From Zobellia alginiliquefaciens (lineage in GTDB: Bacteria; Bacteroidota; Bacteroidia; Flavobacteriales; Flavobacteriaceae): DNA of 64,000 nt. Shown piece by piece: positions 1 to 64,000 of the stretch. Under the pieces are notes generated by a model. It was not told the origin of the DNA. It saw only the letters and a program-made list of their open reading frames with translations, and searched no databases. The stretch spans positions 4,960,001-5,024,000 of the forward strand of contig NZ_CP119758.1 in NCBI RefSeq assembly GCF_029323795.1, given 5' to 3'. Position numbers and translations under genes: made by a program. The stretch's first letter is position 1. The number at the start of each line of letters is the position of its first letter.

Positions 1-1722
1 AATTTCTTTGAGCGACTCAACAACCATTGAATTATCTGGCCAAACATGTGCAAATAAAGCCTCTAGTTTGTTGTCTTTGATTTTTAGGTGATATCCTCTA
101 AAACTATGCAATTCCGGACCTTGCATTTTATGAAATATCACCCCTTCATCAAGGTCTTGAGGTATAAATACTTTAATAGAAATACTAAAAGGTTGGTTTC
201 GCTTATAAATACCTATTTTATCTAAATCTAGCCATGTATCCCCATCCATAAAAAGCCCTTTCCCACTAGCTCCTTTTTTATAAATCGCCTTTTCATTATC
301 TACAAAATGCTGACGCATCCTGATGTTATTTTTTCCGTTTCCTCCAACAGCGTTCACCAGATTTTGATTATCAAAATCAAAAGATGCAATCAATCCTTTA
401 GGACGTGTTTTTACAGGAATATTTTTAAACGAATTACTAGCGAGCCACTTTTCAAAATTATTGTGCTCTGTCTTGGCCGTAGTTTCTACCCTCTCCTCAG
501 ATTCATCTACAATCTTTTCTAAATAGGCAAGTACATCTTCTTGCTCCTTTGTGGGCAATAACATAGCAGGAACAGGAGTTGCCAAGTCCCAAGGAATAAG
601 TCCGGTCTCATCTACGTTATTAAAAAAACCATACATCTCAAAATAGTTTTTCTGAGATATAGGATCATACTTATGATCATGACATTTAGCACAAGCATAG
701 GACAATCCTAACATACCTTGACTAACCGTTGCCGTTCTATCCGCTACATATTCCGATCTAAATTCTTCGTCTATAATACCACCTTCTAAATTTTGAGGGT
801 GCAACCTATTAAAAGTGGTTGCTAAAATTTGCTCTTTTGTAGCATTGTCAAAAAGGTCACCCGCCAGTTGCCATGTAATAAATTCATCATAAGGCATATT
901 TTTATTGAAAGACTTTATAACCCAATCTCTCCATGGAGAAGTATCTCTATACCTGTCATTACTATAGCCATGGGTATCTGCATAACGGGATACATCCATC
1001 CAATCCAATGTCATCTGTTCACCGTAATGTTCAGATGCCAATAGTCGGTCTATTTGCTTTTCAAAAGCACTTTCCGATGTATCGTTTACAAAGGCATCCA
1101 TTTCTTCCAAAGTTGGAGGAAGGCCTGTTAAATCTATGGAAGCTCTTCTTAACAATAATTCCTTTTCTGCTCTTTTTGATGGTTTGAACCCTTTCTCTTC
1201 CAACGTGGCCAAAACAAAATTATCTATCGGGCTCTGGACAAAATCCGTCTGTTTTACTTTTGGAACCTCATGTTTTACGGGTTTTAAAAAAGCCCAGTGA
1301 TCTTTATATTCTGCTCCTTGGTCTATCCACTTGATCAACATAGCCTTTTCAGTAGGCGATAAAGTTAAATGCGATGACGGTGCAGGCATGATAATATCCG
1401 GGTTATCCGTCAAAATCCTTTTTACTACCTCACTATTCCCCGGATTGCCCGGATCTATTGAATATAATCCTGGTGTATTAGGCGATTCCGCATAAGCAAG
1501 TTCTGGATCATGAAGTTGTAGCCCTCCTTTAATTTTTGCCTTGTCCGGCCCGTGGCAGATAAAACATTTGTCTGATAATATAGGTTTTACATGCTGATTG
1601 AAATCTACTTTTTCCGGAAGCTTTTCATAAGCAATTTCAACATCTTCAGGAAGGTCCGGGCCTCCACATGAAAACAACACAAATGCTAAAGAAAAAACGA
1701 AACAGCTTATTAATTTGGACAT
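1..1722 (-). CDS. PSCyt1/PSCyt2 (DUF1549-type) cytochrome lipoprotein, 3' end outside window
   Basis: The frame is open from the ATG at 1722 to the window edge (574 codons), so the C-terminus is missing. The N-terminus is a lipoprotein signal with Cys19 in LFSC. A planctomycete-type cytochrome c domain follows, with heme motif CFICH starting at Cys53. Next is a DUF1549-like region (about 150-360) holding a second CxxCH (CAKCH, Cys344). A stretch at about 440-560 (GLIASFDFDNQN, GKGLFMDGD) looks like a LamG/concanavalin fold. In this family a PSD1 domain normally closes the protein; it would lie beyond the edge. The family is periplasmic or surface-exposed, of unproven function, and is often found beside sulfatases. 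It is divergent from the AraC gene. Short plus-strand ORFs inside it are shadows. Confidence 0.85.
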   Translation of the reverse strand, partial: MSKLISCFVFSLAFVLFSCGGPDLPEDVEIAYEKLPEKVDFNQHVKPILSDKCFICHGPDKAKIKGGLQLHDPELAYAESPNTPGLYSIDPGNPGNSEVVKRILTDNPDIIMPAPSSHLTLSPTEKAMLIKWIDQGAEYKDHWAFLKPVKHEVPKVKQTDFVQSPIDNFVLATLEEKGFKPSKRAEKELLLRRASIDLTGLPPTLEEMDAFVNDTSESAFEKQIDRLLASEHYGEQMTLDWMDVSRYADTHGYSNDRYRDTSPWRDWVIKSFNKNMPYDEFITWQLAGDLFDNATKEQILATTFNRLHPQNLEGGIIDEEFRSEYVADRTATVSQGMLGLSYACAKCHDHKYDPISQKNYFEMYGFFNNVDETGLIPWDLATPVPAMLLPTKEQEDVLAYLEKIVDESEERVETTAKTEHNNFEKWLASNSFKNIPVKTRPKGLIASFDFDNQNLVNAVGGNGKNNIRMRQHFVDNEKAIYKKGASGKGLFMDGDTWLDLDKIGIYKRNQPFSISIKVFIPQDLDEGVIFHKMQGPELHSFRGYHLKIKDNKLEALFAHVWPDNSMVVESLKEI

Positions 1723-1952
1723 TATTTATGAGAAAATTTATGTTTCCTACAAATTTAGCTCATTTGTTTTGTCGATTTCTTGTATAAATCAGGCTATGAA
1801 TTGTACAAATCCGATATCAACAAAAGTATATCAATATATAAGAAGCTAAAGAAAACACCCATAAATCACCCTATAATAAGCAAATACAAGCTTTATTTAT
1901 ATCTTTACCCAACGAGGAAGAGTATTTAAAATCCGATAAACGAACTTTTAGT

Positions 1953-2816
1953 ATGAATAAAATTCTTCAGTCACTAAAGCTTACCTTTCTACATTGTGGA
2001 TACTCAAAACTGGATTCCTCATGGGACTATGACAATGTAATTAGTCCGTTTTCACGCTTATATTTGGTTACTAAAGGAACAGCACGGATTTATCACAGTT
2101 ACGAGCAATTTGACCTAGAACCGGGTCACCTTTATCTCATTCCAAGCTTTACTTATAGTCGGTATCAATGTCAAGACCATTTGGAACTCTACTACATTCA
2201 CTTTACCGAAGAGGTAGGCGACCGACTTTCCATTTATGATATGAAAGATTTTAAATACGATCTTGAGGCAGATGAGCAGGTTTTTAACTATTTTAAAAAG
2301 CTCATACATCTACACCCCAAAAGGCACTTAGTGGAAGACAACCCCAGTGTCTATGACAACCGAAAGTTTATGGCAGAAACTGAAAAGAAAAACGAGCTGT
2401 TATCTGCTAAGTCATTTATAGAAACCCATGCCCTGCTGCAACTTCTGTTCTCTTCATTTGTACAAAACAGTAAAAGTTTTAAACTAAATATTAGGAATGA
2501 TTTTCACGAAATCCTCAACTACATAAAAGAACACCTTCATGAACCCCTTACGGTAGCAGACTTAGCCGCACATAGTAACTTGAGCGCCGACCATTTTTCA
2601 CGGGTATTTCAACAAAAGTTTGGAATACGACCCAGTAAGTACATACAGACCGTACGTTTGGAAAGATCGGAAACCCTGCTCCTAACCACAAACAATACAT
2701 TAGCCGAGATAGCAGGAAAAACAGGGATGGGAACGATTTCTTATTTATCCCGAATGTTCAAAATTAAAAATGGAATAACTCCCGGAGCCTTCCGAAAAGA
2801 AAGGCCCGGAGGTTAA
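1953..2816 (+). CDS. AraC family transcriptional regulator
   Basis: This 287-residue protein has an N-terminal AraC-type cupin-like sensing half (about 20-150, including LEPGHLYLIPS) and a C-terminal double helix-turn-helix (about 190-285, with LTVADLAAHSNLSADHFSRV and a second helix pair ending in ITPGAFRKE). Such proteins bind a sugar or related ligand and activate neighbouring catabolic genes. It is divergent from the PSCyt gene and converges on the Gfo/Idh gene with 3 bp between stops. A TATCTTTA hexamer-like -7 element lies at 1900-1907, without a clear TTG upstream. Its target is not shown by the sequence; the PSCyt gene or the adjoining glycan cluster are the obvious candidates. Confidence 0.9.
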   Translation: MNKILQSLKLTFLHCGYSKLDSSWDYDNVISPFSRLYLVTKGTARIYHSYEQFDLEPGHLYLIPSFTYSRYQCQDHLELYYIHFTEEVGDRLSIYDMKDFKYDLEADEQVFNYFKKLIHLHPKRHLVEDNPSVYDNRKFMAETEKKNELLSAKSFIETHALLQLLFSSFVQNSKSFKLNIRNDFHEILNYIKEHLHEPLTVADLAAHSNLSADHFSRVFQQKFGIRPSKYIQTVRLERSETLLLTTNNTLAEIAGKTGMGTISYLSRMFKIKNGITPGAFRKERPGG

Positions 2817-2819
2817 TTT

Positions 2820-4142
2820 TTAGTATTTTCTATTTTTTCTACTTTTCATTTTATTAGCTTCACTATCACCAATAAATTTTTCTTTTTTAGGATCCCACTC
2901 TAAAGTACGTCCTAATTGATAGCCTATATTACAAATATTTCCCACTGTAGCAGAACGATGACCAATTTCTACATCTGAGATAAGCGGAGTATCGTTCTTA
3001 ATGGCATCTATCCAATTCTGATAATGATTACCTCTAGATTTTAGGCCGTCTTTATCCGTTACCTGAGATTTTAAAATACTAGGCGGGTCTGTTTCAAGAT
3101 AGCTCCTACTGATATCAAGATTACCTTTAGTTCCGATAAAGCGAACACCCCATCCCCTACCAAAATCTTCATGGACCATTTCAATTCCGTTTTCATAAAA
3201 CATTTGCATTCCGCGTACGACATTCTTATCTGTGGGAGGTACAAACTTCACAGGACCAGAACGGTCCATGCCTAGCCCCCATTGCGCAATATCGAACATG
3301 TGAGCACCCCAGTCAGTCAGAATACCTCCTCCAGTTTCGCTAAAAAGTCTCCAGTCAGGAAAAAATGCTGCACTGTTAGGTGGAGATAATCTTTCATTAT
3401 AAGGTAACAAAGGAGCTGGACCACACCATTGATTCCAATCTACTTGAGACGGCACAGGTTCTGATTTCATGTTAAATGGAACTGCAGGATCACCTACATT
3501 AACAAGCACTTTTTTGATATCGCCTAAATGTCCGTTGCGCACCATTTCGGTAGCCTTTTGAAAAGTTGCCCACGAACGTTGCATGCTTCCGGTCTGAAGA
3601 ACCTTACCCGTTTTTTTAACGGTCTTCACCATATCGATTCCCTCTTGAATTTTAAGAGTCAAAGGTTTTTCACAATACACATGTTTACCCGCTTCCATTG
3701 CTCCAATAGCCTGAATGGAATGCCAATGGTCAGGTGTGGCAACAATAACAGCATCAATATCATCTCTATCTAAAATTTCAAGATAATTACCCGTAACGGT
3801 TAAACCATTATACTCTTTTTGATTTCTTTTATCCGCATATAGTTTGTTTACATGCGCCTTAAACCATTCGTTTTTGGTAGTCCACACATCTGATCCCGCA
3901 ACGATTTGAGCTTCATCCGTATTCGCCAAAAAGGCATTGGAAAGGGTAATACTCTGCTTACCCAAACCGATATAACCTAGGTTTACTTTATCACTTGGTG
4001 CAATGAAACCTTTTCCCAAAACGTGTCTCGGAACTATACTGATTGCACCCGCTGCAAGCGCCGTCTTGGAAATAAACGATCTTCGGGATAGTACAACTTT
4101 TTGATTTAAATTTTTGGCTACAGTTGTTTTGGTCTTTTTCAT
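2820..4142 (-). CDS. Gfo/Idh/MocA family oxidoreductase, Tat-exported
   Basis: This 440-residue protein has a twin-arginine signal (SRRSFISK, Arg20-Arg21) followed by a hydrophobic stretch, so it should be exported folded with its nicotinamide cofactor. A Rossmann domain starts around residue 54 (LGYIGLGKQS) and carries the family EKP motif at 158-160. The rest is the C-terminal alpha/beta substrate domain (GGGILTDWGAHMFD). Such enzymes oxidise or reduce sugar hydroxyls; in Bacteroidota exported members are linked to 3-keto-sugar chemistry. The start ATG overlaps the sulfatase stop by 4 bp, which indicates translational coupling. It is the last gene of the minus-strand cluster. The substrate is unknown. 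Confidence 0.9.
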   Translation of the reverse strand: MKKTKTTVAKNLNQKVVLSRRSFISKTALAAGAISIVPRHVLGKGFIAPSDKVNLGYIGLGKQSITLSNAFLANTDEAQIVAGSDVWTTKNEWFKAHVNKLYADKRNQKEYNGLTVTGNYLEILDRDDIDAVIVATPDHWHSIQAIGAMEAGKHVYCEKPLTLKIQEGIDMVKTVKKTGKVLQTGSMQRSWATFQKATEMVRNGHLGDIKKVLVNVGDPAVPFNMKSEPVPSQVDWNQWCGPAPLLPYNERLSPPNSAAFFPDWRLFSETGGGILTDWGAHMFDIAQWGLGMDRSGPVKFVPPTDKNVVRGMQMFYENGIEMVHEDFGRGWGVRFIGTKGNLDISRSYLETDPPSILKSQVTDKDGLKSRGNHYQNWIDAIKNDTPLISDVEIGHRSATVGNICNIGYQLGRTLEWDPKKEKFIGDSEANKMKSRKNRKY

Positions 4143-5974
4143 ACGTTGTCTTTTTTATCAATAACAATATAATATGCAGGCATTTTTGCTCCGTCTACCG
4201 TAAGAAAGTCGGTACGAAGTTTATAACTTCCTTTCTTCAATTTACCTTCTAAAAGGGCATAAGGTTTAGCAGGGTCAACACTTGCTTTAATCAAAGTATC
4301 ACCTAATTCTACTTCTGCGCTGTTGTAGTCAACACTCCTGCCCACCGGCAATGCATCAATGGTTGATGTACCCGTAATTTGGTCTGCGGCAGCGCTAAGG
4401 GCCAAACCAGACTCTGGAGGATACCTATATAATTTGAATTGATAATCACCATCTTCAACAACATTAATACTATAATAACCAGTTGGAGAGGATTTTCCTT
4501 GGCGGATTTGCACCTGGTTCCATGGAATACTTTCATCTGTATGCAAATCATGAACTGTTATCGTTACCGGATTAGCCTTCTCGTGGCCTAGAGGAATTTC
4601 GGCATATCTCATTTCCGGTTCTATTCTGGACCACCACTGATCATAAAACTGTTGCATTTTTTTTACCATATCCGGGTGTTGTTCAGCAACATCATTTTTT
4701 TGTCCAGGGTCATCAACTATATTATACAACTCTTTACCATCTATAAGTCGCCATTCCGTACTCATTACACAACTGTTTTTTCCTTTTTCGGGCCATTGGC
4801 CTCGTTGCGTATCAATGACCAACATACGTGTACTATCTTTTGCCTTTTTCAAAAGTACCGATGTCATATCACTTCCATCCAAAGGTTTTTCAGAATTGAA
4901 TTCAATTCCGGCCATTTTGCTCAATGTTGGAAGTAAATCTACATTTGCCACTAGTTCATTACTTTTTGAACCTTTTTCAATTTTTCCATCTGGCCAACTG
5001 ATGAAAAAAGGTACTTTATGTCCACCGTCATAATGACTACCCTTGGTTCCTCTTAAACCCGCATTATAACCTAAAACACTGCCATCTTTTCCTTTGGATA
5101 TACCGGCAGCAGTTCCGTTATCTGTGGTGAAGATGATTATAGTATTATCAAACAACTTTTCGTCCTTTAAAAAAGTCACCAACTTCCCAAAGTTCTCATC
5201 AATATTGGTAATCATGCCGTAAAAGCGTTTCTGTACATCGGTCAACGGAGCATCCTCATACATCTTAGCGTATGATTCCGGCACATTAAATGGACTGTGT
5301 GCTGCATTCAACGGCAAATACAAGAAAAATGGCTGCTCTTTAGTTCCTTGAACGTACTTAATAGCTTCATTAAACCATACATCCGTAGCATAACCCTCAA
5401 CTTTTTCCGGCTCCCCGTTTCTAAAATAGGTGTCGTTAAAATAAGTATTGTTCCAATAATCAGGTGTTTGTTGTGCCCCGCCACCACCATGGTACAAGGT
5501 TTCTTTAAATCCTCTATCAAATGGTCTGTATGGGTAATTATCCCCTAAATGCCATTTTCCGAACATTGCCGTATTATAACCACTTTCTTCAAAAACCTGT
5601 GCCATTGTTTTTTCATCTTCCAACAAAATGGAACATCCGGCAATAGTATGCCAAGTGTTGTTTCTATTTCCGTTACGCCCTGTTAAAAGTCCGGCACGAC
5701 TTGGCGCGCAAGTGGTGCCCACGTGAAAATTAGTGAGCTCTAGTGCTTCCTTTCCAAAGGCTGTAAGATTAGGGGTTTTTATAATCTCATTTCCATGAGA
5801 AGCGAGGTCCCCATAGCCTTGATCATCTGTAAAAACAATAATTACATTAGGTCTTTCATCTGCAATTGCTTCGGTTGAAACCGCTTCTGTTTCCATTTTG
5901 TTTTTTTGTCCGCAGGATATGGTTGCGGACAGACAGGCCAATAGGCCAAATTTGATAATCAGATTTTTTTTCAT
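4139..5974 (-). CDS. S1-type sulfatase lipoprotein
   Basis: This 611-residue protein has a lipoprotein-like signal (Cys21). The formylglycine sulfatase signature is CAPSRAGLLTGR with Cys89 as the residue to be oxidised. Metal-binding FTDDQ (Asp50-Asp51) and FTTDNGT are present. The core runs to about residue 450; a beta-rich C-terminal region follows. It should hydrolyse sulfate esters on a glycan in the periplasm or at the surface, after activation by an anaerobic or FGE-type maturase that is not in this window. It lies 9 bp downstream of the hybrid regulator and overlaps the Gfo/Idh gene by 4 bp. The SulfAtlas subfamily cannot be assigned by eye. Confidence 0.93.
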   Translation of the reverse strand: MKKNLIIKFGLLACLSATISCGQKNKMETEAVSTEAIADERPNVIIVFTDDQGYGDLASHGNEIIKTPNLTAFGKEALELTNFHVGTTCAPSRAGLLTGRNGNRNNTWHTIAGCSILLEDEKTMAQVFEESGYNTAMFGKWHLGDNYPYRPFDRGFKETLYHGGGGAQQTPDYWNNTYFNDTYFRNGEPEKVEGYATDVWFNEAIKYVQGTKEQPFFLYLPLNAAHSPFNVPESYAKMYEDAPLTDVQKRFYGMITNIDENFGKLVTFLKDEKLFDNTIIIFTTDNGTAAGISKGKDGSVLGYNAGLRGTKGSHYDGGHKVPFFISWPDGKIEKGSKSNELVANVDLLPTLSKMAGIEFNSEKPLDGSDMTSVLLKKAKDSTRMLVIDTQRGQWPEKGKNSCVMSTEWRLIDGKELYNIVDDPGQKNDVAEQHPDMVKKMQQFYDQWWSRIEPEMRYAEIPLGHEKANPVTITVHDLHTDESIPWNQVQIRQGKSSPTGYYSINVVEDGDYQFKLYRYPPESGLALSAAADQITGTSTIDALPVGRSVDYNSAEVELGDTLIKASVDPAKPYALLEGKLKKGSYKLRTDFLTVDGAKMPAYYIVIDKKDNV

Positions 5975-5983
5975 TGGTATAAT

Positions 5984-8900
5984 CTAAGTGGTTGTCTTTT
6001 TTTCTTTTAGCTTGGAAACGTATTCACTGGGTATCACCCCAAACTGTTTTTTAAAACATTTTGAGAAATACGAAGCCGTATTAAAACCGGTCTTGTACAT
6101 AATTTCCTTTACTGATAAATCGCTCTGTTCAAAAAGCTGAACCGCTCTTTTAAGTCGAATATTCCTAATAAATTCACTAGAAGACAGTCCGGTAATCTCT
6201 TTGAACTTCATATATAGATTACTACGGCTATATCCCATTTCTTTCACCAACATCTCTACATTGAAATCTGTATTCATCATGTGCTTTTCTACAATTTCAA
6301 TTGCAGTTTGCAGAAAAGATTCATCAACAGATGTGACAGCTATTTCTGTAGGCTGTAATGTGATATTACGAGTAAATTGCTTGCGAAGTTGATCCCTTTG
6401 CTTTAAAATATTAGCCAAGGTAAGCTGTAGCAATTCCATATCAAAAGGCTTCCTGATGTAGCCTTCCACTCCCAATTTTAAATTTTCAATTTCACTTTCT
6501 TCGGAAGCTTTTGCCGTTAACATAACCACAGGAATATGACTTGTTTCCTTGTTTGTTTTTAGCTTTTCACAGAATTCGGTACCGTTCATTACGGGCATTA
6601 AAATATCCGTTAAGATGATATTGGGCATCAAGCTTTTTGCCATTTTCAATGCCTGTTTACCATTTTCAGCTTCATAAATCACGTACTCACTGTCCAAAGC
6701 CTGCTTTATCAAAGTACGGATATCCGCATTGTCATCAACACATAGTAAAATGGGGAGTTTAGGTCTTGATTTAGAAACATCTTCATCTAAAATTTCATCA
6801 TTGATACCAATAGCAAAAGATTCGGTTTCCGAAGAACGCACCAAGAAATCACTTTCTGATACCTCTTTGATACTAACCTCCGGAATGTTTGCAAACTTCT
6901 CTTTTTCCATGGGTAACTTCACCACAAAATCGGTTCCTTTATTCGGCTTACTTTTAACCACAATAGAACCTTGATGTAATTCGATTAAATTTTTTGTAAA
7001 AGACAATCCAATGCCAGCTCCCTGCAGGTTTCTTCTATCTTTCTTATCTTGAGTGTTGAACCTTTCAAAAATTGTATTCACTCTATTTTTTGCTATTCCA
7101 GAGCCTGAATCCCTTACTTTGATAACTACATTTCTAGATGTATCCTCATGATTTTCTGCTTTCTCTATTGAAATGCTTACCGTAATATGGCCACCATCCG
7201 GTGTATATTTGAATGCATTAGAAAGAAGGTTGTTCATTATTTTTTCCAATGCGTCATGATCAAACCACGAGATAATAGTATCCTCTGAAGATGTAATAGT
7301 GAAGTCTACATTTTGCTTGTGCGCCAAAAACTGAAAAGGCTGACCCACCTCTTGAATAAATTCTATAATATCACTATTGCGCACTACCAAATGCATTTTC
7401 CCCTGATCTATCTTTCTAAAGTCCAATAACTGATTCACCAGTTTTAAAAGGTAGTTGGTATTCTTGTACATGATATTGTACTGTTCCTGAACCTTGGTCT
7501 GGCTTACTTTTAAACCGTCTTTTCGTAAATACTCCAAGGGACCTTTAATCAATGTAAGCGGTGTTCTAAATTCATGGGAAATGTTGGTGAAAAATTCCAG
7601 TTTAACACGCTGCATTTCCTCTGACTTCTCCTTTTCAAGATGGTCTAATTCTAACTGATGTTTCTTGCTAGTTCTAATAAAAGTATATCTCCAAAACAGC
7701 CACAAAACCCCCATTACCAATAGACCATAAAATAAATAGGCTGCAGAAGTCTGCCAAATGGGAGGCGTTATCGTAATATGTATCTCAGACGGAGATTCAT
7801 CCCATAAACCATCATTATTAGAGGCTTTTACCTTAAAAACATAATTACCCGGCCCTAAGTTGGTATAGGTAGCAAAACGTTTTTTAGAATTGGTATGTAT
7901 CCAATCATTGTCAAAACCCTCTAACATGTAAGCAAACTGGTTCTTGGAAGGTGCCGCATAGTGGAGGGCAGCAAATTCAAAAGAAAAATTATTCTGTTTA
8001 TAGCTTAACTCAATAGTGTTAGATGTATTAACACTTTGCTCCAAAATACTATGTCCACCTATTTCCTCTCCTACTTTGACCGATTTATTGGAAACAAGCA
8101 AATCCGTAATTACCGTTTCCGCAGGTGTTTCATTGTCACGTATCTCTTCGGGATAAAAAGCATTAAAACCGTTGATCCCACCAAATAACATCTCACCATC
8201 CTCGCGTTTAACACAAGCCAATTCTTGAAATTCATTATCCTGAAGTCCATCACTCTCATTGTAATTTTTAAAAGTCTCGTTCTTAGGGTTAAACTTTGAT
8301 AGCCCCATATTGGTAGACAACCAAAGATTTCCCTGAGAATCTTCTAGAATACCTTTAATTACGTTGTTTGGCAAACCATCACGACCAGAATAAGAAATAA
8401 AACTACCTTCACCTCCATCTTTACCGGGAACGAACTTATTAAGACCTCCCCCAAAAGTTCCTATCCACAATTCTCCAGCAGTGCTTTCATAAAGGGAAAG
8501 AATATAATTATGACTTACCGATTTTGGGTCTTTTGGGTCATTTAAGAACGTTCTAAACTTAGGTTGCTTTTTATAACGGTCAATAGCACTCACTACACTA
8601 AGACCGCCACCTGTTGCAAACCAGACATTACCCTTTCTATCCTCTAGGATATACCTAATAATATTACTGGGCAATGCATCCGCTTGCTTTGGGTAACTCT
8701 TAAATGTTTGTTTATCATACCCCTTTTCATCTTCTTTTTTCATCCATCTCCGCACACCAGAAGTATAGGTGCCAATCCATAAATTTTCATTGGAATCGTT
8801 GAGCAAACTGAACACTCCAGGCAAGTCTCCCTGTGGCGACAAGTCGGATTCACTAATATTATCTGGATCACTGATATCCAAAAAGTAGAGACCTGGAGCA

Positions 8901-10243
8901 CTTTCCGCGCCTATTACCAAAGTTTTTTTATCATTGATACGCGTTTCCGTAATAGCGAATGTTCTACGTAAAGAGTTAAAATGTTTGAACTTATTGTAGT
9001 TTCCATCATCATCCTTTTTAACAAGCATGTTTAATCCACCACCTTCGGTACCCACCCATACCGAGCCGTTACTATCTTCGTACATAGCACGAATCTTATC
9101 ATAACTTAAACTTGTAGGATTAGGGGTGTTTCTGACATGCAAAAACTGCTTTTTACCCGGATCAAAAGTATTTACACCTCCCCCATTGGTTCCTACCCAT
9201 ATAATTCCGGTCTTATCTAAAAATAATGATTTGATAATATTTTTGCTAATACTACCTACATCCCTGGAATCATAAATAAAACGCTTTATGAATTTTGGTT
9301 CTTTTTCCACAGAAGTATTTTCAAAATAAAACAACCCCTCATTAGAACCGACCCACAAGCGATTGTTATTATCTACCAAGACGTTATTAAAGTTCGTATC
9401 ATGAACCTTTACAAGTTTAGGCCCCGCACCTTTTACTTGACAGTACAAACCTACGTTTGTAGCTATAATAAGTCTGCCCATATTATCTTCGACCATACCT
9501 TTAACAATACAGTCGGGAAGTCCTAAGTCTTTGTTTATATTGCCAAAGTAACCTCTTCCATTAGCGTCTTTTTTAAGTTTATAAAGACCATTTGCCCCAC
9601 CGATCAATACTTGTCCGTTTTTATCTTCGTAAATAGAATAAATGGAACTACCGTCCCACCCCATGATAAACGGGTCCTGCTCCGAATTGAAATGTTGAAA
9701 TTTCATTTTTTCCGACGAAACGGAAAGGTCAATCATATCCAAACCATCTTGAACCCCGATCCAAAGGCGATTTTTACTATCCTTAAACAATGCGGTTATA
9801 TGGTTACCTACGATACTAGATGCATTTTCTTCATTACTCGTATAAGCCTTAAACCTACCCGTAGACACATTGTAGTAATTGAGACCGTTGCCTGTTGTAC
9901 CCACCCAAAGGTTACCTTCATCATCTCCTGTAATTGCAGATATAAGGTTACTATTTATACTACTTGGCTTATTTGAACTGGGAGTGTAAACCGTAAACTT
10001 ATATCCATCATATTTATTGAGACCATCATGTGTTCCAAACCACATAAAACCTTGTTTATCCTGGTAAATGGTATTGATATCACTTTGTGAGAGACCGTCA
10101 CTTGTGGTAATGTGCTTAAAGCTAATGTGGTTTTGGGAGTTTCCGGTAAACACGGAGATATATAACAGAACGCAACAAAACTTATTGAAAAGCTTGTTTA
10201 TTGCAACTGTACCTAAAACTTTTTTAAAATGGATTTGAAACAT
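5984..10243 (-). CDS. Hybrid two-component system regulator (HTCS)
   Basis: This 1419-residue single-chain sensor/regulator is typical of polysaccharide utilisation loci. Order: signal or membrane segment (1-36); two-component propeller repeats (about 38-720, many G-x-LWVGT / MWFGT blades); Y_Y_Y domain (about 744-824); transmembrane helix (about 832-856); HisKA with FFTNISHEFRTPL (His890); HATPase (about 990-1105); receiver with ILTDILMP (Asp1213); AraC-type HTH (about 1315-1415). It should sense a glycan fragment in the periplasm and activate the locus. It is encoded inside the cluster, 151 bp after the VCBS gene and 9 bp before the sulfatase, so it may have its own promoter in that gap. 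All catalytic residues appear intact. Confidence 0.97.
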   Translation of the reverse strand: MFQIHFKKVLGTVAINKLFNKFCCVLLYISVFTGNSQNHISFKHITTSDGLSQSDINTIYQDKQGFMWFGTHDGLNKYDGYKFTVYTPSSNKPSSINSNLISAITGDDEGNLWVGTTGNGLNYYNVSTGRFKAYTSNEENASSIVGNHITALFKDSKNRLWIGVQDGLDMIDLSVSSEKMKFQHFNSEQDPFIMGWDGSSIYSIYEDKNGQVLIGGANGLYKLKKDANGRGYFGNINKDLGLPDCIVKGMVEDNMGRLIIATNVGLYCQVKGAGPKLVKVHDTNFNNVLVDNNNRLWVGSNEGLFYFENTSVEKEPKFIKRFIYDSRDVGSISKNIIKSLFLDKTGIIWVGTNGGGVNTFDPGKKQFLHVRNTPNPTSLSYDKIRAMYEDSNGSVWVGTEGGGLNMLVKKDDDGNYNKFKHFNSLRRTFAITETRINDKKTLVIGAESAPGLYFLDISDPDNISESDLSPQGDLPGVFSLLNDSNENLWIGTYTSGVRRWMKKEDEKGYDKQTFKSYPKQADALPSNIIRYILEDRKGNVWFATGGGLSVVSAIDRYKKQPKFRTFLNDPKDPKSVSHNYILSLYESTAGELWIGTFGGGLNKFVPGKDGGEGSFISYSGRDGLPNNVIKGILEDSQGNLWLSTNMGLSKFNPKNETFKNYNESDGLQDNEFQELACVKREDGEMLFGGINGFNAFYPEEIRDNETPAETVITDLLVSNKSVKVGEEIGGHSILEQSVNTSNTIELSYKQNNFSFEFAALHYAAPSKNQFAYMLEGFDNDWIHTNSKKRFATYTNLGPGNYVFKVKASNNDGLWDESPSEIHITITPPIWQTSAAYLFYGLLVMGVLWLFWRYTFIRTSKKHQLELDHLEKEKSEEMQRVKLEFFTNISHEFRTPLTLIKGPLEYLRKDGLKVSQTKVQEQYNIMYKNTNYLLKLVNQLLDFRKIDQGKMHLVVRNSDIIEFIQEVGQPFQFLAHKQNVDFTITSSEDTIISWFDHDALEKIMNNLLSNAFKYTPDGGHITVSISIEKAENHEDTSRNVVIKVRDSGSGIAKNRVNTIFERFNTQDKKDRRNLQGAGIGLSFTKNLIELHQGSIVVKSKPNKGTDFVVKLPMEKEKFANIPEVSIKEVSESDFLVRSSETESFAIGINDEILDEDVSKSRPKLPILLCVDDNADIRTLIKQALDSEYVIYEAENGKQALKMAKSLMPNIILTDILMPVMNGTEFCEKLKTNKETSHIPVVMLTAKASEESEIENLKLGVEGYIRKPFDMELLQLTLANILKQRDQLRKQFTRNITLQPTEIAVTSVDESFLQTAIEIVEKHMMNTDFNVEMLVKEMGYSRSNLYMKFKEITGLSSSEFIRNIRLKRAVQLFEQSDLSVKEIMYKTGFNTASYFSKCFKKQFGVIPSEYVSKLKEKKTTT

Positions 10244-10394
10244 AAATATGATAAGCTCCTGTATTTCTTTTTTAACTTTTGATGAAAATCAACTCATTTT
10301 AGGTTAAAAATAGTTGTGAAAATAGTCTATAGTATCAATCGTAATAATTTGAAAGTACTAATACTTTGAAAAATAATTCAAGAATGTAATCTCT

Positions 10395-13300
10395 TTATTT
10401 TGTTAAATATTCAAAAACCTGAAGTGGCCCATCATTATTAACACCAACAAGAAATTCCTTCTCTCCAACTGCTAATAATTGCATGCTTTTTAAATCTTTA
10501 TTGAATTTTAAGCCGCTCATATATACAGGTTTTAGCGAATATTTTCCAGATGAGCTAACAGTTCCTTCCATATAAAAACCTGACCCTGCATCATTTCTGG
10601 GGGTCTCTACTTCTGAAGCAAATAAATTACCAGCAACTACAACATCTTTTACGCCGTCTTGATTGAAATCTTTTATTATAATTGAATTCACAGAAGATAA
10701 TTGCGCCATATTGGGTAATTTGTTCTCTTCTAAACTACCATCTCCTTCGTTTATAAAGTATGAAGAAGCAAATGTCTTTACTTTTTTATGTAGCACATCC
10801 GCTGTGTTCTTTATGTTATATACCTCAAAAAAATCGGCCTGGGCAAAAGCATCATATGACTTAAACTTGCTTTTTAAACTCGGGATCTGTTCCGTAGAGC
10901 ATTGTTTACCACGAACAGGATACAATGTGTTATTTTCGTAATACCCTAAAGCCAAATCATTTGATCCATTTGTGTCAAAATCTGCATAATACACTTCAAA
11001 AGGCAGTTTTCCCGTAGCTTTGTATTTATAATTAAGACCCAGATTACCTGTCACATAATCATCATCGCCATCACCATCTAGGTCAGAGGCTTTAATACTA
11101 TACCACCACCCTTCAGTGTTTTCTAGACTACTCAACTCTTTCTTCTTAAAACCTTCTTCACCCTGTTCAAAAACAGTTACTGGCATCCATTCACCGACCA
11201 GTATAAAATCTATCATATCATCGTTGTTATAATCTGTCCAGACCATATCAGTAACAAGCCCTATGTTTTCTAATTCAGGGGCTACGGTACCCGTTACATC
11301 ACTAAAAACTCCGTTGTTATTTTTTAGAATAGCACTGCTTGCCGATTTAGGGTAATCCCAAGGAACTAAGCGACCTCCAATAAAAAGGTCTAAATCACCA
11401 TCCTTGTCATAATCAAATGGCTCTACTGACATACCACTAATCTTTACTTGGGGAAGTGCGTTCTTGTTTTTTTGAAAAGTTCCGCTCCCGTCGTTCATAT
11501 ATAGTCTGTCTTGATAATACGATGTATTTTTAGCCTGTTCATTCCCTCCACTTACTACATACAAGTCTAAGTCCCCATCACCATCTGCATCAAAAAAGAC
11601 GGCCCCTGTGTCTTCATACCACTTGTCCTCAACCAGTACTTTAGATTTTTTTTGTTCAAATCTTTCGTTTTTGGTTTGAAGAAAAAACACGCCTGTTTGT
11701 CCTGATGCTCCGCCCACATAAACATCTTCCAAACCATCTCCATTAATATCTCCAATTGCTAAAGATGGGCCAAATTTAGATAATTGATGAGGTAAAAGCA
11801 CCTGTTTATCAAAATCATCAAATTGATTTTCCGTATGCATGAATTCCAGTCCCGACTTATAGATTTCTTTAAAAATAATTTCGCTTTCCGGTACCAAATC
11901 AACTCTGGAGTCGGTGGCTTGGCTTTCTAAAACCTCTACAAGTTGATTTGCTTTTAATTTAACCAAAATTTGCTCCTTACCACTAGCCCAGTTTATTTGT
12001 AATGTATCTACCTCTTTTACACTTCCCAAACCAAAGTGAATTATCGGCTCAACGGAAGAAAGATAACCACGGCTAGGCATCATTTCTTGGTACTGGTTTT
12101 TGCCGTCCGCCACTAACCTTACTTTAGCGCCAATTCCAAATGTATTAGCTTGATCTCCTTTTAACTTAAGACGTAAATAATTGGTGTCCTCTAACTTATT
12201 TTCAATGACCATAGACATTCTATCCAAATTGTTGATTACCATATCCAAATCACCATCCAAATCTAGATCGGCATAAGATGCTCCATGTGTAAAGCCAAAA
12301 TAAGAAAGCCCTTGTGGATCTTTGTCCTCAGAGAAAGTTAAATCGCCATTATTCACAAAAACCTTATTACTTACCGGTTCTACTGGCATATTTTTTGTCA
12401 ACAAATAGCGCTCACTTGGCGCTATTTTACCGGATTCTATAGCCGCAGCAACCTTAAGTTCATAATCTTTATTATTGACACTTCGCCTCATTCCATTAGT
12501 AATGAAAATATCTTTCCAACCGTCATTATTTAAATCTGCAAAAAGTGCTGACCAACTCCAATCTGTATTTGAAACACCTGCCAACTCTGCAATATCACTG
12601 AAAGAATTATTGCCGTTGTTCATTTGTAGACTGTTTCTCATATATTGATAATGCAGCCCCATTTCTACCGCCTCATGAAAATACTCAGGCCGCATGGAAG
12701 ACATATTCCTTTTCTTTCCAAAATTAGATGAAGACATCATATCTGCCTGTAGCAAATCTATCCATCCATCATTATTAAAATCAGCAGCATCTGATCCCAT
12801 GCCAAAATTAGAAGTGTGGTTCATGTATTCTTTAACTCCATCTTTAAAGGTTCCGTCCTTTTGATTGATATATAAAAAATCTGGTGAGTTAAAATCATTC
12901 GAAACGTAAATATCCAACCAGCCATCATTGTTGAAATCCGATATACTGGCATTTAAACTTAACCCAAAATTATACACACCAGCTTTTTGTGTAATATTCT
13001 CAAATTTATTTCCTCCCACATTTTCATACAACTGGTCACTCTCTTCCTGGGTTGCCAACTTTTGTTTTTCCACATAGAAAGCATTTGTACTCTGAAATTC
13101 GGCAGGCGGATAAGCTGCTAAAAACATGTCTAAATCTCCGTCTCTATCAAAATCAAAAAACGTGGCTTGATTAGAATACCCCGCATCGTCAAGACCAAAC
13201 TCCACTGCACTCTCAGTAAAAGTTTCATCTCCATTATTTATATATAGTAAATTTCTTTTATCAGGAGATGGACCACTCACACATATATAAATATCTAAAA

Positions 13301-13736
13301 AACCATCTGCATTAATGTCTGCCATTGTAACACCACTAGACCATCTTGGTTTATCTTTTCCACCAACACCGGCCTTATCCGAAATATCTTTAAAATTAAA
13401 ATTTCCTTGATTAAGATATAATTTGTTATTAACTCCATTCCCTACAAAGAAAACATCCGGTAGTCCATCATTATTTATATCTCCAGTAGCAACGCCAGCC
13501 CCGGCATACATATAAGGAAAATTAAAATAATTAAGGTTTTTAGATTCTGTTAATGTATTGGCGAAGGTTACATGCGTTTGCTCCTTTAATTTTACTTCAA
13601 ACTTCAAAGTTTTCCGGTTTATTGAAGCTTCTACATTTTTCTCTTTCTTTTTTTCCGAAGTACATTCCCCACAGACAAGAATCGCAAAAAATAATGTTAT
13701 ACACCTAATTCCATTTAAAAAATAGCCTCCTACCAT
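10395..13736 (-). CDS. VCBS/FG-GAP repeat protein with ASPIC/UnbV domain (paralogue 1)
   Basis: This 1113-residue exported protein has many FG-GAP/VCBS calcium-loop repeats (GDINNDGLPDVFF, DFDRDGDLDMFL and similar DxDxDGxxD loops) on both sides of an ASPIC/UnbV domain at about 525-600 (SRGYLSSVEPIIHFGLG). The predicted fold is a pair of beta-propellers that bind Ca2+. The N-terminus is a signal peptide; Cys22 or Cys25 might be a lipidation site but the lipobox is poor. It is a tandem paralogue of the next gene upstream, 15 bp away, and belongs to the SusC/SusD cluster. The family is common next to SusCD pairs in marine Bacteroidota and related to animal CRTAC1. Its function is unknown; glycan binding at the surface is a guess from context. 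Confidence 0.92.
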   Translation of the reverse strand: MVGGYFLNGIRCITLFFAILVCGECTSEKKKEKNVEASINRKTLKFEVKLKEQTHVTFANTLTESKNLNYFNFPYMYAGAGVATGDINNDGLPDVFFVGNGVNNKLYLNQGNFNFKDISDKAGVGGKDKPRWSSGVTMADINADGFLDIYICVSGPSPDKRNLLYINNGDETFTESAVEFGLDDAGYSNQATFFDFDRDGDLDMFLAAYPPAEFQSTNAFYVEKQKLATQEESDQLYENVGGNKFENITQKAGVYNFGLSLNASISDFNNDGWLDIYVSNDFNSPDFLYINQKDGTFKDGVKEYMNHTSNFGMGSDAADFNNDGWIDLLQADMMSSSNFGKKRNMSSMRPEYFHEAVEMGLHYQYMRNSLQMNNGNNSFSDIAELAGVSNTDWSWSALFADLNNDGWKDIFITNGMRRSVNNKDYELKVAAAIESGKIAPSERYLLTKNMPVEPVSNKVFVNNGDLTFSEDKDPQGLSYFGFTHGASYADLDLDGDLDMVINNLDRMSMVIENKLEDTNYLRLKLKGDQANTFGIGAKVRLVADGKNQYQEMMPSRGYLSSVEPIIHFGLGSVKEVDTLQINWASGKEQILVKLKANQLVEVLESQATDSRVDLVPESEIIFKEIYKSGLEFMHTENQFDDFDKQVLLPHQLSKFGPSLAIGDINGDGLEDVYVGGASGQTGVFFLQTKNERFEQKKSKVLVEDKWYEDTGAVFFDADGDGDLDLYVVSGGNEQAKNTSYYQDRLYMNDGSGTFQKNKNALPQVKISGMSVEPFDYDKDGDLDLFIGGRLVPWDYPKSASSAILKNNNGVFSDVTGTVAPELENIGLVTDMVWTDYNNDDMIDFILVGEWMPVTVFEQGEEGFKKKELSSLENTEGWWYSIKASDLDGDGDDDYVTGNLGLNYKYKATGKLPFEVYYADFDTNGSNDLALGYYENNTLYPVRGKQCSTEQIPSLKSKFKSYDAFAQADFFEVYNIKNTADVLHKKVKTFASSYFINEGDGSLEENKLPNMAQLSSVNSIIIKDFNQDGVKDVVVAGNLFASEVETPRNDAGSGFYMEGTVSSSGKYSLKPVYMSGLKFNKDLKSMQLLAVGEKEFLVGVNNDGPLQVFEYLTK

Positions 13737-13751
13737 AAATACAGCCTAAAA

Positions 13752-16700
13752 TTATAATATTGTTGTTTTAAATAGTCTTAAAACATCATCATTTGTAGTT
13801 ACCAATATACCCACTTGCCCATTAGATATTTTAATCTGTTGAATATCTTTTACGCTATACGGAATAAAAAAACCGCTTTGAGCAGGGCTTAAAGCTCTAA
13901 ATTCGTTTTGAGAATTATTCTTAAACAAAAACCCGGGAGAAGCGTCTGCCCTAGTAGTTTCTATTTCTACCTCAAACTTGTTACCCCCTAAAAGAATTTC
14001 TTGAACCCCATCTCCATCAAAATCATTGCAAACAATACCGTTGACTGTAGAAAATTGTGCTTCTACTGGTAACTTGTTAATTTGGAGCCCTTGATTTGTA
14101 TTTTCCAAAATAACAGACGAAAATATCTGTGCTTCATAACGTGTTGCATCCGTTATTTTTTCACCTAAAATGGTAGGTAAATCTGCATTAGCAAAACCTT
14201 CATACGTCTTGAATTTTTTATTTAATCCAGGAATTTGTTGACTTGAACACTCTTTGCCTCTTATAGGAACCAAACTGTTTTTTAGTTTTTTCGCCAAAAA
14301 AATATCGTTCGTTCCATTGCTATCAAAATCATTTGCAAAGACATAAAAAGGTTTGTCTTTAGATGCTGTGAATTTGTAATTTTCGCCCAAATTCCCTAAA
14401 ATCAAATCCACATCTCCATCTTTATCATAATCCGAGGCCACTACTTTGTTCCACCATCCATTGGTTTTACCCAAATTAAACCTCTCCGATACATTTTTTA
14501 ACTTATTATTCACTACTTTAAAAATTGTAATGGGCATCCACTCGCCAACTACGATTAGCTCTTTAGCATCATCATCATCTACATTTGCCCAAACGGCGCT
14601 AGTAACCATTCCCAAATCTTTTAAATCAGGAGCATCTGATTCTGTAACATCTTTTAATATTCCATTGTCGTTTCTCAACCAATGACTATCTGCTGAGGAC
14701 GGGTATTTACCTGGCATTTGCCTACCTCCTACAAAAAGGTCCAAATCGCCATCTCCATCAAAATCATGTGTAATTACACAGGAGCCACTAGTTACAATTC
14801 TAGGTAAATTTTGAGTTTTGGAAAAAATCCCTTTTCCATTGTTCAAATATAATCTGTCTTGATAAAATTCTGAATCAATTTTACTCTCACTACCTCCACT
14901 TACTACATACAAATCTTTATCTCCGTCTCCATCTACATCAAAAAACGTAGCCCCCATATCTTCAGACTCTTTGTCTAAATTAAAAGTAGAATTTTTTAAG
15001 GGTCTAAATTTCCCTCGACTATCCTGAGTGTAAATTACCCCTGATTGCCCTTTTGCTCCTCCAACGTAAAAATCCTCTAACCCATCTGCGTCAACATCAC
15101 CTACAGTCACAAAAGGGCCTAGTTTGGACATTTCGTGCGGAAGCAAAATTTGATACTTATAATCATCAAAATCATTCTCCTTATGTCTAAAATTTGATTG
15201 AATATCTTTGGTTGACTCAGCAAACAAAATTGGGTCATTAATTTGCTCATCTATTTGTTTGGTTGCTTCGGAGTAACTAACCTGTACTAATTGATTGGCT
15301 TTAACATCCTTAATCGTGTTCACTTTTTTATCTGGCCAAGTTATTTTAATTTGGTCAACCACACCTACATCTCCTAGGCCAAAATGCACCAATGGCTCTA
15401 CGGACGACAAATAGCCTCTTGTTACTTTAAAATCATGATATTGTATTTGATTGTTATACTTTAGCTCTATCTGGGCACCAATACCATTGGGGTTTTTCTT
15501 TGGCCCCTTTAAACCAATTTTCAAGTACTTATTACTCTTCTGTTCATCTAATTTATTCTCAAAAACAAATGCAGTATCCTCAAGATTATTGACAACCAAG
15601 TCTAAATCCCCATCATTGTCCAAATCTACTGTTGCGGCTCCATTTGAAAAACTTTTTTGGTCAAGGCCCCAATCCACCACTTTTTTATTAAAGGTTAGAT
15701 CAGTATTATTTTGAAAAATGTAATTAGTAAGTTTAGTTGTTGGATAAAGATTTAGAATATTCTTTAGGTTTTGCTCATCAGAGTTTTGTTTAATAGCATT
15801 GCTATTTATATAATTAAAAAATCTTTTAGTGGCATCTTTATCCGTCACATCTCTACGATAGCCATTAGTTATAAAAATATCCCTATATCCGTCATTATCA
15901 AAATCGCTTCCAAGACATGACCAACTCCAATCTGTTTTTGCAATACCTGCTAACTGACCTATTTCACTATAAAAACCATTCCCCTCATTTAAATGCAACA
16001 TGTTATGCATATATTGGCTGTGGTAACCACGCTCCATGATTTCCCTATATTTCTCTAAGTTCATTGACGCCATTGTAGTCTTGCTTCGGATATAATTTTC
16101 AGATACCATATCCAAGGCCAAAATATCCTCAAAGCCATCATTGTTAAAATCTACTACATCTACACCCATAGAATAGAATGAAGTATGGTTTGTATACTCT
16201 TTAATACTTTCCTTAAATTTATTTTTACCTTGATTTATATATAGATAATCAGATTGTTCGTAATCATTTGTGACGTAAATATCCGTAAGCCCATCATTAT
16301 TAGCATCAAGTGTACTGACTCCTAATCCATAGCCGTAATTGTTAACGATACCAGCTTGTAAACCAATTTCCTTAAACTTATTATTTTCATTTAAAAATAG
16401 TTTATCTCTATAGAGGTTATTATTTTCTCTTTCGCCCTTATTTATTTCATCCGGTGTCTGAAAAAATAATTCTGGTCTATTGGTAAGATACATGTCTAAG
16501 TCATTATCATTATCCATATCAAAGAACACTGCTTGAACCGAGTACCCTGTATCCGCCAAGCCATATTCTTTTGCTTGTTCAGAGAACTTCATATTACCAT
16601 CGTTGATGAATAATAGATTTTTTCTTTCCTCATCCGTGTCCTTATATCCACCACGACAGATATAGATATCCATGAAACCATCATGATTAACATCTATCAT

Positions 16701-17096
16701 ATTAATACCTGTATGCCAACCACCACCTCCACTTACACCTGCGGACTCCGTAATATCCTCAAATTTAAAATCGCCTTTATTTAAGTATAATTTATTGGAT
16801 TGTTCATTGGCAGAAAAATATATATCCGAAAGTCCATCATTATTAATATCACCAATAGCTACCCCCCCTCCATTGTATACATAGTTAAAATGAACTACGT
16901 AATTTTTCAGATTTTCTTCTACATGGTTCATAAAAGTCACACCTGAACTATCTGGATGGACAAGTTTAAAAAGTGGCTCTTTAACTTCCGGTTCCTGCAG
17001 GTTAGCTATTTTAGTATGAACTTCCTCTTTGCAACTAACGACCACTACTAAAATAACCAATATTGAAAGTAGACTGGGTGATATATTATACTTCAT
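13752..17096 (-). CDS. VCBS/FG-GAP repeat lipoprotein with ASPIC/UnbV domain (paralogue 2)
   Basis: This 1114-residue protein has the same architecture as the 10395-13736 protein: FG-GAP/VCBS repeats, a central ASPIC/UnbV domain at about 530-602 (TRGYLSSVEPLVHFGLG), then further repeats. The signal ends in VVVSC, so Cys22 is a clear lipidation site. Shared blocks with the paralogue (DWSWS, YLSSVEP, LPHE/QLSK-LGP, RGKECSSQQIP versus RGKQCSTEQIP) show an old duplication rather than a recent copy. It lies 141 bp after susD, behind a hairpin, and 15 bp before paralogue 1. Function unknown; a surface Ca2+-dependent propeller acting with SusCD is the contextual inference. Confidence 0.92.
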   Translation of the reverse strand: MKYNISPSLLSILVILVVVVSCKEEVHTKIANLQEPEVKEPLFKLVHPDSSGVTFMNHVEENLKNYVVHFNYVYNGGGVAIGDINNDGLSDIYFSANEQSNKLYLNKGDFKFEDITESAGVSGGGGWHTGINMIDVNHDGFMDIYICRGGYKDTDEERKNLLFINDGNMKFSEQAKEYGLADTGYSVQAVFFDMDNDNDLDMYLTNRPELFFQTPDEINKGERENNNLYRDKLFLNENNKFKEIGLQAGIVNNYGYGLGVSTLDANNDGLTDIYVTNDYEQSDYLYINQGKNKFKESIKEYTNHTSFYSMGVDVVDFNNDGFEDILALDMVSENYIRSKTTMASMNLEKYREIMERGYHSQYMHNMLHLNEGNGFYSEIGQLAGIAKTDWSWSCLGSDFDNDGYRDIFITNGYRRDVTDKDATKRFFNYINSNAIKQNSDEQNLKNILNLYPTTKLTNYIFQNNTDLTFNKKVVDWGLDQKSFSNGAATVDLDNDGDLDLVVNNLEDTAFVFENKLDEQKSNKYLKIGLKGPKKNPNGIGAQIELKYNNQIQYHDFKVTRGYLSSVEPLVHFGLGDVGVVDQIKITWPDKKVNTIKDVKANQLVQVSYSEATKQIDEQINDPILFAESTKDIQSNFRHKENDFDDYKYQILLPHEMSKLGPFVTVGDVDADGLEDFYVGGAKGQSGVIYTQDSRGKFRPLKNSTFNLDKESEDMGATFFDVDGDGDKDLYVVSGGSESKIDSEFYQDRLYLNNGKGIFSKTQNLPRIVTSGSCVITHDFDGDGDLDLFVGGRQMPGKYPSSADSHWLRNDNGILKDVTESDAPDLKDLGMVTSAVWANVDDDDAKELIVVGEWMPITIFKVVNNKLKNVSERFNLGKTNGWWNKVVASDYDKDGDVDLILGNLGENYKFTASKDKPFYVFANDFDSNGTNDIFLAKKLKNSLVPIRGKECSSQQIPGLNKKFKTYEGFANADLPTILGEKITDATRYEAQIFSSVILENTNQGLQINKLPVEAQFSTVNGIVCNDFDGDGVQEILLGGNKFEVEIETTRADASPGFLFKNNSQNEFRALSPAQSGFFIPYSVKDIQQIKISNGQVGILVTTNDDVLRLFKTTIL

Positions 17097-17163
17097 AAAC
17101 TAAAACTATATAAAAAATTATTGTGCAACCTAACACCATTTTCATTTTACCTTAAAAAACAAC

Positions 17164-17199
17164 TAAACGGCCTACCTTATTTACACAGGTAGACCGTTT
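17164..17199 (-). terminator. Intra-cluster hairpin between susD and the VCBS genes
   Basis: Arms 17165-17176 and 17188-17199 surround an 11-nt loop. Read on the minus strand the stem is 12 bp with one U-G wobble; on the plus strand that position is a C-A mismatch, so the minus-strand RNA is the better fold. A T-rich tract follows on the minus strand. It may act as a partial terminator or 3' stabiliser that keeps susCD transcripts more abundant than the VCBS genes. Confidence 0.65.
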
Positions 17200-17236
17200 T
17201 TTATTTTACATTATAAACATAGGTAATCAAGCCTAC

Positions 17237-18715
17237 CTAATAACCCGGATTCTGTTCTAGAACTCCTCCGTAATTATCTATTTCTACTTGTGGTATAGGA
17301 ACTTTTTCGTGTTTACCTACAATAAAACCTAAAGGGGTTAATAAATCAGTACGTCCCCATCTAAGTAAATCTTGTTTTCGCAGACCTTCCAAGTTCAATT
17401 CCACACGACGTTCGTGCCGTATGGCATCTATCAAAGCTTGCCCTGTTGTTCCAGCAGGCACCTCTGGCAATACGCTATCATCTCCCTCACGAGCTCTCCT
17501 TCTCACTTTGTTTACATATTCTATCGCTGTTGCCGGATCCGATTCTGCTACAGCTTCGGCATACATCAAGTATATATCGGCCAGTCTTAACACTCTCCAA
17601 TTGACACCGCCGTCGCCAGCTTGAGCCGGAATAGGGTAATCCGAATATGGAGCATAAGCCACTTTTTTACCGAAATAAGAGTTTACTCCATCTAAAGGGG
17701 CATAAGGTTGTCCAGGAATATTATAAAAACTATGCTCATACCTTGGATCTCCCTCCTCAAACTCGTCTAACAATTCTTGCTTGGCCATGGTAAAGCCCCA
17801 GCCTCCATAAGAACCGCCCGACCTTGGACCAAAAGCGTGTCCGGTAGCATTACCTAATTGCACCGCTCCTCCACCTTCATTAGCTTCTTTGAACTGCACT
17901 TCAAATATAGATCCTGGTCCATTCTCCCCTGCGGGTTGAAAAATTTCACGATAGGTAAGCGCCAATTCATATTCTCCAAGAGCAAATAATTCTTCTGAAT
18001 ATTTTTTAACTCCTGCCATATCGTTTTGGACCGCTTTAAGTCTTACTAAAAAACCCAGAGCAGAGCCCTTAGTAGCCCTACCCATGTCTTCCGCAGCGTA
18101 TTCAGATTTCTTAGGAAGTCTAGCTATAGCCTCCAACATATTCTCTTCAATAAAGTCCCAAGTTTCTTGCTCTGTACTTCTTCCAACTGTTAAATATTCT
18201 TCAGCCAGTTCAAAATTCTCCCTGTAAATTGGCACGCCTCCAAAGTATCTTACCAAATCAAAATAATAAGCTCCTCTTAGGAAATAAGCTTCCCCAACAA
18301 TTCTAGTTTTTAGGGCTTCGTCCATTTCAATATTAGGTACATTTGCGATTACCTTATTCGCGTTTCTAATACCCTGATAATCCTCAGGCCACCTATTTAC
18401 AATCTCACCTACAGTTGTAAGTATCTCGTAGTTTTCCAAAGCAGTTAATGGATCTTGATCTGCAGGGCTAGCTCCACCTTTCCAAGCATCATCAGTTCCT
18501 ATATTCCCCCAACCATAATCACCTTGAAAGTTATTATACCATTGTCTCAACCCTCTATAGCTAGCATTAATTGCCAATAGAGCGTCTGATTCATTTCTGA
18601 AAAAATTATCATCACCTGCTAGGCCATAGGGTGTTGGCTCTAGAAAGTCGTCTGATTTACAAGCCGTAAAGCCCATAACCATTACCGCAATAAGTGTATA
18701 TATTATCTTTTTCAT
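17237..18715 (-). CDS. susD: RagB/SusD family glycan-binding lipoprotein
   Basis: This 492-residue SusD homologue has a lipobox FTAC (Cys19) and the typical SusD start (DDFLEPTPYG, with an aspartate-rich segment after the lipid Cys). TPR-like helices are present, including EAYFLRGAYYFDLVRYFGG, and the C-terminal SusD region has LRLADIYLMYAEA and HERRVELNLEGLR. It is the surface lid of the SusC transporter and binds glycan fragments. It begins 4 bp after the susC stop; the two form a standard pair. The ligand cannot be read from sequence; sulfatase and uronate genes nearby suggest a sulfated uronic-acid-containing oligosaccharide. Confidence 0.96.
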   Translation of the reverse strand: MKKIIYTLIAVMVMGFTACKSDDFLEPTPYGLAGDDNFFRNESDALLAINASYRGLRQWYNNFQGDYGWGNIGTDDAWKGGASPADQDPLTALENYEILTTVGEIVNRWPEDYQGIRNANKVIANVPNIEMDEALKTRIVGEAYFLRGAYYFDLVRYFGGVPIYRENFELAEEYLTVGRSTEQETWDFIEENMLEAIARLPKKSEYAAEDMGRATKGSALGFLVRLKAVQNDMAGVKKYSEELFALGEYELALTYREIFQPAGENGPGSIFEVQFKEANEGGGAVQLGNATGHAFGPRSGGSYGGWGFTMAKQELLDEFEEGDPRYEHSFYNIPGQPYAPLDGVNSYFGKKVAYAPYSDYPIPAQAGDGGVNWRVLRLADIYLMYAEAVAESDPATAIEYVNKVRRRAREGDDSVLPEVPAGTTGQALIDAIRHERRVELNLEGLRKQDLLRWGRTDLLTPLGFIVGKHEKVPIPQVEIDNYGGVLEQNPGY

Positions 18716-18719
18716 AGTC

Positions 18720-21700
18720 TTATAAAGTTAAGTTAATTCCGAAAAGAAATGTTCGTGGTTGTGGGTATCCACCTCTATCCAATCCTATTATCAAAGAATT
18801 ATTTTCCCCAAACTCATTAGGAGATTGTCCAATTTCAGGATCGAAACCAATATCATATTTTGTAAAAGTATGAAGGTTCTGTCCTGAGATATAAACCCTC
18901 AACTTATCCAAACCTATTTTATCTACTAGGTCTGCTGAAAAATTATAACCTAACTGTAAATTTTTCACTCTTAAATAAGAACCATCGTAAACATAACGAT
19001 CGGAAATTTGAATATTTCTAGCATTTCCAGCTAAAGTAAGTCTAGGTAAAGTGTTTGAAGTTCCTTCTCCGTGCCATCTACCTAAAGCACTTTCCTGAAG
19101 TCCTGACCCCAATTCACTTTCAAAGAAATAGGGTAATGAACTGAAAATCTCATTTCCTTGAGTTCCTTGGAAAAAGATTCCTAAATCCCAATTTTTATAA
19201 TTAAAATCTAAATTGAAACTATAATTGAAATCTGCATGTGGACTACCTATTTTTGTTCTATCATCTGCATTAATTACACCATCTGCTTGATCTGCCACTC
19301 CGTCTCCGTCTGTATCAACAGTTAACTGATCTACAAATCTAATATCACCAGGTACTGCTCCTTGTTCTGCACCAGCTGTAACTTCTCCCTCATTCTGAAA
19401 CACCCCGTCAGTTTCGTAGCCATAGAAGTAGCTAACCTCGTAACCAGGTTCTGACCTAAGGAAACCATTCTGACCAAAAGCACCACCTACGGCTAAAAAC
19501 GCATTATTAGTATCCAATGAAGTCAACTCATTGTCAATCATATCCATATTAGCACCAATACTAAAACCAAAATCCTCATATTGTTTACTATAACCAAGAG
19601 CAAATTCCCAACCTTTATTACTCATCGTTCCTTTATTAAACAAAGTTGACTCCGTAAGACCTGATGACTGGGTAGTGGGAGGAATAAGTAGAATCATATC
19701 TTTTGTTTTTCTGTCAAAATAATCAACAGAAAACGTCAATTGATTATTAAGGAAACCCAAGTCTATCCCAACGTTGGTAGTAGTTGTTGACTCCCATTGC
19801 AATAATGGATTCGGCACACCCTTAGAGGCTGCACCTGATGCTCTCTGATTTCCGAAAACCACATCAACCCCGGCTGTTGGTCCAACCGACAACTCAGAAA
19901 AGAAAGCGAAATCATCAATAGATCTATTCCCAATTTCACCTATACCCGTACGAACTTTAAACTGATTAAAAAAACTGTCTTTCATAAACTTCTCATTATG
20001 AACATTCCATGACAACGCAGCTGCTGGAAAAGTACCATATCTTTTATCCGGCCCAAACTTTGAAGAACCATCTCTACGTACTGTTGCCGTTAAAAGATAT
20101 CGATCATCATAATTATAAATTAATCGAGAAAACAAAGAGAACAAATTAGACTCCCATCTGTTTCCTGCCCCAGTAGTAGAATTACCATCTTCAACTACTA
20201 CATTATTACCGAACAAATCACTAATATCAGTTGCAAACGCTCGTGTGTTAATTCCGGTAAACTCCTGTTGTTCATGTCCTACCATAGCGGTTACCCCATG
20301 CTTACCAAACTCATTATTGTAAGTAAGCACGTTAGACCAAGTATAGCTCCTTGTCTGGTCGGCTCTTGATTCTAATTGATTTTGAGTTCTTAGAATACCA
20401 CCTGTAACCCCATAACCCACATTATCCGGATCTATTACAGGATCGAAATCGTAACGCTCAGACGTGGTAAACTGAGGCGCGTACGTAGTTCTAAAACTAA
20501 AGTTTCTAAGGAAGTTAATATTCAAATAAGCATTTAAATTGAACTCTCTATTAGTATTTTCATTTGTTCTATACCTAACTTCCGCATCTGGATGAATAGC
20601 ACTAACAGATGTTGGTGAAGAATATAAGCCATCCGCTGTATAAAATGGAATATTAGGCTCCCACCCATAACCTTGTATTGCCGTCTGACCCCAAAGCCAA
20701 ACTCCGCTTTCTGATCTTGTGTTTTGATTTCTAACGGAATAAGACAATCTATGTCCTAATGTTATATTATCATTTAATTTGTATTCATTATTAATTCTAA
20801 TGTTATGCCTATTAAAAGCTGACGACTTTAGAATACCTGCCTGATCCGTATAGCCATAAGAAACAAAATAAGAAGCAAATTCATTTCCGCCAGATACAGA
20901 AAGTTGGTTGTTTTGAATAAATCCTGTACGGAATATTAAATTTCCCCAGTCATATGTATTCATGTCAGCTATTTCTTCAGCGGAAAACTTAGGAGCTAAA
21001 CCATCATTGGTATACCCTTCATTTACGAGTCCCGCCCATTGTTGAGAATCTAGCATATCTAAATCTCTTGCTCTTTCTTGAGTACCAATGTAACTATCAA
21101 AATTAACTGTTACTTTACCAGGCCTACCCGTTTTAGTAGTTACCAAAATAACACCATTAGCCCCGTTAGAACCGTAAATCGCTGTTGCAGAAGCGTCTTT
21201 TAAAACTTCTATACTTTTAACATCTGCAGAATTTAGATTATTAAGGTTTCCCGGAACACCATCTATAATTACATAAGGATCAGAATTATTAACCGTACCT
21301 ACACCTCTAATTCTTATTGTAGAATTAGCACCAGGTTGACCTGTAGAGGCAGTAACGTTAACACCAGGAGCCCTGCCCTGTAATGCCTGTCCAACTGTAA
21401 CTACTGCTATTTCATTAATCTCTTCTGAGCTTACCGAACTAATTGCTCCGGTTAAATCGGATTTCTTCTGCGTACCATAACCGATAACAACAACTTCATC
21501 TAGTTTACTTGCATCTTCAGCAAGGCTAATATCTATAGTCTGTCTGTTGTTAACTGCAATTTCCTGTGTAGTAAATCCAATATAACTAAATATTAATGTT
21601 GCCGTACCATCTGCCGATATGGTATAGTTTCCGTCAAAATCTGTCTGGGTACCGGTTGTAGTTCCCTTTACTAATACGTTAGCACCAGCTAACGGTAGTC

Positions 21701-21845
21701 CCGTATTATCCAACACTGTTCCACTAACCGCAATTTCTTGGGCTTGGGACTGGCCATAGGCAAATGCTAACAGCCATAACAACCCCGCCAGAAACTTTTG
21801 GGGATGCCAGTTTTTACTTGTCCGTTTTGTTAATTTCATAAACAT
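18720..21845 (-). CDS. susC: SusC/RagA family TonB-linked outer membrane transporter
   Basis: This 1041-residue protein has a signal peptide ending around AYGQSQAQ, a carboxypeptidase-regulatory-like domain (about 36-120, VSGTVLDNTGLPLAGANV), a TonB box region (VVIGYGTQKKSDLTGA), a plug (about 130-240) and a long beta-barrel that ends with a C-terminal Phe/Leu-rich strand (TFLFGINLTL). It imports glycan oligomers across the outer membrane with TonB energy. The first ATG gives MFMKLTK; an ATG two codons later is equally possible. It is the first gene of the minus-strand cluster. A repeat pair at 21913-21945 and a candidate -7 at 21884-21891 lie just upstream. Confidence 0.97.
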   Translation of the reverse strand: MFMKLTKRTSKNWHPQKFLAGLLWLLAFAYGQSQAQEIAVSGTVLDNTGLPLAGANVLVKGTTTGTQTDFDGNYTISADGTATLIFSYIGFTTQEIAVNNRQTIDISLAEDASKLDEVVVIGYGTQKKSDLTGAISSVSSEEINEIAVVTVGQALQGRAPGVNVTASTGQPGANSTIRIRGVGTVNNSDPYVIIDGVPGNLNNLNSADVKSIEVLKDASATAIYGSNGANGVILVTTKTGRPGKVTVNFDSYIGTQERARDLDMLDSQQWAGLVNEGYTNDGLAPKFSAEEIADMNTYDWGNLIFRTGFIQNNQLSVSGGNEFASYFVSYGYTDQAGILKSSAFNRHNIRINNEYKLNDNITLGHRLSYSVRNQNTRSESGVWLWGQTAIQGYGWEPNIPFYTADGLYSSPTSVSAIHPDAEVRYRTNENTNREFNLNAYLNINFLRNFSFRTTYAPQFTTSERYDFDPVIDPDNVGYGVTGGILRTQNQLESRADQTRSYTWSNVLTYNNEFGKHGVTAMVGHEQQEFTGINTRAFATDISDLFGNNVVVEDGNSTTGAGNRWESNLFSLFSRLIYNYDDRYLLTATVRRDGSSKFGPDKRYGTFPAAALSWNVHNEKFMKDSFFNQFKVRTGIGEIGNRSIDDFAFFSELSVGPTAGVDVVFGNQRASGAASKGVPNPLLQWESTTTTNVGIDLGFLNNQLTFSVDYFDRKTKDMILLIPPTTQSSGLTESTLFNKGTMSNKGWEFALGYSKQYEDFGFSIGANMDMIDNELTSLDTNNAFLAVGGAFGQNGFLRSEPGYEVSYFYGYETDGVFQNEGEVTAGAEQGAVPGDIRFVDQLTVDTDGDGVADQADGVINADDRTKIGSPHADFNYSFNLDFNYKNWDLGIFFQGTQGNEIFSSLPYFFESELGSGLQESALGRWHGEGTSNTLPRLTLAGNARNIQISDRYVYDGSYLRVKNLQLGYNFSADLVDKIGLDKLRVYISGQNLHTFTKYDIGFDPEIGQSPNEFGENNSLIIGLDRGGYPQPRTFLFGINLTL

Positions 21846-21912
21846 TTTGGTTTAATTGAGTTAATTATTTTTCAGAGTTTATCAAATGTGCCGTTTATTT
21901 AACCATTCTTTA

Positions 21913-21945
21913 ACAACAAATGGTCAGATGAGTACAACAAATGGT
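21913..21945 (-). repeat. Tandem 12-bp direct repeats upstream of susC (regulator site candidate)
   Basis: ACAACAAATGGT occurs at 21913-21924 and again at 21934-21945, exactly 21 bp apart start to start (two helical turns). On the minus strand this reads ACCATTTGTTGT twice, directly upstream of the susC -7 candidate. Direct repeats on one helix face suit a dimer of AraC-type DNA-binding domains such as the one at the C-terminus of the HTCS protein. The assignment to that protein is inference. Confidence 0.6.
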
Positions 21946-22037
21946 TCTAACCTTAAAATAAGTGTCCTAATTACACAAAATGAAGAAACTAGCTTTGTAA
22001 AACACCGATAACCATAACTATAAGGGTCTCCCCTAGT

Positions 22038-22059
22038 GAATGTTTACAGATAAACATTC
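22038..22059. repeat. Perfect 22-bp inverted repeat (operator or hairpin)
   Basis: GAATGTTTA (22038-22046) and TAAACATTC (22051-22059) are perfect complements around the spacer CAGA; a further TAGT/ACTA match continues the symmetry after a one-base offset. No T-tract follows on either strand, so a protein-binding operator is likelier than a terminator. Confidence 0.5.
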
Positions 22060-22140
22060 TACTATAAAAAAGACAATATGTTACCCTTTAATTCTCCTAT
22101 TACCCATTTGTGATAGGCAACCAACAACCCCAAAACCATA

Positions 22141-22157
22141 ATATGACCGGTTCATAT
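22141..22157. promoter_or_regulatory. 17-bp near-palindrome upstream of uxuB
   Basis: ATATGACCGGTTCATAT matches its reverse complement at 14 of 17 positions. It sits about 25-40 bp upstream of a TATCTTGT element and about 56 bp before the uxuB ATG, the usual place for a LacI- or GntR-type operator. No such regulator is encoded in the window. Confidence 0.4.
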
Positions 22158-22212
22158 CTAGGTAATCGGTTAGATTGTTTTATCTTGTGCTTTTTAATAA
22201 TAAACCATAACT

Positions 22213-23019
22213 ATGTTTGATATAGAAAATAAGATTGCAGTTATAACTGGAGCTAGTGGCGCTTTAGCAGGAAGTGTTGCCAAAAGTCTTGCCAAGTCCG
22301 GAGCTAAGTTGGCATTGTTAACGCGTAAGCGGAATTCTGTACAATCGCTTTTAGATGAAATTAAAACCGTGGGCGGACACGCTAAAGCATATGAAGCCGA
22401 TATATTAAGTGAGAACTCTTTAGAAAATGCTAAAAACGAAATTTTGTCCGATTTTGGCAGAATTGATATTCTTCTAAATATTGCAGGCGGCAACTTACCT
22501 GGTGCAACAGTTGCTCCCGGACAAACCATTTTTGACATCAAGATTGACGACTTTAATAAGGTTACCGAACTTAATCTTAACGGTACCCTTATTCCTTCCT
22601 TAATTTTTGGTAAAGTTATGTCCGAACAGAAAGAGGGCGTTATCATTAATTATTCTTCTATGGCAGCCGATCGTGTTATTACAAGAGTTGCCGGATACTC
22701 TGCTTCAAAAGCGGCTATGGAAAATTTTACCAGATGGATGTCCGTAGAAATGGCTACCAAGTTCGGCAGTGGTATTCGCGTTAATGCAATAGCTCCGGGC
22801 TTTTTTATCGGGAAGCAGAACAAAGCGCTGCTAACCAATGAAGATGGTTCTTTCACCGAACGTGGGGAGACCATTATAAAAAATACGCCCATGGGTCGTT
22901 TTGGCGAAGTAGGCGAACTTAATGGTGCTATTCAATTTTTATGTAGCGATGCCTCTAAGTTTATCACAGGAATCGTACTTCCTGTAGATGGTGGGTTCAG
23001 TGCTTTTAGCGGTGTCTAA
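22213..23019 (+). CDS. uxuB: SDR-type D-mannonate oxidoreductase (fructuronate reductase)
   Basis: This 268-residue short-chain dehydrogenase has the cofactor motif TGASGALAG near the N-terminus, NIAGG, and catalytic Ser and YSASKAA. The C-terminal part (VNAIAPGFF, DGSFTERG, TPMGRFGE, PVDGGFSAFSGV) resembles the SDR-type UxuB known from Bacillus rather than the long-chain E. coli enzyme. It should interconvert D-fructuronate and D-mannonate using NAD(P)H in the cytoplasm. It is followed after 52 bp by uxuA, the next pathway step, which supports the assignment. It is divergent from susC. An ORF on the opposite strand over its first half is a shadow. Confidence 0.88.
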   Translation: MFDIENKIAVITGASGALAGSVAKSLAKSGAKLALLTRKRNSVQSLLDEIKTVGGHAKAYEADILSENSLENAKNEILSDFGRIDILLNIAGGNLPGATVAPGQTIFDIKIDDFNKVTELNLNGTLIPSLIFGKVMSEQKEGVIINYSSMAADRVITRVAGYSASKAAMENFTRWMSVEMATKFGSGIRVNAIAPGFFIGKQNKALLTNEDGSFTERGETIIKNTPMGRFGEVGELNGAIQFLCSDASKFITGIVLPVDGGFSAFSGV

Positions 23020-23071
23020 GATCCCAGAGTTTTAAACCAAAAAATAATGAACTAATTAAGAAGAACCTAAT

Positions 23072-24274
23072 ATGGAACAAACATGGAGATGGTATGGGCC
23101 CAATGACCCTGTTAGCCTACAAGATATTAAACAGGCTGGGGCCACGGGTGTTGTAACCGCGTTGCACCACATACCCAATGGTGAAATTTGGTCAATATCA
23201 GAAATACAAGAGCGCAAAAATCTTTTAGAAAAAAATGGTTTGGTTTGGTCCGTTGTTGAGTCACTCCCTATTCATGAAAGTATCAAGACTCAGCAAGCAG
23301 GTTTTGAAAAACTTATTGAAAATTACAAGATTAGTCTAAAAAATCTGGCTCAGTGCGGTGTAAACGTTGTATGCTATAACTTCATGCCTGTCCTTGATTG
23401 GACACGTACAAGTTTGGACTATGAAGTAGCCGATGGCTCAAAAGCCCTACTTTTTGATGCTACCGCACTTGCAGCTTTTGACCTTTTTATTTTAAAAAGA
23501 CCGAACGCAGAAAAAAGTTTTACGGAAGCTCAAATTGAAGCCGCAAAAACCTATTATACGGCCATGACCGACGATGACATCTATAAACTGGTAAAAACCA
23601 TTATAGCCGGTTTACCAGGGTCTTCTGAAACTTATAATATACCTAAGACCGGTTTTGACCTTAGTCCGTTTCAGGCTACCCTAGATACTTATCAGGGTAT
23701 GAACGAGGATGATATGCGTAACAATCTCGTTTACTTTTTAAATGCAATCATGCTTACTGCTGAAGAAAATGGGATACTCATGTGCATTCATCCAGATGAC
23801 CCACCATTTTCTATCTTAGGTTTGCCTAGAATCATGAGGAATGAAGCGGATTATGCTTATATTTTTGACCAAGTAAAGTCCATAAACAATGGAATCACAT
23901 TTTGCACTGGTTCTTTAGGAGCTAGAGCGGATAATGATCTGCCCAAAATGTTTGAACGATTTGCAGATCGTGTACACTTTATTCATTTGCGAAGTACAAA
24001 ACGTGATGAAAATGGAAATTTCTATGAAGCCAATCATTTAGAAGGAGACGTACCCATGTATGATTTGGTAAAGCTGATAGTATCCGAAGAAAAAAGAAGA
24101 AAAACAGAAGGTCGGCAGGATGCCATAATACCAATGCGGCCTGATCACGGTCACCAGATGTTGGACGACCTCCATAAAAAAACCAATCCCGGTTACTCAG
24201 CTATTGGTCGCTTACGCGGATTAGCGGAATTACGGGGATTGGAATTAGGAATTCGAAAAGCGTTTTTCGAATAA
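23072..24274 (+). CDS. uxuA: Mannonate dehydratase
   Basis: This 400-residue protein matches UxuA throughout: start METQ-like segment with [35 protein letters not shown], a conserved [12 protein letters not shown] block, and the metal-site region [17 protein letters not shown]. It converts D-mannonate to 2-keto-3-deoxy-D-gluconate. Length is normal for the family. It lies 52 bp after uxuB and ends 2 bp from the stop of convergent eda. Together they make most of the fructuronate branch; KDG kinase and uronate isomerase are not in the window. Confidence 0.96.
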
Positions 24275-24276
24275 TA

Positions 24277-24945
24277 TTAAGCTCTTAACGTTTTAATCAA
24301 CGCCAGGGTTTCTCTCACACGATTTTCTAGGCCAGCATAATCTTTGTTGGCCAGAATATCTTTGCTAATGAGCTGAGAGCCCATACCTACACAGGTTACA
24401 CCCGCATCAAACCAACCTTTTAAGTTAGCCTCATCTGTGCTAACCCCTCCTGTTGGCATAACGCTCGTCCATGGTTGCGGACCTTTTATAGCCTTCACAT
24501 AACCTGGCCCGTAAGTTGATCCTGGGAAAAGTTTAATGATTTCACAACCCATTTCTTCCGCACGGTTAATTTCCGCCAAAGAACCACAACCTGGCGACCA
24601 AAGTACTTTTCTTCGGTTACAAGCAATAGCAATATCTTCACGAAGAGATGGAGTAACAATAAAGTTCGCACCCATTTGCATAAACAAACTTGCAGCAGCT
24701 GCATCAGTGATAGAACCTACACCCATAATCATTCCGGGAAGTTCTTTTATCGCATATTTATTCAATTCTAAAAAGACCTCGTAAGCAAAATCACCACGAG
24801 CGGTGAACTCCATTAAACGTGAGCCGCCATCATAACATGCTTTTAAAACTTTTTTACCCAATTCTACATCTGGGTGATAAAATAATGGTACCATACCGTT
24901 TTCTTTCATAACGGATGCCACCTCTATTCTTGAATACTGAGCCAT
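24277..24945 (-). CDS. eda: KDPG / KHG aldolase
   Basis: This 222-residue class I aldolase has the conserved Glu in LMEFTARG (Glu46), VGSITD, IVTPS, SPGCGSLAE, the Schiff-base Lys in IIKLFPG (Lys138), and the phosphate loop PTGGVS. It cleaves 2-keto-3-deoxy-6-phosphogluconate to pyruvate and glyceraldehyde 3-phosphate. It is convergent with uxuA (2 bp between stops), so it is not co-transcribed with the two genes whose product it finally consumes. A CATTTGTTCGT box at 24980-24990, about 35 bp upstream of its start, shares eight bases with the susC-upstream repeats. Confidence 0.94.
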   Translation of the reverse strand: MAQYSRIEVASVMKENGMVPLFYHPDVELGKKVLKACYDGGSRLMEFTARGDFAYEVFLELNKYAIKELPGMIMGVGSITDAAAASLFMQMGANFIVTPSLREDIAIACNRRKVLWSPGCGSLAEINRAEEMGCEIIKLFPGSTYGPGYVKAIKGPQPWTSVMPTGGVSTDEANLKGWFDAGVTCVGMGSQLISKDILANKDYAGLENRVRETLALIKTLRA

Positions 24946-25245
24946 ATTTATAGTTTATAGTTAATTATTTTTCTTGTATCATTTGTTCGTAAAAATAGGT
25001 GATATTTTTTTCGACCGACACAAAACTAAGGTTTCCTTGAAATTAATCAACCATAATTGGCTATCAATTAGTGGGTATAGAATGTGTTTAACAATATGTG
25101 TTGCTTTTGAGATATAACAAATCACACGACTATCAACATAATTGTTTGACCTTATTCAAAAAAACGAATAATATGACCATTGAACAAAAATTAAGAATCA
25201 CACATTAAAATTTGCTTTCATTTGTTGTTCATAAAAACCAATAAA
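24946..25245. other. Intergenic region between eda and the Bax-inhibitor gene
   Basis: No gene is seen in this 300-bp AT-rich stretch. It is divergent. Boxes CATTTGTTCGT (24980-24990) and CATTTGTTGT (25219-25228) resemble the repeats upstream of susC; the second shares ten bases with them. No convincing TAnnTTTG promoter was found. Confidence 0.4.
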
Positions 25246-25953
25246 ATGGAAAACCACCAAACCACAAATACCCAAATGGTAAGTATGCTTACCGATGTTG
25301 AACGCGCTTCTTTTTATAGAAAAACCTACACTCACCTAGCAGGTGCAGTTTTACTTTTTATTCTTGTAGAAACTTTATTTTTTCAAATACCGGCCGTCCT
25401 GAATCTCGCCCTTTCCCTTACTGGCGGTTATAGCTGGCTAATAATGTTGGGCGGGTTTATGCTAATTACAAATTATGCCGAACGCCTTGCCTTGAAGAGC
25501 GAGAATACGAACTTACACTATGTAGGTCTCATACTTTATGTTATTGCAGAAGCCTTTATATTCATTCCGTTAATATTTATAGCTATAATGGCTACGGATG
25601 AAGGGTCCATGAGTATTCTTAATCAAGCTGCAATTATGACTTTATCATTGTTTACAGGACTCTCGGCAATAGTATTTTTGACAAAAAAAGATTTCTCTTT
25701 TCTTAAATCGATTTTAGCTGTTGGGTTTGCCATTGCACTCGGTTTAATCGTGGCAGGTATCCTATTTGGTTTTAACCTAGGCCTTTGGTTTAGTGCCGCT
25801 ATGGTAGTACTGGCATCTGGTTCTATATTGTACCAAACCTCAAACCTAGTCCATAAATATAATTCAAACCAGCACGTTGCTGCATCACTTGGCCTTTTTG
25901 CAAGCTTGATGCTTTTATTTTGGTATATCTTAAGTATTCTTTCTAGAGATTAA
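25246..25953 (+). CDS. Bax inhibitor-1 / YccA family membrane protein
   Basis: The protein is 235 residues from the ATG at 25246 (MENHQTT); an upstream TTG eight codons earlier is in frame but less likely. It has about seven hydrophobic segments after a short polar N-terminus ending in VERASFYRKTYTHLAGAV. This arrangement, and the RxxFYRKTYxH N-terminal pattern, fit the BI-1/YccA family, an inner-membrane group with proposed ion-leak or protease-modulating roles. A terminator follows at 25978. It is divergent from eda and probably unrelated to it in function. Confidence 0.88.
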   Translation: MENHQTTNTQMVSMLTDVERASFYRKTYTHLAGAVLLFILVETLFFQIPAVLNLALSLTGGYSWLIMLGGFMLITNYAERLALKSENTNLHYVGLILYVIAEAFIFIPLIFIAIMATDEGSMSILNQAAIMTLSLFTGLSAIVFLTKKDFSFLKSILAVGFAIALGLIVAGILFGFNLGLWFSAAMVVLASGSILYQTSNLVHKYNSNQHVAASLGLFASLMLLFWYILSILSRD

Positions 25954-25977
25954 AAAGTAAGTGTTTATTTTTAAGTG

Positions 25978-26011
25978 AAAAGTCTCTGTTGTTTTAAGAG
26001 GCTTTTTTTTT
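25978..26011 (+). terminator. Intrinsic terminator after the Bax-inhibitor gene
   Basis: AAAGTCTC (about 25979-25986) pairs with GAGGCTTT (about 25998-26005, one G-U) and is followed by a run of T to 26011. It precedes the true start of the next gene, so the longer reading frame beginning at 25975 is not used. Confidence 0.7.
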
Positions 26012-26018
26012 ATCTTTC
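25989..26018 (+). promoter_or_regulatory. Candidate promoter of the 26044 gene, inside the terminator
   Basis: TTG at 25989-25991 and TATCTTTC at 26011-26018 are 22 bp apart start to start, close to the Bacteroidota TTG / TAnnTTTG spacing and identical to the arrangement before sdaA. The -33 part lies in the loop of the upstream terminator. The last base of the -7 element is C rather than G. Confidence 0.4.
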
Positions 26019-26043
26019 CATTTCACCTAACCCCTGTTATCCT

Positions 26044-26472
26044 ATGAAAAGTGGAAAGACCCTCTTACTTATTTTTTTGTTTGCATTTGGTTCTATAACT
26101 GCACAAAATAGCGACATTGAAACCATACAGAATATACTGGACGAGCAAGAAAAAGCATGGTCCGACCATAATTTAGAAAAGTTTATGCAGGGCTATTGGA
26201 AATCTGATGAGCTTACGTATTATAGCGGTGGCAAAATCACAAAGGGTTGGCAAACTACCTTAGGTAACTATAAAAAAGGGTATCCTACTAAGGCTCATAC
26301 CGGAAAACTGAATTTTAAAGTGGACCAGATTACCAAAATCACTGAAGACTCATATTACGTAATGGGACAGTACTTTTTGACCCGAGAAGCAGGGGATGCC
26401 AATGGTACTTTCATGATTATTTTTAAGAAGATAGATGGCAAATGGAAAATTATTGCAGATTCCTCTTGTTAA
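26044..26472 (+). CDS. Secreted SnoaL/DUF4440-like (NTF2 fold) protein
   Basis: The protein is 142 residues from the ATG at 26044. That start gives a clean signal peptide (MKSGKTLLLIFLFAFG, cleavage near ITAQ) and lies downstream of the terminator, so the in-frame ATG at 25975 is rejected. The mature part has the NTF2-like pattern: NILDEQEKAWSDHNLEKFMQGYW, then strands ending in FMIIFKKIDGKWKIIADSS. Members of this fold are small enzymes or binding proteins; no active-site assignment can be made. A second NTF2-like exported protein occurs at 37545-38012 but the two are not close copies. Confidence 0.8.
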   Translation: MKSGKTLLLIFLFAFGSITAQNSDIETIQNILDEQEKAWSDHNLEKFMQGYWKSDELTYYSGGKITKGWQTTLGNYKKGYPTKAHTGKLNFKVDQITKITEDSYYVMGQYFLTREAGDANGTFMIIFKKIDGKWKIIADSSC

Positions 26473-26505
26473 TACCTTTCTCTTGAAAATCCAGAAATTA
26501 AACTT

Positions 26506-27441
26506 CTAGTTTTTCTCTTCTTCTAAAACTTTAACCGTAGGAGCAGTAGAATAATACTTTAGGCGCCGTGTGGTGTAGGTGTTATTGGGTGTTATAATTT
26601 TTTTTACCCAGTTATTCGCTGGTGTACCATCAAACTGATAAATATATTCTTGAGTTAAAACGCCAAATCGTTTTTGTGTTTTGACCGTGGTTAAGAAGCC
26701 ATTTTCATCATATTGATACCGCTCTTCATTTTGCGGAATCCATTTTTTGGTAGAGCTATCATACATCAACTCCTTTAGCATGGTCAATTCATATTTCTCA
26801 TTAAAAACCTCAACAGTTTTTGAGGTGAGGTTACCCTCCATATAGTTTTCTAAAACTACTTTTTTAAACTTCCTTCCGTTCTCCATTAAAGGAGTGGCCG
26901 TGGTTAATTTAAAAATAACACCGTTCACCTGTTGTTCAACCGTACTTAAACTGTCCGTATTTTTATACTCAAAGTTGTTCTCATCTATACCACTGGTGTT
27001 CGTACGAACAAGCTTTATTAGCTTTTCTTCATCATTATACGAATAGACATTTTTTTCTATAAGCTCCTTCTCGTAAGAAACTATATTCTCTGTTATCTTT
27101 TTACCGCCTACCGTATCAACTTCATAAAAACTGGCGATAGAAGTGGCATAATCAAAAGCACCATCAGAATAATTTTCTACTCTTCTTTCTTTTAAAAACC
27201 CATCCTCATATTTATAGTAGGTGGTTTCGTGGTCCGTATCGTTATACCGTGTAACTGACTTAGATAAAAATCCATTCAAATTAAAATAATATTCCTCTTT
27301 ACCATAATCGGTAATTACGAAACACGATTTCACATTTCCCTTCAGATTAAAATCGGATACTTTAAAAATCTCTATGTCTTGAGAAAATACCACGGAAGAC
27401 ATTCCCCATACCATACATACAAACAAGAATTTTTTCACCAT
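26506..27441 (-). CDS. Exported protein of unknown function with YD-like repeats
   Basis: This 311-residue protein has a signal peptide (MVKKFLFVCMVWGMSSVVFS, then Q-DIEIF). The body is built from short beta-hairpin units with a recurring tyrosine pattern (GKEEYYFNLNGFLSKSV, TYYKYEDGFLKERRV, ERYQYDENGFLTTVK), as in RHS/YD-type or MORN-like sheets. No catalytic motif is evident. It sits between the NTF2-like gene (convergent) and dnaK (same strand, 128 bp away behind the dnaK terminator is downstream, so it has its own promoter). Function unknown. Confidence 0.75.
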   Translation of the reverse strand: MVKKFLFVCMVWGMSSVVFSQDIEIFKVSDFNLKGNVKSCFVITDYGKEEYYFNLNGFLSKSVTRYNDTDHETTYYKYEDGFLKERRVENYSDGAFDYATSIASFYEVDTVGGKKITENIVSYEKELIEKNVYSYNDEEKLIKLVRTNTSGIDENNFEYKNTDSLSTVEQQVNGVIFKLTTATPLMENGRKFKKVVLENYMEGNLTSKTVEVFNEKYELTMLKELMYDSSTKKWIPQNEERYQYDENGFLTTVKTQKRFGVLTQEYIYQFDGTPANNWVKKIITPNNTYTTRRLKYYSTAPTVKVLEEEKN

Positions 27442-27503
27442 ACTACAAAACTACTTGATATTCTGGCAACTGAAAACAAAAGCCGTACCAAATCGACAAA
27501 ACG

Positions 27504-27538
27504 AAAAAAACCCGCCCAATTATAGAAATTGAGCGGGT
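27504..27538 (-). terminator. dnaK terminator
   Basis: ACCCGC-CAATT (27510-27521) pairs with AATTGAGCGGGT (27527-27538); on the minus strand the hairpin is followed by a run of seven T (27504-27510). It begins about 30 bp after the dnaK stop and is a strong intrinsic terminator. Confidence 0.85.
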
Positions 27539-27569
27539 CTTAATTATTTATAGCGCTAAGCGCATATGT

Positions 27570-29477
27570 TTACTTAACTTCTTCGAAGTCTACATCTTCA
27601 ACGTTATCGCCTTCTGTTGGCTCTTCTGCAGAAGCAGTATCACCTTCAGGAGCCGCACCGTTTTGTTGTGCTTCAGCTTGCGCTTTGTACATTTCTTCAG
27701 ATGCAACTTTCCATGCCTCATTGATTTTATCCAAAGCTGGAGATATAACAGCTAAGTCTTTAGACTCATATGCTGCTTTCAATTCAGTTAAAGCTTCTTC
27801 AACCGGCTTTTTCTTATCTTCTGATAATTTATCACCAAATTCTTTAAGTTGCTTTTCCGTTTGAAAAATCATACCGTCAGCTTCGTTCAACTTATCGGCA
27901 GTCTCTTTTGCTTTCTTATCAGACTCTGCATTCGCTTCTGCCTCAGCTTTCATTTTCTTGATTTCTTCTTCTGTAAGACCAGAGGAAGCTTCAATTCTAA
28001 TGTCCTGAGATTTTCCTGTAGCTTTATCCGTTGCAGAAACTTTGATGATACCGTTCGCATCAATATCAAAAGTCACTTCAATTTGAGGTGTACCTCTTTG
28101 TGCTGGTGGAATACCATCTAAGTGAAAACGACCTATTGTCTTGTTATCAGAAGCCATTGGACGCTCACCTTGCAATACGTGAATCTCCACTGATGGCTGA
28201 TTATCCGCTGCCGTAGAGAATACTTGAGATTTCTTGGTAGGAATCGTAGTATTCGCTTCGATCAACTTTGTCATTACACTACCCATAGTCTCAATACCTA
28301 GAGACAACGGAGTAACATCCAATAACAATACATCTTTTACATCACCTGTAAGAACACCACCTTGAATACCTGCTCCAATAGCTACAACCTCATCTGGATT
28401 CACCCCTTTAGAAGGCTTCTTACCAAAGAATTTTTCAACAGCATCAACAACAGCCGGAATTCTTGTTGAACCACCTACAAGGATAATTTCATCAATATCA
28501 CTTTTAGAAAGACCAGCAGCTTTAAGTGCAGTCTGACAAGGCTCAATAGTACGTTTTACCAAATCTTCGATCAATTGCTCAAACTTGGCTCTAGTAAGTG
28601 TACGAACCAAATGCTTAGGTCCTGAAGCGGTAGCCGTTACATACGGTAAATTAATTTCCGTTTGTGCTGAAGAAGACAATTCAATTTTTGCTTTCTCGGC
28701 AGCTTCACGCAAACGTTGCAATGCCATAGCATCTTTACGTAAGTCAATGCTTTCGTCTTTGTTGAATTCATCAGCCAACCAATCAATAATTTTTTGATCA
28801 ACATCATCACCACCTAAGTGTGTATCTCCATCAGTAGCCAATACTTCAAAAACACCGTCACCCAACTCTAGGATAGATACATCATGTGTACCACCACCAA
28901 AGTCAAAAACAACTATTTTCTGATCTGTATCTTTTTTGTCCATACCGTAAGCCAAAGAAGCTGCGGTAGGCTCGTTTATAATACGCTCTACAGTAAGACC
29001 TGCTATCTCACCTGCTTCTTTAGTGGCTTGACGCTGTGCATCGTTAAAGTAAGCTGGTACAGTAATTACTGCACGGCTAACGTCTTGTCCTAAATAGTCT
29101 TCTGCCGTTTTCTTCATTTTTTGAAGAATCATTGCAGAAAGCTCTTGTGGTGAATACAAACGACCATCAATATCTACACGTGGCGTGTCATTATCACCTT
29201 TTACTACTTTATAAGGTACTCTTTCAGCTTCTTTACTAGACTCTGAAAATTTGTTACCCATAAAACGCTTAATAGAATATATAGTGTTATTAGGGTTAGT
29301 TACCGCTTGTCTCTTTGCCGGATCACCAACTTTAATCTCACCACCTTCTACAAATGCGATCACAGATGGCGTAGTTCTTTTTCCTTCTGCATTAGGGATC
29401 ACTACCGGTTCGTTACCTTCCATAACGGAAACACAGGAGTTGGTAGTACCCAAGTCAATACCTATAATTTTACTCAT
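27570..29477 (-). CDS. dnaK: Chaperone DnaK (Hsp70)
   Basis: This 635-residue protein is full-length DnaK. The ATPase domain starts [16 protein letters not shown] and contains [40 protein letters not shown] and GGSTRIPAV. The linker [16 protein letters not shown] leads into the substrate-binding domain, a helical lid and an acidic tail ([12 protein letters not shown]). The motif normally written GGGTFDVS reads GGGTHDVS here. It refolds client proteins with DnaJ and GrpE, which are not encoded nearby. It is divergent from sdaA (292-bp gap) and has its own terminator. No CIRCE element was found. Confidence 0.99.
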
Positions 29478-29716
29478 GCTATATGTTTTAAATATTAGTG
29501 CTAATTTTTATAATCGATTACTAATTGTCAAACAATATGCCAACCAACGGCAACCTGACATGATGTCATTTTTACATTTACAAGCAGCTCTGAACACGCC
29601 ATAAACAGCAGTTTCTATTGTAAAAGGCGACAATTTGATATAAATAAGTAGGATACTCCTGCTTACTTTTCTGAAAAAATTAGTGACAGGACCGTTTTTC
29701 TACGCTTTATTTTTCC

Positions 29717-29746
29717 TTTGCCAGAAGTATCCTTTATCTATCTTTA
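29717..29746 (+). promoter_or_regulatory. Candidate sdaA promoter
   Basis: TTTG (29717-29720) and TATCTTTA (29739-29746) are 22 bp apart start to start and end 24 bp before the ATG at 29770. The -7 element differs from TAnnTTTG by its last base. The same pair and spacing occur before pheT. The position also argues against the longer in-frame start at 29683, which would lie upstream of the promoter. Confidence 0.5.
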
Positions 29747-29769
29747 TACCACAAATTGAGTATATACTT

Positions 29770-31200
29770 ATGATGGAGTCTATTAGTATTTTTGATATGC
29801 TTAAGATTGGCCTAGGCCCTTCTAGTTCTCATACCTTAGGACCATGGCGTGCTGCGGAACGATGGATTGCCGAGCTTAAGGGTTCCGGACTTTTTAATGA
29901 AGTAACCCGTATTAGGGTGCACATGTACGGCTCTTTATCATTGACAGGTAAAGGCCATGCTACGGATTATGCCTTTATGTTAGGGCTTTCCGGTACCGAC
30001 CCTGTTGAAATTCCTGTTGAGCACATACACTCTATTGTTGCGGATATTAAAGAAAACCATGTTTTGAACTTTGGAAATTCTTTATCCATTCCTTTTAACC
30101 CAGAGAATGATATTCTATTCCATAAGAAGTTTTTAGAGTTTCACGCCAACGGACTACAATTTGAAGCCATCTTAAAATCCGGAAAGACTAAAAAGAATAC
30201 CTACTACTCTATTGGTGGCGGTTTTGTTGTTGTTAAAGAACGAAAGAACGCCAAACGTAACATCGCTACTTTTGACAGTTTTCCCTATCCTATTCAAAAA
30301 GGAACGGAACTATTGGCCTATTGCAAAAGTGAAAACAAGTGTATTTCTGAGATAGTCCTTGAAAACGAACGTTCGTTACGCTCCGATTCCGAAATAGACC
30401 TGAAACTGCATCACATTTGGAACACTATGTTAGAATGTATGTACATTGGCTGTCATACAGAAGGTAAACTCCCTGGCGGATTGAATGTTACCCGTCGCGC
30501 CTTTGAACTCAACAAAAACCTTTTAGGTAATTCTACCAATTACGATTCTCCCGAAACTTGGTTGACCACCATACGGAATACCGAGGTAAAATTTCGCCAG
30601 ATTTTAAAATGGGTCAGTTGTTTTGCTCTTGCCGTTAACGAGGTGAACGCTTCTTTGGGCCGTGTGGTGACCGCTCCCACAAATGGTAGTGCCGGAGTTA
30701 TTCCTGCCGTGCTCATGTACTATTTAGTTATTGAAAACCACGAGGCCGATTTTGAGCACATTAAAAAATTCCTTTTCGTTGCCGGTGAAATCGGTAGCAT
30801 CTTTAAAAAGGGCGCAACTATCTCCGCAGCCATGGGTGGTTGCCAAGCAGAAATTGGTGTGTCTAGCGCTATGGCGGCCGGCGCTCTTACCGAGCTGCTG
30901 GGCGGTACACCTGAACAAGTACTGATGGCTGCAGAAATTGCGATGGAACATCACCTAGGACTCACGTGCGACCCAATTGGCGGACTTGTACAAATTCCCT
31001 GTATAGAACGCAATAGCATGGGTGCCATAAAGGCGATCAATGCGGCGGAACTAGCTTTAGGCTCAGACCCAAACGATGCCAAGGTGCCTTTGGACAAGGT
31101 TGTAGAAACCATGTGGAATACGGCTAAAGACATGAGCTCCAAGTATAAGGAAACTTCAGAAGGTGGACTAGCAATCGGTATTAATATGAGTGACTGTTAA
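29770..31200 (+). CDS. sdaA: L-serine ammonia-lyase, iron-sulfur type
   Basis: The protein is 476 residues from ATG 29770 (a second ATG follows at once). It is a single-chain L-serine dehydratase with the beta domain first ([23 protein letters not shown], a hallmark) and the alpha domain second ([47 protein letters not shown]). Cys residues in GGCQAE, TCDP and IPCIE are the likely [4Fe-4S] ligands. It deaminates L-serine to pyruvate and ammonia in the cytoplasm. It is divergent from dnaK and followed 78 bp later by the PLP decarboxylase on the same strand. Confidence 0.97.
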
Positions 31201-31278
31201 TGGGGCAGTATTTTCTTCCATTCCACATCTTTAAATAAATTAAGTCAGCGTACTTTTGATATATAATTACACCTTAAA

Positions 31279-32682
31279 ATGGAGCATTTTTTAAAAGAAG
31301 ACCTAATCAATTTTGAAACGTTACTTGAAAAGGCAAAACTTCAGGGTATTGAATATTTACAGTACTTAGATAAAAGAAAAACTTCTACAACTGTTCCACC
31401 CATTACTAATGAGAACCTTAATGAAGAAGGTATTGGTGGTCTGGAAACACTAGCACAATTCAAAGAAAAATGGGAAAGCCAAATTGTTGGAGCTTCCGGC
31501 CCAAGATACTTAGGGTATGTAGTGGGCGGTACTACACCAGCTTCCATCATGGGCGATTGGCTTGCCACAATTTATGATCAAAATCCTCAGACAGTAAATT
31601 CGCAAGGAGATGTTTCGGTACAAATTGAACATGCTGCCATACAATTAATGTTAGATTTATTTCAATTGCCCAATGATTTTTTAGGCGGATTTGTTTCTGG
31701 TGCTACAATGTCAAATTTTACCTGCTTAGGAGTAGCCCGGCAGTGGATAGGAAAAGAAATGGGCCAGGATTTTGCGAAGGACGGAATAAATGGGAAACTG
31801 AACATTCTATCGGCCACGCCACACTCTTCTGCTTTAAAATGCCTTTCCATGTTAGGGATTGGCAGCAAAAACTATACTTTAATAGAAACCATAAAAGGTA
31901 ATCGTGAAGCGATAGACATACAAGACCTTAAGAAAAATATTGAGGCCCTTAACGGAGATCCGTTTATTCTAATCTCTAGTGCCGGCACTGTAAACACAGC
32001 TGATTTTGACGATTTCAAAGCTATAGCCGAGCTCAAAGAACATTATAATTTTTGGTGGCATATTGATGGGGCTTTTGGCGGATTTGCCGCTTGTTCACCA
32101 AAGTACGACCATCTAACGGAAGGTTGGGACAAAGCAGATAGTATTACCGTAGACTGTCATAAATGGTTAAATGTTCCTTATGACAGTGCAGTTTTCTTCG
32201 TAAAGAAACAGCATAGCAAGTTACAAATGGAAACTTTTCAAAACTCCAATGCCCCGTACTTAGGTGACCCATCAGAAAATTTTAATTATCTCAATTTTTT
32301 ATCGGAAAATTCAAGGCGACTAAGAGCCCTACCTGCCTGGTTTTCTCTTACGGCATATGGTAAAAAAGGATATAGATATATTGTAGAAAATGCGGTTGAC
32401 ATGGCTCAACTTTTTAGCAATTTCATAGAAGAAAACAATTCCTTTGAACTTCTTGCGCCAACGCGGCTAAACAATGTCTGTTTCACTCTCAAATCAGATA
32501 CTAGCCAAGCTAGGGTTTACTCTTTTCTAGATACTTTAAATAAATCTGGATCAGTATATATGACTCCTACAAAATATAAAAATACCTTTGGCATAAGAGC
32601 CTCTTTTGTAAACTGGCGTACAAGCGCGTCGGATATTGATATTATAAAATCTGAAATGCTAAATGTAATTTCTCATATTTAA
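31279..32682 (+). CDS. PLP-dependent decarboxylase (group II family)
   Basis: This 467-residue fold-type I PLP enzyme has SGATMSNFTCLGVAR (phosphate-binding), HIDGAFGG (Asp263, pyridine nitrogen) and VDCHKWLNVPYDSA (Lys295, Schiff base). The pattern is that of the aromatic-amino-acid / glutamate / diaminobutyrate decarboxylase group. The C-terminal domain with RLNNVCF and TPTKYK...FGIRASFVNWRT is also typical. Substrate cannot be assigned from sequence alone. It follows sdaA by 78 bp and precedes an SMR exporter by 45 bp, so the three may be co-transcribed; a product-export role for the exporter is speculative. Confidence 0.9.
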   Translation: MEHFLKEDLINFETLLEKAKLQGIEYLQYLDKRKTSTTVPPITNENLNEEGIGGLETLAQFKEKWESQIVGASGPRYLGYVVGGTTPASIMGDWLATIYDQNPQTVNSQGDVSVQIEHAAIQLMLDLFQLPNDFLGGFVSGATMSNFTCLGVARQWIGKEMGQDFAKDGINGKLNILSATPHSSALKCLSMLGIGSKNYTLIETIKGNREAIDIQDLKKNIEALNGDPFILISSAGTVNTADFDDFKAIAELKEHYNFWWHIDGAFGGFAACSPKYDHLTEGWDKADSITVDCHKWLNVPYDSAVFFVKKQHSKLQMETFQNSNAPYLGDPSENFNYLNFLSENSRRLRALPAWFSLTAYGKKGYRYIVENAVDMAQLFSNFIEENNSFELLAPTRLNNVCFTLKSDTSQARVYSFLDTLNKSGSVYMTPTKYKNTFGIRASFVNWRTSASDIDIIKSEMLNVISHI

Positions 32683-32727
32683 AAAGAGAAATATTTAGAT
32701 ATTCTCCCTTGTAAAAACGAATAATTT

Positions 32728-33054
32728 ATGAATTGGATCATGCTTATCATTGCAGGGCTGTTTGAAGTAGCCTTTGCTTTCTGTCTGGCAAAAGCTAAAG
32801 AGACAACCGGAACGGACATGTACTTATGGTACGGTGGTTTTCTTATTTGCTCTACCATTAGCTTTCTTCTGTTAATAAAAGCAGTCCAAACACTACCTAT
32901 TGGCACGGCTTATGCAGTCTGGACGGGTATTGGAGCCGTTGGCACCGTATTATTGGGTATTTTGGTGTTTAAGGACCCCGCCAACTTTTGGAGGGTTTTC
33001 TTTATCATTACACTAATTGGTTCAATTGTCGGTCTCAAATATGTTGCGCATTAG
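32728..33054 (+). CDS. sugE: SMR family exporter, Gdx/SugE type
   Basis: This 108-residue protein has four transmembrane helices and the essential membrane Glu in helix 1 (AGLFEVAFAF, Glu13). Helix 3 carries LPIGTAYAVWTGIGAVG, the pattern of the guanidinium-exporting (Gdx/SugE) branch of small multidrug resistance proteins rather than EmrE. It should work as an antiparallel dimer driven by protons. Only 45 bp separate it from the preceding decarboxylase, too short for a guanidine riboswitch, and none is seen. The partner subunit gene often found for paired SMRs is absent. Confidence 0.92.
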   Translation: MNWIMLIIAGLFEVAFAFCLAKAKETTGTDMYLWYGGFLICSTISFLLLIKAVQTLPIGTAYAVWTGIGAVGTVLLGILVFKDPANFWRVFFIITLIGSIVGLKYVAH

Positions 33055-33164
33055 ATAACGTCAATATTTTAATTAATATAATACAACAATTATTGTAGTT
33101 AAATACTTCAAAATATTATATTGCAATCAACTGAAACAAAATTGTTCCCCAAAAACAGAAATAA

Positions 33165-33953
33165 ATGAAAAGGATAGAACAGGTCGAAAATGAAATACAA
33201 GGTTTAAGAGATCAACTTCAAAACCACCCACTATATAAAAATCTTAACAGCATAGATGACATAAGGGTTTTCACGGAAAATCATGCCTTTGCGGTTTGGG
33301 ATTTCATGTCACTTTTAAAGTCGCTACAAATTTCCTTAACAAATGTTAGCATCCCTTGGATTCCTAGTAAAAATCCAATTCTTGCTCGTTTCATCAATGA
33401 AATTGTGCACGGTGAAGAAAGTGATATTAACGAATTAAACGAGCCTAAAAGTCATTTTGAAATGTACTTGGAGGCCATGCATCAATTAGGTGCAAATACC
33501 TCCAAAATTGACAAGTTTATTAATCTTTTGATTGAAGGTAAAACAGTTGATTCTGCTTTAACAGCAACTGACATTTCTAAAAAAGTGGCGGACTTTGTTC
33601 GCTTTTCTTTTGAAATTATTGTCACCCAAAAACCACATCTAGTAGCTTCTGCATTTACTTTTGGACGTGAAGATGTTATACCTGATATGTTTATGGAAGT
33701 GCTCAAAAGTGCCGATGGAGAGCAACAACAATACAATAAATTTGTCTATTACCTAGAAAGGCATATTGAATTGGATGGTGACGAACATGGTCCACTTTCA
33801 CTTCAAATGGTATCCGAACTTTGCGGCAACGACGATGTTAAATGGCAAGAGACCTTAACCGTCGCCAAAGAAGCATTGACCAAAAGAATTGAACTTTGGG
33901 ATGCGATTTCGGAAGAAATAAACATCAATAACGCAAAACTCAAAAATGCGTAA
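33165..33953 (+). CDS. DUF3050 family protein (heme-oxygenase-like fold)
   Basis: This 262-residue protein matches DUF3050: [42 protein letters not shown], a central [12 protein letters not shown], and [17 protein letters not shown]. The family is all-helical and is placed in the heme-oxygenase/TENA-like superfamily. Conserved His residues ([24 protein letters not shown]) would suit a di-metal or cofactor site. No signal peptide. Function is not known. It has its own 110-bp upstream gap and is followed by the nuclease gene. Confidence 0.88.
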
Positions 33954-34075
33954 CCAACATTTCAAAGTATAATTCAAACCTAAAAAATAATCTTAATTTA
34001 AAATAGCTAACAGCAACCGTATTGCTATGTTTCGCATTTTTGACATGCTAACATTAACAATACAAAAACCCTCCC

Positions 34076-34873
34076 ATGGCATTTGATACTGAATTTTTAA
34101 GCACTAACATACAGGTTCCCACTTTAAATAATTTAGAAGATGCTTTTCTGTTAGAGGGCTCGGAAGTTATAGATTACACCCATTTTTCAGTTGCACTTAG
34201 CAGTAAGACCAAATTTGCAATTTGGGTAGCATGGAATATAGATGGTCGCAACCTTAAACGCATTCCCAGAAAGGGTGTCGGCTTTTTTGAGGACACTAGA
34301 ATACCATCCGAAAGTCAGGCTGGGAATCAATTGTATAAAAGCAATCCGTTAGACCGTGGTCACCTAGCCAGACGTGTAGATTTGAATTGGGGCGATTATG
34401 ACGAAGCAAAAAAAGCAAATTCAGATTCTTTTGTTTTCACTAACATTGCTCCACAAATGGATAGTTTCAACCAAAGTGGAAAAGGTGGTGTTTGGGGAAA
34501 ATTAGAAAACTCGCTTTACGACCAAATAGACATGGACCGGTCTCGTGTCAGTATTATTGGCGGATGTATCTTTCATGAAGACGATCGCCTATATAGAGGT
34601 TATAAGATTCCAACAGAATTTTACAAAACTGTCCTCTACGAAGAAAACGGTGCGCTCAAAACAAAATCTTTTATCCTTACCCAGGATTTAACCCGGTTAT
34701 CTTTTCTAGATTTAGAGGCTTTTAAAACATATGAAGTAGCACCTGCCGAGATAGAAACCAAATGCAACTTTACTTTTGATGAGGCCATTCACCAAGTCAA
34801 TGAGTTTGATTTAAATTCAATTATTCCAACAGAACGAAAACCTCTAATTCATACTGAGGATATAAAATGGTAA
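34076..34873 (+). CDS. DNA/RNA non-specific endonuclease (NUC1 type), no signal peptide
   Basis: This 265-residue protein has the beta-beta-alpha-metal motif DRGHLARRVDLNWG with catalytic His96. Metal and active-site partners follow (FTNIAPQMDSFNQ, VWGKLE), and the C-terminus has IPTEFYKTVL. Members degrade DNA and RNA with Mg2+. Most are secreted; here residues 1-20 (MAFDTEFLSTNIQVPTLNN) show no signal or membrane segment, and no in-frame upstream ATG with a signal was noticed. It lies 122 bp after DUF3050 and ends at a bidirectional terminator. Confidence 0.9.
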   Translation: MAFDTEFLSTNIQVPTLNNLEDAFLLEGSEVIDYTHFSVALSSKTKFAIWVAWNIDGRNLKRIPRKGVGFFEDTRIPSESQAGNQLYKSNPLDRGHLARRVDLNWGDYDEAKKANSDSFVFTNIAPQMDSFNQSGKGGVWGKLENSLYDQIDMDRSRVSIIGGCIFHEDDRLYRGYKIPTEFYKTVLYEENGALKTKSFILTQDLTRLSFLDLEAFKTYEVAPAEIETKCNFTFDEAIHQVNEFDLNSIIPTERKPLIHTEDIKW

Positions 34874-34880
34874 TAAACAA

Positions 34881-34917
34881 AAAACGCTCACTGTTCCACA
34901 AACAGTGAGCGTTTTTT
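34881..34917. terminator. Bidirectional terminator
   Basis: AACGCTCACTGTT (34883-34895) and AACAGTGAGCGTT (34901-34913) form a perfect 13-bp stem around CCACA. It is flanked by A-run on the left and T-run on the right, so it serves both the nuclease gene (plus) and the DUF1080 gene (minus), which converge here. Confidence 0.92.
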
Positions 34918-34936
34918 AAATAGTATCAATCCACCT

Positions 34937-35890
34937 CTACTCTACTCTTGGCGTCACTTCAAATTTCCTAAACTTAATAGGACCGTGATCACCTTGAATC
35001 AAAAACGGACCCGGCTCTCCTTCGTTACTATCTAATGCACCTCCAGTAATTCCCGGTATGTTTTGGTCATTGATAATTGTTTTTCCATTAGCAACAATAG
35101 TAACACGACGGCCAATTAACGTAATATCATATTCCTGCCATTCACTAGCATCGTTAGCCGCCATTTCATTTGGCGTTAAAAATCCGTAGATACCCCCAAA
35201 CAAAACACTAGATGGGTCAGAACCTTTATCATCTGTAATCTGCACCTCATAGCGACCTCTTAGATAAACTCCACTGTTACTCCCTGGTGGCACTTTAAAC
35301 TCTACATGTAACTTAAAGTCTTTAAACTTCTCTTCCGAAACTAAATTAGCTCCAGACTTTGGACTAGAAAGAACACCATCTTCAATCACCCATTGGTTTT
35401 CACCCATGGCTTTCCATCCATTTAAATCCTTCCCGTTAAAAAGGTCCTTAGTTTTACCCCATTTTGCTTTTTCAACATATTTTAATTTAGGTGCTCTCAC
35501 CGCCGTCCAACTATACGGTTTACCATCTGTGTAAATCATGGTTCCTTTCAGTTCCTCGCCATCTAAAGAACCGGTAAAGGTCATATCAGTTCCATCCGGC
35601 TCCCATTGTTTGGGTATACTAAAAGTAAAAATATCGTTTTTTACTTCTATTTCAGCAATAGGCCTGGCACTACCAAAGGCATAAACAAACTGACCTACCA
35701 AAGTATTGGTACCGGAATGTTTAACTTCTAACCAAGACGGTAATTCTTCTCCGTCTTTTTGAATGACCAAATCCCACTTTCCTTCTAAAGATTTTACCCC
35801 CTGTGCATTTAAACCCATTGCCATAAGCATAACACCTGCCATGGCCGAAAACAATTTCAATCCCATATTCTTATTCTTAAATTTTTCCAA
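34937..35890 (-). CDS. DUF1080 (3-keto-disaccharide hydrolase domain) exported protein
   Basis: This 317-residue protein has a signal peptide (SAMAGVMLMAMGLNAQG); an internal ATG at 35866 (MGLKLFS) is an alternative start. Residues about 25-130 form a small beta domain (LEGKWDLVIQKDGEELPSW). Residues about 145-315 are the DUF1080 jelly-roll (KDLFNGKDLNGWKAMGENQW, LHVEFKVPPGSNSGVYLRGR, FLIQGDHGPIKFRKFEV). DUF1080 proteins act on 3-keto-glycosides after oxidation by a Gfo/Idh dehydrogenase. The divergent neighbour at 36040 is just such an exported Gfo/Idh protein, which supports that role. Substrate unknown. Confidence 0.9.
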   Translation of the reverse strand: MEKFKNKNMGLKLFSAMAGVMLMAMGLNAQGVKSLEGKWDLVIQKDGEELPSWLEVKHSGTNTLVGQFVYAFGSARPIAEIEVKNDIFTFSIPKQWEPDGTDMTFTGSLDGEELKGTMIYTDGKPYSWTAVRAPKLKYVEKAKWGKTKDLFNGKDLNGWKAMGENQWVIEDGVLSSPKSGANLVSEEKFKDFKLHVEFKVPPGSNSGVYLRGRYEVQITDDKGSDPSSVLFGGIYGFLTPNEMAANDASEWQEYDITLIGRRVTIVANGKTIINDQNIPGITGGALDSNEGEPGPFLIQGDHGPIKFRKFEVTPRVE

Positions 35891-36039
35891 TTGATAAATA
35901 TAGGGAATACATAACGTTTACACATGAATTTCTTTAAGCAATCACAACACTGCAAACAGAGTTTAACTTTTATTTTATGTCTTTAATTTTTAAGTAACTT
36001 TAAACACCATTCACAACATAAAACCAAAGGAACAATCTA

Positions 36040-37503
36040 ATGAAAGAGAAAAAAAACTCCTCAACAACATCAAGACGATCATTCATTAAAAAAGGAGCTA
36101 TTGCTTCCTCAATTTTTATCGTCCCCAGACATGTATTAGGTGGCGCTGGCTATTTAGCCCCTAGCGACCGTTTAAATCTAGCTGCTATTGGTGCCGGTGG
36201 CAAAGGAAGCAGTGACATTTTTAATGCTTCTGTAAACGGACGCGAAAAAGTAGCAGCACTTTGTGATGTTGACTTTGCCGGTTCTGCAAAAAAATCAATC
36301 GAGAATTTTCCAAAAGCTAAATTGTATGCCGATTATAGGGAAATGCTGGATAAGGAAAAAGGTATTGACGCGGTAACCATTTCAACTCCTGACCACATAC
36401 ACGGCCCAGCCGCAAAATATGCTATGGAGAGAGGTATTCATGTATATGTACAGAAACCCATGACCCACAACATTCGTGAAGCTCGAATTCTTACCCAAAT
36501 GGCCCGAGACAATAAAATTGTAAGTCAAATGGGAAATCAAGGAGGCTCAAATCCCCTTCTGGGCATGGTCCAAAAATGGATTGACGATGGTGCTATTGGT
36601 GCCGTCTCTAAAGTTCAAGTATGGACCAATCGTCCTGTATGGCCACAAGGTGGTGCTATGCAAGCAGCTGACCCCAGTTTGAAACCGGAGAGCCTAGATT
36701 GGAATCTTTGGTTAGGGCCTGCACCCGACAAACCGTACACACCAAACCTACACCCTTTTAGCTGGAGAGGCTGGTGGGATTATGGAACTGGAGCATTAGG
36801 AGATGTTGGTTGTCATTTGATAGATATTCCATTCCGTACGTTGGGATTAAAATATCCTACCGATGCTGAAGCTAGCGTAAGCTCCGTCTATTCCCAAATG
36901 TGGAATGCCGACTATCATCCGGAAGGTTGCCCAGCTTCCTCGTTCATTACGCTTCATTTTGATGCGACGGAAAAAACTAAAACTCCAATAGAAATGACCT
37001 GGAACGATGGAGGCATTAGACCTTCGCATCCAGATATTATCCCTGCGAACAATGATATCGGTGGTCCGGGAAGTTACAATGGTGTCCTGATCATTGGTGA
37101 AAAAGGAATTATCTCCACCAATATTAATGATAGTAGTCCGCTGACCCCCAAATTATATCTCAACGATGGCACAACCGATTTTGGTCCGGAAACGGAACCT
37201 AACGATGAGCCGGAATACGGCCACCAACGTAAATGGGTAGATGCTTGCAAAGCCGGTTTTGGTAGTGAAGAACATAAAGGTTTAACTTCCTCTTTCGATT
37301 ATGCCGGCCCAATGACAGAAACGGTACTGATGGGTAACTTGGCCATTAGAAGTTACTTATTACGAAAAGAAGACAGCAACGGAAAAATGGATTTCTACGC
37401 CCGCAAGAAATTATTGTGGGATGGCGAAAACATGCGCATCACCAATTTAGAGGAGGCCAACCAATTTGTTGGCAGAACCTATCGTGATGGTTTTAAGGTG
37501 TAG
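36040..37503 (+). CDS. Gfo/Idh/MocA family oxidoreductase, Tat-exported
   Basis: This 487-residue protein has a twin-arginine signal (TSRRSFIKK, Arg12-Arg13) and a Rossmann domain (NLAAIGAGGKG). The EKP motif reads QKP at 138-140 (YVQKPMTH), a substitution typical of one exported subfamily. The long C-terminal domain has WWDYGTGALGDVGCHLID and MTWNDGG. It should oxidise or reduce a sugar in the periplasm with bound NAD(P). It is divergent from DUF1080 (149-bp gap), together resembling the two-step 3-keto-glycoside cleavage system. It differs from the shorter EKP-type paralogue at 2820-4142. A TAACTTTA -7-like element lies in the gap. Confidence 0.9.
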   Translation: MKEKKNSSTTSRRSFIKKGAIASSIFIVPRHVLGGAGYLAPSDRLNLAAIGAGGKGSSDIFNASVNGREKVAALCDVDFAGSAKKSIENFPKAKLYADYREMLDKEKGIDAVTISTPDHIHGPAAKYAMERGIHVYVQKPMTHNIREARILTQMARDNKIVSQMGNQGGSNPLLGMVQKWIDDGAIGAVSKVQVWTNRPVWPQGGAMQAADPSLKPESLDWNLWLGPAPDKPYTPNLHPFSWRGWWDYGTGALGDVGCHLIDIPFRTLGLKYPTDAEASVSSVYSQMWNADYHPEGCPASSFITLHFDATEKTKTPIEMTWNDGGIRPSHPDIIPANNDIGGPGSYNGVLIIGEKGIISTNINDSSPLTPKLYLNDGTTDFGPETEPNDEPEYGHQRKWVDACKAGFGSEEHKGLTSSFDYAGPMTETVLMGNLAIRSYLLRKEDSNGKMDFYARKKLLWDGENMRITNLEEANQFVGRTYRDGFKV

Positions 37504-37518
37504 AGAAATTTTAATTTA

Positions 37519-37547
37519 AAAGGCGGGTTTTACAATCCGTCTTTTTA
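37519..37547 (+). terminator. Terminator after the Gfo/Idh gene
   Basis: AAAAGGCGGGT pairs with ATCCGTCTTTTT (two G-U pairs) around a 6-nt loop, with the T-run on the plus side. The T-run touches the stop codon of the convergent NTF2-like gene at 37545. Confidence 0.7.
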
Positions 37548-38012
37548 TTTTGCCTCATCACAACCTTCTGTTCTTCTTGTATCGATAAGGTAGACAATTT
37601 GCCATTTTTTCTGGGCATCTTTGACCAATTGAAACGAATTCACCCCACAGTGGTGAAAAGTATCATTTATTTTAAAGGTATAAGGCGTCCAAGCATGAGC
37701 CATGGGGCCGTCTATTTGAACGGTAAAACTATTTAGTATTTCTTCAAACTTTGTGGTTTCTGGTATACCAACAATAGATTTAAGAAAGCCTGAGAATTCT
37801 TCCGTCTTCACTAACGGATTTCCAGCTTCGTCCTGAGCAATGGTTTGCATGACAACATCTTTGGACACCGTCTCTTTTATGAGAAGGGAATCTTGTTGAT
37901 GAAACCCATTAAAAAAGGCTTCAATGGTTTTCTGAACGGCCAATTCTTCCGTATTCTGAGCAGAAATCCCAATGGTAAGAAAGCCGAATAGTAAGGTGAA
38001 TAAGCATTTCAT
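37545..38012 (-). CDS. Secreted NTF2-like (SnoaL/DUF4440) protein
   Basis: This 155-residue protein has a signal peptide (MKCLFTLLFGFLTIGISAQ). The mature part shows the NTF2 fold pattern: VQKTIEAFFNGFHQQDSLLIKETV at the start, then AHAWTPYTFKINDTFHHCGVN and a final strand WQIVYLIDTRRTEGC. Such small cone-shaped proteins may be enzymes or ligand binders; no catalytic set is recognisable. It is convergent with the Gfo/Idh gene and divergent from panB, from which 148 bp separate it. Confidence 0.8.
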   Translation of the reverse strand: MKCLFTLLFGFLTIGISAQNTEELAVQKTIEAFFNGFHQQDSLLIKETVSKDVVMQTIAQDEAGNPLVKTEEFSGFLKSIVGIPETTKFEEILNSFTVQIDGPMAHAWTPYTFKINDTFHHCGVNSFQLVKDAQKKWQIVYLIDTRRTEGCDEAK

Positions 38013-38160
38013 AGTATTCGATTTTTATCAAACTTAGTGAATATTCGGCTTAAAACGAGTACTTTAAAATTTATGGGACCGTCATAACTTAGAAGCATTG
38101 TCCATATAGCCCGTAAACCCAACATTTTCCTTACATTTATCCCTCCAAAACAAAACTATT

Positions 38161-38979
38161 ATGTCAACGGCAAAGAAAGAATACAAAAGAGTAACGGTCA
38201 AGTCTCTAGTGGACATGAAAAAACACGGCGAAAAGATATCTATGCTCACCGCCTATGATTATTCTATGGCCAAAATTGTTGATTCCGCCAATGTTGACGT
38301 AATTCTTGTAGGAGACTCTGCCAGTAACGTTATGGCCGGGCATGAAACTACCTTGCCCATTACACTGGACCAGATGATTTACCATGCCACTTCCGTTATC
38401 CGCGCAGTAGAAAGAGCTTTGGTGGTGGTAGATATCCCTTTCGGGAGCTACCAGAGCGACCCTAAAGAAGCACTCCGCTCCGCTATTAGAATCATGAAAG
38501 AAAGCGGTGCGCATGCCGTAAAATTGGAAGGCGGAGTGGAAATTAAAGAATCCGTTAAAAGAATATTGAATGCCGGTATCCCGGTTATGGGGCATTTGGG
38601 ACTTACGCCACAATCCATTTACAAATTTGGCACCTATACAGTTCGCGCCAAAGAAGAAGAGGAGGCAAAAAAATTGATAGAAGATGCCAAACTCCTTGAG
38701 AAACTAGGTTGTTTTGCCATTGTATTGGAAAAAATTCCCGCTGCATTGACGAAAAAAGTTTCCGAAAGTATTTCCATTCCTACCATAGGTATTGGCGGTG
38801 GAAAGCATGCAGACGGTCAAGTGCTGGTAATTCATGATCTACTGGGGATGACACATGAGTTCAACCCCAGATTTTTACGTCGTTATATGAACCTTTATGA
38901 AGAAATGGGTTCTGCTATTTCGCAGTATGTTACGGATGTAAAAAGCCAAGATTTTCCGAACGACGACGAGCAGTATTAA
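38161..38979 (+). CDS. panB: 3-methyl-2-oxobutanoate hydroxymethyltransferase
   Basis: This 272-residue protein is Pan[39 protein letters not shown] (metal-binding Asp), [30 protein letters not shown], and the closing [21 protein letters not shown]. It transfers a hydroxymethyl group from methylene-THF to 2-oxoisovalerate, making ketopantoate for CoA. The other pan genes are not in the window. It is followed 23 bp later by a pseudouridine synthase on the same strand, probably in one transcript. The upstream TACATTTA at 38132-38139 may be its -7 element. Confidence 0.98.
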
Positions 38980-39002
38980 TTTCATCTTAAAACTTTGCTC
39001 TA

Positions 39003-39701
39003 GTGGCCCAAAAGGTACTTTCTAATCCCAATAATCTCTTGGTTTTGTTTGAGGACAATCATCTAATCGCTATTAATAAGCGACCTGGAGATATTGTTCA
39101 AGGTGATAAAACAGGAGATATGCCTTTAAGCGAAGTTGTTAAACTCTATATCAAAGAAAAATATAACAAACCAGGCAACGTCTATTTGGGTGTTGCCCAT
39201 CGTTTAGACCGCCCTACATCAGGTATTGTGGTTTTTTCAAAAACTTCAAAAGCATTACCGCGCCTTAACAAGTTGTTCGCAGAAAAAGAGGCAAAAAAAA
39301 CCTATTGGGCCATTGTAAAAAATAAACCTAAAAAGAACGAGGACACCCTTACGCATTGGTTAAAACGAAACAACAAACAAAACAAATCTTACGCACATAT
39401 CAAGGAAGTAGCCGAAAGCAAAAAAGCGATATTAGATTACAAGGTGATCAAAAAACTGGATCGTTATTATCTACTTGAAATTGATTTACACACCGGGCGT
39501 CATCATCAAATAAGAGCACAATTATCAGCTATTGGCTGTCCTATAAAAGGGGATCTGAAATACGGTTTTGACCGAAGCAACCCCAATGCCAGTATACATC
39601 TGCATGCACGCAAACTTTCGTTTGTACATCCCGTTAAAAAAGAACCTATAGAAATCTTGGCCCCACCGCCAGAAGACCCAGTTTGGAACGCTTGTTGTTA
39701 A
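39003..39701 (+). CDS. RluA family RNA pseudouridine synthase
   Basis: This 232-residue protein has catalytic Asp in HRLDRPTSGIVVFSK. The RluA pattern is complete (VLFEDNHLIAINKRPG at the start, LLEIDLHTGRHHQIRAQLS near the end). There is no S4 domain, so it is a short RluA-type enzyme. It should convert a uridine in rRNA or tRNA to pseudouridine. The start is GTG at 39003: an in-frame TAA at 38988-38990 lies just upstream and there is no ATG between. It follows panB by 23 bp. Confidence 0.94.
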   Translation: MAQKVLSNPNNLLVLFEDNHLIAINKRPGDIVQGDKTGDMPLSEVVKLYIKEKYNKPGNVYLGVAHRLDRPTSGIVVFSKTSKALPRLNKLFAEKEAKKTYWAIVKNKPKKNEDTLTHWLKRNNKQNKSYAHIKEVAESKKAILDYKVIKKLDRYYLLEIDLHTGRHHQIRAQLSAIGCPIKGDLKYGFDRSNPNASIHLHARKLSFVHPVKKEPIEILAPPPEDPVWNACC

Positions 39702-39734
39702 AAACAGTATATTTAACTGTATAAACACACAACC

Positions 39735-40280
39735 ATGATTAAAAGAACACTATTCATTTGCAGTCTTGTACTGCTTGCGTCTTGCAGAACCTATAACTCA
39801 ATAGATACCTTTTACGATGCCCACAAAGAAGATGACCATGTTACGGCGGTACATGTACCTCGTTTTATGCTCTCGCTCATTAGCGGTATATCTCCTGAAA
39901 TGAAATCCCTCGTTGGGAACACCAAAGACTTGCGCTACATGTCTTTCCCCAGTACTACAGCTGCCAAAACAGAGTTTCTCAACAAACAAATGAACGGTAT
40001 AACAGGCAGTTCATTTATAGAAGTATACCGTAAGAACGATGAGCTCAAACGAAACGTAGTAAGCATACGTGAAAAGCGGGACGCCGTAAAAGAAATCTTG
40101 ATATACAACAACAATAACCAGAATGGTTCTTTCCTATATTTCAATGGAGATTTTGACCCGGTAAAAGTCCGCCAAATGGCCCAAAACGAAGAGTTTCAAA
40201 AGTTAGGTAATGGGTTGATTAATCAGTACCAAGGTGGTGGGTTTACTCCGGGTATCAATGAAGGTGATGAAGAGAATTAA
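39735..40280 (+). CDS. DUF4252 family lipoprotein
   Basis: This 181-residue protein has lipobox LASC (Cys17). The mature part resembles DUF4252: TFYDAHKEDDHVTAVHVPRFM, then MKSLVGNTKDLRYMSF and ILIYNNNNQNGSFLYFNGDFD. The family is small periplasmic lipoproteins found in Bacteroidota, often near ECF sigma/anti-sigma genes; none is present here. Function unknown. It follows the pseudouridine synthase by 33 bp and may be the last gene of the panB transcript. It is convergent with the EamA transporter. Confidence 0.85.
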   Translation: MIKRTLFICSLVLLASCRTYNSIDTFYDAHKEDDHVTAVHVPRFMLSLISGISPEMKSLVGNTKDLRYMSFPSTTAAKTEFLNKQMNGITGSSFIEVYRKNDELKRNVVSIREKRDAVKEILIYNNNNQNGSFLYFNGDFDPVKVRQMAQNEEFQKLGNGLINQYQGGGFTPGINEGDEEN

Positions 40281-40346
40281 ATCAATTTTTGATGAAAAAT
40301 GATGAAATTCGTCTTGTAAAAATCTAAGCACAGGAGGAAAAAAGGT

Positions 40347-41210
40347 TCACCGATAAGACCGAACACTCTCCACAATCACCGAAGTCAAGATTAAACAGCC
40401 CCCTACTACGGTAGACCAAGCCGGAATTTCCGAGAGCAATAAAGCACCAATTAAAATACCATAAACAGGTTGGATACTACTCAAAATACTAATTGTGGTA
40501 ATGGAAAAATACTTAAAACAGTTCACGAACATGGTATGACCAAAAACTGTGGTTACGACCGCCAGTCCTAACAAACCCTGCCACTGGCTCGGTACTGTCT
40601 CTAAATCGTAATAAAAGAAAGCTGGAATAAGCATACAGCAAATAATCGCCATTTGGTATGCCATTAGAACCGAACCCTGGTATTTGCTCACTTGTTTTTT
40701 TAATATAAGATTTCGCGCAGCATAACAAAGTGCAGAAAATATTCCAAACCCAATGGCTACCGTATAACTGTTTTCAAAACTAAAATCCGGAACCAGAAAA
40801 TAAATACCACAAAGCACCAAAAGCCCCAAAAGCAAATGCATTTTCTGGAACTTCGTTTTGAGAAACAAAGGCTCTAAAAAAGCAGTGATAACAGGATAGG
40901 TAAACAAGGAAAGCATTCCTATGGCCACATTAGACTTTTGAAGTGCTACAAAATAGGCCAACCAGTGTATACCCATAAGAAAACCACTAATGATAATTGG
41001 CCCTTTATCCTTACTGCTCAAACCAAAAGAAATACCTTTAAAACGGCAGTAGAGCACCAATAAAATGAGTGCTATTATAGATCGGATACCAATAGTTACC
41101 GCCACTGGTAATTCTATAAATCTACCCAATGGGCCGGAAGTACTTAAAAGTACCATTGCCAAATTAATTTCCAAAAAGTTCCCCAGATTAAACGATGTAC
41201 TTGAAGCCAA
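40347..41210 (-). CDS. EamA family (DMT) transporter
   Basis: This 287-residue protein has about ten transmembrane helices in two EamA repeats; the second begins near residue 145 (SYTVAIGFGIFSALCYAARN). Typical motifs include STSGPLGRFIELPV near helix 1 and SSIQPVYGILIGALLLSEIP near the end. DMT-family members export metabolites or amino acids; substrate not predictable. It begins 3 bp after the stop of the long helical protein (41214-42758), so the two are likely one transcript. Confidence 0.9.
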   Translation of the reverse strand: MASSTSFNLGNFLEINLAMVLLSTSGPLGRFIELPVAVTIGIRSIIALILLVLYCRFKGISFGLSSKDKGPIIISGFLMGIHWLAYFVALQKSNVAIGMLSLFTYPVITAFLEPLFLKTKFQKMHLLLGLLVLCGIYFLVPDFSFENSYTVAIGFGIFSALCYAARNLILKKQVSKYQGSVLMAYQMAIICCMLIPAFFYYDLETVPSQWQGLLGLAVVTTVFGHTMFVNCFKYFSITTISILSSIQPVYGILIGALLLSEIPAWSTVVGGCLILTSVIVESVRSYR

Positions 41211-41213
41211 AAG

Positions 41214-42758
41214 TTATCTTTTTACGGCCATAGCCTTTTCGCGAATTATATCTGCCACAGGCCTGTTCTCTAAGTGACTCTCTAACCAAGAAATGATATC
41301 TAGATATAAGAAAGCTCTTTTTTCATAGGGATGGTCTTCGTATTTCTTAAGCTCCGTATGTAATTTTTGAAACTCGTTTTTTAACTCATTAGGAAAAATG
41401 TTTCCGAGATTTCTAAGAAACTTTATCATTTCTTTTTGAACCGCATGAAGATCGTTCATCTTCAATAAAAACTTATAGGTACTTTTTAATTGAATTTCTA
41501 GGTGATAATCCATTCCGGCTTCATAGTGCGCCACCAAGCTTAAAACCCGAGCAAAACACATGAGGTCTTCACGCATTTTTAGGTTCTTGTTGTTTATTAT
41601 TTTTTTCAAGTACTGAATGCAAGTCTTATTGTCACCAATACCAAAATACAAACAAGCTATTTTATAGTACAGCACCATAATATGGTGTGCATCTATTCTA
41701 TCCTTATGCTTATTGATGCCATACTCAATAATTTTAACCAGATATAAACCCTTGTTAAAAGTACCTTCCAAAAAATGAAGGTTCAACTTGTTGGCATTTA
41801 TATATAAAAATGCCAATGAAGCAATATTATCGTTCTTTGGGAAATCTTTGCTCTCCACTACTTCTTCCAGCCGCTCTAAAACCTCTCTAAAGTGTGAACT
41901 ATATTTCACGTAAAAAATAGACTCCAACAAATAATGGTTCCCCTTTAAGAAGAAAACGGGGTTTAAATGTATCTGGTCTTCGTGCTCATAAAAAAGGTCT
42001 ACCCATTTACTGGCATACTTGTAGGATGAAAGAAAATCCTGAGTTAAAAAGCTGTACCAAAGATGCGCTTTGTACAACCACAGCTTCTCTCTAAACCCTA
42101 AATCCTTTAGTTTATAGCTTGGTAAATGAGTTTCAAAATAATTCTTTACCCTATTATAATCTTCATCACTCCTAACATAACCCACTTTAAGCATTAAACC
42201 ATAAAGTTGTAATGATAGGTTTGATAATTTGCTGGTCATTACATTCTGTGCAGAAAGTTCTTTGGCCTGTACAGCCAACTCATCTGCCCTATCTGGTATA
42301 CTACGGGTAATGTATTGAGTCTCAATAATTTTTTCTAACTCCACTATCTCATAAGCAATGTTCTTTTCTTCATTCTCTATAGCTGTAGATTTGGCCTTAT
42401 CAAGAATTTTTAAACTTTGCTTATAAAGTCCTTTTTGGTACAAAATAGTAGCAAAATCTAACTGCTCCCTTATCTGAACCCGTATATTCTGGTTGACAGG
42501 ATTCAATCTTAAACTGACCAAAATTTGCTTATAAAGATGCGCTTTAAGGTTAGACAATTGTGCCTTTTTAACGATACCACTATCTAAAATAGCCTTCTCA
42601 TCATACTTTCTAAGTTTATCCATAAGGTTGAACAATGCTAAAAACTTAGCATCCGTATTCACCCCCAAGCGCCCTACATATAATTTGAATTGACGTTTTT
42701 CAGATTTAGAAAGAGACTTTACCAGCACGAACAAAGCATCTCTGTGGGCATTTGTCAT
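41214..42758 (-). CDS. Large helical (TPR-like) protein of unknown function
   Basis: This 514-residue protein has no signal peptide. It is rich in helical repeats resembling TPRs (YQKGLYKQSLKILDKAKSTA, YYKIACLYFGIGDNKTCIQYL) and has an N-terminus with a recognisable flavobacterial start (ALFVLVKSLSKSEKRQFKLYV). Proteins of this kind are annotated as hypothetical in Flavobacteriia; no enzymatic motif is present. It is divergent from leuA across a 307-bp gap and leads directly into the EamA gene. A scaffold role is all that the fold suggests. Confidence 0.8.
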   Translation of the reverse strand: MTNAHRDALFVLVKSLSKSEKRQFKLYVGRLGVNTDAKFLALFNLMDKLRKYDEKAILDSGIVKKAQLSNLKAHLYKQILVSLRLNPVNQNIRVQIREQLDFATILYQKGLYKQSLKILDKAKSTAIENEEKNIAYEIVELEKIIETQYITRSIPDRADELAVQAKELSAQNVMTSKLSNLSLQLYGLMLKVGYVRSDEDYNRVKNYFETHLPSYKLKDLGFREKLWLYKAHLWYSFLTQDFLSSYKYASKWVDLFYEHEDQIHLNPVFFLKGNHYLLESIFYVKYSSHFREVLERLEEVVESKDFPKNDNIASLAFLYINANKLNLHFLEGTFNKGLYLVKIIEYGINKHKDRIDAHHIMVLYYKIACLYFGIGDNKTCIQYLKKIINNKNLKMREDLMCFARVLSLVAHYEAGMDYHLEIQLKSTYKFLLKMNDLHAVQKEMIKFLRNLGNIFPNELKNEFQKLHTELKKYEDHPYEKRAFLYLDIISWLESHLENRPVADIIREKAMAVKR

Positions 42759-43065
42759 CGTAAAAATTATTATTTAATTTACTTAAAATCAGTTTATTAT
42801 ATAACCACAAAACCAGCTTAACGTTGTACTATTTTTAGCAGGCCCTAGGTGGTTCGCCCTATTGGTTATATATTCGTATTGAACTTTATTGCTATTTTTT
42901 GTTTGGAACCTAACATTAAGGTTTTACACCATGACCCAGTCCTATTTTAGTAAAAGCCAGGGCTAAGGTTATTAAAAAATGTTGACATTACAGTGCAAAA
43001 TGTGATATTTGTAGACAAAGAAAAAGTTGCAAGCAGTTCCTAAGTTAGCTAAACTACAAGATATA
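42759..43065. other. Intergenic region upstream of leuA
   Basis: This 307-bp divergent gap has no gene. A promoter candidate for leuA is at 42982-43011. A short AACCT...AGGTT symmetry lies near 42907-42923 and GGCCC/GGGC-type bits around 42841-42873, but no T-box, leader peptide with Leu codons, or clear attenuator was found. Confidence 0.5.
42982..43011 (+). promoter_or_regulatory. Candidate leuA promoter
   Basis: TTGAC (42982-42986) and GATATTTG (43004-43011) are 22 bp apart start to start, matching TTG / TAnnTTTG except for the first base of the -7 element. The start codon chosen for leuA is 55 bp downstream. Confidence 0.45.
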
Positions 43066-44238
43066 ATGAGTAAAGATAAGGTACAAATTTTTGATACAAC
43101 GCTTCGTGATGGGGAACAGGTACCCGGTTGTAAATTGGATGCAGAACAAAAATTGGTCATCGCCGAAAGATTGGACAATCTTGGCGTAGATATTATTGAG
43201 GCCGGTTTTCCGATATCTAGCCCTGGTGATTTCAAATCCGTAAGCCAAATATCCGACCTCGTTAAAAATGCTACTGTTTGTGGGCTTACCCGTGCGGTAA
43301 AAAAAGATATTGAGGTGGCTGCAGAGGCCCTTAAATCAGCAAAAAGACCTCGTATACATACAGGTATAGGAACTTCCGATTCCCATATAAAATTCAAGTT
43401 CAACTCCAACAGAGATGCTATAATAGAACGTGCCGTGGAGGCCGTGAGTTATGCCAAAACCTTTGTTGAGGACGTGGAGTTCTACGCAGAAGATGCAGGC
43501 CGTACGGACAATGAATTCTTGGCCAGGGTCTGTGAGGCCGTTGTAAAAGCCGGAGCTACGGTTTTAAATATACCGGATACAACGGGCTATTGCTTACCAG
43601 ATGAATACGGAGCTAAGATAAAATATCTGAAGGAAAATGTAACCGGAATTCATAAAGCAATCCTTTCTTGCCACTGTCATAACGATTTAGGTTTAGCTAC
43701 CGCAAACTCAATTGCCGGGGTAATAAACGGTGCCCGCCAGATAGAATGTACCATTAACGGTATTGGCGAGCGTGCAGGAAATACCTCTTTAGAAGAAGTG
43801 GTGATGATTTTACGCCAACACCCTAGTCTAAACTTGGATACGAATATCAACAGCAAATTACTTTTTGACACGAGCCAAATGGTTTCCCAGAAAATGGGAA
43901 TGATGGTGCAGCCCAATAAAGCTATTGTTGGAGCAAATGCTTTTGCCCACAGTTCCGGTATTCACCAAGACGGCGTGATTAAGAATAGGGAGACTTATGA
44001 AATTATAGACCCCGCAGATGTTGGAGTTAACGAATCTTCTATAGTTCTTACCGCTAGAAGTGGTAGAGCGGCTTTGGCATATAGAGCCAAATTGGTAGGA
44101 TATGAGCTAACAAAACTTCAGCTTGACGAAGTATATCAAGAGTTCTTGAAATTTGCGGATATTCACAAAGAGATTTCCGATCAAGACATTCCAAAAATCA
44201 TTGAAGCTAGCAACATAAGCATAGAAAGTATTTCGTAG
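43066..44238 (+). CDS. leuA: 2-isopropylmalate synthase, short form
   Basis: The protein is 390 residues from the ATG at 43066 (MSKDKVQIF); a TTG 13 codons earlier is in frame but adds a poor N-terminus. The catalytic TIM barrel is complete: [19 protein letters not shown]-like [12 protein letters not shown], and the metal site [13 protein letters not shown] with GIGERAGN. It ends after the helical linker (SNISIESIS), so the C-terminal leucine-binding allosteric domain of the ~520-residue enzymes is absent. It condenses acetyl-CoA with 2-oxoisovalerate. leuB follows after 138 bp; leuC and leuD are not in the window. Confidence 0.93.
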
Positions 44239-44245
44239 GTAACAG

Positions 44246-44376
44246 CTAGAGAATTTATCCTTTATATTTTACTGTTTTTTTGGCGATTATGTCATTAAAA
44301 TTTTTAATCTTAGCCCCCAAGGATTGAAAGCACTTTTATGTGCTTTTATTCAGGTAGCACCCTAAAAATTCTCTAG
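44246..44376 (+). promoter_or_regulatory. Structured leuA-leuB spacer: inverted repeat ending at the leuB start
   Basis: CTAGAGAATTT at 44246-44256, just after the leuA stop, is the exact reverse complement of AAATTCTCTAG at 44366-44376, which ends at the base before the leuB ATG. Between them are a palindrome at 44294-44308 and a terminator-like hairpin at 44327-44346. Pairing of the long-range arms would bury the leuB initiation region. A control role is inferred. Confidence 0.5.
44327..44350 (+). terminator. Weak terminator/attenuator between leuA and leuB
   Basis: AAAGCAC (44327-44333) and GTGCTTT (44340-44346) form a perfect 7-bp stem around TTTTAT; a short T-rich tail follows. It could reduce read-through from leuA to leuB. 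Confidence 0.45.
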
Positions 44377-45495
44377 ATGCAGCTAAAAATTGCCCTCCTT
44401 GGTGGTGACGGAATTGGACCAGAAGTATTGGCTCAATCCGTAAAATGCCTAAAAGCGATCGAAGAAACGTTCAATCACAGGTTTGAACTCGTTGAAGCGC
44501 CCGTGGGTGCAATTGCTATGTCCGGATCCGGAAGACCTTTGCCTGACAAGACCTTGCAATTATGCAGAGCGTCTGATGCTATTCTTTTTGGTGCTATAGG
44601 CTCATTAGAATACGACAATAATCCCGAAGCTAAAGTAAGACCTGAACAAGGACTGTTGAGGTTACGTAAGGAGCTTGGTCTTTTTGCCAGTATACGCCCC
44701 ATAAAAATGTTTCCTGCTTTTTTGGACAATTCTCCTTTAAAGAGAAATATTGTTGATAATACCGATTTGGTAATTTTTAGAGAGCTTACAGGTGGAATCT
44801 ATTTTGGAGAAAAAACGTTAAGCGAAGATGGCACGGTAGCCTCTGACCTTTGTAGCTATTCCGAAGACGAAATAAGCCGCATAGCGCATTTAGCCTTTAA
44901 AACCGCTAAGAAAAGAAGAAAAAAGCTGACTTTAGTAGATAAGGCGAATGTTCTTGAATCTTCTAGACTCTGGAGAAAAACGGTTACAGAAATTGCAAAA
45001 AGCTACCCGGAAGTTACCTTGGAATGTCTTTTTATAGATAATGCCGCTGTACAGATGATGTTGAACCCACGCCAGTTTGATGTAGTTTTAACCGATAATA
45101 TGTTCGGTGACATACTATCTGACCAAGGTAGTGTTATACTTGGCTCCGTAGGCTTGCTTCCATCCGCATCCGTAGGTGCCGAAAATGCAATGTTCGAACC
45201 GTTTCATGGATCTTATCCACAAGCAAAGGGAAAGAATATTGCCAACCCTGTAGCCTCAATTTTAAGCACAGCTATGTTGCTACAACATTTTAACCTCAAC
45301 GAAGAGGCAAATGCCATTGTAGCTGCGGTTCACAAATCTTTCGTGAAAAAAGTGGTTACCACGGACGTCTTAGGAAGCAGCAAATACGGTACGGATTATG
45401 TAGGAGATTTCATTTCAGAAAATATTGTAGAATCTGATGAAAGCCCTAGTATTAATGATGAGAACATAGGCTTAGGTAAATCTACTATTATTTAA
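44377..45495 (+). CDS. leuB: 3-isopropylmalate dehydrogenase
   Basis: This 372-residue protein is LeuB: KIALLGGDGIGPEV, GAIGSLEYD, RPEQGLLRLRKELGLFASIRP (substrate Arg residues), REL-TGGIYFGEK, LVDKANVLESSRLWR, and the metal-binding DNMFGDILSDQ followed by EPFHGSYPQAKGKNIANP. It oxidatively decarboxylates 3-isopropylmalate with NAD+. It is in normal length range. It follows leuA by 138 bp through a structured spacer and ends 2 bp from the stop of the convergent thioredoxin gene. Confidence 0.97.
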   Translation: MQLKIALLGGDGIGPEVLAQSVKCLKAIEETFNHRFELVEAPVGAIAMSGSGRPLPDKTLQLCRASDAILFGAIGSLEYDNNPEAKVRPEQGLLRLRKELGLFASIRPIKMFPAFLDNSPLKRNIVDNTDLVIFRELTGGIYFGEKTLSEDGTVASDLCSYSEDEISRIAHLAFKTAKKRRKKLTLVDKANVLESSRLWRKTVTEIAKSYPEVTLECLFIDNAAVQMMLNPRQFDVVLTDNMFGDILSDQGSVILGSVGLLPSASVGAENAMFEPFHGSYPQAKGKNIANPVASILSTAMLLQHFNLNEEANAIVAAVHKSFVKKVVTTDVLGSSKYGTDYVGDFISENIVESDESPSINDENIGLGKSTII

Positions 45496-45497
45496 AC

Positions 45498-46727
45498 CTA
45501 TTCGTTTATCAACATTTTTACATAGCTGTCAAATTCCCTTTTGAAAACGGTATACTTTTCTCCTGTTGCAGGACCATTGAACCCGGTATGAATCTTTCTG
45601 ACCTTTCCCTTTTTATCAATAAATATAGTGGTAGGATAAGACAGAACGTGATTTAACATAGGAAGTTTTTGTTGTGCCTCCTCTTTATCCGAAGTCCCGT
45701 ATTGTGCCAATAAAATAGGATAGTTCACTCCTATCCGCTGTTTCAGCCGCTCAATACTTTTATAAGCAAGCTCTTTGGTTTTAGCATATTCAAAGGCCAA
45801 ACCTACCATCTCCAAATCCGTTGTATGATTATCGTTTAAATAATTGACATAGAATTTGGTCTCGTCCAAGCAATTAGGACACCAAGAACCCATTATCTGA
45901 ACTAGTACCACTTTATCCTTATAAGCTTTATCTTCTAATGAAACCATCTTTCCATTTGTATCAGGAAAAGAAAACTCAAACTTATCATAGCCCTCTTTTA
46001 AGAAAGTAAGCTCGTCCGCTTCAGGAAGCTCAAAACTCTCATTTCGCTTTGCAACAAAAGGTTCTTTAAAATGATTATCAGAATAAAACGTGCCATTAAG
46101 GGTACTGTCGGTAACCTTGGCCAGAAACAAAAATGCATGCGCACCATCAAAAGCAGACAATTTTAGAGAATCGCCAGAAACCACGCCTTCCAAATACCTA
46201 TAGTCTCCCGTTGTAGTTCTAAACTTTCCCGTAACCTTACCATCATTCTCTGCAAAAATTCCTTTTCCCATATAACTATCGGAAGTGCCTTGACTAAATT
46301 CAGTTTCCCAAATACCAGAAATATTTACAGCGGGCGTTGTGTTTACAGCGAAACGTTTTTCCACTCCATAAAAAGCTTCAAACGGGACTACCCTATCCAA
46401 ACTTTCCTTTATAAAATTCCCTTTTATACTTTTCTCACTCAATTTACCCTGAATATACCCCTCAAAAACAGGCGTCTGAATTCGGATTGAATCGCCCTTT
46501 ATCTCAATTTCATCAACCTTAATAATTTCACTAGCATTGTAAATTTCAATGGTATATGCCTCATTTTCATTTTTTGAAACATTAAAATTAAAGGGTAGTT
46601 TTTCACCATCCATAACTTCTAATTGTCCCAACCAAATACCTTGGTTCAGCTCGCTTTCATTTTCATTTTTACAGGATACCAAAACAATAATTATCGCCCA
46701 TAAAAAAATCAATTTCCTCATTATCAT
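45498..46727 (-). CDS. TlpA-like thioredoxin lipoprotein
   Basis: This 409-residue protein has lipobox VLVSC (Cys19 from the first Met; an ATG two codons later is also possible). Residues about 30-240 form a beta-rich domain with SDSYMGKGIFAENDGKVTGKF-like repeats. The C-terminal thioredoxin domain (about 245-405) has the active site GSWCPNC and a cis-Pro region SYPTTIFIDKKGKVRKI. It should reduce disulfides in the periplasm, held to the membrane by its lipid. It is convergent with leuB and divergent from pheT. Its N-terminal partner or ligand is unknown. Confidence 0.88.
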   Translation of the reverse strand: MIMRKLIFLWAIIIVLVSCKNENESELNQGIWLGQLEVMDGEKLPFNFNVSKNENEAYTIEIYNASEIIKVDEIEIKGDSIRIQTPVFEGYIQGKLSEKSIKGNFIKESLDRVVPFEAFYGVEKRFAVNTTPAVNISGIWETEFSQGTSDSYMGKGIFAENDGKVTGKFRTTTGDYRYLEGVVSGDSLKLSAFDGAHAFLFLAKVTDSTLNGTFYSDNHFKEPFVAKRNESFELPEADELTFLKEGYDKFEFSFPDTNGKMVSLEDKAYKDKVVLVQIMGSWCPNCLDETKFYVNYLNDNHTTDLEMVGLAFEYAKTKELAYKSIERLKQRIGVNYPILLAQYGTSDKEEAQQKLPMLNHVLSYPTTIFIDKKGKVRKIHTGFNGPATGEKYTVFKREFDSYVKMLINE

Positions 46728-46801
46728 CTATTTCTCCTAATAATCGTTTTAAAGGCGTAAAACTTACAACAAAAAAATGAGTAATTCAGTTGCGCTGTAT
46801 A

Positions 46802-46832
46802 TTGAATGTCTTAATGCATTGTTTTATCTTTA
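46802..46832 (+). promoter_or_regulatory. Candidate pheT promoter
   Basis: TTG at 46802-46804 and TATCTTTA at 46825-46832 are 23 bp apart start to start, ending 19 bp before the ATG at 46852. The arrangement is the same as before sdaA. Confidence 0.5.
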
Positions 46833-46851
46833 CCGCCACTAAAATTTACCG

Positions 46852-49278
46852 ATGCAGATTTCATACAACTGGTTAAAAGATTTTCTTAAACTTGATTGGG
46901 ACTCCCAAAAAACAGGTGAACTTTTAACCGATTTAGGTTTAGAAGTAGAAGGGATCACTCCTTTTGAGTCCATAAAAGGAGGGTTAAAAGGTATTGTCGT
47001 AGGACACGTCCTTACTTGCGAAAAGCACCCAAATGCGGACAAACTAAAAATCACTACTGTAGACGTAGGCGACGATACTCCATTAAAAATTGTTTGCGGA
47101 GCTCCTAATGTAGCAAAAGGCCAAAAAGTTCCCGTTGCTACCGTTGGAACCATACTTTATACACCAGAGGGCAAAGCTTGGAAAATAGGAAAAGGCAAAA
47201 TTCGCGGCGAAGAAAGTCATGGTATGATCTGTGCCGAAGATGAATTGGGGCTTGGCTCCAGCCATGAAGGCATTATGGTATTGGACGCCAAACTAAAACC
47301 GGGTACTCCTTGTGCAGATATTTTTGACGTAGAGGTTGACGAAGTCTTTGAAATTGGACTCACTCCCAACCGAGCAGATGCTATGAGCCACTATGGCGTA
47401 GCAAGAGATTTAAAGGCCGGGCTAAGGCAAAAAGAGATTACTAAAGAGCTGATTACACCTTCTATAAGTCATTTTAACATAGACAACCGCTCACTAAAAC
47501 TACAAGTACAGGTAGATGATAGCAAGCTGGTTCCCCGTTATGCAGGCATTACCATAAGTAATCTTGTGGTTAAACCATCTCCAAAATGGCTACAAAACAG
47601 ATTGCGGGCCATTGGCATCAATCCTACAAACAACCTGGTAGATGCCACTAATTATGTTTTGCATGATCTAGGGCAACCATTGCATGCTTTTGATGCTGAT
47701 CGTATTCACGGTAAAAAGATAATAGTAAAAACACTACCTGCCGGAACAAAATTCATGACTTTAGATGGGGAGGAACGTGAGTTACATGAAGATGATTTAA
47801 TGATTTGTGATTCTGAAAAGCCAATGTGTATTGCAGGGGTTTTTGGCGGAATAAATACAGGGGTAACGGAAACAACTACTTCCATCTTTCTTGAAAGCGC
47901 TTATTTTGATCCTGTGGCCATTAGAAAAACAGCCAAAAGACATGGGTTAAATACGGATGCTTCTTTCCGTTTTGAACGTGGTATTGATATTGAAAACGTA
48001 GAGTACGCTCTTAAACGTGCCGCTTTATTAATCAAAGAAATAGCCGGAGGTGATATTACTTCTGACATCGTTGATTTTTATCCGAAGCGATTTGACGAGC
48101 ATCAAGTTTTTCTAACCTTTAAGAAAACCTATTCTCTAGTTGGGCAGGAAATTCCGCAAGACACTATTAAGTCTATTTTGGCATCATTGGACATTAAGGT
48201 CAAAAGTGTTACCGAAGCCGGTCTTGGCCTTTCCATACCAAGCTACAGGGTAGATGTACATCGTGAGGTTGACGTTATTGAAGAGATTCTACGTGTCTAC
48301 GGTTATAATAATATTGATTTTGGAACAAAGCTAAATGCGTCTACAGCATTGGTTTCCAAGTTTGACGATTACAAACTGCAGAGCATAACCGGAGATTTTT
48401 TAGCTGCTCAGGGGTTCTATGAGATTATGACCAATAGCTTAACCGCTCCCGGTAATGCTGAATTATTAGATGATAATTCTACGGAGGAAAGTGTAAAAAT
48501 GTTGAATCCGTTAAGCAATGATCTGTCCGTTTTGCGTCGTTCTATGTTGTTTACCGGTCTTGAAACAATTCAATACAACAACAACCGTAAAAAACTGAAT
48601 TTGAAGTTATTTGAATTTGGTAAAACGTACGAGCAAAAAAAATCAAAATATATAGAGAACAAACATCTTTGCCTGTATTTGACCGGAAACAGAAATGAAG
48701 GTGGATGGGCCGGAACGGAAAAAGCAAATGATTTTTTCTACCTGAAATCAATTGTAACCAACATTTTAAATCGTTTAGGTATTTCTGATGTTACACCAGC
48801 ACCTACTTCAAACACATTATTTTCAGAAGGTTTAAGCTTAAATGCGGGAACTAAAGATTTGGTCTCCTTTGGATTGGTTAAAAAATCCATACTAAAGAAA
48901 ATGAATGTTAAGCAAGAGGTCCTTTATGCCGATTTTAATTGGAGTAACGTAATATCCTTTGCTGAGAAAAATAGCATTACCTATCGTGAAATACCGAAGT
49001 ATCCTGAAGTAAAACGAGATTTCGCGCTTCTATTGGATGATTCCATTACTTTCCAGAAAGTGTATGAATTAGGAAGAAAAACGGAAAAGAAGCTCCTAAA
49101 AACCATTAACCTATTTGATGTTTACAAAGGAGATAAGTTACCTGAAGGAAAAAAATCGTACGCAGTGAGTTTCACCTTACAGGATAGCCAACGCACATTA
49201 ACGGACAAACAGATAGACCGTATAATGGGTAAACTTGAAAAAACGTATCAAAACGAATTAGGAGCGGAACTAAGATAA
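46852..49278 (+). CDS. pheT: Phenylalanine--tRNA ligase beta subunit
   Basis: This 808-residue protein has the full bacterial PheT order: N-terminal part (MQISYNWLKDFLKLDW), EMAP-type tRNA-binding domain (about 40-150; KHPNADKLKITTVDVGD, GAPNVAKGQKVPVA), B3/B4 editing region, B5 domain, catalytic-like core (LNPLSNDLSVLRRSM), and FDX-ACB anticodon domain (about 715-808, YPEVKRDFALLLDD). With PheS, encoded elsewhere, it charges tRNA-Phe. It stands alone here, with its own promoter candidate, and converges on the fasciclin gene. Confidence 0.98.
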   Translation: MQISYNWLKDFLKLDWDSQKTGELLTDLGLEVEGITPFESIKGGLKGIVVGHVLTCEKHPNADKLKITTVDVGDDTPLKIVCGAPNVAKGQKVPVATVGTILYTPEGKAWKIGKGKIRGEESHGMICAEDELGLGSSHEGIMVLDAKLKPGTPCADIFDVEVDEVFEIGLTPNRADAMSHYGVARDLKAGLRQKEITKELITPSISHFNIDNRSLKLQVQVDDSKLVPRYAGITISNLVVKPSPKWLQNRLRAIGINPTNNLVDATNYVLHDLGQPLHAFDADRIHGKKIIVKTLPAGTKFMTLDGEERELHEDDLMICDSEKPMCIAGVFGGINTGVTETTTSIFLESAYFDPVAIRKTAKRHGLNTDASFRFERGIDIENVEYALKRAALLIKEIAGGDITSDIVDFYPKRFDEHQVFLTFKKTYSLVGQEIPQDTIKSILASLDIKVKSVTEAGLGLSIPSYRVDVHREVDVIEEILRVYGYNNIDFGTKLNASTALVSKFDDYKLQSITGDFLAAQGFYEIMTNSLTAPGNAELLDDNSTEESVKMLNPLSNDLSVLRRSMLFTGLETIQYNNNRKKLNLKLFEFGKTYEQKKSKYIENKHLCLYLTGNRNEGGWAGTEKANDFFYLKSIVTNILNRLGISDVTPAPTSNTLFSEGLSLNAGTKDLVSFGLVKKSILKKMNVKQEVLYADFNWSNVISFAEKNSITYREIPKYPEVKRDFALLLDDSITFQKVYELGRKTEKKLLKTINLFDVYKGDKLPEGKKSYAVSFTLQDSQRTLTDKQIDRIMGKLEKTYQNELGAELR

Positions 49279-49282
49279 ATAC

Positions 49283-49318
49283 AAAAAGGGGAAATTTAAG
49301 AGGTTCTTAAATTTTCCC
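49283..49318 (-). terminator. Terminator overlapping the fasciclin stop codon
   Basis: GGGGAAATTTAAGA (49288-49301) pairs with TCTTAAATTTTCCC (49305-49318; one G-U) around a tiny loop. On the minus strand a T-run follows (49283-49287). The TAA of the fasciclin gene (49307-49309) lies inside the stem. Confidence 0.75.
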
Positions 49319-49870
49319 TGGAAGTATAACATTATCAATTTCGTGAATAACACCATTTCGCTGCTTTGAATCCGCAACTACTATTGTTGCAGTATTACCA
49401 AAGCTGTCGTTAAGAATGATGTCCAAACCTTTCATAGTAGCTGTAATCGTATCCCCTTGAACAGTAGTGAAGGTTGCTTTACCTTTGCCCCTGCACATAG
49501 CCTTCAATATTTTTGAAGCTGTAATTTGACCAGCAACAATATGGTAGGTCAATAAATCTTTTAATTCCTTTCTATTTTCTGGATGCAATAAGTACTCCAC
49601 AGTTCTGCCTGATATCTTTTGAAATGCAAGATCAGATGGTGCAAAAACAGTAAAAGGACCAGCGTGATCCAACAGTTCTTCCAAATCTGTTGCTTTCATA
49701 ACAGCCAAAAGAGTTTGGTGATTCTTAGAAGTTGCCGTAGAATTTACAATTGACTTCTTACCTTCAGTTTTATGATAAGTTGAATTGGAATTACTTACAC
49801 TTTCTTGAGCGGTAAGTGACATAAAAGAAAAGAATAAAGTACAAGAAAGAACTTTAGTAAAGTATTTCAT
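49307..49870 (-). CDS. Fasciclin (FAS1) domain protein
   Basis: This 187-residue protein has a signal peptide (LSCTLFFSFMSLTAQ) and a single FAS1 domain (about 50-187): HQTLLAVMKATDLEELLDHAGPFTVFAPSDLAF, LLTYHIVAGQI, and the final GVIHEIDNVILPGKI. FAS1 proteins are secreted adhesion or cell-surface proteins. No anchor is seen. It converges on pheT; its stop codon is part of the terminator stem. A 193-bp gap separates it from the divergent membrane protein gene. Confidence 0.93.
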   Translation of the reverse strand: MKYFTKVLSCTLFFSFMSLTAQESVSNSNSTYHKTEGKKSIVNSTATSKNHQTLLAVMKATDLEELLDHAGPFTVFAPSDLAFQKISGRTVEYLLHPENRKELKDLLTYHIVAGQITASKILKAMCRGKGKATFTTVQGDTITATMKGLDIILNDSFGNTATIVVADSKQRNGVIHEIDNVILPGKI

Positions 49871-50063
49871 ATAAATAAGCCAGGGAGTTGTTAAAGTAGT
49901 CGATTAACGGTTCAATTACTTCGACAAGTTACAACATAAGGCAATTATCCTGCAATTTACGGAGATTCAATGTTAATTTTTAACAAATTATTAACAAATA
50001 CTTGTGGTTTACATCCAAAATGCAGCTGCTTAATTTTTTAATTTTGAGATAAGCCCTAAGATT

Positions 50064-50780
50064 ATGCTCTTAAAAAAAGTAAATATAGAGGAGAAATTGC
50101 GTCAAACTTTACGCATGGAAGACCAAATGCAGTCCTTAGCTGAATTGCATAAAATACTCAACAAAGATTCTGAAAGCCGAGAGAAAATTGGAGAAACCCT
50201 GAAAACAAAAAATAGTGTAACCTCCAACACCTTTAACTTAAATCTCTTACGAACAGACCGCATTTATCATATAAATCAAATTAAGGAAATCTGCATTGAT
50301 TATAGGCTTCGCTTCTTATCATCAAATTATTTTAAAGGAAAAATACCAGCAGAGGCCATTGCAGAAATAAAAAACCTAGAAAGAGTTCACGATATAGAGC
50401 TAAAAGGATTTAAAATTATTGCACCTTCCAAACTTTTTAAACTGGAGGACAAAGACGATCCTATTCTATTTGCCCCCATTGGCAATGATTATTTCTATCT
50501 TGTTCATAAATGGGGAGAAGATTTACATCCCCTGAGAAAATGGCTCATGTGGCCTTTTAAAAGCATAGTAAACCTAACTTGTCTTGTAATTGCCTTAAGC
50601 TACTTGGTTACACTTTTAGTTCCTAGCGGACTATTTTCCAAAAGTAGTTCTAACGCACAGTTTTTTCTCCTCTTTTTTTTCATGTTTAAATGTTTGGCTT
50701 CCGTTGTGATATTTTACGGCTTTGCTTTGGGGAAAAACTTCAATCACGCCATTTGGAACAGTAAATACTTTAACGCCTGA
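50064..50780 (+). CDS. Membrane protein of unknown function
   Basis: This 238-residue protein has a charged N-terminal half without signal peptide (EEKLRQTLRMEDQMQSLAEL, then RTDRIYHINQIKEICIDYRLRFL) and two transmembrane segments near the C-terminus (VNLTCLVIALSYLVTLLVP and FFFMFKCLASVVIFYGFALG). The middle part (IAPSKLFKLEDKDDPILFAPIGNDYFYLVHKWGEDLHP) has no recognised motif. The cytoplasmic face is probably the N-terminal side. Upstream TAATTTTG at 50039-50046 fits a -7 element but no TTG is suitably placed. Function unknown. Confidence 0.75.
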   Translation: MLLKKVNIEEKLRQTLRMEDQMQSLAELHKILNKDSESREKIGETLKTKNSVTSNTFNLNLLRTDRIYHINQIKEICIDYRLRFLSSNYFKGKIPAEAIAEIKNLERVHDIELKGFKIIAPSKLFKLEDKDDPILFAPIGNDYFYLVHKWGEDLHPLRKWLMWPFKSIVNLTCLVIALSYLVTLLVPSGLFSKSSSNAQFFLLFFFMFKCLASVVIFYGFALGKNFNHAIWNSKYFNA

Positions 50781-50798
50781 CCATAAACTATATTCCAT

Positions 50799-50837
50799 AA
50801 AAAAGGCATTCTACTACATAGTAAAATGCCTTTTTTT
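50799..50837. terminator. Bidirectional terminator
   Basis: AAAAAAGGCATTCTACTA and TAGTAAAATGCCTTTTTTT form a long hairpin with one mismatch. A and T runs on the two sides suit termination of both converging genes (50064-50780 and 50857-51990). Confidence 0.88.
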
Positions 50838-50856
50838 GAATTTAATCGCAAACGGA

Positions 50857-51990
50857 TCAATTCACAAAAATTGATGTGGGTATGCCTTCTACATCTATAC
50901 TGTTCAATAGCTCTGGATCAGGCTGAGGCTTAATCAACAATAAGCCACCTTTATTTTCTCCACTTGTTTTCTTGTATCCAATCAATAACAAATTATTTTC
51001 CTCATCATAACTCACCATAGTTGTTTTTTCTACATTAAACTCAAAATTAAGCTGAGTTTCCGTCATGAAGTTTTCATAAGCGTACAACACCGTCAAATTC
51101 TTACTGAAATCATAAATAGCAGGTATTACCGGAAAAATACTATATGCTGTTGGAGACATTTGATAATACATCTTACCTGCACTGTCAAAATGCAAAGTAG
51201 ATGATTTGTTGAAATTTGGCTCCTTTCCCTCACCGTAGCTAGTATAAGATAAAGCCATGGTTACACTATTTAATGTACCGTGTAAATTATCATAACTAAC
51301 TATGATATTGTTTGATGGATTTGTAAAAATTCGCCTTACATCATAACCAACAAGTTGGCTATGTATTACTGTATTTGACTTGGCATCTACCACTGTAATA
51401 GAATTTTCTTCCGTTACGGCCTCATCTACGCCCAACACAAACAATCTATTATTCGCATAGGCCAGTTCAAGAGGTCTCTGATTTAATTCTACATCAACAA
51501 ACGTAGGTTCCGAGCCGGATACATCCAAAGCCCGCACGTAAAACTCATCAACAGTGGGACTAATATGAAGATCATAAGCAACATAGAGTTTATCCTCTTT
51601 ACGAGCAATAGATTTTACTGTAAGGCTGCAAGCGCCTAAATCCGAAAAAACTTCATAATTAACGTTGCTGCCATCACTAAAATCATGAACAGTAAGCGTC
51701 CCGCTACAATTGGTTTTCTTACTATAGGAAGTTAATACGCTGTTCTCCTCAAAAGAATGATCTGGAGTTGACATGGAAGTGAATTTACTCTCTTCGGTCT
51801 TAATGGTCAGTGCTTCTCCTTCCACATTAAAAATAGTTCCGCTAAGATTACCATCGCTCTTAACGATTAAAGTATAATCTGCATGAACACTTTTCTTTTC
51901 GTCTTCACCAAGGTTATCAGTTTCTGTTTTACTGCACCCTATAAGGATAAATAATGCCATACAGGCATAGATTAGGTTGTAGGTTTTCAT
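50857..51990 (-). CDS. Lipoprotein of unknown function, beta-propeller-like
   Basis: This 377-residue protein has lipobox LIGC (Cys19). The body has repeated beta-strand units with KLYVAYDL, NNRLFVLGV, NNIIVSYDN, NNLLLIGYK, spaced 40-60 residues apart, as in a beta-propeller, and two Cys pairs (NCSGTL, ACSLTV) that may form disulfides. No enzyme motif is evident. It lies on the minus strand downstream of the ABC-F gene, separated by an inverted repeat at 52051-52097, so it probably has its own promoter. Function unknown. Confidence 0.75.
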   Translation of the reverse strand: MKTYNLIYACMALFILIGCSKTETDNLGEDEKKSVHADYTLIVKSDGNLSGTIFNVEGEALTIKTEESKFTSMSTPDHSFEENSVLTSYSKKTNCSGTLTVHDFSDGSNVNYEVFSDLGACSLTVKSIARKEDKLYVAYDLHISPTVDEFYVRALDVSGSEPTFVDVELNQRPLELAYANNRLFVLGVDEAVTEENSITVVDAKSNTVIHSQLVGYDVRRIFTNPSNNIIVSYDNLHGTLNSVTMALSYTSYGEGKEPNFNKSSTLHFDSAGKMYYQMSPTAYSIFPVIPAIYDFSKNLTVLYAYENFMTETQLNFEFNVEKTTMVSYDEENNLLLIGYKKTSGENKGGLLLIKPQPDPELLNSIDVEGIPTSIFVN

Positions 51991-52050
51991 CTATTGCATT
52001 TTAATGTTTCTTAAATGGCTCAAGTTGACGGTTTGCCAGCTGAACATAAT

Positions 52051-52097
52051 GGGCCCTTTTTTAATTCAAGTTTGGGTCTTGAATTAAAAAAACGCCC
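52051..52097. repeat. Long perfect inverted repeat without T-tract
   Basis: TTTTTTAATTCAAG (52057-52070) and CTTGAATTAAAAAA (52078-52091) are exact complements around TTTGGGT. GGGC at 52051-52054 can pair with GCCC near 52094-52097 outside. The T-run is in the 5' arm on either strand, so it is not a classical intrinsic terminator. It lies between the ABC-F stop and the lipoprotein start. Confidence 0.6.
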
Positions 52098-52134
52098 ACT
52101 AAAAAAACACTTAAGAATACAGGTTTAACAAAAG

Positions 52135-53763
52135 CTATACTGTAGCAACGTACATTTTATTACGTTGCTCCCGTAATGTCTTGTCAGACATATATTCATC
52201 AAACGCTAAATATCTATCTATGTTGCCTTTAGGCGTCAATTCAACGATTCTATCGGCGACTGTTTGTGCAAAATGGTGATCATGAGTGGTAAACATCACC
52301 GTTCCCTTAAAGTTATTAAGGCTATTGTTAAAAGCAGTAATACTCTCCAAATCCAAGTGATTGGTAGGTTCATCCAACATAACAACGTTAGCCCTAAGCA
52401 TCATCATTCTGCTTAACATACAACGTACTTTTTCACCTCCAGAAAGAACTGTACATTTTTTTAAGGCCTCTTCACCACTAAAAAGCATTTTCCCTAAGAA
52501 TCCACGAATGTAAACCTCTTCTCTTTCTTCTTCGGTTTTAGCCCACTGTCTCAACCAGTCTACCAAACTAATGTCCTCTTTAAAGAAGTCTGAATTATCT
52601 GCCGGCAAGTAGGACTGAGTAGTTGTAATTCCCCACTGGTACTCCCCTTTTTCCGCCTTCTTTTGGCCATTTATAATTTCATAAAAAGCTGTAGTTGCTC
52701 TAGAATCCCTAGAAATAATCGCAACCTTATCTCCTTTTGCCAAGTTTAAGTTTACATTTTCAAAAAGTAAATCACCATCCTCTGATCTTGCCGAAAGTCC
52801 TTCTACATTTAAAATCTGATCTCCCGCTTCCCGTTCTCTTTCAAAAATGATGGCTGGGTATCTTCTGCTAGATGGTTTAATGTCTTCCACTTTAAGCTTG
52901 GATAACATTTTCTTTCTTGATGTTGCTTGCTTACTTTTTGCCACGTTAGCACTAAAGCGAGCAATAAATTCTTGTAATTCCTTAGCCTTTTCCTCTGCCT
53001 TTTTATTTTGTTGCGCTCTTTGGCGTGATGCCAATTGGCTACTTTCATACCAGAAGGTATAGTTACCCGAATATAGATTCATTTTTCCAAAATCGATATC
53101 CGCTATACTGGTACAGATAGAATCCAAAAAGTGTCTATCGTGGGAAACAACAATTACCGTGTTTTCATAATCGGCAAGGAAATTTTCTAACCAGTTAATA
53201 GTTTCATAATCCAGATCGTTGGTAGGCTCATCCATAATCAACACATCTGGATTTCCAAAAAGAGCTTGTGCCAAAAGCACACGAACTTTAAGTTTTGAAT
53301 CTATATCTGCCATTAAAGTGTAATGAAACTCTTCCGTTATACCTAAGTTTGATAATAAAGCCGCGGCATTGCTATCAGCATTCCAACCGTTCATTTCTTC
53401 AAACTGCACCTGAAGTTCTCCAATTTTATCGGCATTCTCATCTGTATAATCGGCGTAAAGGGCATCTATTTGCTGCTTTATAGCAAAAAGCGGCTTGTTC
53501 CCCATTACCACAGCTTCAAGCACAGTAGATTCATCGTAAGCATTGTGGTTCTGTTCTAAAATAGACATACGCTTACCCGGTTCAAGATGAACATGACCGG
53601 AAGTTGGATCAATTTGCCCTGATAAAATCTTCAGGAATGTAGATTTCCCAGCTCCATTTGCTCCAATCACCCCATAGCAATTGCCCTGAGTAAAGGTTAC
53701 GTTCACTTCATCGAACAAGACCCTTTTTCCAAATTGTACAGATAGATTTGATACCGACAGCAT
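52135..53763 (-). CDS. ABC-F family ATPase with one degenerate ATP site
   Basis: This 542-residue soluble protein has two ABC domains joined by a charged linker (about 240-300), as in ABC-F ribosome-associated factors, and no membrane segment. Domain 1 has an intact Walker A (GANGAGKST, 34-42) and Walker B (VLIMDEPTND), but the signature is degenerate (DSKLKVR, about 155-161). Domain 2 has a degenerate Walker A (SRDSRATTA, 351-359) but intact LSGGEKVR (440-447) and Walker B (VVMLDEPTNH). It should therefore have one complete composite site and one dead one. Translation or antibiotic-related role is likely; exact target unknown. Confidence 0.93.
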   Translation of the reverse strand: MLSVSNLSVQFGKRVLFDEVNVTFTQGNCYGVIGANGAGKSTFLKILSGQIDPTSGHVHLEPGKRMSILEQNHNAYDESTVLEAVVMGNKPLFAIKQQIDALYADYTDENADKIGELQVQFEEMNGWNADSNAAALLSNLGITEEFHYTLMADIDSKLKVRVLLAQALFGNPDVLIMDEPTNDLDYETINWLENFLADYENTVIVVSHDRHFLDSICTSIADIDFGKMNLYSGNYTFWYESSQLASRQRAQQNKKAEEKAKELQEFIARFSANVAKSKQATSRKKMLSKLKVEDIKPSSRRYPAIIFEREREAGDQILNVEGLSARSEDGDLLFENVNLNLAKGDKVAIISRDSRATTAFYEIINGQKKAEKGEYQWGITTTQSYLPADNSDFFKEDISLVDWLRQWAKTEEEREEVYIRGFLGKMLFSGEEALKKCTVLSGGEKVRCMLSRMMMLRANVVMLDEPTNHLDLESITAFNNSLNNFKGTVMFTTHDHHFAQTVADRIVELTPKGNIDRYLAFDEYMSDKTLREQRNKMYVATV

Positions 53764-53943
53764 AACTTTCTTTTTAAAATTCGTGCAAAAATACAGAATT
53801 TTAATGGCCTAGACCAATAAACTTAAAAAGCATTCATTTCAGCTAAAACCTTAACGCAACCCACTTATTTTTAACTCACTATTAACAGCAAACTGCCCAA
53901 GGGTTGTTTAATTTTGAACGTTATATAGTAAGCGTTCACCCAT

Positions 53944-55326
53944 ATGAATAGAAATTTACTCTACCTTTTTTTTCTTTTTCTAGGAAGTTGTGCTGCAGAA
54001 AAAGGTTCTTCTACTGTTTTTTTTGCTGGGGAAATTGTTAACCCCACAAGCAATCATATTGTTTTATTAAAAGGCGATATGGTTATTGACTCCGCTGAAT
54101 TGGATGAAGAAAATCGATTTTCCTTTTCACTGGACTCTATTTCCGAAGGACTTTATCATTTTAATCATGACCCGGAATTGCAGTATGTATATCTAGAAAA
54201 AGGAGATAGTTTAGTGGTGCGCTTAAACACTTCTGATTTTGATGAGTCTTTAGTCTTTTCCGGTGACGGAGAAGAACTCAATAACTTTCTTTTAGAAGTC
54301 TTCCTAGCACATGAAGAAGAGTCTAATTCCATTCGTTCTATGTATAGAATGGATCCAACAGATTTTGAAAGGAATATTGATTCCCTAAAAAAACTAAAGT
54401 TAGATGAACTGGATGAAATTAAAAATGAGGGTAATCTTTCCGAAAAAGAACTGAAAATTGCCAGCGCCAGTGTAAACTACAATTACAACACGTATAAAGA
54501 AGAATATCCTTTTAAGCACAAAAGACTTACGGGCAAGGCAATACTTAAAGAACTACCTTCCGACTTTTACGATTACAGAAAAGATTTGATTTTCAATGAT
54601 AAGGACTTAACTTACTTAAGGCCTTATTACAATTTTATGATCAACCATGTTGGCAATATGTCTTTCATGACCTGTTCCCATGCATGCAGCATTAAGAATA
54701 ATGTTGTTAAGAACCAGCTTCATTTTAACAAACACAAACTTCACATTATAGATAGCCTTGTGCAAGAGAAAGAGCTGAGGGACAACCTGTTTAGATATGT
54801 AGCTTTTGATTATTTATTGAAGGTGCATGACTCCGAAGAAAACAATGAAGAGTTTATTAGTGGTTTCCGAGAGCTAAGCCATAATAATAGGCACATGGAT
54901 GAAATAGATGCCCTGTACGAAGGTATTAAGAACATTCAGCCTAAAAAAGAAATACCCAACGTATCTGTTACAAACACCAATGGGGAGGTTCTAACTATGA
55001 AGCAAATTGCGGCAAAAAACAATAAGACGGTTTTCTACTTTTGGTCCGCTACGGATAGAATGCATTTTGATAATATCAATAGAAGAATTGCCCAACTATC
55101 CGCAAAAAAACCTGAGTACTCTTACGTAGGCATTAACATTAAAACTAATGAATCCAATTGGAAGGCAATGATGGAGATGTCCGGTTTAGACCAAGCAAAA
55201 CAATACCGTTCGTCAGATTTTGAAGAATTGACCAAGTCGCTTATCATTTACCCGCTCAACAAATGTATTATTACAGATGATAAGGTAATTGTAGATGCAT
55301 TTGCCAACGTATACACATCGTTCTAA
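53944..55326 (+). CDS. Thioredoxin-fold lipoprotein lacking active-site cysteines
   Basis: This 460-residue protein has lipobox LGSC (Cys16). An N-terminal beta region (FFAGEIVNPTSNHIVLLKGD, about 25-110) resembles the DUF4369-type N-domain of Bacteroidota TlpA-like proteins; a helical middle follows. The C-terminal thioredoxin fold starts around 335 (IPNVSVTNTNGEVLTMKQI). Where TlpA has W-x-x-C-x-x-C the sequence is FYFWSATDRMHF, with no cysteine. It cannot act as a disulfide reductase; a binding role is possible. A TAATTTTG element lies at 53909-53916. It is divergent from the ABC-F gene. Confidence 0.82.
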   Translation: MNRNLLYLFFLFLGSCAAEKGSSTVFFAGEIVNPTSNHIVLLKGDMVIDSAELDEENRFSFSLDSISEGLYHFNHDPELQYVYLEKGDSLVVRLNTSDFDESLVFSGDGEELNNFLLEVFLAHEEESNSIRSMYRMDPTDFERNIDSLKKLKLDELDEIKNEGNLSEKELKIASASVNYNYNTYKEEYPFKHKRLTGKAILKELPSDFYDYRKDLIFNDKDLTYLRPYYNFMINHVGNMSFMTCSHACSIKNNVVKNQLHFNKHKLHIIDSLVQEKELRDNLFRYVAFDYLLKVHDSEENNEEFISGFRELSHNNRHMDEIDALYEGIKNIQPKKEIPNVSVTNTNGEVLTMKQIAAKNNKTVFYFWSATDRMHFDNINRRIAQLSAKKPEYSYVGINIKTNESNWKAMMEMSGLDQAKQYRSSDFEELTKSLIIYPLNKCIITDDKVIVDAFANVYTSF

Positions 55327-55352
55327 AGATAATTTCACAATAATACGAATAC

Positions 55353-55384
55353 AAAAAAAGGGATGCTGTTTAGCATCCCTTTTT
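55353..55384. terminator. Bidirectional terminator
   Basis: AAAAAGGGATGCT (about 55355-55367) and AGCATCCCTTTTT (55372-55384) form a perfect stem around GTTT, with A and T runs on either side. It serves the lipoprotein gene (plus) and the aldolase gene (minus). Confidence 0.92.
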
Positions 55385-55417
55385 CATTCCTATCGTAATA
55401 AAATTACGATTGTTGTA

Positions 55418-56071
55418 TTAATTTCCTTTAGCATAATCCGCTAAGAACTTCTCTAAACCACTATCTGTTAATGGGTGCTTTAGAAGACCTGTAATAGAAG
55501 ACAACCCACTGGTCATAACATCTGCACCAACTTTAGCACAATCAATAACGTGCATGGTGTGACGGATAGAAGCAGCCAAAATCTGAGTTTCAAAAGCATA
55601 GTTGTCATAGATATGTCTGATTTCCGCAATTAGGTTAAGGCCATCTGTAGAGATATCATCCAACCTTCCAATAAATGGAGAAACATAAGTTGCTCCAGCT
55701 TTAGCAGCCAACAAAGCCTGTCCTGCTGAGAAAACTAACGTACAGTTGGTTTTGATTCCTTTATCGGAAAAATATTTTAATGCCTTTACACCGTCTTTGA
55801 TCATTGGTATTTTCACAACAATCTGATCATGAAGTTCAGCCAATTCCTCACCTTCTTTAACCATTTCATCAAAAGTAGTAGCAATAACTTCAGCAGAAAC
55901 ATCACCATCAACAATATTACAAATGTCTACATAATGCTTCAATATATTATTTCGTCCTGAAATGCCTTCTTTGGCCATTAAAGATGGGTTGGTTGTAACG
56001 CCATCAAGAACACCAAGTTCTTGAGCTTCCCGTATCTGATCCAAATTGGCGGTGTCTATAAAAAATTTCAT
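55418..56071 (-). CDS. fsa: Fructose-6-phosphate aldolase / small transaldolase (TalC family)
   Basis: This 217-residue protein has the small-transaldolase start [16 protein letters not shown], then [13 protein letters not shown], the Schiff-base Lys in IVVKIPM (Lys87), [20 protein letters not shown], and [11 protein letters not shown]. Length and motifs fit the TalC/FSA group; the transaldolase and fructose-6-phosphate aldolase activities cannot be told apart with confidence from the sequence alone. It is cytoplasmic. It follows the SDR gene on the same strand after 73 bp and ends at a bidirectional terminator. Confidence 0.93.
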
Positions 56072-56144
56072 TCTCTAAAGTTTATTAGGTTTAATATTAG
56101 ATAATTACTACATGTTTGGGAATAATGAATTCCAAATGACAAAA

Positions 56145-56954
56145 TTACAACTTATAATGGTTTAGCAAGAGTTTCTCGTATACTTTATCTGGTAAAATAC
56201 GCTTTAAGACTATGGAAAACTTCTGCAAAGAAGATCCAACCTTGTAATGTACCTTAGGGTTTGGGTTTTCTATTACTTCCAGAACCTTTTTAGCTACCGC
56301 AATTGGGTCCTCTCCGTTAGACACGTCATCATTCATCATCTTTAAGGTATGACCATAAGGTTCTTTATAAGGCGAACTCTCCAAAACCGGAGAATGATAC
56401 CTCCCGGATGCAATGTTTGTAGCAAAATCTCCCGGAGCTATGGTTGCTATTTTTACGCCAAATTCCTTGGTTTCCATGCGCAAGGCCTCGGTAAGTATGG
56501 TAAGTGCACCTTTTGTAGCCGAATAGACCCCTCGGTACGGTAAGCCCATATAACCGGCTATTGAAGTAATATTAATGACCACTCCCCCATTTTGCTTTCG
56601 CATTTGCGGCAGCACGGCCTGCACTACTCGTAACGGACCATATAAATTGGTATCAAAAGCTTTTTGTACCTCTTCAGGAGGTGTCTCCTCAATAGGGCCC
56701 GTTATTCCTACTCCTGCATTATTTACCAATACATCTAGCTTACCTTCCCTTGCTATAATCTTATTTACGGCAGAGACAATGCTCTCGTTATCAGATACAT
56801 TAAGCTCAAGCAATTCAAAAACCTCAAAATCCTGATGTTTGGCCAAACTTCTTGTGGTGCCATACACCTTAAACCCTTTCGATTTTAGGTATAAACCTAT
56901 AGATTTTCCTATTCCGGACGAACCACCTGTAATCAATACTACTTTTTGCTCCAT
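56145..56954 (-). CDS. SDR family oxidoreductase
   Basis: This 269-residue classical short-chain dehydrogenase has VLITGGSSGIGKSIG (cofactor), LVNNAGVG, catalytic Ser in NITSIAGYMG and YSATKGALTIL (Tyr-x-x-x-Lys), and IAPGDFATNIA. The pattern with the extended C-terminal tail (about 215-269) resembles retinol-dehydrogenase-like bacterial SDRs. Substrate unknown. It is upstream of the aldolase on the same strand (73 bp) and downstream of the SRP RNA, with which it shares direction; its own promoter is not obvious. Confidence 0.9.
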   Translation of the reverse strand: MEQKVVLITGGSSGIGKSIGLYLKSKGFKVYGTTRSLAKHQDFEVFELLELNVSDNESIVSAVNKIIAREGKLDVLVNNAGVGITGPIEETPPEEVQKAFDTNLYGPLRVVQAVLPQMRKQNGGVVINITSIAGYMGLPYRGVYSATKGALTILTEALRMETKEFGVKIATIAPGDFATNIASGRYHSPVLESSPYKEPYGHTLKMMNDDVSNGEDPIAVAKKVLEVIENPNPKVHYKVGSSLQKFSIVLKRILPDKVYEKLLLNHYKL

Positions 56955-57071
56955 AATTGCTGCAAAATAACAATAATTATAGTGTATTGACGTAAGAATT
57001 TAAAGGATGTAAACGAGATAAGGTGAATTTGTAATTCTGACCCTGTTTTTAGCAGAATTTAGGGCACAAAA

Positions 57072-57171
57072 AAAGGCAAGCTACCTACATCGCACCGCTA
57101 CAACCATATACCCTTGCTGCGTTCCCACCCTGGGGGATTCTACAGGAGCTGGTCGTGTAGGACTTGCCGAC
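57072..57171 (-). ncRNA. ffs: Signal recognition particle RNA, small bacterial type
   Basis: Read on the minus strand, GGCAAG at 57163-57168 pairs with CTTGCC at 57075-57080, followed by CCTACA with TGTAGG and CGACC with GGTTG, giving one long rod about 100 nt long. The tip has a GGAA tetraloop closed by GUG/CGC (plus-strand 57119-57128), next to the asymmetric loop AGCAAGGG that binds Ffh M domain. This matches the conserved domain IV of SRP RNA in its Bacteroidota form. Exact ends are approximate. A consensus promoter lies immediately upstream. The rest of 56955-57307 holds no gene. Confidence 0.93.
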
Positions 57172-57173
57172 TG

Positions 57174-57206
57174 CAAATATACAACCTTTTGTTTCTTTCA
57201 CAATTG
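57174..57206 (-). promoter_or_regulatory. Consensus promoter of the SRP RNA
   Basis: On the minus strand TATATTTG (57174-57181) is an exact TAnnTTTG -7 element, with TTG 22 bp upstream start to start (complement of CAA at 57201-57203). Transcription would begin about 57168-57170, at the base of the SRP hairpin. It is the best promoter match in the window and supports the organism assignment. Confidence 0.75.
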
Positions 57207-57307
57207 TTTTACAATCTAATTTTAATATCAACAAATTGTTTTGAGTTCGTTATTTTTGTACTTCTAAAAACACCTGTAAATCAGGCATAACCAAATTTAA
57301 TTTTATA

Positions 57308-58360
57308 ATGACAATTTTAAAGTTTTTCCCAATCTGTCTTTTTTTAATGCTTTTTATGGCTTGTGGAGGCGATAACGCCCCATCTTCACTGTTCGAAATT
57401 CAGTTAGAAGGAAACAGCAAAAGCTTTCAGCAAAACCAGAATATTTCAGTATCCTTGAAAAACAAGAAAGATAAAACAATTGAAAGTGTAACCTATTCCA
57501 TAGACGGAAAGGAACTACCGGTTACTAATGGAAAAATTGCCCTTAATATGCCGCATTTAGGTGATAAAACACTTAAAGCTACCGTTGCATATGAAGATGC
57601 CTCGGTAGAAGTTACTAAACACCTAAAGCTACTAGCTCCAAATCCTCCCGAAATTTACACTTATGAAATAATTAACGAGTATCCGCACGATAACAAAGCT
57701 TACACCCAAGGTCTAGAATTTTATAAGGACACTCTTTATGAAAGTACTGGAAAAAAAGGAAGGTCTTCATTGCGGAAAGTCGACTTTAAAACTGGTGAAG
57801 TATTACAGCAAGTAGACTTGGACCAAACCTACTTTGGAGAAGGCATCACCATTTTGAACAACAAAATTTACATGCTTACCTGGCGCAGTGGCGTTGGCTT
57901 TATATACGATTTACAAACTTTGGACAAAATTGATAATTTTCAATTTGGAGAAAGTAAAGAGGGTTGGGGACTTACCAATGACGGAGAAAAATTATTTAAA
58001 AGTGACGGTACTGAAAAAATATGGTTTTTAAATCCTGAAACTTTAGTTGAAGAAGGCCATATTGAGACGGTTACTAACAAGTCTATTAATGATAGCGCCA
58101 ACGAACTTGAATATGTTAATGGAAAAATCTACGCTAATGTATATCAAAAACCAAGCGTTATGATTATTGATGCCAATAGCGGAGCCATTGAAGGTGTTAT
58201 TAATTTTGGAGGCTTAAGTAATAAAGTAACCCATCACGCTACTTGGAGCGATACAGATAATGTTCTAAACGGTATTGCCTACCACCCAGAAAGACAAACA
58301 TTTTTTGTAACCGGAAAAGAATGGGATAAAATGTTTGAGGTGAAAATCCAAAAGAAATAA
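57308..58360 (+). CDS. Glutaminyl-peptide cyclotransferase lipoprotein (propeller type)
   Basis: This 350-residue protein has lipobox FMAC (Cys19). After an N-terminal Ig-like part (about 25-110) comes a five-bladed propeller of the plant-type glutamine cyclotransferase family: EYPHDNKAYTQGLEFYKDTL, STGKKGRSSLRKVDF, YFGEGITILNNKIYMLTWRS, LFKSDGTEKIWFLNP and NELEYVNGKIYANVY, ending with NGIAYHPERQTFFVTGKEWD. It should form N-terminal pyroglutamate on secreted proteins. The next gene starts at the base right after its stop. A TATTTTTG element is at 57251-57258. Confidence 0.92.
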   Translation: MTILKFFPICLFLMLFMACGGDNAPSSLFEIQLEGNSKSFQQNQNISVSLKNKKDKTIESVTYSIDGKELPVTNGKIALNMPHLGDKTLKATVAYEDASVEVTKHLKLLAPNPPEIYTYEIINEYPHDNKAYTQGLEFYKDTLYESTGKKGRSSLRKVDFKTGEVLQQVDLDQTYFGEGITILNNKIYMLTWRSGVGFIYDLQTLDKIDNFQFGESKEGWGLTNDGEKLFKSDGTEKIWFLNPETLVEEGHIETVTNKSINDSANELEYVNGKIYANVYQKPSVMIIDANSGAIEGVINFGGLSNKVTHHATWSDTDNVLNGIAYHPERQTFFVTGKEWDKMFEVKIQKK

Positions 58361-58756
58361 ATGCAGAGTTACATAAAAACAATCACCGTTCAAAAAGACG
58401 ACTTAGATGATCTTGACCATGTGAACAATGTACGGTACGTACAATGGATGCAGGACATCTCTAAAGAACATTGGGTGACAGTAGCTCCGGAAGAAATGCG
58501 CAACGGAATAATTTGGGTTGTTATGACGCATCATATCACTTACAAAAGTGCAGCTGTACTAGATGATGTCATAGAAATGCGTACCTACATACAAAAAAGC
58601 AGAGGTGCTGTGTCCGTTCGTATTGTAGAAATGCACAATAAGAAAACCAAAGAACTGTTAGTAAAATCTAGTACGGAGTGGTGCCTTTTAAATGCCCATA
58701 CCTTAAAACCTACCCGCATATCCCAGGAAATTAAAGACGTGTTCCTGAAAATGTAA
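58361..58756 (+). CDS. Acyl-CoA thioesterase (4HBT hotdog family)
   Basis: This 131-residue single-hotdog protein has LDDLDHVNNVRYVQWMQD, the YbgC/4HBT type catalytic pattern (Asp-His-x-x-Asn), followed by MTHHITYKSAAVLDDVIEMRT. It should hydrolyse acyl-CoA in the cytoplasm; substrate is not predicted. Its ATG follows directly on the stop of the cyclotransferase gene (no spacer), so translation is likely coupled although the products act in different compartments. Confidence 0.93.
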   Translation: MQSYIKTITVQKDDLDDLDHVNNVRYVQWMQDISKEHWVTVAPEEMRNGIIWVVMTHHITYKSAAVLDDVIEMRTYIQKSRGAVSVRIVEMHNKKTKELLVKSSTEWCLLNAHTLKPTRISQEIKDVFLKM

Positions 58757-58822
58757 ACTTTTGGAACGTTCCGTTTTCATAATTGGTGTAGAACCGTACC
58801 CTACATTTAAGCAAACTTATAG

Positions 58823-60367
58823 ATGAAGCCATACCTAACCTTATTAGTGCTACTAGCCCTACTCTTCTCTATAAATTCCTGTAGAAAAGATTTTGATTAT
58901 ACTACCAGTAGTGGAAATCTAGAATTTTCCAAGGACACGGTTTTTTTAGATACGGTATTTGCAAATATTGGTAGCAGTACGTATAGCTTAAAGGTGTACA
59001 ACCGCTCCAAAGATGATATCTCTATTCCCTTCATAGGACTGGAGCAAGGCGAAGCTAGTTCCTATAGATTGAATGTGGATGGATTGGCCGGAAAAACATT
59101 TACAAACATTCCACTCATGGCCAAGGACAGTCTTTATATTTTCATAGAGACCACAGTAACATTGGAAAATGAAGGCGCCAATCAGCTTTTATATACTGAT
59201 GTTTTACAATTTGGCCAAGGTGCTACCAGTCAACAAATTCCACTGGTGACACTGGTGCAAGATGCTATTTTTCTTTATCCAAAAACTGCTTCTGGCGGAC
59301 AAAAAGAAACCGTTGTTCTTGGGGTTGATGCTAACGGAGAGGATATGCTGTCTCCTGGTTTTGAGCTTAAAAACGATCAACTACAGTTCACTAATGAGAA
59401 ACCCTACGTAATTTATGGATTTGCTGTAGTCCCTAAAGAAAAGACATTAAGCATTGATGCAGGTGCCAGAATATATTTACATGAAAATTCAGGAATTCTA
59501 GTTCAATCTGAAGCTAAGCTGAGTATTAACGGAACCCTAAGCACAGACCAAGAACTGCTCGAAAATGAAGTCATCTTTGAAGGAGATCGGTTAGAACCGG
59601 AATATGGAGATGTTTCCGGACAATGGGAAGGCATTAGGATAGCCTCTGGAAGCATTAATAATGCCATAGAACATCTTACACTAAAAAACGCAACAATCGG
59701 TATCTTTGCAGAAGGAGAACCATCCTTTTCTTCTACTACTTTGAATATTAAAAACTCCCAGATATACAATAGCTCTAAAATCAATCTATGGGGTAAAACA
59801 GCCGTTATTTCTGGTGAAAATCTCGTTTTAGGCAGTGCGGGAAATAGTTCTCTTTATTGTAATCTAGGCGGAAGTTATTCTTTTACACACACCACAATTG
59901 CCAATTATTGGAGAGAAAGTTACCGACCCAGTGCTGCGTTGACCATAAATAATTTTGAGCCAAACGGAGAGAACGGCTCCATGGGTATAGATTTAATAAA
60001 AGCTGATTTTAAAAATTGTATTATAGATGGCAATAGTGATTTTGAACTTTCTCATAGTTCTAATGGAATAAACAGATATAACTTTCTATTCAGTTCCTGT
60101 GCTATCACAGTAAACAAGGCAAATCTTTCCTCAGATTCACAAGTACTATACAGCTTTGAAGATGAAACCAAGTACACGTCCAATATGTTGAACCAACCTA
60201 TAGAATTCGAAAACACTTCTCAAGAAAACTATAGACTAACTTCCTCCTCTACAGTTTTAGACATAGGAGATAAAACCTTTAGTAATACTGTTCCAGAAGA
60301 TATTTTGGGCCAAGATAGAACGGATACGCCAGATCTTGGCGCTTATGAGTTTTCTGACACAAATTAA
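58823..60367 (+). CDS. Large surface lipoprotein, parallel beta-helix type
   Basis: This 514-residue protein has lipobox INSC (Cys20). The N-terminal third (about 30-160) looks like an Ig-like or choice-of-anchor domain (FSKDTVFLDTVFANIGSSTYSLKVYN). Residues about 200-490 have the short-strand periodicity of a right-handed beta-helix (LSIDAGARIYLHENSGILVQSEAKLSING, NAIEHLTLKNATIGIFAEGE) and end with LGQDRTDTPDLGAYEF, a common end of choice-of-anchor Q/polysaccharide-lyase-like helices. No catalytic set could be identified. A TACATTTA element is at 58802-58809. Function unknown. Confidence 0.8.
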   Translation: MKPYLTLLVLLALLFSINSCRKDFDYTTSSGNLEFSKDTVFLDTVFANIGSSTYSLKVYNRSKDDISIPFIGLEQGEASSYRLNVDGLAGKTFTNIPLMAKDSLYIFIETTVTLENEGANQLLYTDVLQFGQGATSQQIPLVTLVQDAIFLYPKTASGGQKETVVLGVDANGEDMLSPGFELKNDQLQFTNEKPYVIYGFAVVPKEKTLSIDAGARIYLHENSGILVQSEAKLSINGTLSTDQELLENEVIFEGDRLEPEYGDVSGQWEGIRIASGSINNAIEHLTLKNATIGIFAEGEPSFSSTTLNIKNSQIYNSSKINLWGKTAVISGENLVLGSAGNSSLYCNLGGSYSFTHTTIANYWRESYRPSAALTINNFEPNGENGSMGIDLIKADFKNCIIDGNSDFELSHSSNGINRYNFLFSSCAITVNKANLSSDSQVLYSFEDETKYTSNMLNQPIEFENTSQENYRLTSSSTVLDIGDKTFSNTVPEDILGQDRTDTPDLGAYEFSDTN

Positions 60368-60643
60368 ATACTGATTTCCTGGGACGGACTCTAATATGAA
60401 TTGTATTTACGAATAGAAACTTCTATATTTTAAACAATTACGCTCTGGATACACCAAACAAGCACCAGATAGAACCCAAAATAGGTTTTTAAAAAAATCC
60501 TATAAAAAACCAATAAAAAGTAGTAATTTTCTTTCAAATTAACTAATAACCAATATTTTACGTATAAAAACCCCAATAATTGTGGGGAATATCTTTATAC
60601 CTATGTGACTTACTGTCACTAATTTGCATCAAAATAATGTGTC
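60368..60643. other. Intergenic region upstream of the LytTR gene
   Basis: This 276-bp AT-rich stretch has no gene. A short stem CCCCA...TGGGG lies at 60570-60587. An out-of-frame ATG at 60637 precedes the regulator's TTG start. No promoter match to TAnnTTTG with a proper TTG was seen. Confidence 0.4.
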
Positions 60644-61375
60644 TTGGAATATACTTATACCATAATAGATTCAGATGCGACCTCAAATTTGCAATTACAG
60701 CACTATTTGGAGGATTATGGTGATTTTACATGTGCCGGTCTTGCGCAAAACAGTACCGATGGCACTAATACAATTCTAAAATACAGTCCGGACGTTATTT
60801 TCATTAGTCTAAATGAAAGCGCTTACGAATATTTTCATATGGTTATGGAGCTCCATCAATATTTAGACGAGCTTCCTATTATTATAGGTATATCTAAAAG
60901 CAAGAAATACGCTTACGATGCAATAAAAAATGGATTCTTTGATTACTGGCTAAAACCCTATAATGAGTTTGATATAAGAAAATCCATTTTACGTCTTAAA
61001 AAGCAGGTACCCGCCAAAACAGAACCCCAAACATTGTGTTTAAAATCGTACCGTGACTTTCAATACATCAACACAGACGACATTCTTTACCTACAGGCAG
61101 ATAACAATTCTACAGAATTCGTTATGAAAGACGGAACAATAAACAATGCCTACAAAACGTTAAAAACCTTCGAAAATCAGTTGCCAAAAAACTTTGTGAG
61201 AATACACCAGAGTTACATAGTAAACACGAACTTTATTTCTCGTATTAGTTATGGCAAATCATACTGCACCTTAAAACAGAATAAGATGCAACTACCATTC
61301 TCCAAATCGTACAGGGAAAATATAGACGGGCTCAAAAATTTATTGTCAAAAAACACAATTTCCTCTCTTAATTAA
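60644..61375 (+). CDS. LytTR response regulator with degenerate receiver, TTG start
   Basis: This 243-residue protein has a receiver-like domain (about 1-118) and a LytTR DNA-binding domain (about 130-238; LKSYRDFQYINTDDILYLQAD, FVRIHQSYIVN). The phospho-acceptor Asp of the usual PDLVFLD is Ser55 here (PDVIFISL), while the acidic pair (IIDSD, Asp9/Asp11) and the Lys (WLKPY, Lys104) are kept. An in-frame TAA at 60635-60637 leaves TTG 60644 as the only start that preserves the domain; the next ATG is codon 66. It is followed by the repeat lipoprotein and the TPR kinase on the same strand. Confidence 0.88.
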   Translation: MEYTYTIIDSDATSNLQLQHYLEDYGDFTCAGLAQNSTDGTNTILKYSPDVIFISLNESAYEYFHMVMELHQYLDELPIIIGISKSKKYAYDAIKNGFFDYWLKPYNEFDIRKSILRLKKQVPAKTEPQTLCLKSYRDFQYINTDDILYLQADNNSTEFVMKDGTINNAYKTLKTFENQLPKNFVRIHQSYIVNTNFISRISYGKSYCTLKQNKMQLPFSKSYRENIDGLKNLLSKNTISSLN

Positions 61376-61465
61376 TCCAATACTCTCAAAACCCAGCAGT
61401 TTACTCATAAAACTGGTTCGTTCACCATTACAATTTTAAAGCTGATTAAATTTATCGTAAACCAC

Positions 61466-61511
61466 ACTAGTTTAGCGGTGTAAGAAACAATCAATAACCC
61501 CCTAAACTAGT
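61466..61511 (+). promoter_or_regulatory. 5' hairpin just before the repeat lipoprotein start
   Basis: ACTAGTTTAG at 61466-61475 and CTAAACTAGT at 61502-61511 are exact complements, with GG/CC extension; the 3' arm ends 6 bases before the ATG at 61518. TAAATTTA at 61447-61454 could be a -7 element, which would put the hairpin at the very 5' end of the mRNA. An RNA-stability or initiation-control role is inferred. Confidence 0.45.
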
Positions 61512-61517
61512 TTAATT

Positions 61518-61916
61518 ATGAAAAAAGTAGCGACCATTTTAGCATTGATGATTATGTCATTTGGAATTGTCTCATGTGAAACAGAAACGGATTCAGCCTA
61601 TGATGTAAACGTAGACTCTCCAACCGACGGCGACGATGTTGAAATTGACGAACGTGGTTCTTCTACAGATGGTGATGACGTTCCAACCGATACCCGAGAC
61701 TCTTCTACCGATGGTGATGACGTGCCAACGGATACCCGAGATTCTTCTACCGATGGTGATGACGTGCCAACGGATACCCGAGACTCTTCTACAGATGGTG
61801 ATGACGTTCCAACGGATACCCGAGACTCTTCTACCGACGGTGATGACGTGCCAACGGATACACGAGACTCTTCTACCGATGGTGATGACGTGCCAACCGA
61901 CACTCGAGATTCTTAA
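61518..61916 (+). CDS. Asp-rich tandem-repeat lipoprotein
   Basis: This 132-residue protein is a lipoprotein (GIVSC, Cys20) with a short linker (21-33), one diverged unit (34-47) and six identical 14-residue units SSTDGDDVPTDTRD (48-131), then Ser and stop. Each unit has five Asp and one Arg, so it is strongly acidic and may bind Ca2+ or other cations; no family was recognised. The nucleotide units vary in seven of 14 codons, always synonymously. The reading frames on both strands through the repeat are shadows. It lies between a LytTR regulator and a TPR kinase and ends at a terminator. Confidence 0.88.
   Translation: MKKVATILALMIMSFGIVSCETETDSAYDVNVDSPTDGDDVEIDERGSSTDGDDVPTDTRDSSTDGDDVPTDTRDSSTDGDDVPTDTRDSSTDGDDVPTDTRDSSTDGDDVPTDTRDSSTDGDDVPTDTRDS
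61617..61910 (+). repeat. Seven-unit 42-bp coding tandem repeat
   Basis: The first unit (61617-61658) is diverged; six units of 42 bp (61659-61910) encode the same 14 residues. Codons 3, 4, 8, 10, 11, 12 and 14 vary only at third positions (for example ACA/ACC, GTT/GTG, ACC/ACA/ACT). Confidence 0.95.
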
Positions 61917-61940
61917 AATAAAATCAAAATAGATTATATT

Positions 61941-61972
61941 AGCCTTAAATTAAGTTTTAAGGCTTTTTTTTT
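61941..61972 (+). terminator. Terminator of the repeat lipoprotein gene
   Basis: AGCCTTAAA (61941-61949) pairs with TTTAAGGCT (about 61956-61964) around a short loop and is followed by a run of about nine T. It ends 17 bp before the kinase ATG, so the kinase needs another promoter or read-through. Confidence 0.88.
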
Positions 61973-61988
61973 AACCAGGATTGTCCAT

Positions 61989-64000
61989 ATGATCTGTGTC
62001 AAACGTAAACTACTTCTAATCACTGTTCATCTAAGCTTTCTCTTGCTTACCACATCCTTTATATCTTGTCACAAGAAAGATCAAAATAATATTCACAAAT
62101 CCATCGTTCAAGTCGATTCAGTTTTTGCTCTGATCGACAGCTCCAGCAATTCAGGTGTCTCAAAAGAGAAAAGTAAGCTGTATTTGGCTAAAGCCGAAAA
62201 AAAAACGGACGAGTTAGATAACGATTCAATAAAACTTAAGCTTTTTTCTAAAATTTCCCTCAAGTACTTAAACCTCAAAGATTCTGTCAACTTCTTAAGA
62301 ACAAATCAAGAAACCGTTGAATTATCCAAATTATCAAATGATAGCATAACTCTTGCCGAAGCAAACTGGGATTTAGCTAGTTTCCATAGGTCAAAAGCAC
62401 GTACTCATGAGGCATATTTATACTTTTCGGAAGCCCAAAAAATATACGAAGCCCTTCATATGGATTATGAATCTGCCCGTATGCTATACAACATGGCTGT
62501 TACCCAAGCAGACATTAAAGACTATACAGGTAGTGAAATTAACACCATACGGGCCATTGAAATTTTAAAACCACTAGAAGAGTACAAAAGGCTTTACTAC
62601 TGTTATAATAATTTAGGCTCAATAACAAAAGAACTAAAAGATTTTGACAGGGCTCTTGATTACTATGCGACTGCTCTTGAATACCAAACCAAACTAGACT
62701 TTGAAAACAACTACGGTCTTAGCCTTAAGAACAATATTGGTGTTGTGTACCAGGAAAGAGGCAATTTTGAGGAATCCATTCCTTATTTTGAAGAAGTACT
62801 AAAAGACAAAAGCTTAAAATCAGAAAAACCTACTTTGTACGGTACTGCCCTAAATAATTTAACCTACAGTAAATTCAAAATAAACAACAGGGAAAACTTC
62901 TCGGACCAGTTTTCAGAAATAATTAAGCTTCAGGATAGCTTAGGGGAGATTAAAGATGTCTCACGCACCCATTTCTGCTTTGCCGAATATCACTTGAGTA
63001 AAAACGACACTTTAAACGCTATTTTTCAAGCAAAGAAAGCCTTGGGATATGCAAAAATATCAAGTAATAACGATCGCGTTCTAGAAAGCTACCAGCTTTT
63101 AGCCAAGTTAGAACCCTCAAAATCTAGTTATTATAATCAGCAATACATCTCTTTAAATGATAGCCTACATCATACCGAGAGACAGGTTAGGAATAAATTT
63201 GCACGAATTCGTTTTGAAACAGATGAATTTATTGCCGAAAATGAAGCGTTGGCTCGCGAAAAGCAACTGTGGACAGGTGTGGCGGTTTCCATATTATTAT
63301 TAGGACTTATGTCATACGTAATTCTAGATCAGCGATCTAAAAATCAAAAACTCCGTTTTCAACAGCAACAACAGGCAGCTAACCAAGAGATTTTCAATTT
63401 AATGCTTACCCAAAAAGAAAAACTGGAAGAAGGAAAGAAAATAGAGCAAAAAAGAATATCAGAAGAACTTCATGATGGGGTTTTAGGAAAAATGCTAGGT
63501 GCACGTATGGTGCTTACGGGGCTCAATAAACGTTCGGGAGAAGAAGCTACAACCGAGAGAAAAAAAGCTATTGATGCCTTACAAGAAGTTGAAAAAGAGG
63601 TGCGTTCTATTTCCCATGAACTTAGTCACGCAGCTTACCAGAACATTCCAAATTTCATCCATTCAATTAGCGACCTATTGAATACGGTTAAAGCTACCGC
63701 GAATTTTGAATCTAAATTTGTATACAACGAAACCTTTGATTGGGATTCACTTAATGCAAATGTAAAAATTAACGTGTACCGTATGATTCAAGAAAGTTTA
63801 CAAAATTGTGTTAAACATGCTGCATCTAAAAATGTAATTGTAGAACTTAGTAAAACCGATACTGGTTTTATGGTTAAGATTGTAGATGACGGAAAAGGCT
63901 TCAAAACAAGTTCCAGAAAAAAAGGGATTGGTCTTCGAAACATTTCATCTAGAATAGAAAAAATAAAAGGAACGTACACTATTGAGAGTGCTCGCGGTAA
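61989..64000 (+). CDS. TPR sensor histidine kinase (HisKA_3 type), 3' end outside window
   Basis: The frame is open from ATG 61989 to the window edge (670 codons), so only the last residues are missing. The N-terminus is a lipoprotein-like signal (FISC, Cys27). TPR repeats cover about 60-400 (YYCYNNLGSITKELKDFDRALDYY, NNIGVVYQERGNFEESIPYFEE). A transmembrane helix (about 428-447) leads to a HisKA_3 domain with KRISEELHDGVLG (His495) and a HATPase with VKHAASKNV, IVDDGKGF and GIGLRNISSRI. It should phosphorylate a NarL/LuxR or LytTR partner. The upstream LytTR protein lacks the Asp, so the true partner is probably beyond the edge. Confidence 0.92.
   Translation, partial: MICVKRKLLLITVHLSFLLLTTSFISCHKKDQNNIHKSIVQVDSVFALIDSSSNSGVSKEKSKLYLAKAEKKTDELDNDSIKLKLFSKISLKYLNLKDSVNFLRTNQETVELSKLSNDSITLAEANWDLASFHRSKARTHEAYLYFSEAQKIYEALHMDYESARMLYNMAVTQADIKDYTGSEINTIRAIEILKPLEEYKRLYYCYNNLGSITKELKDFDRALDYYATALEYQTKLDFENNYGLSLKNNIGVVYQERGNFEESIPYFEEVLKDKSLKSEKPTLYGTALNNLTYSKFKINNRENFSDQFSEIIKLQDSLGEIKDVSRTHFCFAEYHLSKNDTLNAIFQAKKALGYAKISSNNDRVLESYQLLAKLEPSKSSYYNQQYISLNDSLHHTERQVRNKFARIRFETDEFIAENEALAREKQLWTGVAVSILLLGLMSYVILDQRSKNQKLRFQQQQQAANQEIFNLMLTQKEKLEEGKKIEQKRISEELHDGVLGKMLGARMVLTGLNKRSGEEATTERKKAIDALQEVEKEVRSISHELSHAAYQNIPNFIHSISDLLNTVKATANFESKFVYNETFDWDSLNANVKINVYRMIQESLQNCVKHAASKNVIVELSKTDTGFMVKIVDDGKGFKTSSRKKGIGLRNISSRIEKIKGTYTIESARG

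Follow-up and report, generated by a model that had tools for sequence, protein, structure and literature searches.

In the Rap-Phr systems of the RRNPPA group, found in Bacillota and their phages, tandem Phr propeptides carry one to four identical or similar copies of a pheromone, in one case with a four-residue spacer, as described in the available sections of PMC11343458. The corresponding sections of PMC10075063 report that the gene of the TPR receptor, a protein of 250-500 aa, adjoins the propeptide gene in RRNPPA systems, and those of PMC9765709 that in Rap-Phr a soluble receptor acts on the peptide after its re-uptake by the cell. Within the extent of these sources, tandem Phr propeptides are the nearest published case that we found. 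For quorum sensing through two-component systems, the available part of a review states that Gram-positive bacteria signal with oligopeptides and Gram-negative bacteria with small molecules; among the homologues it lists for some of the kinases and regulators are ones in Bacteroidetes (PMC8895600).

Near its end, the window (the whole stretch of 64,000 nucleotides of Zobellia alginiliquefaciens DNA that was analysed) enters a cassette in which a LytTR regulator, a small precursor, a TPR-domain histidine kinase, and a response regulator with an HTH-like C-terminus are encoded in this order. As far as the sections cited above describe Rap-Phr, the cassette shares with it a small propeptide with an export-type signal, tandem copies, and a TPR receptor-like gene directly adjacent. 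Unlike Rap-Phr as described there, the cassette has its TPR domain in the predicted outer part of a membrane-bound histidine kinase of 690 aa, it occurs in a Gram-negative member of the Bacteroidota, and the arrays have periods of 12-41 residues and up to 10 units. Compared with the TPR superhelix of RRNPPA receptors, the fold here is a predicted one, and Rap matches rank behind the eukaryotic LGN. Since the soluble-receptor feature fails, we do not file the cassette under RRNPPA, despite the logic it shares with tandem Phr.

The cassette also resembles ComX-ComP, AgrC-AgrA, and ComD-ComE, to the extent that the review covers them in its available part (PMC8895600), in that a histidine kinase and a response regulator are encoded with a signal gene, which is a proposed one here. 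Unlike the peptide two-component systems, it has a second regulator gene behind the kinase gene and a LytTR regulator that seems to lack the phospho-acceptor Asp. AgrA and ComE are themselves LytTR regulators, and we know of no TPR sensor and no signal array in peptide two-component systems. Yeast alpha-factor and other fungal precursors are exported proteins with identical tandem copies of a signal and cleavable spacers, and their receptor is a GPCR. The window precursor has a similar layout to these eukaryotic, GPCR-read precursors, with which we claim no homology.

From its sequence and surroundings, we consider it somewhat probable (roughly 0.55) that the window gene encodes a precursor holding multiple copies of a ligand of the adjacent kinase, and this ligand is perhaps a diffusible pheromone. 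In the literature covered, which excludes preprints and most subscription journals, we recognised no description of the precursor gene, the cassette, or a peptide signal of Flavobacteriaceae.

Table 1 Features of the cassette within the window.
Feature	Position	Strand	Basis
LytTR-type regulator with receiver-like N-terminal domain, first cassette gene, TTG start as listed	60644..61375	+	Pfam LytTR, 67.9 bits
Three direct repeats ~21 bp apart (61381, 61402, weaker 61423), proposed LytTR binding site	61381..61433	+	Intergenic conservation
TAGTTTAG, candidate -7 promoter element of Bacteroidota type	61468..61475	+	Conserved intergenic block
Conserved ACCCC(C) block in 5' leader of precursor gene	61495..61500	+	Intergenic conservation, strong, window and relatives
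Precursor of repeated peptide units (proposed), small lipoprotein-type protein, 132 aa	61518..61916	+	ORF, translation, genus relatives
Lipoprotein-type signal up to Cys20	61518..61577	+	Sequence inspection; counterpart in 87/119 distinct precursors
Diverged first unit, SPTDGDDVEIDERG	61617..61658	+	Unit-by-unit comparison; G005 counterpart TDGDHVEIDERG over 12-residue core
Six 42-bp units, all SSTDGDDVPTDTRD, proposed ligand copies	61659..61910	+	Tandem Repeats Finder, codon comparison
Intrinsic terminator (hairpin and T-run) separating precursor and kinase gene	61940..61972	+	Hairpin -10.7 kcal/mol
TPR sensor histidine kinase, 690 aa, proposed receptor	61989..64000, continues to 64061 past the window	+	Pfam TPR_12, HisKA_3, HATPase_c

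An open reading frame check confirmed the precursor gene with its ATG start. The protein begins with a signal up to Cys20, which by rule is presumably the residue that would be lipidated; a short acidic linker then leads to a diverged unit, and six identical units follow. An earlier note on this DNA had described six identical Asp-rich 14-mers in a lipoprotein-type ORF, which translation and Tandem Repeats Finder bear out (61659-61914, period 42, 6.1 copies, 92% matches, 0% indels); the seventh, diverged unit in front of them had been overlooked. Each of the six contains five Asp and one Arg, and their protein sequence is the same throughout. Codon comparison agrees with the note that half of the codons vary synonymously and none nonsynonymously among these units: codons 3, 4, 8, 10, 11, 12, and 14 are variable (7/14), and every difference is a silent one at the third base. 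With each variable column taken as one random change, seven silent columns out of seven would arise by chance with a probability of ~8e-5 when all changes are equally likely and ~5e-4 with transitions only. Counting the diverged unit over its 12-residue core, the array holds 4 replacement and 8 silent codon columns.

The gene is single in its own genome, one contig of 5.07 Mb, where a search at E up to 10 gave 5 matches with a second-best E of 0.07. The note had known of no family with this repeat. Consistently, no Pfam family matched the protein at E up to 1, and NCBIfam gave one match, far below cut-off, over the signal region. A profile scan of seven precursors gave weak matches of four of them to another small lipoprotein, the PG1828 family lipoprotein NF050142 of NCBIfam; the scores of 14.4 to 19.8 bits come largely from the signal region and are far below the cut-off of 50 bits.

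Tandem arrays are present in 28 of the 121 picked precursors, and their units differ between genera; examples are TDGDDTPTDDRQS, TDDDDNPVVEREG, CDDCSHDKDEREAVA, DSPDGDDIPDIET, and a 28-residue unit in Arenibacter. For the 27 arrays with at least two full units, a script found 192 codon columns that vary silently and 34 with replacements, where the silent fraction expected of a random change is ~0.215 (silent/replacement: Zobellia 46/1, Arenibacter 72/21, Maribacter-type 31/10, others 43/2). The script omitted diverged end units, which favours likeness. When all units were counted, over unit cores only, there were 165 silent and 21 replacement columns (Zobellia 41/12, Arenibacter 47/2, Maribacter-type 32/0, others 45/7). 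L165 and L169 were left out because parts of them are masked, and L151, with one full unit, was dropped from the pooled array test. The pooled script p value of 6e-92 is overstated since sister-species arrays share history; the direction is the same in every group.

The seven Arenibacter arrays consist of a 14-residue core, TDGDxxPKERRDPP, and a spacer. Replacement and silent columns number 2 and 47 in the core and 18 and 29 in the spacer (Fisher p 3e-5, a value that is too small because sister arrays are non-independent). Cores and spacers were defined after the sequences had been inspected. This alternation of core and spacer matches the layout of a pro-pheromone. The earlier note had proposed that purifying selection acts on the protein sequence of the unit, and had named as contrary evidence non-coding or out-of-frame repeats in relatives, or replacement variation equal to silent variation. 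The relatives have coding, in-frame repeats in which silent exceeds replacement variation, and purifying selection on the protein sequence of the unit is well supported here and in the arrays of other genera.

All nine Zobellia genomes searched carry the precursor gene, with unit numbers from 1 (G003, G007) to 10 (G002), diverged end units included. The units are identical or near-identical within a species and different between species, as in SSVDGDDVPTDRRG of Z. russellii and STDGDDVQIDRRGS of Z. barbeyronii. By eye, the diverged first, second, and last unit can be matched by their codons between the window array and that of G005, the nearest species compared, and these shared codon-marked units indicate that the array arose before the two species diverged. 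The seven Zobellia arrays with more than one unit, those of the window and G005 among them, hold 48 units, and 40 of these have their closest unit or units exclusively in their own array, a comparison based on the precursor picks before their correction from 121 to 119. Selection seems to keep the units alike in protein, and over longer times the arrays seem to be rebuilt.

An unconstrained disordered tail that grew by slippage, its units identical since the array is young, would account for the turnover between species and for the existence of diverged end units, along with the 12 replacement columns of the Zobellia cores when all units are counted. However, those 12 stand against 41 silent columns, the ratio is 46 to 1 without end units, and the array predates the split from G005; we find such a tail hardly credible. 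The earlier statement that the array is not recent slippage is thus right with respect to the age of the array relative to G005, and too strict in that arrays turn over on longer times. Constraint and slippage, which had been set out as alternatives, are both at work.

We examined how widely the precursor and its placement are shared. The family comprises small proteins with an export signal, with a median length of 54 aa where unexpanded. Searching 299 Flavobacteriaceae genomes with a Zobellia relative gave matches in 30, of which 27 are true relatives: they share the type of signal and are either ~50-60 residues long or carry repeats. G061 and G120 (a His-rich protein, by eye) and G258 (L077, a place without LytTR) were not counted. 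With the LytTR protein as anchor, 78 of the 299 family genomes matched at E 1e-45. A total of 73 loci were read, nine from Zobellia, 24 from the precursor search, and 40 from the LytTR search with its 14 weakest matches omitted.

In 69 of the 70 loci of the family-genome set that have both genes, the stretch from LytTR to the TPR kinase holds a small ORF whose signal is of the export type, and a same-placed small signal ORF is present in 75/75 loci of a second set drawn from the best 80 of 379 relatives (Zobellia, Pricia, Euzebyella, Maribacter, Eudoraea, Arenibacter, Muriicola, and other genera). As controls, shuffled LytTR-kinase regions gave such an ORF in 2.1% (70-locus set) and 1.6% (75-locus set) of cases, and the reverse strand in 6/70 and 5/75 regions; the two sets overlap in species, bases were the units shuffled, and the ORF filter was fixed after examples had been inspected. 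Set aside from this count for want of a kinase match were L079, L104, and L110, and the short loci L141, L176, L177, L178, and L185. Loci at contig ends apart, L104 and L110 are the two that have a LytTR gene and no kinase match, and neither has the small signal ORF. In the single miss, L105, the small ORF is interrupted: signal and cysteine are present and an early stop follows.

Once identical genes had been removed and four wrong picks (L075, L097, L104, L110) among the 121 automatic ones corrected, the set comprised 119 distinct precursors. Their signal is conserved and their C-terminal part very variable across the family, in which tandem arrays arose in several lineages; the body is net negative in 118/119. 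A lipobox-like cysteine is found in 87 of the 119 and absent in 32, and a CxxC pair occurs in 24/32 precursors without a lipobox vs 5/87 with one. The CxxC precursors without a lipobox include L084, L132, L135, L162, L163, and other loci, several of them from Maribacter. The L132 array scores 28.0 bits for the Pfam zinc-ribbon family DUF1451, whose cut-off is 26.1. Disulphide formation or metal binding is possible in the CxxC precursors.

The earlier note had suggested that the repeats bind cations or minerals, or serve as a spacer. Binding of Ca2+ or mineral, or a role as surface spacer, would suit the net negative bodies and the above-cut-off DUF1451 score of the Maribacter CxxC array, and the DGDDVP motif has what we take to be a resemblance to part of the thrombospondin type 3 calcium repeats. 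On the other hand, the window protein is without a Pfam match at E up to 1, a range within which no thrombospondin type 3 or other calcium repeat profile appeared, and the cassette is conserved across the family whereas the unit sequence is not. Single-unit relatives would also serve poorly as spacers, and the fixed placement beside the TPR kinase would be left unexplained. What is conserved is the export signal, the LytTR/TPR-kinase placement, and the likeness of copies, not the unit sequence, so that neither cation or mineral binding nor a spacer role is supported as the function of the family, and we regard this explanation as distinctly improbable.

Multi-core RiPP precursors combine a leader with a variable repeated core, and both are present here, as would be expected of a precursor of a modified or antimicrobial peptide (a multi-core RiPP or bacteriocin) with dedicated regulators. 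However, the Pfam-matched neighbours in the own genome (transaldolase, short-chain dehydrogenase, SHMT, fumarylacetoacetase, bacilliredoxin, Clp-type ATPase, glutamine cyclotransferase, and thioesterase) contain none that was recognised as typical of modification, export, or immunity; the check covers the Pfam matches of the own genome, with which the neighbours in relatives were compared. The Sec-type signal of the precursor also argues against it, such a signal being unusual for a cytoplasmic RiPP leader. We give a RiPP or bacteriocin a low probability. Two or three neighbours of the own cassette are without a family. Among the Pfam-matched neighbours there is also no protease or transporter except the Clp-type ATPase.

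We then considered the control of the precursor gene. LytTR proteins bind paired direct repeats, and the direct repeats that follow the LytTR stop codon are conserved over 100 distinct LytTR-precursor intergenic regions (100/147, duplicates and lengths outside 120-190 having been dropped). An exact match of the two-repeat pattern occurs at this locus only in the own genome. A wider regulon based on this pattern was rejected: at up to 3 mismatches there were 23 matches vs 48 for a backwards control, so that only the exact match at the precursor locus is meaningful. The TAGTTTAG block lies ~45 bases before the ATG in the window; the promoter consensus of Bacteroidota is TAnnTTTG. A terminator of hairpin and T-run follows 109/119 precursors, where 7 are expected from shuffles. 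With conserved repeats upstream and a terminator of its own, the precursor bears the marks of a short separate transcript. The LytTR protein of the window reaches 25.1 bits for Response_reg, below the cut-off of 30.2, and the phospho-acceptor Asp position of its receiver-like domain is occupied by Ser in the window and by Asn in the consensus (by eye), indicating that the protein may lack control by phosphorylation.

The proposed receptor has a hydrophobic stretch near residues 428-446, between its TPR and kinase parts. AlphaFold predicts the sensor part to be a TPR superhelix with a mean pLDDT of 91.5. In a Foldseek search with this model, the top matches were LGN with partner peptides, and ranks 28-45 included Rap proteins, several of them with pheromone (4gyo, 6t46, 8rst); a sequence profile likewise matched RapF among many TPR proteins. 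Since TPR domains are mutually alike, these matches show a suitable fold and not a specific tie. Over residues 101-450 the sensor-side protein is near neutral or slightly acidic, a net positive charge being confined to the first 100 residues, so that charge alone would not attract an acidic ligand. Within Zobellia, variability is higher in most windows of the TPR half than in most of those of the kinase half.

For 62 of the 121 loci, those with complete enough neighbours, we tested the precursor body for correlation with the genes around it. The partial r is 0.29 for the TPR sensor vs -0.07 for the kinase half, and 0.15, with one covariate fewer, for the flanking gene HP514. With all other genes held fixed, the values are 0.30 for TPR, 0.30 for LytTR, 0.14 for the response regulator, 0.10 for HP514, and -0.12 for the kinase, and in 43-residue windows r ranges from ~0 to 0.24 in the TPR sensor, from -0.01 to 0.22 in HP514, and from 0.12 to 0.40 in LytTR. 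The correlation of precursor and sensor is weak, and the equal value for LytTR, a non-exported protein, is outside what the ligand model explains.

Gene order, export-type signals, arrays, the excess of silent change, upstream repeats, terminators, and the predicted fold lead us to infer export, cleavage, binding, phosphotransfer, LytTR control, and a possible intercellular role for the proposed ligand precursor. The LytTR regulator would bind the upstream direct repeats, as the conserved DNA suggests, and a short transcript ending at its own terminator would result. The product is predicted to leave via the Sec route as a lipoprotein, given the signal seen in the protein. Its repeat units, cut free or tethered, may then bind the putative extracytoplasmic TPR domain of the adjacent kinase, and the kinase would signal by phosphotransfer to the regulator that is encoded next, the one with the HTH-like C-terminus. 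A higher unit number would provide more ligand per precursor, and a unit that is read by a receptor would be expected to stay uniform within a species and to shift between species along with that receptor.

The precursors without a lipobox and the spacer-separated cores favour release of free units, and the lipobox in most precursors (87/119) favours a tether or a later cut. Further points against the ligand model are that the Pfam-matched neighbours contain no protease or transporter bar the Clp-type ATPase, and that the lipobox in 87/119 would tether the product. Both would be natural for a tethered accessory or brake of the kinase, a membrane-held lipoprotein that binds the TPR domain upon an envelope change, with repeats that raise the number of local binding sites and with no peptide released. 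The N-terminus of the kinase is likewise lipobox-like in most of 32 sequences compared (by eye), so that both proteins could face one compartment. However, a tether does not suit the 32/119 precursors without a lipobox, which include the seven Arenibacter arrays with spacer-separated cores, and such marked differences from species to species are, in our judgement, more to be expected of a diffusible signal. We think a tethered accessory or brake unlikely.

Taken further, the ligand model would describe a species-specific acidic peptide that is released in many copies and read by a membrane kinase through its extracytoplasmic TPR domain, with signal and receptor co-diversifying into private 'languages'. 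That the cassette is such a peptide pheromone system of Flavobacteriaceae is a possibility that we put forward tentatively. If true, Gram-negative Bacteroidota would have quorum sensing by peptides through a new type of receptor, in which two known parts, a TPR pheromone receptor and a histidine kinase, are united in one protein. A multi-copy peptide signal would be unexpected for this bacterial group. It would provide a peptide language for marine, partly alga-associated Flavobacteriaceae, yield 119 distinct candidate precursors, and open the question to direct tests with synthetic peptides.

Beyond the family, strict LytTR searches matched 9/246 genomes at the level of the order (81 genera, E 1e-40) and 2/295 at the level of the class (156 genera, E 1e-60), all matches lying within Flavobacteriaceae. 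A 218-residue protein just beyond the window, S218 (L015:10915-11571), was considered as a core part of the cassette and rejected, as it comes after the cassette in 41/43 orthologous but 2/21 divergent loci; its best Pfam score is 14.3 bits vs a cut-off of 25, and NCBIfam gave no match at E up to 0.5. Five further places in the own genome match the TPR kinase at E up to 1e-8, and no LytTR-precursor pair was seen in these paralogue regions among ORFs of at least 150 aa and small signal-bearing ones (LytTR by eye). A distant relative of the TPR kinase, L206 (own genome 1391815-1393767, minus strand), has 24% identity over residues 8-686 and one in-frame TAA; it adjoins a response-regulator-like ORF, and no precursor was seen alongside. 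At L078 (G039), a tandem LytTR pair is 58% and 73% identical to the window LytTR, and the precursor there has CDDC repeats. A glutamine cyclotransferase gene (57308-58360, Pfam Glu_cyclase_2, 305 bits) lies near the cassette in 33 of 34 loci, L077 being the exception.
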